IMG/VR virus record: IMGVR_UViG_3300010885_040938
Coordinates: 1 to 26,608 of that record
DNA from: a virus
Strand: one strand, 5' to 3'
DNA length: 26,608 nucleotides
Shown: positions 1-26,608 of the stretch, in pieces
How positions within the stretch are numbered: position 1 is the stretch's first letter
How the letters are laid out: each line of letters begins with the position of its first letter
The notes under the pieces: model-generated
What the model was told of the DNA's origin: nothing
The model's input: the letters and a program-made list of their open reading frames with translations, nothing else
Databases searched by the model: none
Position numbers and translations under genes: made by a program

Positions 1-10
1 CGTAGGAAAG

Positions 11-664
11 ATGAAGCATAATGGGGCTAAGGTGTGCGTGATTTACCGCACACTCCCCGGAGATGCTTTTGGTGCATTAGTAGTTGGGACTTCTAGTCTT
101 AACGAGTTGCACCATAATGCACTAATGGTTGAAGTTGAATCTGCTTTAGGGCAGCAGGCTAACGAGTTTGGCGATCATATTTCAAATCGTTTCTTCCAGG
201 ACGGTGCTAATATCTTAGAATCTTTGCACTTAAATGGCAAGTTAAAGAGAGTAGCAACTGCTGAAGTAATCATGACTCCAACTATGAGTGACGAAGTCAG
301 TCTAGACGAGCTCAATGTAATGATTGCAGAACAGAAGGGTATTACTTTAGACGAGCTATCCATTAAGAGCGATATGCCACATATGCAGAGAAAGACCAAT
401 GTTCAGGAAGTTCCTATCAAGGATCACACGGGCAATCATTCTCGTGTTCCAGAAAAGCAGAAGGAATATCCTGAGATCAAGAAGGAGTCTCCATCTAATC
501 TTAAGGCAACTGAGTTGTCTTCGGCTAGCGATTTGAGGAATGAAGCTAATCGACTTCTTATGGAAGCTGAAAAACTAAAGAAAATGGCAGATGAGCTAGA
601 GCCACCTAAGAAGAAGAGCAGTGCCAAGACAAAACAAAAAAATACTGAACCAGAACATAATTGA
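11..664 (+). CDS. Conserved-looking hypothetical phage protein with charged C-terminal tail
   Basis: I do not recognise a named family for this 217-residue protein. The N-terminal half (about 1-120) looks like a compact mixed alpha/beta domain. The segment around 125-175 is polar and low in complexity. Residues about 177-195 could form a short amphipathic helix or coiled coil, and the protein ends in a lysine-rich tail. There is no signal peptide or membrane segment. The ATG at 11 is preceded by AGGAAAG, a Shine-Dalgarno-like sequence only 3 bases away. The frame is open back to base 2, so a start upstream of the window cannot be excluded. Its last 44 bases overlap the next gene, which suggests co-transcription. 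No function is claimed. Confidence 0.75.
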   Translation: MKHNGAKVCVIYRTLPGDAFGALVVGTSSLNELHHNALMVEVESALGQQANEFGDHISNRFFQDGANILESLHLNGKLKRVATAEVIMTPTMSDEVSLDELNVMIAEQKGITLDELSIKSDMPHMQRKTNVQEVPIKDHTGNHSRVPEKQKEYPEIKKESPSNLKATELSSASDLRNEANRLLMEAEKLKKMADELEPPKKKSSAKTKQKNTEPEHN

Positions 665-941
665 TCAGTGGCCTGAAATATTCTCAGATATAGATCTTTC
701 TTCCATACCGTTAGAATACTTACATAATGTAGTAATAACGTTTAAGGATGGAAATCAATGGGATGTGGTACTGAAGAAAAAAGATAGAGAATTAATGAAC
801 GGAAATCTTCCGAAGGAACTCACTGACCTTTTTACTAATTACGAAAAGGACATAGCCAACGTAGATTTCCGTTTAGACATTCCGCAAATCAAAAGAGATG
901 TAACTAAATCTACTAAGAGATTCTTAAAAGGTAAGAAGTAA
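621..941 (+). CDS. Small hypothetical protein, GTG start
   Basis: Unknown 106-residue protein, acidic in the middle and basic at the C-terminus, with no cysteine cluster, membrane segment or signal peptide. The only start that gives the whole conserved-looking region is the GTG at 621, which overlaps the previous gene by 44 bases. AAGAAGAG just upstream could act as a weak ribosome binding site, but spacing is short. The next in-frame ATG would remove more than half the protein. The gene ends inside a hairpin at 929-951 and runs 18 bases into the 3' end of the opposing gene. It is probably the last gene of the plus-strand unit entering from the left. Confidence 0.65.
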   Translation: MPRQNKKILNQNIIDQWPEIFSDIDLSSIPLEYLHNVVITFKDGNQWDVVLKKKDRELMNGNLPKELTDLFTNYEKDIANVDFRLDIPQIKRDVTKSTKRFLKGKK

Positions 942-1727
942 CTTTTTACCTAACTCTTTTATTAAAAAATTATCAACATAATGTTTATGTGATTCAGTTA
1001 ATGGATGTACATTATCATCATAAAATGGCAAATTGTTATCTCTAGTATATTCATAAAGTCCACCAGTATCGCCCCAAAACACCCATTTAGAAAAATCAAT
1101 CATATTGTATAATGGTTTAACATTCTTATAATAATCTCTAGTCAACTTGTTCTTTTCTCGATTTGGATAATGTATTATATCCATATATGTTTGATTTATT
1201 AATTTGATGCCTTTGCTAGAACAATACCATTGCAGTCTTAAGAAGTTCTCATAACTTTCTATAGCTAATGCTTCATCATTAAAATACTTTGATATAAGAT
1301 CCTGTTTGAATTTTGTTATTTTAGCATTAACAAACGAACAATGCATCGATCCAATTAGATACCCTGACTCGTTAGAAAATATATCTGGAGTATTGGGTTC
1401 GTGATCAATAAAATTAACAGGATTTCTTGAGTAGGCTAACCCATTATTTAAATCTTTATAATTATAAGTTTCGTTAGCTGATATAAAAACTTCTTTACGG
1501 TCAATCCCAGACCACATCACAGATACTAAAATATCAATTGGGCTTACACCGTTATCTAATAATTTTTGTGTTTGATATATAGCTGTTTTAGCTATCCACC
1601 CATTTCCGCAACTGCCTTGTCCTCTATTATAGAGATTTGTTCCTGTTCTTTCTGATAAAAAATGCGGCCATCTTTGACCATAATTATCTGAAAAACTACA
1701 ACCGGATGTAACAAGATGTTTAATCAT
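924..1727 (-). CDS. SGNH hydrolase-like protein (distal gene of the operon)
   Basis: 267 residues from the chosen ATG at 1727. GCSFS near the N-terminus (Ser11) resembles the block I nucleophile motif of SGNH/GDSL hydrolases. DDNVH near the C-terminus (Asp238, His241) matches the D-x-x-H of block V. In that family these residues hydrolyse esters, typically acetyl or acyl groups on sugars or lipids; the substrate here is unknown. A TTG-type start 14 codons upstream is possible, but the ATG places the GCSFS strand at the usual distance from the N-terminus and gives a short 8-base overlap with the upstream gene. It is the second SGNH-like gene in tandem and the last of a four-gene minus-strand operon. 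A role in removing or transferring acyl groups on a glycan would fit the glycosyltransferase-like neighbour. Confidence 0.6.
   Translation of the reverse strand: MIKHLVTSGCSFSDNYGQRWPHFLSERTGTNLYNRGQGSCGNGWIAKTAIYQTQKLLDNGVSPIDILVSVMWSGIDRKEVFISANETYNYKDLNNGLAYSRNPVNFIDHEPNTPDIFSNESGYLIGSMHCSFVNAKITKFKQDLISKYFNDEALAIESYENFLRLQWYCSSKGIKLINQTYMDIIHYPNREKNKLTRDYYKNVKPLYNMIDFSKWVFWGDTGGLYEYTRDNNLPFYDDNVHPLTESHKHYVDNFLIKELGKKLLLTF
929..951. terminator. Hairpin at a convergent gene junction, possible bidirectional terminator
   Basis: A 9-bp stem (AGGTAAGAA with TTTTTACCT, one G-U pair) closes a 5-base loop. It overlaps the plus-strand stop at 939-941 and lies just ahead of the minus-strand stop at 924-926. 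On the plus strand it is followed by a loose T-rich stretch; on the minus strand it is followed by a short run of T. Position and shape suit a terminator serving both converging units, but the U tracts are imperfect. Confidence 0.4.
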
Positions 1728-2493
1728 AATTATGTATCTCATTAATTTTTTCAATAAGAAAATTTGCAATTATTTTATGCCCGATTTCATTCGGATGTCC
1801 ACATTTTAAATAATTACCAATTGACAATCCATGGATATCATATGGTATATAATTTGTATCTAGGAGATTTTTCCATTGCGATTCATAGGCTTGGATCACA
1901 CTGATAATTTTTCGTGTTGTATCTTTATACATTGGAAAATAATTCGTGTGCATCGGTGGTAATAAATGACAAATTAGATGATATGCATCTATTCCACGCA
2001 TTGCTGCTTTAAGAACAGAAATTTTTTGTATTAAATTTAAAAATAAACTTTCATCTGTTGTTAAGGACATAATATACTGTGCAGATTTCATTAATTCTCC
2101 GTTCTGAGGCATTTTTTCAAGGTTAGATAAAATATTTTCATATCTAAACCCATTAAAAATCTCCGTTCTCGAAGCGATACTTAATCCTATTATTACTAAA
2201 TCTCCATCTCGATAAAACGGACGAGCATTATTAGGATCATCAATAGCTGGTATAGACATCAAATAATTATAACATAATCTTAAAATACAATCATTACTAG
2301 CGCCCGGAATACCTAGATTAATTACTGGAATTGAAAAATGATCTCCAATAAGTGCCGGAAATGCATTTTTACTTGGTTTATTAATTTCGTATCTACCATC
2401 TGGATCTGTGCAATCAGGTAATCCGTGACCAAAAGCATTTGAATCACCAAATACTACTATTCTTTTTATAGTTTTACGAATGTTATCTATCAT
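1720..2493 (-). CDS. SGNH/GDSL-type hydrolase
   Basis: 257 residues. The block I motif FGDSN puts the nucleophile at Ser18. GIPGASND and IGLSIAS occupy the positions of the middle oxyanion-hole blocks, and GHPNEIGH near the C-terminus carries the likely catalytic His233. This is a better SGNH match than its neighbour. Family members are esterases, acetylhydrolases or O-acyltransferase-like enzymes. The start is set by AGAGG, which lies 6 bases before the ATG at 2493; a TTG two codons earlier would abut the same site and is less likely. The gene follows the glycosyltransferase-like gene by 14 bases. No signal peptide is seen, so it probably acts in the cytoplasm of the infected cell. Confidence 0.72.
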   Translation of the reverse strand: MIDNIRKTIKRIVVFGDSNAFGHGLPDCTDPDGRYEINKPSKNAFPALIGDHFSIPVINLGIPGASNDCILRLCYNYLMSIPAIDDPNNARPFYRDGDLVIIGLSIASRTEIFNGFRYENILSNLEKMPQNGELMKSAQYIMSLTTDESLFLNLIQKISVLKAAMRGIDAYHLICHLLPPMHTNYFPMYKDTTRKIISVIQAYESQWKNLLDTNYIPYDIHGLSIGNYLKCGHPNEIGHKIIANFLIEKINEIHNYD

Positions 2494-2507
2494 CGGCAAC
2501 CTCTTTA

Positions 2508-3827
2508 TTAAAAATTATCCCATATCTTTTTAATCTCAAAATAAACAGGTTCATTAGGATTGCCCTGCCATTTTTCAATATATTCAAAATTATATAATTT
2601 TTTATTATGTATAATAACTTCTTCCATTTCTTTTCGTAGATTTATCAATTCTTCTATAGTCAATTTCGACAATCTGTTAAGTTCAGATATGACGCAAGAA
2701 ATTCGATCATTTAAATTAGGCATAGTATCATAACTTTCATCAAACCATTTATCAAATGTTCTATATCCTCGATTTTTCAATTCTCTTAAAAAGTTCATTC
2801 CGGTTATTACCATAAACGGGTGTCCAGCAGATATTGGTTTCCAAATTTTTTCCGAGAAAAATATTGCTTCATTATTATAATGTGTTTCTAAAACTACTGA
2901 CATAAATGTTCTATCATAATGTTCATAATATATAACATTTGCTGGATTTTCTTTTGATAAATTTTTTACATCTAGCGTAATAGGTCGTATAATATCTAAT
3001 ACCTTAGCTGCTGCTGTTAAATCAGTGCGACATAATTGTTTTACTCGATCAACAGAATCCCTTTGCGCATCTCCTTGACAGCTTACTAACCCCCTATTCA
3101 ATAGATTGTTTTCTATCAATTCACAAATATATAGAAGACGATGATTATGGGTTCTTCGTATATAACTTAAGAATAAATTCTTGTCATCAACAGGATTAAA
3201 GACTGATGGATTAATCCTTGGATAAGTTAACCAAGTTTGAAAAACATCTACTGGAATATAAGTGTAATTTGTAGTTAACGGACTATTAAATTCCCCGTGT
3301 ATAAAATAAACTTGATCTTTTGTTAATCCTTCTTTGATACACATAGTATCTATAATATTTGATGGGTTAGTGTACCAACCTAGATTAAAATGTGCTTCAT
3401 TTGGAAAAATAAACACAATTTTTGCTTTTCCATCCTTTACGTGTTCAATTATGCGCTTATCAACAAAATCAAATCCGCATTTTTCTTGCCTTGCAAAAAA
3501 ATCACCTGCTTGTATAAAAACGGGAAATATATATTTTTGATCAATTCCTAATTTATCAAATCTTTCAAATTTTATATTTTTGTGACCATACAATATTTCT
3601 CCTTTACGCGGTTGAAAATTCCTTTCATAAATTTCCTCATCAGATATGTGCATTTGAATTCCTCCACAATCTGTATCATACCATTGTATATTATGAGTTG
3701 TTGGGGTTCCTGGTTTTCCGTCAAACATTAAATCTGGAGGATTCAAGTTCGGTATCCACCATTGATATTTTTCGCTCCAATGTTGGAAACATAGGATTAT
3801 GTCATCTTCTAAATTATTATCATCCAT
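2508..3827 (-). CDS. Putative glycosyltransferase (GT10/exostosin-like C-terminal region)
   Basis: 439 residues. The recognisable part is about 305-380, where SEKIWKP (325-331) is followed by a small-residue turn, hydrophobic strands and an aromatic FDESYD segment. This resembles the nucleotide-sugar-binding half of GT-B enzymes of the fucosyltransferase/exostosin type, in which an S-E-K motif contacts the sugar nucleotide. The N-terminal 200 residues contain Rossmann-like strands (KIVFIFPNE at 136-144) but no motif I can name. Its ATG overlaps the upstream stop by one base (TAATG), so translation is probably coupled to the radical SAM gene before it. The assignment rests on the C-terminal motif only; an unrelated SEKxW-containing fold remains possible. 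Confidence 0.45.
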   Translation of the reverse strand: MDDNNLEDDIILCFQHWSEKYQWWIPNLNPPDLMFDGKPGTPTTHNIQWYDTDCGGIQMHISDEEIYERNFQPRKGEILYGHKNIKFERFDKLGIDQKYIFPVFIQAGDFFARQEKCGFDFVDKRIIEHVKDGKAKIVFIFPNEAHFNLGWYTNPSNIIDTMCIKEGLTKDQVYFIHGEFNSPLTTNYTYIPVDVFQTWLTYPRINPSVFNPVDDKNLFLSYIRRTHNHRLLYICELIENNLLNRGLVSCQGDAQRDSVDRVKQLCRTDLTAAAKVLDIIRPITLDVKNLSKENPANVIYYEHYDRTFMSVVLETHYNNEAIFFSEKIWKPISAGHPFMVITGMNFLRELKNRGYRTFDKWFDESYDTMPNLNDRISCVISELNRLSKLTIEELINLRKEMEEVIIHNKKLYNFEYIEKWQGNPNEPVYFEIKKIWDNF

Positions 3828-5173
3828 TATTTTACTCTATTCTTAAACTCAATTAATTCTGGAAAGGTTTTATTAAAATCAGTGCCGCGGCGGTGATCAT
3901 ACTCAGTTACAAACAAACAAAAATCTTTATAATCTCTTTCAAATATCTTTTCCGAAATCGTATGTGTTTTTAATAAATTACATAACATACGCATCCTTTC
4001 CAAATCAGATTGATAAAGCATTGCATAATGCCCCTCGGTTTCAAACACACCGTTTTTATATTTTTCCATTATTTTTTCTAATTTATTAATCGTAGAATCT
4101 TTTAATTCTCTTGGAGCTAATCCTGGATGTAAGAATGGTGGCCAACGTAGGTAATTGATACTCAATATTAACATATTACGATCATAGGAAGTAAAATGCT
4201 TCTTTCGAAGAAACATCATATCTTCAATAAATAGATCAATCGTACTCAATGAAAGAATGTTTATAGTTGTCATTATACCCACAAAGGAATTCTTTGGTAT
4301 CCTAGAAAGTAGATCATCTAGATTAGAATACCATTCTTTATAATTTAATCCATATCTAATATATTCAGCTTGCTCATTAATAGCTTCGTTACTTGTAAAT
4401 ATCTCAACTGATTTAATACGAGGAGCTATCCTATTGATAAATCCGATTAATTTTTCTATCAATTCTTTTGGAACATTCAAATTTGTGTTAATGCCCAATG
4501 ATAGATTAGGATTTAAATCAGGATCATTTTCTAATTTTTCTAATAGACTCCAAACATCTTTGCTCAACAATGGCTCACCACCTGTTAATCTTAGATTGTT
4601 TAAATTTTTTGATAATTCAGGCCACCATTTCCAAAATGCCTCAACATATGGATTATATTCATTATGATTATACGTAGGTCTAGAATTTCCTGTATTATGT
4701 GATGTTGGATAGGTGCCAAATTGCTTTATCTCTTCGGCCCATTTGCTGCTTATGTCTGGGGTACAATAAGCACATTTAAAATTACAAACATTAGAAAAAC
4801 TAATTTCTAAATAAGAAGGATTAATATCACGTGTACCCGATGCTAAAATCTTTGGAACATTGGGCCAGGCCCAGGGCTCTGAAGTTTTAAAATATCTGTC
4901 ACTAACATTTCCCATGTCTTCGACTTTCCAGCAATAATCACACTCACTAGGGCGTTCGCCGTTTAACATTTTCCTCATTTGATCTTTTTTGAACTGAGTA
5001 TTATGTAACGCTTTATAGTTTTCCTTTATTTCTTCTAAAGGAATCTTATGGGGCACAGGATGATGGCAACTATGATTAAATCCAGTTTGGAGATACAATG
5101 TAGTTTGTACCCACTTAGCAGCACAAAATGAAGGTGAAATTTGGTTAATAAAATCTATGTGTTGTTGATCCAT
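3827..5173 (-). CDS. Twitch-type radical SAM protein, first gene of minus-strand operon
   Basis: 448 residues from the ATG at 5173. The radical SAM cluster motif CNFKCAYC (Cys130, 134, 137) is followed by GGEP (198-201), which binds the SAM methionine amino group. Before the barrel come four cysteines (Cys17, 36, 78, 81), the last pair in a P-S-E-C-x-x-C context. This matches N-terminal Twitch-domain radical SAM proteins, which carry an auxiliary iron-sulfur cluster ahead of the core. The reaction and substrate are unknown. A TTG five codons upstream is also open; neither start has a clear Shine-Dalgarno sequence. The gene leads an operon with a glycosyltransferase-like protein and two SGNH hydrolases, so a glycan substrate is a reasonable inference. 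The promoter must lie in the 92 bases shared with thyX; TTGTCA at 5217-5222 (read on the minus strand) is a candidate -35, but its -10 is poor. Confidence 0.85.
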   Translation of the reverse strand: MDQQHIDFINQISPSFCAAKWVQTTLYLQTGFNHSCHHPVPHKIPLEEIKENYKALHNTQFKKDQMRKMLNGERPSECDYCWKVEDMGNVSDRYFKTSEPWAWPNVPKILASGTRDINPSYLEISFSNVCNFKCAYCTPDISSKWAEEIKQFGTYPTSHNTGNSRPTYNHNEYNPYVEAFWKWWPELSKNLNNLRLTGGEPLLSKDVWSLLEKLENDPDLNPNLSLGINTNLNVPKELIEKLIGFINRIAPRIKSVEIFTSNEAINEQAEYIRYGLNYKEWYSNLDDLLSRIPKNSFVGIMTTINILSLSTIDLFIEDMMFLRKKHFTSYDRNMLILSINYLRWPPFLHPGLAPRELKDSTINKLEKIMEKYKNGVFETEGHYAMLYQSDLERMRMLCNLLKTHTISEKIFERDYKDFCLFVTEYDHRRGTDFNKTFPELIEFKNRVK

Positions 5174-5216
5174 AAAATTAATTATCAAAAAATACGCATA
5201 GAATTATTTTTTTATT

Positions 5217-5244
5217 TTGACAAATGCGTAAATTATGCTATTAT
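5217..5244 (+). promoter_or_regulatory. Sigma-70-type promoter with extended -10, upstream of thyX
   Basis: TTGACA at 5217-5222 is a perfect -35. TATTAT at 5239-5244 is preceded by TGC, giving an extended -10 with a 16-base spacer. The predicted start lies near 5251, and AGAGGA (5254-5259) sits 6 bases before the thyX ATG, so the leader is very short. This is host-RNA-polymerase type and suits early expression. Confidence 0.75.
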
Positions 5245-5265
5245 ACATTATAAAGAGGAAAAAAA

Positions 5266-6135
5266 ATGACATTAAGAAACGAAATCGATTTTGATGCTGA
5301 CAAATCATATGTACCTGTATTAGATCACGGGTTTGTGGGATTAGTAGATCATATGGGCAGTGATGATGCTATCGTGAGAGCAGCCCGAGTTAGCTACGGT
5401 GAAGGCACTAAGAAAGTACAGGGTGATCGCGGATTGATCCGCTATCTGATGCGCCACGAGCATACTACTCCTTTTGAAATGTGCGAAGTAAAATTCCATA
5501 TCAAGCTCCCTATCTTTGTGATGAGGCAGCTAGTTAGACATAGGACAGCGAGTTTAAATGAATATTCGGCCCGTTACTCGGTTATTACCGACGAATTCTA
5601 TATACCCGAACCGCAGAACCTCAAACCTCAAAGTACAACCAATAAGCAGGGCAGAGAAGGTGAACTTGATGACATCCAAAGACAACACGTCATTGACGAT
5701 ATGCTCGGAGCGTGGGATTACAACTATGAGCTCTATGAACGCCATATCAACGATTTTGGCCTGGCTAGAGAAACTGCTCGTGCGATCCTCCCGGTAGGTG
5801 GATATACTGAGTGCTATTGGAAGGCTAACCTAAAGAACTTCTTACATATGGCTCGTCTACGTATGGATAGCCACGCACAGTGGGAGATACAGGAATTTGC
5901 CTGTGCTATGTACAATTTAGCTAGACCACATTTCCCTTTAGCTTGCGAGGCATTTGAAGATTATGCTGTAGACTCTGTTAAGGTTAGCAAACTTGAAATA
6001 TCTCTACTAAAGAAGTTAATTAGCAAAGAAAAATGGGTTGATCTACTTGAAGATTTCCGTAGCGAGGACGGGATCGCTAAAAAGTTTGATCTTAGCAAAC
6101 GCGAGCTAGATGAATTTAAATCGAAGTGGTTATAA
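5266..6135 (+). CDS. thyX: FAD-dependent thymidylate synthase ThyX
   Basis: 289 residues, about normal or slightly long for ThyX. It makes dTMP from dUMP using methylene-tetrahydrofolate, FAD and NADPH. The family signature RHR-x7-S is intact: Arg91-His92-Arg93 and Ser101 in RHRTASLNEYS. The C-terminal segment with ARAILP and the following YWKANLKNFLHMARLR corresponds to the dUMP- and FAD-binding region of ThyX. The ATG at 5266 has AGAGGA 6 bases upstream and its own strong promoter. Marine cyanophages and other T4-like phages often carry thyX to supply thymidine nucleotides for replication. It sits alone between a radical SAM operon and the fibre gene, and read-through from it would reach the hairpin at 6155-6188. 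Confidence 0.97.
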   Translation: MTLRNEIDFDADKSYVPVLDHGFVGLVDHMGSDDAIVRAARVSYGEGTKKVQGDRGLIRYLMRHEHTTPFEMCEVKFHIKLPIFVMRQLVRHRTASLNEYSARYSVITDEFYIPEPQNLKPQSTTNKQGREGELDDIQRQHVIDDMLGAWDYNYELYERHINDFGLARETARAILPVGGYTECYWKANLKNFLHMARLRMDSHAQWEIQEFACAMYNLARPHFPLACEAFEDYAVDSVKVSKLEISLLKKLISKEKWVDLLEDFRSEDGIAKKFDLSKRELDEFKSKWL

Positions 6136-6154
6136 CACTGCCTGATTACGATTG

Positions 6155-6188
6155 CTCCTGGATAAATACTAAAAGATATTACCAGGAG
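6155..6188 (+). promoter_or_regulatory. Hairpin that can mask the tail-fibre ribosome binding site
   Basis: CTCCTGG (6155-6161) pairs perfectly with CCAGGAG (6182-6188); a G-U pair can extend the stem by one. The 3' arm contains AGGAG, the Shine-Dalgarno sequence 7 bases before the ATG at 6196. A late promoter box lies at the start of the 20-base loop, so a transcript from it would lack the 5' arm. T4 genes e, soc, 49 and I-TevI use this arrangement to block translation of early read-through RNA while allowing it from late RNA. Confidence 0.72.
6161..6168 (+). promoter_or_regulatory. T4-type late promoter box GATAAATA
   Basis: GATAAATA matches the T4 late consensus TATAAATA at seven of eight bases and the NATAAATA form described for marine T4-like phages. 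By analogy with T4 the start would be near 6174, leaving a leader of about 22 bases with AGGAG exposed. It is the only such box I found on the plus strand, and it precedes the only evident virion gene. Confidence 0.7.
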
Positions 6189-6195
6189 TTATTCT

Positions 6196-7287
6196 ATGTC
6201 AATACAATTAAGGCGGGGAACTAATGCTGAAAGAGTCCTTATTACTCCTTCCGAAGGAGAGCTAATTTATACTACCGATACTAAGATATTGTTTGTAGGT
6301 GATGGTTCAACATTAGGAGGAAACCAAGTTTCACTCTCAGCAACTGGTGTTTTAAAAGGTCAAATAAATGGTGATTTAACCCTTACCCCGTACAAGATAG
6401 CAGGTGGTGGAATTTCTATCAATAGTGCCACAGGATCAATAGCTGCTTCGGCGTTTAATGGTGTCTTTAACGGATCATTGGGTTCAAATTTAAATATTAA
6501 CACACGATCAATAACAAATGGTGGTAATTTAACAATAAATGGAACAACAGGAGCTATTACTGCTGTATCTTTTATTGGAACACATACAGGCAACGTAACA
6601 GGAAATGTTACTGGAAATCTTACAGGTAATGTTAATACTGGTCTAATGACGATTAACGGCAGTACTATATCTAGTTCTGATTCTTTTACATCTGCTGATA
6701 ATCATAGTATTGGTAGGATACATATACAAGATTATAATCAACTTATTGTTAGTAACTCCGATGGATCGATCCCATACAGTCAAATAAACAGCATTACACT
6801 TGGTCGTGAATGCGCATATATCGAACATAGAGTAAATCGAGGTACATTAGCATCTCCTGCAAGAATACAAGCTGGCGATGTTCTGCTAAATTACAGAGTT
6901 AATGCGCACGACGGTTCAAATTATCTTTTATCTAGTGCTATACAGTTTCAAATAGATAATGCCGCTACCGTTTCGACCGGGCATACTCCTGGTAAACTTA
7001 TATTTGCCAATATGATAGATACTAATATTGTTAATGCAAAAGTATTAAGTTTTGATTCATTTGGAAGATTAGGAGTTAACAAATCTGATGCTACTGAAAC
7101 ATTAGATGTTAACGGTACTGGTAAATTTTCAGGTTATGTAGTAGTTGGAAACTATAGTATTTCGCAAAGAAACGCACTAACTCCAATAAACGGAATGATA
7201 ATATACAATAGAATTTCAAATAGATTCCAAGGATATCAAAACGGAGCTTGGATTAATCTAGATAACGGAACACCAGTTAACCCGTAA
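6196..7287 (+). CDS. Tail fibre / receptor-binding-like structural protein
   Basis: 363 residues. The N-terminus (MSIQLRRGTNAER, then EGELIYTTDTKILFVGDGST) matches the attachment domain seen at the start of phage major tropism determinants and many marine phage fibres. The middle is rich in Gly, Asn, Ser and Thr with beta-repeat character, including four T-G-N-[VL] units at residues 131-146. The C-terminal part (about 297-363, with ETLDVNGTGKFSG and a final FQGYQNGAWINLD) resembles the end segment of short fibres before or instead of a chaperone domain. No S74 intramolecular chaperone domain is present. The start is fixed by AGGAG 7 bases upstream. A late promoter and the masking hairpin just upstream indicate late expression, as expected for a virion protein. 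Confidence 0.82.
   Translation: MSIQLRRGTNAERVLITPSEGELIYTTDTKILFVGDGSTLGGNQVSLSATGVLKGQINGDLTLTPYKIAGGGISINSATGSIAASAFNGVFNGSLGSNLNINTRSITNGGNLTINGTTGAITAVSFIGTHTGNVTGNVTGNLTGNVNTGLMTINGSTISSSDSFTSADNHSIGRIHIQDYNQLIVSNSDGSIPYSQINSITLGRECAYIEHRVNRGTLASPARIQAGDVLLNYRVNAHDGSNYLLSSAIQFQIDNAATVSTGHTPGKLIFANMIDTNIVNAKVLSFDSFGRLGVNKSDATETLDVNGTGKFSGYVVVGNYSISQRNALTPINGMIIYNRISNRFQGYQNGAWINLDNGTPVNP
6586..6633 (+). repeat. Four tandem 12-base units encoding T-G-N-V/L
   Basis: Four in-frame copies of a 12-base unit (ACAGGAAATGTT and variants) encode TGNV, TGNV, TGNL, TGNV in the fibre protein. The copies differ mainly at third codon positions. Such units can expand or contract by slippage or recombination. 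Confidence 0.85.
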
Positions 7288-7842
7288 TTACCATCTAGGA
7301 TAACTGTTAAGAGATTTATAAAATTTCTTAACATTTAATTTCCAAAATGTTTGCGTAGTTCCGCGATATTCCTTTTCGCCAGTATTTGTTAATAGGCCTG
7401 CTTCGGCGTGAGTTGGACAATATATCCTATGTACCAATCTTTGGCTAGCCACAGGTGATTCGTTCGTTGTAATATAGAGATCCTTATCTATACCTGCCCA
7501 TTCTATGCAAGCAGGAATATAATATTGATCTGTAAAGTTTTGATGCTTGCGTATAGCATTGTTACGTGTTGCCATACCATGTTCACCTGCAATCTCAGCT
7601 AAAACACAATTACGGGCACATATCCTATAAGCATTTGGACCCATTATCTCTAAACTATGACATCCAACTGCGCCAACTGGTCTTCCATTATAATGTAATA
7701 TCCATATTTGTTTTTGTTTTTCATTATTGAAACAATCAATCATGGCTTTTTGGCTAGCATTATTTAAAAATCCCTTCTTTAAAGCAAGATCATAAAATTC
7801 AGTTAGATCCATTTCAGAAGACCAAGATATCATTTCGTACAC
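7288..7842 (-). CDS. GNAT-like acetyltransferase (tentative)
   Basis: 184 residues. WILHYNGRPVGAVGCHSL (about 47-64) has the form of the GNAT beta3-turn-beta4 hairpin, where a strand ending in x-G-x-x-V-G is typical. A clear acetyl-CoA-binding R/Q-x-x-G-x-G/A loop is not obvious; AGEHGMATRN (about 89-98) is the nearest candidate. If correct, it would acetylate an amine on a small molecule, sugar or protein. The start is a GTG at 7842, supported by GGAG 7 bases upstream; an in-frame ATG three codons later is less well spaced. The gene ends directly against the fibre gene, with stop codons side by side. Close packing with the fibre gene does not by itself show a link. Confidence 0.42.
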   Translation of the reverse strand: MYEMISWSSEMDLTEFYDLALKKGFLNNASQKAMIDCFNNEKQKQIWILHYNGRPVGAVGCHSLEIMGPNAYRICARNCVLAEIAGEHGMATRNNAIRKHQNFTDQYYIPACIEWAGIDKDLYITTNESPVASQRLVHRIYCPTHAEAGLLTNTGEKEYRGTTQTFWKLNVKKFYKSLNSYPRW

Positions 7843-7923
7843 TATTATTCTCCAAACAAATTAATATATTAAATATGTTAATAATTATCCAGTATTTTTA
7901 ACTGAATCTAGAAAAGAGAAATA

Positions 7924-9027
7924 ATGTTTGATTCTAAAACACTCGAAGCAGTACATCTTGAAATAACAAATCTCTGCCAAGCTGCTTGTCCAATGTGTAC
8001 TCGAAATATACATAGTGGTCTAAAAAATCCCTTATTAAAAGAATGTGAATGGTCTTTGGGCGATTTTAAAACTATATTCCCTATATCACTAATCAAGCAA
8101 CTTAAAAAAATTATGTTCTGTGGAAACTTTGGAGATCCACTGCTAAACGACGACCTAATTGATATGTGTGCATATGCTGCTGGGGAAAATCCCAACATAG
8201 AAATACGCATACATACCAATGGAAGTCTACGTAGCCTAGATTGGTGGAGTAAACTAGCTAAGACACTGCCAAAAAATCACACTGTTATTTTTGCTATAGA
8301 TGGCTTACAGGGCACACACGAGATATACAGGATAGGGACAAAGTTTGAAAAGATTATAGAGAACGCCAAATCTTTTATCAACAACGGTGGGCAAGCTGAG
8401 TGGGCCTATATAAGATTCAAACATAATCAAGATCAAGTAGAAGAAGCTAAAGCATTAGCGACGGCACTAGGGTTTAAAATGTTTGTTATGAAAGACAGCT
8501 CTAGATTCTTGATGACTAATAAATTCGACGTGTTCGATAAGACTGGAAAGACCATATATCAGATACAGTCATCAGATTATTCCAATCTCAAGCTTATTGA
8601 CAACAATATAATCAAACATTATAGAGAATATGTAGATGGCAGTGATATCAAATGCTACGTGAGAGATGTCAAAGAAGTCTACATTGATGCATATGGACAT
8701 ATGTATCCCTGCTGTTGGGTCGGCAGTTTGCCTTATATACCAAAAGAATCAAACGATCTGATAGGAAAGATACGAGAAGAAATCACTGGAGAATTTTATG
8801 AACTAGTAGACGCACTAGGTGGGTTTGATCTGATAGATGCTAGGAAGAAATCCATACTAGATATAATAGATTCTGTTGGATACCAAACTGTTTGGCAGAA
8901 ATATTGGCATCAAAAGAAAATGATCGTGTGCGCACGTAGCTGTGGTACGTTTTCTAAAGATCCTATAGCGAAACCAAACGATCAATTTATAACTAGGAAT
9001 GATCTATCTGCACAGCAAATCCTTTAG
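7924..9027 (+). CDS. Radical SAM protein with SPASM-like C-terminus (type A)
   Basis: 367 residues. CQAACPMC (Cys18, 22, 25) is the cluster motif. The usual GGEP is replaced by GNFGDP at the end of the second strand, as in some MoaA/SPASM relatives. Near the C-terminus a cysteine before a VYIDAYG strand, a CC pair (YPCCW) and a final CARSC give a SPASM-like set of ligands for one or two auxiliary clusters. The gene at 19618-20703 is a clear paralogue: cluster cysteines at the same positions, shared FKHNxxQxEEAK segment, and shared YPCC. SPASM enzymes often modify peptides or proteins, but no precursor is visible here. AGAG lies about 6 bases before the ATG. The last 35 bases overlap the opposing oxygenase gene. 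Confidence 0.88.
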   Translation: MFDSKTLEAVHLEITNLCQAACPMCTRNIHSGLKNPLLKECEWSLGDFKTIFPISLIKQLKKIMFCGNFGDPLLNDDLIDMCAYAAGENPNIEIRIHTNGSLRSLDWWSKLAKTLPKNHTVIFAIDGLQGTHEIYRIGTKFEKIIENAKSFINNGGQAEWAYIRFKHNQDQVEEAKALATALGFKMFVMKDSSRFLMTNKFDVFDKTGKTIYQIQSSDYSNLKLIDNNIIKHYREYVDGSDIKCYVRDVKEVYIDAYGHMYPCCWVGSLPYIPKESNDLIGKIREEITGEFYELVDALGGFDLIDARKKSILDIIDSVGYQTVWQKYWHQKKMIVCARSCGTFSKDPIAKPNDQFITRNDLSAQQIL

Positions 9028-9664
9028 ACTCTGCGTTTGTCTTGATAAAATCAACTACTTCATCCGTAGCATTTAACTTCAGTTCTAGATCGCTGATTTT
9101 TTCTATACCCCAGATCTCGCCTGATTTGATCTTGCAGTTGAGATACTTCATTATATCTTCGTATAATATCTGCTTCCAATCAAAATCACCACCACTAAAA
9201 CTAAACTTAACACCCGGTGATTCGAATCCTGGCAATCTCTCCCGTACATTTAGATAGACACGTTCTCTGCTGCCAAAGTTGGCCGCAGTGTGTCGTATGC
9301 TCGTGTCTAGTTTCCAAACGTCACCTGTAGGTTCTAGATGATGCATAATATTCTTTTCTATATCAATTAGATAGCAATGGGGATTTGTTGTTATAACCAG
9401 ATCGTATCTGTCATCTGGATCACAGTGTGCTGTGTATACTTCTTCTGATTTTAGTTTTAATAGTCGGGCCTCGCCTATATCACCTAATGCTTCTAGTACA
9501 TTGCCTAGAGGTGTTCCGACATATTCGGCTTTTACCCTGTATTTTCCAGTTAGTAAATTTCCATCTGTTTCATTTAGAGTTAGCCTAGAGTCAAAATAAG
9601 GTATAGTTTCAAATTGTTCAAGTATTGGCTGTATGGGAAACTTGTAATCAGTCTTTGAAAGCAT
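8993..9664 (-). CDS. Aspartyl/asparaginyl beta-hydroxylase-like 2OG-Fe(II) oxygenase
   Basis: 223 residues from the ATG at 9664. AHCDPDDRYDL supplies His80 and Asp82 (H-x-D). After a basket of beta strands, SIRHTAANFGSRERVYL supplies the distal His125 and a candidate 2-oxoglutarate-binding Arg133 or Arg135. The H-x-D...H...R layout and the H-x-x-x-N segment resemble Asp/Asn beta-hydroxylases, which hydroxylate amino-acid side chains using Fe(II), oxygen and 2-oxoglutarate. The frame stays open to 10000, but the upstream 112 codons are antisense to the next gene and look non-coding. No Shine-Dalgarno sequence precedes the ATG. It converges with a radical SAM gene and could act on the same product, but this is inference. 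Confidence 0.7.
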   Translation of the reverse strand: MLSKTDYKFPIQPILEQFETIPYFDSRLTLNETDGNLLTGKYRVKAEYVGTPLGNVLEALGDIGEARLLKLKSEEVYTAHCDPDDRYDLVITTNPHCYLIDIEKNIMHHLEPTGDVWKLDTSIRHTAANFGSRERVYLNVRERLPGFESPGVKFSFSGGDFDWKQILYEDIMKYLNCKIKSGEIWGIEKISDLELKLNATDEVVDFIKTNAESKGFAVQIDHS

Positions 9665-9669
9665 AGAAA

Positions 9670-9677
9670 TATTTATG
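9670..9677 (-). promoter_or_regulatory. Possible late promoter box CATAAATA next to the oxygenase start
   Basis: Read on the minus strand, CATAAATA fits NATAAATA and lies 5 bases before the ATG at 9664. A T4-like start site would fall at or next to the ATG, giving a leaderless message. The 40-base divergent gap is AT-rich, so chance is a real alternative. Confidence 0.28.
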
Positions 9678-9704
9678 ACTGTGCTTTTACAAGTAAATAT
9701 TACT

Positions 9705-10568
9705 ATGACAAAGATAAAAGTAGCAGGATCCTGGAGCAAAGAATGGCTTGAAGTACACGGGCCACAGCCTTTGTCAGATAGAAAAATGCAGGAATTATCG
9801 TATCGTGTGTTAAATGGAGAAGTAGATAAGAATATTTCTCTAGAGATGTTTGACGAGTTTAAACAGAACGTAGAGGACTGGATAGTAAATTCAAAACTAA
9901 ATTCCATACGGGGATTTGATAGCTTCAAACGTCGAGATGTTATGACTGGTTGCACACAGTTTATCGATAATCTATATATGAAAAGTCCGGTACAGGTCAT
10001 TAGAGGTGATTACAAATATCACGAGAGACTAGCACACAACACAGAATTTATTAGCAATGTTGATTATCTAAGGTATAAGAAACCTTTGATCATAGCATTT
10101 CCATTTCCTAGCACAGGTAGTCCGCTATCTATGAACACAATACTAAGCAAATGCCTAGTTGAACAGATACCTGTACATTTAGATGGTGCTTGGATAACTT
10201 GCGCTAGAGATCTAAACATAGATTTAAGCCACCCTGCTATAAAAAGTGTGGGTATAAGCCTAAGCAAAGGATTAGGACTCGGATGGAATAGGATAGGTGT
10301 GCGGTGGCACAAGGATGAACATCCTGTAGATTCAATCAGTATAATGAATGATCATCATATGCTTAATAGCGCAATGGTTATGATTGGTAATTTCTATCTA
10401 AAGAATCTCCCGCCAGACTATCTTTGGGATACTTATGGGAATAATAACAAAAAGATATGCGATGAATTTGGATTAACACAGACACACAGCATACACCTCG
10501 CATTAACAAAAAGTTTACAACCAGTTGGATTGACTCCGCTAATGAGGTATTTGGAAAATGATGCATAA
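9705..10568 (+). CDS. Shortened PLP-dependent aminotransferase-like protein (fold type I)
   Basis: 287 residues from the ATG at 9705; typical class I/II aminotransferases have 380-400. Motifs appear in family order: TGCTQFID (81-88) at the cofactor-phosphate loop; a hydrophobic strand into FPFPSTGSPLS (132-142), like the N-P-x-N-P-T-G turn; HLDGAW with Asp160 for the PLP pyridine nitrogen; and SLSKGLGLGWNRIG, giving Schiff-base Lys188 and phosphate-binding Arg196. Only about 90 residues follow the lysine, so the small C-terminal domain is reduced, and the usual substrate-carboxylate arginine is not obvious. It may act on an unusual amine donor or be a specialised relative. A start ten codons earlier is open but lacks support. 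It heads a six-gene operon and overlaps the next gene by 11 bases. Confidence 0.62.
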   Translation: MTKIKVAGSWSKEWLEVHGPQPLSDRKMQELSYRVLNGEVDKNISLEMFDEFKQNVEDWIVNSKLNSIRGFDSFKRRDVMTGCTQFIDNLYMKSPVQVIRGDYKYHERLAHNTEFISNVDYLRYKKPLIIAFPFPSTGSPLSMNTILSKCLVEQIPVHLDGAWITCARDLNIDLSHPAIKSVGISLSKGLGLGWNRIGVRWHKDEHPVDSISIMNDHHMLNSAMVMIGNFYLKNLPPDYLWDTYGNNNKKICDEFGLTQTHSIHLALTKSLQPVGLTPLMRYLENDA

Positions 10569-11298
10569 TATTGATGGCGTTGAAGTGCCATTTGTTAACG
10601 AATGGAAAAATATAGCTGTCAGCCTCAGTGGTGGTGCCGATAGCGCATTGTTAGCAAACACGTTATGTGAACTAGCCAAGGATAATGATACAACTATACA
10701 CATTATCTCACACATACGTATGTGGAAATCGCGCCCTTGGCAGGAGTACGATAGCTTAGGTGTTTACAATTATCTTGTTAAAAAGTTTCCAACTATACGA
10801 TTCAAGAGATATACTAATTTCATAGCACCTGATCTAGAATGGGGGAGCAAAGGTCCTAATATCGTTGACGAATACGGCAAAATAGTCAGTGGTGATAACA
10901 TACAGATACGCTCTTTTAGTGAATATGTGTGCCATTATAATCGTGTTGATGCTTACTTTAACGCCGTGACTAGAAATCCCCGAGACGTAGATTTCCAAGG
11001 ATTACACACACGGTCTATAGAACTAACAGAGGATAATGCACATCTAAAATCAATGATCCATATGGGTATATTGATATGCCATCCATTTAGATTTACCGAA
11101 AAAGATTGGGTTATGAAACAGTATAAGGATAGAGATCTACTGGATCTACTGAAAATAACCCGTAGCTGTGAAGGTGATTTTAGGGATCTAGATTATACCA
11201 ACTATGTCCCCAATCAATCTGTTCCAGTTTGTAACGAATGTTTCTGGTGCAAGGAACGCAACTGGGCTACAGCTAAACAGGGAATAATTTGTGAGTAA
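10558..11298 (+). CDS. PP-loop ATP pyrophosphatase, QueC-like
   Basis: 246 residues. SLSGGADSALLA holds the PP-loop S-G-G-x-D-S (24-29), which binds ATP pyrophosphate in N-type ATP pyrophosphatases that adenylate a carboxylate, amide or tRNA base. At the C-terminus RSCEGD followed by VCNECFWCKER gives one cysteine plus C-x2-C-x2-C, the zinc site arrangement of QueC (7-cyano-7-deazaguanine synthase). QueC converts a carboxylate to a nitrile with ammonia and two ATP. No QueD, QueE or GTP cyclohydrolase homologue is in the window, so a 7-deazaguanine role is unproven; activation of another carboxylate is equally possible. It sits between an aminotransferase-like gene and a radical SAM gene with 11- and 8-base overlaps. 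Tandem ATGs at 10558 and 10561 both fit. Confidence 0.72.
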   Translation: MMHNIDGVEVPFVNEWKNIAVSLSGGADSALLANTLCELAKDNDTTIHIISHIRMWKSRPWQEYDSLGVYNYLVKKFPTIRFKRYTNFIAPDLEWGSKGPNIVDEYGKIVSGDNIQIRSFSEYVCHYNRVDAYFNAVTRNPRDVDFQGLHTRSIELTEDNAHLKSMIHMGILICHPFRFTEKDWVMKQYKDRDLLDLLKITRSCEGDFRDLDYTNYVPNQSVPVCNECFWCKERNWATAKQGIICE

Positions 11299-12592
11299 AT
11301 TATGGTGCCCGTTGCCTTGGACACATCTAGCTGTTAAAAATAATGGAACACTGCGTATGTGTAGCCACAGCCAGAGTGGTGGAAATAAAAACACAGTACT
11401 GATAAAGGATGGTCAAGAATTAAACATTGAAGACCTTGATACCATTGATGTTATGAACAGCGACAACCTAAAACAGGTGCGCAGGGATATATTAAACGAT
11501 GTTTGGCCGGAACAATGCCGTCGATGCAATGTTGAATCTGCTGCTGGACATAGATCACGCAACGAATGGGAAGCTATACGACACAAAGATACATTTACCT
11601 ATGAACAAGCAGTAGCAACTACAGCAGACGACGGTACTATACACGATGTTGAGATACAAAGCTACGATCTACGACTGGGAAATCCCTGTAATCTACGCTG
11701 CGTTATGTGCTTTCCTGGTGAGGCCACTAAGTGGTACAGTGATTATAAAGAAATAATCGGAGATGATGACTTTACTGTTGATAGGAAAATCTACAGCTTA
11801 AATCCAAAAGATGGAGATTTTGATTGGGTTAGAAGTGACGAAAAAGTTAAGTCACTTGTCACTGCTTCTAACAATCTAAACAAGATAAAATTTGGTGGTG
11901 GCGAACCACTAATGATCAAAAAGCATTACGATATCGTTAAAGGACTGATAGAAAAAGGATATGCTAAGGATATAGAATTAGAATACAGTTCAAACATAAC
12001 TATATTTCCACCGGAACTTTTTGATCTTTGGCAACATTTTAAGGTTATAAAGATATGCGCGAGCCTAGATGCGATAGGCATAGCAGACGAAGCTATACGC
12101 TATCCAAGTAAATGGAGCGTAATTGAAAAGAATCTAAAAATGCTAGATTCACTTGATGATAAGTTTACTGTGTTTACATCTACTACTATAGGAATGTTGT
12201 CAATAGAGCATTATGCTAAAACACTGCTTTGGTTGCAGGAGAAAGATTTTAAGAAGATAAACAAGGATGCACATTCAATAAGTGCCAGCCACCCTATATA
12301 TGCTCCACATTACTTAAATATAGCAATACTTGAACCCGACCAAGAAAAGAGGATATTTGATCAATTGAGAGACGAGATCACACTTTCGTCAGTTAACAAC
12401 ACAACAAAGACTGCTATAATGGGTAGGATTGACTTTTATCATAACTATTATGAGCTAATGAAAATAACTGACGATGTAAATGTGTACAGGAAACAGTTTT
12501 CCGAAAGATTTTATAGATTCGCTAAGAATCAAAAACAAGACTGGGATGCGATATTCCCGCAAGCAGCAAGGATAGTAAAAGAGTGGGCGTAG
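11291..12592 (+). CDS. Twitch-type radical SAM protein, operon copy 1
   Basis: 433 residues with a GTG start overlapping the QueC-like gene by 8 bases. The N-terminal auxiliary-cluster cysteines are Cys6 (in WCPLPW), Cys24, and Cys76/Cys79 (P-E-Q-C-x-x-C). The core motif CNLRCVMC gives Cys133, 137 and 140, and FGGGEP (201-206) follows. The LRLGNPCNLRC context closely matches the protein at 15632-17014 (LRLGHTCNLKC), so these two look like nearest relatives among the four Twitch enzymes here. The C-terminal 150 residues lack a SPASM cysteine set, so only two clusters are expected. Substrate unknown. Tight packing with the aminotransferase-like and PP-loop genes argues for one pathway. The preceding AGGGAA could serve as ribosome binding site. 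Confidence 0.88.
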   Translation: MSKLWCPLPWTHLAVKNNGTLRMCSHSQSGGNKNTVLIKDGQELNIEDLDTIDVMNSDNLKQVRRDILNDVWPEQCRRCNVESAAGHRSRNEWEAIRHKDTFTYEQAVATTADDGTIHDVEIQSYDLRLGNPCNLRCVMCFPGEATKWYSDYKEIIGDDDFTVDRKIYSLNPKDGDFDWVRSDEKVKSLVTASNNLNKIKFGGGEPLMIKKHYDIVKGLIEKGYAKDIELEYSSNITIFPPELFDLWQHFKVIKICASLDAIGIADEAIRYPSKWSVIEKNLKMLDSLDDKFTVFTSTTIGMLSIEHYAKTLLWLQEKDFKKINKDAHSISASHPIYAPHYLNIAILEPDQEKRIFDQLRDEITLSSVNNTTKTAIMGRIDFYHNYYELMKITDDVNVYRKQFSERFYRFAKNQKQDWDAIFPQAARIVKEWA

Positions 12593-13851
12593 AATCAAAG
12601 ACATTTTGTATGCACCCGTTTAGTGGGCTTGCTACTCGTAGTGATGGTGGTGTTTTAGTCTGTTGCCGTAGCCATCCTATAGGCTGGATACAGAAAGAAT
12701 CACTAGAAGATATTTGGAATAACAAGAATATGAGGCGTATACGTGAGCAAGTACTTAACAACGACCGTCCGAGCGAGTGTAGTCCTTGCTTTGGTCTCGA
12801 AGATCAAGGTGTAGAAAGCCTAAGACAACGGCACATCAAAGGCGTCATACCAGAGGCACGTATCAATCTCTATCCAGATGCAGTTGGCAAACTAAGAGAT
12901 GATTACACTATGCCATTTGAAGTGCCAACAATGGAGATTAAACTAAACAATCTCTGCAATTTAAAATGCCGTATGTGCCATCCTATGGATAGTACCAGCT
13001 GGAATGACTGGAATGAAGTAGAAGAGTTCTACAAAGAAGAAGGCAATTTTATGGTTGACGCTATACGTGATCTCAACCTAATGAAAAAGCCCTATCTAGA
13101 TGCGTTTGATGACAATCCAAATTGGTGGGATAGCTTCGCCAAGATAGTACCTCACTTCCGCAGGGCAGAATTTGCAGGTGGAGAACCGCTAATGGATCCG
13201 CAGCATTATCGTATCTTAGATATGTTTGCACCTTACGGTGAGAATATTGAAATAAAGTATGCCACAAATCTATCAGTGCTAGGTATAAAGGGAGATAGGA
13301 ACATCTGGGACTATTGGCCAAAGTTTAAAAGCGTTGCACTAAACGTCAGTATAGACGGCTTAGGCGAGAGCTATGAACATATCAGAGGTAATGCCAGTTG
13401 GAATGACCTAGTTAAGAATATCAAAACTGTACAGACTATACCTAATATTTCACGCATAGTTGGAGCTGTGTGCGTACAAGCTGGTAATATTATGATACTT
13501 GATAAAATGATTGAGTATTTCCTAGATGATATTGGCATCGTTTTTTATGGAAATAGAGTTGAATATCCAAACTTGCTTTCAGCGCAGGTTATTCCGCAAG
13601 AACTAAAGCAAGAAGCTATACGCAGACTAGAAGCTATAAAGCCCCGTGTGAAGAACTTCCGTCTAGTAAAAGAAAAGCCAATACTATTAGATATAACACT
13701 AGGGCAGATACAAGACAATATCAACTATCTAAATTCAAAAGATCAAAGTCACCTATGGCCAAAGTTCTTAGAGTTTAATAAGCGATTAGATTTGCGCAGG
13801 AATCAGAAACCTATTACAGGCGTAGTGCCAGAGTTTTTAGACTATGTATAA
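12583..13851 (+). CDS. Twitch-type radical SAM protein, operon copy 2
   Basis: 422 residues, GTG start overlapping the preceding gene by 10 bases. Auxiliary cysteines are Cys9 (FCMHPF), Cys27/28 (a CC pair), and Cys66/Cys69 (P-S-E-C-x-x-C). The radical SAM core has CNLKCRMC (Cys125, 129, 132) and AGGEP (198-202). SIDGLGESYEHIRG around 280 is the typical strand and turn of the later barrel. It is adjacent to, but clearly diverged from, the other Twitch enzyme just upstream. The two may work in sequence or as a pair rather than being a recent duplication. Substrate unknown; the operon context links it to the PP-loop and aminotransferase-like proteins. Confidence 0.88.
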   Translation: MGVESKTFCMHPFSGLATRSDGGVLVCCRSHPIGWIQKESLEDIWNNKNMRRIREQVLNNDRPSECSPCFGLEDQGVESLRQRHIKGVIPEARINLYPDAVGKLRDDYTMPFEVPTMEIKLNNLCNLKCRMCHPMDSTSWNDWNEVEEFYKEEGNFMVDAIRDLNLMKKPYLDAFDDNPNWWDSFAKIVPHFRRAEFAGGEPLMDPQHYRILDMFAPYGENIEIKYATNLSVLGIKGDRNIWDYWPKFKSVALNVSIDGLGESYEHIRGNASWNDLVKNIKTVQTIPNISRIVGAVCVQAGNIMILDKMIEYFLDDIGIVFYGNRVEYPNLLSAQVIPQELKQEAIRRLEAIKPRVKNFRLVKEKPILLDITLGQIQDNINYLNSKDQSHLWPKFLEFNKRLDLRRNQKPITGVVPEFLDYV

Positions 13852-14755
13852 TAAGTTTTGTTTGACTATTTGTAATAATGAAAAAGAATATGATGTAATA
13901 TTTGATATACTTGATACAAATATCGCACAAAAATGGGCAAAAGAAGTTTCGCAAAACTATGAGATATTTGAACGAGACAGATTTACTAACTGGCCTGACA
14001 GTATTAAGGATAGAGCATATTTTGTATCAATGCTCAATGCGCAGATAGATATAGTTAATCAATATTATCCAAATTTAATTAATACTAAGGTAGAAGAAAA
14101 TCCCAATCAAGATACTATGAATTTCCTGCATAAGTTTTTTGAACAGTTAAGAGGACCAATAGGTAAAGAATCCGATTGGTACTTATCTGCTAATATTAAA
14201 GCACAAGAATCTATTTGTCAATTCAACATATTAATACACGAGTACGAACACTTTTGTTTCAGTGATGATTTATTACATTTAACAAATCATCCGTATGCTA
14301 CAATAGTTGGTACATATAAAGATAGACCTAGATTTGATTTATCAGACAGTGATTATGAGCATTTTACATTTAAGTGGAGGTTTGGTACAGTATATTCTAA
14401 TTATTGTGAAGTAGGTAAGCCGTTATTAGATGTGTTTAAAGACAACGACAAGATTATTGGTGATCACAATATCAAACCTTTGAAATATTACAGTGCAGAT
14501 TGGCAGATTAAATTTGGACTAGATACACTAGAATACGTCTACAACAAAAGATATGAAAAATTTAAGGAATGGTTTGACAATAAAAGCAACTATCTAAATC
14601 AATTAGGGATAAACTGGGGACCAAAGATGGCACTTGGATTAATACCTGTTGCACAATTAAATATAGAAGATAGCAACTTGACAGGATTAAGTAAGATCAG
14701 TATAGTAAATAAACTCAGCCAATATCAGAAGATAGCAAAGACCCAAATAATATGA
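13844..14755 (+). CDS. Unknown protein with an HExxH sequence, inside the radical SAM operon
   Basis: 303 residues with no family I recognise. A hydrophobic stretch leads into HEYEH (His132, Glu133, His136). This satisfies the HExxH zinc-peptidase pattern and has the usual hydrophobic lead-in, but a third metal ligand and a Met-turn are not evident, so a protease call would be premature. The rest is rich in Asp, Lys, Asn and aromatic residues, without cysteine clusters, membrane segments or a signal peptide. It is translationally coupled on both sides (8-base overlap before, ATGA overlap after), placed between a Twitch and a SPASM-like radical SAM gene. It is therefore probably a committed pathway component, such as a processing enzyme, partner or substrate carrier. 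Confidence 0.7.
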   Translation: MYNKFCLTICNNEKEYDVIFDILDTNIAQKWAKEVSQNYEIFERDRFTNWPDSIKDRAYFVSMLNAQIDIVNQYYPNLINTKVEENPNQDTMNFLHKFFEQLRGPIGKESDWYLSANIKAQESICQFNILIHEYEHFCFSDDLLHLTNHPYATIVGTYKDRPRFDLSDSDYEHFTFKWRFGTVYSNYCEVGKPLLDVFKDNDKIIGDHNIKPLKYYSADWQIKFGLDTLEYVYNKRYEKFKEWFDNKSNYLNQLGINWGPKMALGLIPVAQLNIEDSNLTGLSKISIVNKLSQYQKIAKTQII

Positions 14756-15669
14756 AGAGTGTTAAAGGACGATGGAACCACCAAGATACTATTAAAATAG
14801 AATGGAATCTTGGCAAACGCTGCAACCTAGACTGTGCCTATTGTCCAGATTACATACACGATAATCACAGTCCCCACACAGACATAGAAGTGCTTAAACG
14901 CACAGTGGCGGTTTTAAACGCATTAGAAGCTCCTGTGCGTCTAAGTCTTACAGGAGGCGAGCCTAGCGTACACCCCCGCATAGAAGAGCTGCTAGACGCT
15001 ATAAACACATCTAAAAACATAACCTGGTTGAGTATGACTACCAATGCTACACGCAAGCCAAGCTGGTATGCGGAACAACAGCACATCGTGGATCAATATG
15101 TATTCAGCTTGCATTTTGAAAAAGATTGGGAAAGGCACTTAGATAATATAACGGAATTTGAAATGTTGAGGACCAATAGGGTGTTAGTACACATTATGGC
15201 CCACCATAAACATATGGAAAATGTTAGGATAGCAAAGCGTGATCTCGAACTGATTAAAATACCATATGCGATAAGGAGGATACGCTGGACCGAAGGCAAT
15301 CACGATCTATTTGACGATATGAGATATCATCCTGATGATCTAGAATGGCTCAAAAACGCAACAGCTACTATCTGGCCAAACTGCTTGATAGATGATCTCG
15401 TGGAGATGCACGCCAACGACATCATCAAGTTAAAAATGAACAATTTTAAAGGTTGGACTTGCAATGCGGGCCTTGAGAGCCTAATGATTAACTGGGACGG
15501 TGAAGTATATCGTGCTACCTGCAGGGTCGGCGACAGCCTTGGAAACATCTATAATGGCGATTTCAATATACCCACAGAGCCAATCGTATGCACACGAAAC
15601 TGGTGTACCTGCGAAGCTGATATCCCCTTGACTAAAGAAGATGTGCGAGCTCAGGAAATATCTCCTTAG
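14752..15669 (+). CDS. Radical SAM protein with C-terminal SPASM-like cysteines (type B)
   Basis: 305 residues. CNLDCAYC (Cys24, 28, 31) is close to the N-terminus, without a Twitch domain, and TGGEP (67-71) follows. The C-terminal part (WTCNAG, then a strand ending in ATCRVGDSLGNIY, then VCTRNWCTC) holds five cysteines for a SPASM-like auxiliary cluster. The protein at 21294-22286 has the same order (WMCNSG, SYSCHDVPLG, VCITNSC) and is its paralogue. The ATG overlaps the previous stop as ATGA. The last 38 bases overlap the opposing gene tail to tail. It closes the six-gene operon that begins at 9705. This gene is noticeably richer in G+C than the operons at 924-5173 and 22267-23610. Substrate unknown. 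Confidence 0.88.
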   Translation: MKSVKGRWNHQDTIKIEWNLGKRCNLDCAYCPDYIHDNHSPHTDIEVLKRTVAVLNALEAPVRLSLTGGEPSVHPRIEELLDAINTSKNITWLSMTTNATRKPSWYAEQQHIVDQYVFSLHFEKDWERHLDNITEFEMLRTNRVLVHIMAHHKHMENVRIAKRDLELIKIPYAIRRIRWTEGNHDLFDDMRYHPDDLEWLKNATATIWPNCLIDDLVEMHANDIIKLKMNNFKGWTCNAGLESLMINWDGEVYRATCRVGDSLGNIYNGDFNIPTEPIVCTRNWCTCEADIPLTKEDVRAQEISP

Positions 15670-17014
15670 CTTTTAGGAATCTTATCTCGTCTAGGTTGTT
15701 AACATATTCTCTAAAGTCCGCTAGCTGTGATGAATGGTCTTCAGCTCCAACAAATTTTAAGATAGCTTCCCAACGCTGCCATCCATAGGGATTGTTTTTC
15801 CAAAAATCATCGTCTTGCCTATAGTTGTTCCATAGCCATTCTTTAAACTCTGCAAATTTGTTCCTAATCTCTTCTTTATCTTGCTGTGGAAGTATACGTG
15901 CGCTCAGGAATGTTGGGAGATAGAGTAGATGCATATTGATAAGACCACCGCCACTCTGGTGATCTCCAACATAATAATCGTTTATCTTTTTAAATCCCAT
16001 ACTGAGTTTCCATTTAGCAAATTCAGGTAGAAGTTTTATGTTGAATATTTGTACTGCTGCTTGTATACCAATCTCTATATTGTTGGGTGTGTTGTCTAGC
16101 TTGCGTAGATTATCCAATACAGCTGACCATTCAGTTGGGTATCGTATGTACCAATTGCGCTGATCGACATCGTCTATGCTAAATGCTATCTTGACCTTGC
16201 GGAACTGTTTCCATATATCGATCATTTCATCCGTGACGAATATACCGTTAGTGTTATATCTAAGTCCTATATTAGTGTTGTATCCGCGCCTCAGTATTTC
16301 TAATAAGAACCTCTTGTGTTCTTTTATCATTAGGGGCTCACCACCAGCAAAGTACAGTTCTGTTATGTTCGGGATCTGATCAAAAACCTGATCCCAGAAT
16401 CGATCATTCTTATACCAAGTGTTGTTGAATGTGGATTTATTCCAAGAAATCTGGTTTTTAACTTCTAGGCTCTCTGACATCTCCATCATAGCATCGTAAT
16501 CTTCAACCCATTTGCTAGAATCGTGGGGGCTGCACATTATGCATTTTAGATTGCAAGTGTGACCTAGCCTAAGATCAAAATATCTTATAATGGGAGGGAT
16601 CTTGCCGTCGTATTGGGTCTTGCTTATTATGGTTTTTATATCAAGTTTATCAGACCAGTGATGCATTTCCCATAGGCGCTTGCTGACTACTCCGTTGGAT
16701 TCTTCTTCAAAACACTTGGCACAGCTATCGGGTATCTTGTTATCCAATATAGTCATACGCACATCACGCATATATTCACCGTTAAGGGCGTCGAGTGGCG
16801 ATTCTCTGTTAAAGTTAGCAGGTTCACCGTTTGGCTTTTTAACTAGTCCAACGGTATGATCACCCGTGTTTGCACCGCTAGCATTAGATCCGCAACATAA
16901 TCTAGCATCACCATTTGGCCTAGTGGCAATATGTATCCAGGGCAAGATACAGAAAGTTTTAGATCCAGTTAGGTCAGCTATTTGCTCTTGGTATTGTTTG
17001 ATTTTTTCGTTCAC
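15632..17014 (-). CDS. Twitch-type radical SAM protein, single minus-strand gene
   Basis: 460 residues with a GTG start at 17014; the only nearby ATG is out of frame. Auxiliary cysteines are Cys22 (FCILPWIHIA), Cys40/41, and Cys98/Cys101 (P-D-S-C-x-x-C). The core motif CNLKCIMC gives Cys154, 158 and 161, and FAGGEP follows. It is the longest of the four Twitch enzymes because of an insertion around 45-75. Closest in the window to the protein at 11291-12592. It is transcribed against the neighbouring operon, with a 38-base tail-to-tail overlap. Its start is only 27 bases from a divergent oxygenase gene, so the two may share a promoter region. No strong Shine-Dalgarno sequence is seen. Substrate unknown. 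Confidence 0.88.
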   Translation of the reverse strand: MNEKIKQYQEQIADLTGSKTFCILPWIHIATRPNGDARLCCGSNASGANTGDHTVGLVKKPNGEPANFNRESPLDALNGEYMRDVRMTILDNKIPDSCAKCFEEESNGVVSKRLWEMHHWSDKLDIKTIISKTQYDGKIPPIIRYFDLRLGHTCNLKCIMCSPHDSSKWVEDYDAMMEMSESLEVKNQISWNKSTFNNTWYKNDRFWDQVFDQIPNITELYFAGGEPLMIKEHKRFLLEILRRGYNTNIGLRYNTNGIFVTDEMIDIWKQFRKVKIAFSIDDVDQRNWYIRYPTEWSAVLDNLRKLDNTPNNIEIGIQAAVQIFNIKLLPEFAKWKLSMGFKKINDYYVGDHQSGGGLINMHLLYLPTFLSARILPQQDKEEIRNKFAEFKEWLWNNYRQDDDFWKNNPYGWQRWEAILKFVGAEDHSSQLADFREYVNNLDEIRFLKAKEIFPELAHLL

Positions 17015-17041
17015 ATAGTAATTATCTCATTAAATATACAT

Positions 17042-17536
17042 ATGGAATATATAGGAAATTACAAAGATTGGCTTGATCCTAAAACACTTGAAATAATGTT
17101 AACGACTCCAGGTGAGAAGAGACCATTAGAATCCGAAGGTGACGAATATCGTAAAAGTTCTGTATATAAGAAGTGGCTTGAAGCAGGATACGATTACAAA
17201 AAATTATCTTGGCAATTCTATTTTGACGATCACGTAGGTTGGCTAGATCCGCCGTTAGAAACTAAACATAGATTTAAATGGTGGTTTAGTAAAATGAACC
17301 CAGGAGAAATGTTTCCATTACATATAGACAGCTTTCCAGATGAAGAAAAAAATGTGAAAAGATATTGGATGGCTTGTCAGGATAGAGATCCCGGACATAT
17401 TTTTATCTACAAAGATACACAATTAGACTGGAAAGCTGGAGATTTATATCTATTTGACGAAGCTAGAGAATGGCATGGAACTGCTAATATTGGATTTGTT
17501 CCAAAGATATCGTACCAGTTAGTAATATTTGAATGA
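17042..17536 (+). CDS. Small cupin-fold / 2OG-Fe(II) oxygenase-like protein
   Basis: 164 residues from the ATG at 17042; an upstream extension of 20 codons overlaps the divergent gene's start and is discarded. MNPGEMFPLHIDSF gives His94 and Asp96 (H-x-D). After strands and a WKAGDLYLFD turn typical of cupin-type oxygenases, EWHGTAN gives His145. This His-x-Asp...His set fits a mononuclear iron centre as in Asp/Asn hydroxylase-like and phytanoyl-type enzymes. A 2-oxoglutarate-binding basic residue would be Lys155 or Arg107, which is uncertain. Small versions of this kind occur in marine T4-like phages with unknown targets. It ends exactly where the opposing Rossmann-protein gene ends, and is expressed away from the Twitch radical SAM gene. 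Confidence 0.62.
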   Translation: MEYIGNYKDWLDPKTLEIMLTTPGEKRPLESEGDEYRKSSVYKKWLEAGYDYKKLSWQFYFDDHVGWLDPPLETKHRFKWWFSKMNPGEMFPLHIDSFPDEEKNVKRYWMACQDRDPGHIFIYKDTQLDWKAGDLYLFDEAREWHGTANIGFVPKISYQLVIFE

Positions 17537-18094
17537 CTATATTTCTCTAAAATCTAAGGCGGAAATATAACTAGTAGAATTTAAAACAAAATCAAACATT
17601 TCTATCATTTTATTTTCATCAGTATATGGCTCAGAAGCCCTACTACCAGTCTTAGCACCATAATTCATAAATCTTATCAATATAGATTGTGGTTGACTTC
17701 CAAATAATGTTTTCATTTGTAATTGCTTATGTGTTTCTTCTAGTAATAATTTACTAGAAATCATTTCCATATCAGCTGAATATTTCCATAAAGTTTGTAT
17801 AGGAATCATAGTTGCAAAAGTTCCAAAATTTATTATCTTTCCGCATTTTTCTTTTGATTCCCAATTATTATACACACCTAATAGCAACTTAGTTTGGCTA
17901 TTTCCGACATTGGCTAAATTAACAAAATGATCAGCATTATCAGACAACTCTATTATGTTATCTATATCGAGCTTATTTCTTAAATCATATCCAGTAGTTC
18001 TAGATATTTCTATAACTTCGTATTTAGATTTTAGATATTTGTTTAAAATCATACCAACGGGTGATGTATGTCCTGTTAATATTATTTTGGACAT
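17537..18094 (-). CDS. Short NAD(P)-binding Rossmann (SDR/epimerase-like) protein
   Basis: 185 residues. IILTGHTSPVG at the N-terminus is a Rossmann dinucleotide-binding strand and glycine-rich turn (T-G-x-x-x-x-x-G), and FVNLANVG and KIINFGTFAT occupy the positions of later SDR strands. The catalytic Y-x-x-x-K is not intact: YSADMEMISSK has the tyrosine but no lysine at the usual spacing. It is also shorter than the usual 240-320 residues of this superfamily, so it may be a reduced or non-catalytic member, or bind a nucleotide sugar. The ATG overlaps the stop of the oxygenase gene upstream by one base, and GGAG lies about 8 bases before it, indicating a two-gene operon. Confidence 0.55.
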   Translation of the reverse strand: MSKIILTGHTSPVGMILNKYLKSKYEVIEISRTTGYDLRNKLDIDNIIELSDNADHFVNLANVGNSQTKLLLGVYNNWESKEKCGKIINFGTFATMIPIQTLWKYSADMEMISSKLLLEETHKQLQMKTLFGSQPQSILIRFMNYGAKTGSRASEPYTDENKMIEMFDFVLNSTSYISALDFREI

Positions 18095-18900
18095 TAATAA
18101 TTCTCCAAATGATCAACACCTAACCGCTTACGGAATTCATCTGTAAACTTTCCATCAATACGTAGACCATAACTCTGTTCCATTATCCTATCACCACCGT
18201 GCCAATCTTGATCATTCCACCAAGCTGCCCTAGAATTTATATAAGTTCGATCTTTACGATCAGGATCCCATAGATAAAATGGTTTCTTAGTATTAGGACG
18301 TATATGGATAAACTCATTCCTATGAGGGGAATAATCTTGATTGTTTCCATACTTTCCATCTAGATCTCTATGCTCAAATGGTACGCCATCAGCTTCGCAA
18401 TGGAAAAATATAACTCTACCAATATGTTCAAAGATACCGTTTGTTATTGTATCTTCAACCCATTTAACAACATTTGGAAAATGTGCTGCTTCTTCTGTAA
18501 GTTTACGGGCAGCAGTTCTATCATCCCAACTACCTTCTTCCCATAGGAAGTAATAGATATAAGGATCATAAGCACCAGTTGCCATTTTGAGATAACGTGT
18601 AAACTTATTACGTTGTTTATAATTTGAGAAATCCTTGTACATAGGTAAACCCATTATCTTAACAGGATCATCATCAGGTAATGCCATAAATTCATCCAAT
18701 GCTTTATAGATTGGTTTCCAATTTATAATATAACTAGCCTTGTCAAAAGAAAATCCAGGTTTCATCCAGGTTCCTTCTTTGGCAAATTCTCTAGCTTCTG
18801 CAAATCCTCTCATTATTTCCGGCTGTAGATTAGCAAATGTGTCCATGTCTAGATAAGGTTCCATGTTTAGATATGGTGTTCCGCCGATTCCTCTTATCAT
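18094..18900 (-). CDS. 2OG-Fe(II) oxygenase-like protein
   Basis: 268 residues. The C-terminal half carries the putative iron site: FEHRDLDG gives His177 and Asp179 (H-x-D), DWHGG gives His234, and YGLRIDGKF gives Arg247 at the position of the 2-oxoglutarate-binding arginine. A strand with FIHIRPNTKKPFYLWD lies between, as in the double-stranded beta helix. The N-terminal 120 residues are helical and of unknown role. AGGA 7 bases upstream of the ATG supports this start. It is coupled to the short Rossmann protein downstream. It is the third oxygenase-like gene in the window and not closely similar to the other two. Target unknown. Confidence 0.6.
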   Translation of the reverse strand: MIRGIGGTPYLNMEPYLDMDTFANLQPEIMRGFAEAREFAKEGTWMKPGFSFDKASYIINWKPIYKALDEFMALPDDDPVKIMGLPMYKDFSNYKQRNKFTRYLKMATGAYDPYIYYFLWEEGSWDDRTAARKLTEEAAHFPNVVKWVEDTITNGIFEHIGRVIFFHCEADGVPFEHRDLDGKYGNNQDYSPHRNEFIHIRPNTKKPFYLWDPDRKDRTYINSRAAWWNDQDWHGGDRIMEQSYGLRIDGKFTDEFRKRLGVDHLENY

Positions 18901-18937
18901 TTCTTTTTCCTGTTTGTGCTACAAGATAATTACTTGT

Positions 18938-19621
18938 ATGGATTATGAATATTATTTTAACAATGTACCCGGCGACGGGCCTTGTCGTAACAATCTTATT
19001 TACACTAGTTTAATAAGCAGAGATAAAAAAACATTTGTACAATGGTATTTCAACGATAGCGATTATCACAAAGGGCAAAACGAAGTGATCGATCCTGAAA
19101 AAATGCAGGAAAAATGGGAAAGAGAAGTTAAATTCCTAACGATAATGTCATTGAATTTTCCGGATCTAGTCCCAGAAATACTCGATATAGATCACACAAA
19201 CAGGAAAATCTACTTAAAGATAGACGGTGTAGATTTTTGGGAAAGATCAAAGTGCGACCAATCTAATTATGACAGTGTGTTGCCTGATTGGCAAGATCAA
19301 ATGATTAGAATAGTTGAGGCACACAGGAGTTTGGGATTATACAAATATTCGATGCATCCTAGCAGTTACTTTCTAATAGAAGGAAAATTAAAAAGTATTA
19401 ATTATTTCTTTACCTATCATCAAAGCGAGCCTTTGATATCTATTAAAGATGTTGAAAGCCATATCTATAGTACTAGACAAAACGAACTTAAAAAATACCT
19501 AAAAGATCTAGGAATAGAATGGGATCAACCTCAGACTTTTAAAAAGCTGCAATTTTTATGTTGGAAAAGTTTTCGTACTAATTATCCAGAAGATTTTATA
19601 GAAAAAGCGTTGAACGTATGA
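18938..19621 (+). CDS. Unknown protein with faint kinase-fold resemblance
   Basis: 227 residues from the ATG at 18938; an open extension of 25 codons runs into the divergent gene and is discarded. The order of features resembles small-molecule or LPS kinases: a helix with Glu (KWEREVKFLTIM), a VPEILDID strand and a KIYLKIDG strand at the hinge position, then MHPSSYFLIEGKLKSINYF where such kinases have H-x-D...N and D-F-G. The catalytic Asp, the Asn and the DFG Asp are all replaced, so if related it is a pseudokinase-like protein. This is a weak pattern match and the protein could be unrelated. It is coupled to the next radical SAM gene by an ATGA overlap and may be its partner. Confidence 0.55.
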   Translation: MDYEYYFNNVPGDGPCRNNLIYTSLISRDKKTFVQWYFNDSDYHKGQNEVIDPEKMQEKWEREVKFLTIMSLNFPDLVPEILDIDHTNRKIYLKIDGVDFWERSKCDQSNYDSVLPDWQDQMIRIVEAHRSLGLYKYSMHPSSYFLIEGKLKSINYFFTYHQSEPLISIKDVESHIYSTRQNELKKYLKDLGIEWDQPQTFKKLQFLCWKSFRTNYPEDFIEKALNV

Positions 19622-20703
19622 TGTTTTATGATAGGATAGACGAGCTAGAAATTGAAAGCAGTTCTATATGTAATGCTGCTTGTCCGCAATGTGCTAGAGA
19701 ATTCAAACCCGGCGATCATAGTTGGTTTAAACAGAGATATCTAACTAATAATTTTTTCATTGATAGGATTTCAGCGCAAGTATACAGCTCATTGCAAAGA
19801 ATTACATTTGCCGGAGTAGTCGGCGATCCGTGCGCTGGTCCAAATTTTTTAGACATATGTAGGATAGTAAAAATAAAAGCACCGCAAGCTACAATAACTA
19901 TTAGCACAAATGGTGGTATGAAAAACATAGAATTTTGGAAGAGCTTGGGCAATATACTAAAAAATACAGATCACGTAGTATATTTTGCTATCGATGGTCT
20001 ATCCGATACTAATCATTTATATAGAAAAAACGTAGTTTGGAATAAAGTAATGGAGAATGCTGCTGCATTTATACAAGCAGGTGGTATCGCACATTGGCAA
20101 TTTATAGTGTTTAAACACAACGAACATCAGATAGAAGAAGCAAAAACATTAGCTAAGGATATGGGATTTGTAAATTTCGTAGCTAAACAAAGCCATAGAT
20201 TCCTAATAGATGATATGTTTGGGTTAGAACACATATTAGAAAATGGTGATAAACTTATGCCAACTACCCTAACAGAACACAGACATAAACTTCTTTCAGA
20301 AAAAAGAACACAGGATCTTTTTGGATATATTAAGCAATTAGAAAATAGCGAGATTGAGTGTTATTCTGTTGGTAGGCGTACAGTTTATATAGATGCTTCG
20401 GGGTTGGCATATCCTTGCTGTTATGTAGCTGGAAATGTTTTCCTATTAGATGGATTAAATGTTAAAATTGACGACGGATGGAATAGTTTATGGACTGACG
20501 AAAATAAAGATAAAATAAATCTTTACAAAAATAATTTATTAGACGTTGTAAACGATGAATTTTTTCTAAAAATAAAAGATGGATGGGATAAACACTATAG
20601 ATCTGGTAAACTAGCAATTTGTGCTGCTAGTTGTAGCAAGGCTGACGGAAGATTAATTAAACCAGATGATTTTATCGATTATCAAAAAGAAACATTAATA
20701 TAG
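19618..20703 (+). CDS. Radical SAM protein with SPASM-like C-terminus (type A, second copy)
   Basis: 361 residues. CNAACPQC gives Cys18, 22 and 25, exactly the positions seen in its paralogue at 7924-9027. As there, the GGEP motif is absent and replaced by GVVGDP. The barrel shares FKHNEHQIEEAK and HRFL, and the C-terminus shares a cysteine before a VYIDASG strand, YPCCY, and a closing CAASCS, forming a SPASM-like ligand set. ATG at 19618 or 19621; the first overlaps the previous stop. The two paralogues sit beside different partners: an oxygenase by convergence at 8993, and the kinase-like protein here by coupling. Substrate unknown. Confidence 0.88.
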   Translation: MMFYDRIDELEIESSSICNAACPQCAREFKPGDHSWFKQRYLTNNFFIDRISAQVYSSLQRITFAGVVGDPCAGPNFLDICRIVKIKAPQATITISTNGGMKNIEFWKSLGNILKNTDHVVYFAIDGLSDTNHLYRKNVVWNKVMENAAAFIQAGGIAHWQFIVFKHNEHQIEEAKTLAKDMGFVNFVAKQSHRFLIDDMFGLEHILENGDKLMPTTLTEHRHKLLSEKRTQDLFGYIKQLENSEIECYSVGRRTVYIDASGLAYPCCYVAGNVFLLDGLNVKIDDGWNSLWTDENKDKINLYKNNLLDVVNDEFFLKIKDGWDKHYRSGKLAICAASCSKADGRLIKPDDFIDYQKETLI

Positions 20704-20706
20704 AAA

Positions 20707-21303
20707 TTACCCAATTAACATAAATCTATTGTACTTTGGAAGTTCTAATTTAGCTGCTGTTAATGCTTTAATTTTACTCTGGCTTTTAAATTCTTTTAGA
20801 TTCTTAGCACATCGTATATGTTCGGGCAACTCAAAATAATTATTGCTCTGTAAAACCTTTAGAGAATTTGATGGTATTTTTTTAAGCCAAGTTTCATAAG
20901 TTTCTTGTGTTATGTGTTCGCAGCTTGTATTAATTACAATGTCTGGATAGAATTCATATTCGTAATCTGCCATGTTACAGGTTATTGCTTTAAATCGACC
21001 TTCCATTTCTTCTATCTTATTCATAGTTCTGGCTATCTCTTCACACGCAGGATCAATGTCTATAGACACGATCTTGTTTACTTGTATACCTGATTGGAAT
21101 AGTAGACTTGCTAAGACACCATTCCACCCGCCATGTATAACAATATTATTTGGTATTGAAAGAACCCAAGGTACTATATTTTCAATTAACCAGGTTTTAC
21201 TTTGTACTTGACCTTTCCAAAAGCTTTCAAGGGTTCTATATCTATCTTCGCTATTGCGTATAGCATCCATCCAGAACAAAACGTGATTTATATCTACTTG
21301 CAT
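20707..21303 (-). CDS. Class I SAM-dependent methyltransferase
   Basis: 198 residues. IVIHGGWNGVLASLL (54-68) is motif I, with GGWNG as the glycine-rich SAM loop. VSIDIDPACEEIA follows, with Asp82 or Asp84 at the end of strand beta2 to bind the SAM ribose. AITCNMADYEY and INTSCEH correspond to strands beta3 and beta4. The family fold is clear, but the target (protein, small molecule or nucleic acid) cannot be told. No DNA-methylase D/N-P-P-Y motif is seen. The ATG at 21303 overlaps the preceding radical SAM gene by 10 bases. It is the last gene of the minus-strand operon that starts with the sugar dehydrogenase at 24843. Confidence 0.78.
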   Translation of the reverse strand: MQVDINHVLFWMDAIRNSEDRYRTLESFWKGQVQSKTWLIENIVPWVLSIPNNIVIHGGWNGVLASLLFQSGIQVNKIVSIDIDPACEEIARTMNKIEEMEGRFKAITCNMADYEYEFYPDIVINTSCEHITQETYETWLKKIPSNSLKVLQSNNYFELPEHIRCAKNLKEFKSQSKIKALTAAKLELPKYNRFMLIG

Positions 21304-22286
21304 TTTGGTACCTTACTATCTGCTGAACTTACACAACTATTAGTTATGCAAACTTTTGGAGCATCAAAAAGATTAAATCCGTTATCTAATGTACCCAACG
21401 GTACATCGTGGCAACTGTAACTGCGTTTAACTTCGTTTCCTCTAATAATTACACTTTGATATCCGCTATTACACATCCATCCTTTAAATTTATTAAATCC
21501 ATAAGCATTGAACCTTTCTGCTTGATCAAACAGATGCGTATTATTTTTACTATCTCTCAATTCTATCTGATAGATAGGTTCGCCATTTGAATTTTGCGGA
21601 AATCCCGTTTGCATAATATCAATCATTTCAGGGGTATAACCATTTACAACAAAACTTGCTGTAGGATCACTCTGTGGTTTTAAAGTTACATTAATACCAC
21701 GGGTATGGAAACGTGAACACCTGTCATAATATTCATAAAATAATTCTGGAACCATTACTTGGTTAATCGTGATATGTACTCCGTTTTCCATTAACAGCAA
21801 TAGTTTATCACCGAATTCAATCTCATCTGCGTGTTCGGCGTGGAAACTAGCAGTTATACTAGCCCGTGAAAATTTCTTTAATGTTTCAATTGTTTTTGTC
21901 CACCACTTCATTCCTGGACTACAGTTACTAGTCATATGAAAACTCTGATAAGCAGGTAAAGTATCGTCGACATAATAGTGTAATAGATTATCAAAATTCT
22001 TATAAGCAGTAGGTTCGCCTCCACTAAAACTAAAATGGAAATCTGTAAATCCGTTTTTCCGTGCTTGTCTTTTTATCTCGTCAATCGTTCTTGTATAAAC
22101 TTCAAAAGCAAAATGATCGGGTATAGAACTGCGAGCATAAGGCCAACAATAGCTACAGTTGTAATTACAGAACCTAGCAAGAATCCAACTAACAGTAAAA
22201 AGATCAGTCCCCAAAAGAGTTCTTTGGCCAAATTCACGTATATCCTCCCAAGGTATTTTTTGAAAATCACTGTTTATTGAATTCAT
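21294..22286 (-). CDS. Radical SAM protein with C-terminal SPASM-like cysteines (type B, second copy)
   Basis: 330 residues. CNYNCSYC (Cys40, 44, 47) and SGGEP (88-92) mark the core. The C-terminal cysteines run WMCNSG, SYSCHDVPLG, VCITNSC and a final KCK, in the same order as the paralogue at 14752-15669. A SASFHAEHADE segment around 140-150 also corresponds between the two. The N-terminal 30 residues are an extra helix relative to the paralogue. The ATG at 22286 overlaps the preceding glycosyltransferase gene by 20 bases. Lying between a glycosyltransferase and a methyltransferase in one operon, it probably acts on the same product, perhaps a sugar or glycoconjugate. A short out-of-frame ORF for a hydrophobic peptide is nested in its 5' end. 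Confidence 0.88.
   Translation of the reverse strand: MNSINSDFQKIPWEDIREFGQRTLLGTDLFTVSWILARFCNYNCSYCWPYARSSIPDHFAFEVYTRTIDEIKRQARKNGFTDFHFSFSGGEPTAYKNFDNLLHYYVDDTLPAYQSFHMTSNCSPGMKWWTKTIETLKKFSRASITASFHAEHADEIEFGDKLLLLMENGVHITINQVMVPELFYEYYDRCSRFHTRGINVTLKPQSDPTASFVVNGYTPEMIDIMQTGFPQNSNGEPIYQIELRDSKNNTHLFDQAERFNAYGFNKFKGWMCNSGYQSVIIRGNEVKRSYSCHDVPLGTLDNGFNLFDAPKVCITNSCVSSADSKVPKCK
22073..22237 (-). CDS. Possible overprinted small membrane peptide (speculative)
   Basis: Nested in another frame of the radical SAM gene is a 54-residue ORF starting with GTG at 22237. A perfect GGAGG (22244-22248) lies 6 bases before that GTG. The peptide has two long hydrophobic segments (about 9-27 and 30-45) separated by a short turn, with charged ends (NLAKE and KFIQERLTR), like a small holin-type hairpin. 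Frame-shifted reading of AT-rich genes often gives hydrophobic runs, so chance is the default explanation. Confidence 0.15.
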   Translation of the reverse strand: MNLAKELFWGLIFLLLVGFLLGSVITTVAIVGLMLAVLYPIILLLKFIQERLTR

Positions 22287-23610
22287 TTTCTAGCCAATTC
22301 CAATCGTTTATCTTTTTTAACATTTCTCGATCATTTTTATTAGCTAATCCAAACGCTCTACCTTTAATAGCACCATCAATCGCATACTTACCAAACGGTT
22401 TTTCTCCACCTTTAGTACACCAAACATCTAGCCTTTTTTGAGTTTCATCCTCAATCTGACCAGTTATCGAACGGCTTGCTAATTTTGAACATTCTCTAAA
22501 AGCACTCTTCCAAGTGCTAAATGGATCTGTATTAAATGCTGTAATGTTGCTAACTTCTTCCATTGCTACAAACTTCTTACTAATGCTCGTAGTCATATCA
22601 AGTGAGTTAACATCCATATCGATCGTTAATAATCTAGGTAATAATTTTACACCACCGTATCCATATACTAGATTATTGATAGGGTTTTTACTCCTCCAGA
22701 CATAAACACCGTCTTCGTTGTCTTTTGTAAATCTATAAGTAAAATCAAATTCTTCTAAAAGCCTAGCATCACCATCAACTACCCAAAACATTGATGTTTT
22801 GCATAGTTTAGCTGCTTCGATATGTGCATTGTGTATGCCTTTGACTCCATGTATACGTTTAGCTTGTGGAAATCTATTCTTTAATTCTTCATAGTTTTTA
22901 TCAGCATTAGGCTCATTGTAGCTTATAAAAACTATATCATAGGGTTTAACAGAACTTGCTAAAATATCGTGTTCTTTGAATTTTTTCAAAAACCTCAATG
23001 TTACTTCTTTTTTGGTTAATTTTTTGTTTTTTGATAATAAAAACACGCCGTTATATGATGCGGTGTTATTAACTTTGTTTAAAAAAGCGTGATTTTCGTT
23101 ATTATCATACTTGTTATTTGGATAAAAATAAAGATCAAATTCAAAATTTTCAAATATATCTAATTTTTTAGAAATAACCCAAAACATAGAAGTTTCTGAT
23201 TTTTCTAATGCTACTAGATATTCTTCGTAAGAATCTATCATAAAAATATCGTAAGGATAATCACTAACAGTTATATCTATCTTTTTTTGTTTTTTAAGAA
23301 AGTTGTATTTTATTTCTTCTTTTGAAAATTGATATTTTTTTGGTACTAGATATACACGATGGTTAAACACATGGATAAAATCTAGATCACAATCATCTAC
23401 AGAATAATCAAAATTAAAATCTTCATTTAATCTAACAGTATAATCAAATATCCAAAAGAATTTAGTCACTGATTTTTTTTGTGCTTTCTGAAATGCTTCA
23501 AAAAAATTATCACAATAATCAACAATCTTAACAAATGGAAACCTAGACCTAAGTTGATCTATCTTAGTGTCATCTTCTTTTGGATGTTTTATATAAAAAA
23601 TATCATACAA
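22267..23610 (-). CDS. GT-A-like glycosyltransferase with three tandem repeat units
   Basis: 447 residues. Three imperfect copies of one unit occur at about 1-93, 119-195 and 224-294. Each begins Y-D-I-x-x-I and has a M/F-F-W-V/I strand. Only the third keeps the likely metal- and nucleotide-sugar-binding D-x-D (VVDGDAR, Asp279/281); the first two have FDYTV and ISKKL there. The C-terminal 150 residues follow only the third copy and match the protein at 25552-26442 (shared NEPNADKNY-type, KRIHGVKG, GYGGVK and FRE segments). The protein is therefore one full catalytic unit with two degenerate N-terminal copies. The start is a TTG directly after the ugd-like stop (TAATTG), without a Shine-Dalgarno sequence, so translation probably depends on coupling. 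Sugar and acceptor unknown. Confidence 0.68.
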   Translation of the reverse strand: MYDIFYIKHPKEDDTKIDQLRSRFPFVKIVDYCDNFFEAFQKAQKKSVTKFFWIFDYTVRLNEDFNFDYSVDDCDLDFIHVFNHRVYLVPKKYQFSKEEIKYNFLKKQKKIDITVSDYPYDIFMIDSYEEYLVALEKSETSMFWVISKKLDIFENFEFDLYFYPNNKYDNNENHAFLNKVNNTASYNGVFLLSKNKKLTKKEVTLRFLKKFKEHDILASSVKPYDIVFISYNEPNADKNYEELKNRFPQAKRIHGVKGIHNAHIEAAKLCKTSMFWVVDGDARLLEEFDFTYRFTKDNEDGVYVWRSKNPINNLVYGYGGVKLLPRLLTIDMDVNSLDMTTSISKKFVAMEEVSNITAFNTDPFSTWKSAFRECSKLASRSITGQIEDETQKRLDVWCTKGGEKPFGKYAIDGAIKGRAFGLANKNDREMLKKINDWNWLENEFNKQ

Positions 23611-24843
23611 TTATAATTGGCCTCTAGTATTTCCATAATGTATTACACGTATGCCATCCATTTGGGGAATTTGTCTCCAGGGATCTACAACGATACTACC
23701 TTTAGGAATATCACAGTATAGACTATCTGTTTCTAATTTTACACCTGTACCTAAATATGTTACTTTAGCATTATGTGCCATTAGGAAAACAGCTGGACTA
23801 TCAATCATAGTATCATCACCTGTTAAGGGATCAACATATGTTAATTGTACACCTGCTTCTCTAACAAAATATCCAATTAATTCACTATAACTGCCAATAG
23901 TATAGGGAACATATGGCTTATAAGCCCTACCGTGTATCACTACTGGTAAATCATTTTCTTTGCTAAGAACAATTAATTTGTTTGCCATACGTTCAGCTTG
24001 CTTATCTCTACTATGCATAATCGCATGGAATAGATCGTAACCTAAATCTAGCTTTTCTGCTAAAAATCGCAAAGCTATATTATCCCTTGGATGGCAAGCT
24101 CCAGCATCTCCTAATCCCGCAGTTAAGTATCTAGGACCTGTAATACGCTGTGTTGCTGCTTTGAGTGCATCAGTTACTACATCAACATTGATATTTCCAT
24201 TTGCTTCAGCAACATCTTGTATCATATTAACTAGACCAATTTTAGCTGAGATAAAGGTATTGTAGAAAACTTTGATAGCTTCTGCTTCGTCCCACGTACC
24301 AATATTAACACGGGGATTGTTTTCCATTAATGGTTTGTAGAAATCGACTAATAATTGTGCATCTCCTGTTTCTGATCCATCTTCGGTGCCAATGATTAAG
24401 CACTCGGGGTTCACCATATCCCACTTAACCGATCCCATTGCTATCAAATAGGGATTATATATAAAACGGGCATTTGTAATGCAAGGACGCAAATGTGCGC
24501 GGACAGTTCCTGGGAGTACTGTAGATATTAAAACTATCAATTGATCGTTGTTAACATATTTGTTAATCTCAGTTAACACAGTTTGCACTATACTATAATC
24601 AAAATCCTTTGGAGGCATATCAGCGATCGGTGTCGAACCGCCATAAGCAGGATCGTGTGGTGTAGGTACTGCTACAAATATCAAATCTCTCCCTTCAACT
24701 GCGGCTTGAATTGAATCCAATAATGGAATAGTTGCTAGGGGATCTTTTATTGGATCGTATCCTACAACATTATAATGTTGACTCATTACTTCAGCACAGG
24801 GAAGCCCTAATTTACCACATCCAATCATCGATATATTTTTCAT
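23611..24843 (-). CDS. UDP-glucose/GDP-mannose dehydrogenase family protein, divergent
   Basis: 410 residues, close to the usual 390-450. MKNISMIGCGKLGLP is the N-terminal NAD-binding Rossmann loop, followed by VAVPTP and STVLPGTVR, both standard in the family. EAIKVFYNTFISAKIGLVN is the central helix with the conserved Lys and Asn. GAGACHPRD-type sequence (GDAGACHPRD) contains the catalytic cysteine. Members oxidise a nucleotide sugar twice to a uronic acid. Departures are an Arg where the C-F-x-K-D lysine usually is, and HGRAYKPYVPYT where lGlafKpntdD is usual. Substrate choice may differ. AAGGAG 6-7 bases before the ATG is the strongest ribosome binding site in the operon. It leads the operon with the glycosyltransferase, radical SAM and methyltransferase genes. 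Confidence 0.83.
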   Translation of the reverse strand: MKNISMIGCGKLGLPCAEVMSQHYNVVGYDPIKDPLATIPLLDSIQAAVEGRDLIFVAVPTPHDPAYGGSTPIADMPPKDFDYSIVQTVLTEINKYVNNDQLIVLISTVLPGTVRAHLRPCITNARFIYNPYLIAMGSVKWDMVNPECLIIGTEDGSETGDAQLLVDFYKPLMENNPRVNIGTWDEAEAIKVFYNTFISAKIGLVNMIQDVAEANGNINVDVVTDALKAATQRITGPRYLTAGLGDAGACHPRDNIALRFLAEKLDLGYDLFHAIMHSRDKQAERMANKLIVLSKENDLPVVIHGRAYKPYVPYTIGSYSELIGYFVREAGVQLTYVDPLTGDDTMIDSPAVFLMAHNAKVTYLGTGVKLETDSLYCDIPKGSIVVDPWRQIPQMDGIRVIHYGNTRGQL

Positions 24844-24875
24844 ATATCATCTCCTTAATTAAAGTAGTACTTATT

Positions 24876-24884
24876 ACTATAACA
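24876..24884 (-). promoter_or_regulatory. Possible extended -10 promoter for the sugar dehydrogenase operon
   Basis: On the minus strand TGTTATAGT is an extended -10 (TG, one base, TATAGT). No good -35 is present; GTCAAA 18 bases upstream is weak. It lies about 30 bases ahead of the ATG at 24843, in the 93-base divergent gap. Confidence 0.4.
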
Positions 24885-24900
24885 AAATCTAGAAAATATT

Positions 24901-24929
24901 TTGACTTAGTTTGCGTGTTGCTATATAAT
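24901..24929 (+). promoter_or_regulatory. Near-consensus sigma-70 promoter directly before the sulfotransferase-like gene
   Basis: TTGACT (24901-24906), a 17-base spacer, then a perfect TATAAT (24924-24929). The expected start, 6-7 bases after the -10, falls at 24936-24937, which is the A of the ATG. No Shine-Dalgarno sequence fits between, so the message would be leaderless or start at the internal ATG at 24973. Confidence 0.75.
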
Positions 24930-24936
24930 TAAACAA

Positions 24937-25548
24937 ATGTCCAAAACTTATAAAACAGATAATTCCTTTTTCATGTATGTAACATTTCCAATGTCATATC
25001 TAGGCATTAGTGAAGTAAAATATTGGTTCCATTGTATAGCTCCAAAAACTGCAATGTATCGGCTAATAGTAGATGAAGAATTAGACACTGAAAAAGTAAA
25101 TCTACAACAACGTGAAGAATATTATCCATGCACTAAAGTCATAGCAGTAGTTATGAATCCTTGGGCACGTATCAGATTAGCCTATTTAGTTATGGCTGAA
25201 AACAAAGACCCAAGAGCAGATTGTGATTTCCACACGTTTGTTAATTTCTTGTATGAAAAACGTCCAAAAGATACATCTAACAATACCCGTATGAATGCTC
25301 TACAACCGCAGGTAGATTGGATAAGATATACAGACGAAAACGGAAATATACGCGAAGCTGATTATATTTTTAAAGTAGAGACATTAGATGAAGATTTTAA
25401 AGTAATACAGGATTATTTTGAATGCCAAGAACCGTTACAATGGTTTAGTAAAATACCCGAATATCGTGAACACTACGATAAAAAAACCAAATCGTTAGTG
25501 GCAAAAATGTTTGCTGCTGATATAGAAAAATTTGGGTATAAGTTTTAA
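24937..25548 (+). CDS. Sulfotransferase-like protein, lacking a clear PAPS P-loop
   Basis: 203 residues. VIAVVMNPWARIRLAYLVM corresponds to the 3'-phosphate-binding strand and helix of sulfotransferases (usually V-R-N-P-x-x-R...S-x-Y). The YIFKVETLDEDFKVIQDYF segment and the C-terminal EHYDKKTKSLVAKMFAADIEKFGYKF match the last part of bacterial and phage Sulfotransfer_2-type proteins. The N-terminal P-K-T-G-x-T-S loop that binds the PAPS sulfate side is not recognisable; APKTAMY is the nearest string and sits too close to the VMNPWAR segment. The protein may be N-terminally shortened or bind its donor differently. If active it would sulfate a hydroxyl on a glycan or metabolite. The start follows a strong promoter with no leader; the internal ATG at 24973 is an alternative. 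Confidence 0.6.
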   Translation: MSKTYKTDNSFFMYVTFPMSYLGISEVKYWFHCIAPKTAMYRLIVDEELDTEKVNLQQREEYYPCTKVIAVVMNPWARIRLAYLVMAENKDPRADCDFHTFVNFLYEKRPKDTSNNTRMNALQPQVDWIRYTDENGNIREADYIFKVETLDEDFKVIQDYFECQEPLQWFSKIPEYREHYDKKTKSLVAKMFAADIEKFGYKF

Positions 25549-25551
25549 ATC

Positions 25552-26442
25552 TTATCTTCCAATTATCCTAGGAGTATTTTGATATACTCTCTTAAAAAAC
25601 TTGCTAGCATCAGGATCTAATACAGCCATTTCTAAGTTGAGATTATCCTGCAATTCTGTACCTAAATTGGCTATTTCTTCAAGTAATGAACCTTCTGAGA
25701 TATTTGATTCAATTTTATTTTTCCAAAACGCTGTTAGATAATCAAAATCTCTAACATTTACATAATCCCAATCAGTGCAGTTAGTCATATAGCATCCAAG
25801 ACGTGTCCCATACATGGCCCATAATCCATTCTTTACATCTGCTCCAACATTTGACCATATTAACAATCTCTGATAATTTTGCCACCATATTTTTTTGATA
25901 TCCTTAGCAAGTGCGCCTCTATCTAAGCTCATTTTAACACCTTCGCGGAACCCAGCTCTCCAAGCCTGGAAAGGACTTCCGTTGATATAGCTAGTTGAGT
26001 AGCATTCGTTAAATTGATAATATCTAGGATCAAAACAAAATTCAACTACACTTTCATCATCATTGGGATCTGAATTCTCGTGGGTTTTCATATTGAGCAC
26101 AAAATCTTTAGTCCAACATTTCAATCCGCCGTTTCCGTATATCAATCCATTGACTGCATTTCTTCCACACCAACTAAAAACAAAATTTTTATTTTCTTTT
26201 GTGATTTCAATAGTTTTCTTAAAGAAATCTGGATCTACAACATTATCAGCATCAACTGTTATAAATCTATCAGTCTCACTGAGATTAGCTGCTGCTTTAT
26301 GGGCGCTATCGCTTCCTTTTACTCCGTGGATTCTCTTGGCCCAGGGCAATATTTTTATTAACTCAGAATAATTCTTCTCAGCATTAGGTTCATCATAGCT
26401 CATAAAAATTGTATCTATATCGTGTAAAACTAATTTTGTCAT
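25552..26442 (-). CDS. GT-A-like glycosyltransferase, single-unit paralogue
   Basis: 296 residues from the ATG at 26442; a 19-codon upstream extension lies over the previous gene's 3' end and is discarded. It shares with residues 224-447 of the protein at 22267-23610 the sequence order IFMSYDEPNAEKNY, AKRIHGVKG, a D-x-D in ITVDADN (Asp64, Asp66), YGNGGLK, and FQAWRAGFREG. Here the single unit carries an intact D-x-D and no degenerate N-terminal copies. D-x-D enzymes of this kind use a metal-bound nucleotide sugar. The ATG lies 4 bases after the stop of the upstream partial gene, so they form an operon. It ends 3 bases from the convergent sulfotransferase-like gene. Sugar and acceptor unknown. 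Confidence 0.68.
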   Translation of the reverse strand: MTKLVLHDIDTIFMSYDEPNAEKNYSELIKILPWAKRIHGVKGSDSAHKAAANLSETDRFITVDADNVVDPDFFKKTIEITKENKNFVFSWCGRNAVNGLIYGNGGLKCWTKDFVLNMKTHENSDPNDDESVVEFCFDPRYYQFNECYSTSYINGSPFQAWRAGFREGVKMSLDRGALAKDIKKIWWQNYQRLLIWSNVGADVKNGLWAMYGTRLGCYMTNCTDWDYVNVRDFDYLTAFWKNKIESNISEGSLLEEIANLGTELQDNLNLEMAVLDPDASKFFKRVYQNTPRIIGR

Positions 26443-26446
26443 CGTA

Positions 26447-26608
26447 TTAAAGTTCCAAATGTTTATAATTATTAAATATTTTTTTAGTAACAATGTCACA
26501 AGGCAAACTAGTATCGTAACCCGTTAATTGTATAGCTAAAACACCAGCATCTATCAAATCCTGTAATTTAAATTTTACAGTTGAGTATAAAATATTTGGA
26601 TCGTTTTC
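26447..26608 (-). CDS. 3' end of an unknown gene entering from the right edge
   Basis: The minus strand is open from the window edge to a TAA at 26447-26449, encoding 53 residues that begin ENDPNILYS and end NYKHLEL. The segment LQDLIDAGVLAIQLTGYDTS looks like a normal helix-strand-turn of a globular protein. It stops 4 bases before the glycosyltransferase ATG, the spacing typical of this genome's operons. The family cannot be told from this fragment, and no start is within the window. Confidence 0.55.
   Translation of the reverse strand, partial: ENDPNILYSTVKFKLQDLIDAGVLAIQLTGYDTSLPCDIVTKKIFNNYKHLEL

Follow-up and report, generated by a model that had tools for sequence, protein, structure and literature searches.

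The hairpin located between thyX and the adjacent fibre gene in the 26,608-nt stretch of viral DNA analyzed here (the window) is very probably a translational delay lock on the Mtd_N fibre, of the type described for gene e and I-TevI of bacteriophage T4. In this model, transcription from a sigma-70 promoter in front of thyX (in relatives also in front of the thyX operon) would give rise to RNA that extends into the fibre gene and carries both arms of the hairpin. The helix formed in this long RNA would hide the fibre Shine-Dalgarno (SD) sequence, and little fibre would be made. RNA started from the late promoter motif GATAAATA would lack the 5' arm and leave the SD open, and fibre synthesis would wait for a gp55-type late sigma factor. 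Where the RNAs start, when thyX is transcribed and how strongly translation is blocked are inferred in this scheme. In T4, hairpins that are shut early and open late are mainly known for lysozyme and selfish endonucleases, with soc as the only virion gene in the reviews consulted. A receptor-binding fibre in uncultured, T4-like environmental phages appears to be under the same kind of control. While the mechanism is already known, its use on a fibre gene and in these phage lineages is new within the open-licence literature searched.

Organization of the thyX-Fibre Junction

The thyX gene (5266..6135, plus strand), which would be the upstream cistron on the read-through RNA, encodes a flavin-dependent thymidylate synthase (Pfam Thy1, 3.4e-54; phrog_85) and is followed after 60 nt by the fibre gene (6196..7287, plus strand), whose reading frame is intact. 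The 363-aa product exhibits an Mtd_N (major tropism determinant N-terminal) domain (Pfam Mtd_N, 1.1e-11; phrog_9648 tail protein, 2.4e-4) and is likely a receptor-binding fibre. No relatives of the whole fibre protein were found in named phages; its N-terminus yielded weak Mtd_N matches in such phages, and a match in HTVC008M sits in a different setting.

On the plus strand, the 5' arm of the hairpin, GCTCCTGG (6154..6161), starts 18 nt past the thyX stop codon, and the 3' arm, CCAGGAGT (6182..6189), contains the SD AGGAG (6184..6188), 7 nt 5' of the fibre ATG at 6196. Between CTCCTGG (6155-6161) and CCAGGAG (6182-6188), pairing is perfect over seven Watson-Crick pairs; a G-U pair (6154/6189) extends this stem to 8 bp, and the loop measures 20 nt. 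The late promoter motif GATAAATA, of the NATAAATA type, is situated at 6161..6168 on the same strand, and the predicted late transcription start, placed at 6174 (plus strand) by T4 late-promoter spacing, lies 13 nt downstream of the end of the 5' arm. The coordinates given by the initial annotation were all correct on rechecking, which covered the arms, GATAAATA, AGGAG and the fibre ATG. Its placement of the promoter inside the loop holds for most of the motif, but not for the first base, as G6161 is at once the last base of the 5' arm and the first base of GATAAATA. A sigma-70-like match on the minus strand (6173-6202, TTGACA-18-TATCTT, 10/12) overlaps the hairpin and is directed backwards into thyX; it is probably due to chance.

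Predicted Folding of Read-Through and Late RNA

The window hairpin exceeds chance. RNA comprising positions 6150-6198 folds at -12.9 kcal/mol, compared to -5.5 +/- 2.2 kcal/mol in dinucleotide shuffles, none of which was as good (0/200). When the 28 bases 5' of the motif were shuffled, about 0.7% of the shuffles gave an SD-overlapping stem that was at least as good (p = 0.0066). For the isolated hairpin, -12.2 kcal/mol is predicted. Rfam models gave no match to positions 5000-7400 up to E = 1. The predicted late RNA (6174-6225) shows no significant fold (z = +0.58), and the mean unpaired probability of the SD is predicted to rise from 0.00 in the read-through RNA to 0.42 in the late RNA. The reading of the hairpin given by the initial annotation is supported overall. 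In the late RNA of the window, the predicted opening of the SD is partial. Among the relatives, the predicted gain of SD opening in late RNA is small for L093 and L095, and the L084 stem spans just part of AGGAG, which has an unpaired probability of 0.57 in the read-through RNA.

Putative Early Promoter and Read-Through

A thyX promoter had been proposed at 5217, where a sigma-70-type TTGACA-16-TATTAT match (5217..5244, plus strand, 11/12 matches), presumed early, is located 5' of thyX and represents the best sigma-70 match in its region. The window and nine relatives share a TTGACA-16/17-TATTAT promoter in front of thyX or its operon, with TATACT as a variant in L098; L094, owing to insufficient coverage, and L137 were left out of this survey. 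The promoter is found directly 5' of thyX in the window (-49), L087 (-50) and L088 (-34), and 2.7-2.85 kb 5' of it, in front of the operon, in L084, L085, L086, L093, L095, L097 and L098. Besides thyX, with which it ends, the operon comprises genes for a VWA-type metallopeptidase and for small proteins. Promoters of this quality occur one to four times per contig, compared to 0.0-0.3 expected. ATAAATA is absent between promoter and thyX in the window and the nine relatives surveyed, and it is present inside thyX solely in L088, 85 nt 5' of the L088 fibre promoter. No terminator was called between thyX and the fibre gene of the window. Given a strong sigma-70-type promoter and the lack of a late motif between promoter and thyX, early read-through into the fibre gene appears plausible; the sigma-70 form of the TTGACA-type promoters suggests that they are active early.

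ATAAATA as a Putative Late Promoter

The motif NATAAATA was identified as the late promoter of cyanophage S-PM2 and is present in other cyanophages (PMC2984593). For motif statistics, the window and 20 related contigs were used and all 21 heptamers of the composition A5T2 were compared. ATAAATA is the most depleted of these heptamers, with 256 copies observed and 613 expected (0.42), and 96 of the 256 copies (38%) are located shortly 5' of an SD and an open gene, compared to 2-12% for the other heptamers. In the relative G004 (145 kb), the motif is situated 5' of a baseplate wedge gene and of a baseplate hub gene. Genes for gp23 and for a gp55-like late sigma factor (E = 1.7e-81) are present in G004, and a gp55-like sigma was also found in the relative G019; these gp55 matches come from relatives, the window being a 26.6-kb fragment. 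Positioning of ATAAATA before late or structural genes and its avoidance elsewhere correspond to T4-like late transcription; in its distribution, the motif behaves as a late promoter in these phages.

In the window, DATAAATA occurs twice, compared to 17 +/- 4 copies expected. The second copy (4226-4233, plus strand) is located antisense within a radical-SAM gene, approximately 1 kb 5' of thyX, and RNA starting from it would likewise include both hairpin arms. Several radical-SAM and other metabolic-looking genes are distributed over both strands of the window (924-26499), which is unusual for a T4-like phage.

Conservation and Covariation of the Stem in Relatives

The relatives considered are close thyX relatives in which the same fibre type comes next, amounting to 11 non-redundant junctions including the window. 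A late motif and a stem reaching AGGAG were found at all 11 thyX-fibre junctions (each p <= 0.05), compared to a significant stem in nine of the 50 late-motif fibre genes outside such junctions (Fisher 4e-7, an optimistic value because kinship among the phages is ignored). As a refutation test of the hairpin, it had been asked whether relatives with this gene order fail to keep the two arms paired; pairing was found at 11/11 junctions, with covarying stems, and the relatives thus strongly support it. The arm pairs themselves differ: the window carries GCTCCTGG/CCAGGAGT, while relatives carry, for example, CTGGATCAGAT/ATCTGATCCAG, CCTAGATCAG/CTGATCTAGG, TCCTATATTGATAA/TTATCAATATAGGA, TCCTGGATA/TATCCAGGA or TCCTGATA/TATCAGGA, plus others. 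An exact search of viral contigs with CTCCTGGATAAATAC returned 43 scattered matches, one of which, on the L088 contig, was recognized as relevant.

The compensatory arm changes that had been suggested as a check were found as well. Across 14 leaders, two to five pair types occur at each of the positions -1 to -9 from AGGAG, with AGGAG itself constant, as is expected under selection for pairing outside the constant SD. When arms were swapped between phages, the mean stem score changed from -21.3 (own) to -14.6 (swapped) and none of 20,000 permutations was as good; the same swap in 47 other late-motif fibre genes gave -9.4 for both own and swapped arms, i.e., no excess pairing. The CTCCTGG arm of the window pairs with CAGGAG of any relative, and its own pair is not unique in the swap test. 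For the window by itself, the fold statistic consequently provides the evidence, while the covariation is a property of the set. The predicted late start lies 9-28 nt downstream of the end of the 5' arm in each of the 14 strongly paired leaders, so that late RNA would lack this arm. The longest stems (19, 17 and 15 bp) belong to L211, L064 and L055, respectively, which are phages without thyX at this site; the lock therefore probably arose more than once.

Alternative Explanations

An inverted repeat that overlaps a promoter motif might also serve as a DNA operator at which a phage or host protein represses or activates the late promoter; a precedent is T4 I-TevI, which acts as repressor of its own late promoter via an overlapping operator (PMC2988022). 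A protein site would, however, be expected to keep its sequence or spacing rather than the pairing of an SD, whereas the relatives vary in stem sequence, stem length (6-19 bp) and loop (5-40 nt) and keep the AGGAG pairing constant, which makes an operator very unlikely. Similarly small is the probability that the hairpin couples the fibre to thyX translation, with the terminating thyX ribosome opening the 5' arm and fibre being made in proportion to thyX. The 5' arm does overlap the thyX stop codon in L094 and L098, where thyX ribosomes could thus open it, and it begins 3-6 nt past the stop codon in L084, L085, L086 and L137. In the window, L087, L088, L093 and L095, however, it begins 14-21 nt past the stop codon and is probably out of the reach of a terminating ribosome. 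Furthermore, coupling leaves unexplained both the embedded late promoter and the locks of L055, L064 and L211, in which a different gene is located upstream.

The position of the hairpin shortly after the thyX stop codon would also suit a thyX terminator or a stabilizer of the mRNA end, with an incidental SD overlap. This explanation is highly unlikely: the stem is followed by GUUAUUCUAUG and not by the U-run that an intrinsic terminator has after its GC-rich stem, and no terminator was called there; moreover, each relative has its stem anchored on AGGAG, and the stem is present without thyX in L055, L064 and L211. A chance or neutral origin of the hairpin in AT-rich intergenic DNA is extremely unlikely, as the covariation, the arm-swap test and the 14-19 bp stems of several relatives argue against it, even though 47 fibre genes with the same promoter manage without a hairpin.

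Comparison to Known T4 Systems

The early transcripts of T4 e and I-TevI form a helix that hides the SD, and a late promoter immediately upstream yields RNA without the 5' strand (PMC3014915, PMC2988022). In the case of e, this structure cuts lysozyme synthesis approximately 100-fold (PMC3014915, PMC2988022). The comparison to T4 made by the initial annotation is correct with respect to these publications. Scoring of the T4 locks as positive controls, with the script used for the fibre leaders, recovered e (p 0.010) and I-TevII (p 0.013), but no simple contiguous stems for soc and 49. Two features of the e/I-TevI class can be traced at the sequence level. Pairing of the SD in upstream-initiated RNA is indicated for the fibre leader by structure prediction and covariation, and the motif and its T4 spacing would place the late promoter in a position to drop the 5' arm.

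As in T4 e, the SD of the fibre gene is predicted to be paired in the longer early transcripts, the late promoter overlaps the 5' strand, and the hairpin is kept in relatives and missing from some. The energies obtained by the same computation are nearly equal for e and the window (-12.3 and -12.2 kcal/mol), with -9.8 kcal/mol for I-TevII. Unlike e, which encodes lysozyme and is preceded by nudE, the gene concerned here encodes an Mtd_N fibre and is preceded by thyX; the stems are far more diverse and are known from sequence alone. I-TevI and I-TevII share the sequestration of the SD in read-through RNA and a late promoter in or beside the hairpin, but are homing endonucleases, in contrast to the virion-type fibre. 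For T4 soc, likewise a virion gene, and 49, sequestration of the translation start in an RNA helix has been reported (PMC3014915), whereas no simple contiguous stem was found by the scoring used here. RNA structure at the translation start of tail-related genes is also known from the T4 gene 38 and 25 leaders; these structures, however, shorten the SD-AUG distance and improve initiation, leaving the SD unhidden (PMC3014915).

Distribution and Specificity of the Proposed Lock

The lock is absent from 47 fibre genes that carry the late motif. Confinement of the lock to phages with an early promoter upstream was considered and rejected, because unlocked phages (L046, L048, L050 and L052) exhibit TTGACA-type promoters on the same operon. 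These promoters also indicate that the lock, or the delay, is not obligatory, and the earlier claim that the hairpin ties fibre synthesis "strictly" to late transcription is too strong. Locked and unlocked versions of one gene represent a natural experiment on why a phage delays a structural protein. As the arms are readable from sequence alone, they give some access to the timing of expression even in phages that cannot be cultivated.

Outside the fibre genes, two of 71 late-motif genes reach p <= 0.01, compared to 0.7 expected, indicating that the lock is selective. One is an HNH endonuclease gene (G009:C1:106935, minus strand; L189:11586-12014), in which the late motif lies beside a 9-bp SD-masking stem, GGTAGACCT/AGGTCTACC; this gene of the relative G009 is the closest match to the layout of the T4 homing endonucleases. 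The other encodes a 137-aa protein with weak likeness to a virion protein (G009:C1:56293, minus strand; L186:17960-18373; L309, L311, L312). Its late motif is situated within the loop of an SD-masking stem of 11-15 bp; this stem is conserved in L311 and L312, where its changes covary. Several unrelated stems at the Mtd_N fibre, together with those at the 137-aa gene (G009:56293, L311, L312) and the HNH endonuclease gene (G009:106935), raise the tentative and somewhat doubtful possibility of a portable, repeatedly re-evolved lock, in which new stems of differing sequence would form between late promoter and SD at virion or endonuclease genes located after early genes and would avoid premature production of a receptor-binding protein.

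A second class of hairpins in unlocked phages was considered and was not significant overall (1136/20,000 permutations, 47 fibre genes). In some unlocked fibre genes, the first 8 nt after ATAAATA are complementary to the SD-AUG spacer, with the SD in the loop, e.g., CTTGTAAC/GTTACAAG in L051 (L051:5963-6001, L060:5963-6001, L219, L248, L268, L251). Genes whose products start with MSRPKP carry a 10-13 bp hairpin just after the late motif (L051:1182-1220, L060:468-510, L184:14878-15200), whose 3' arm can include the start codon, with the SD located in its loop.

Gene Order Around thyX

In most relatives, a 106-aa gene ending in FLKRKK is located directly 5' of thyX, with overlapping stop and start codons. 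In phages without thyX, an apparent counterpart of this gene adjoins the fibre gene directly, and the arrangement suggests that thyX was inserted between the 106-aa gene and the fibre gene. In the window, the 106-aa gene (621..941, plus strand; C-terminus STKRFLKGKK) is separated from thyX by other genes, including a radical-SAM gene on the opposite strand, and thyX has its own promoter. A FLKRKK gene of 106-117 aa overlaps the thyX start (ATGA) in L084 (3631-3983), L093, L095 and others, which suggests that thyX may be translationally coupled to the FLKRKK gene.
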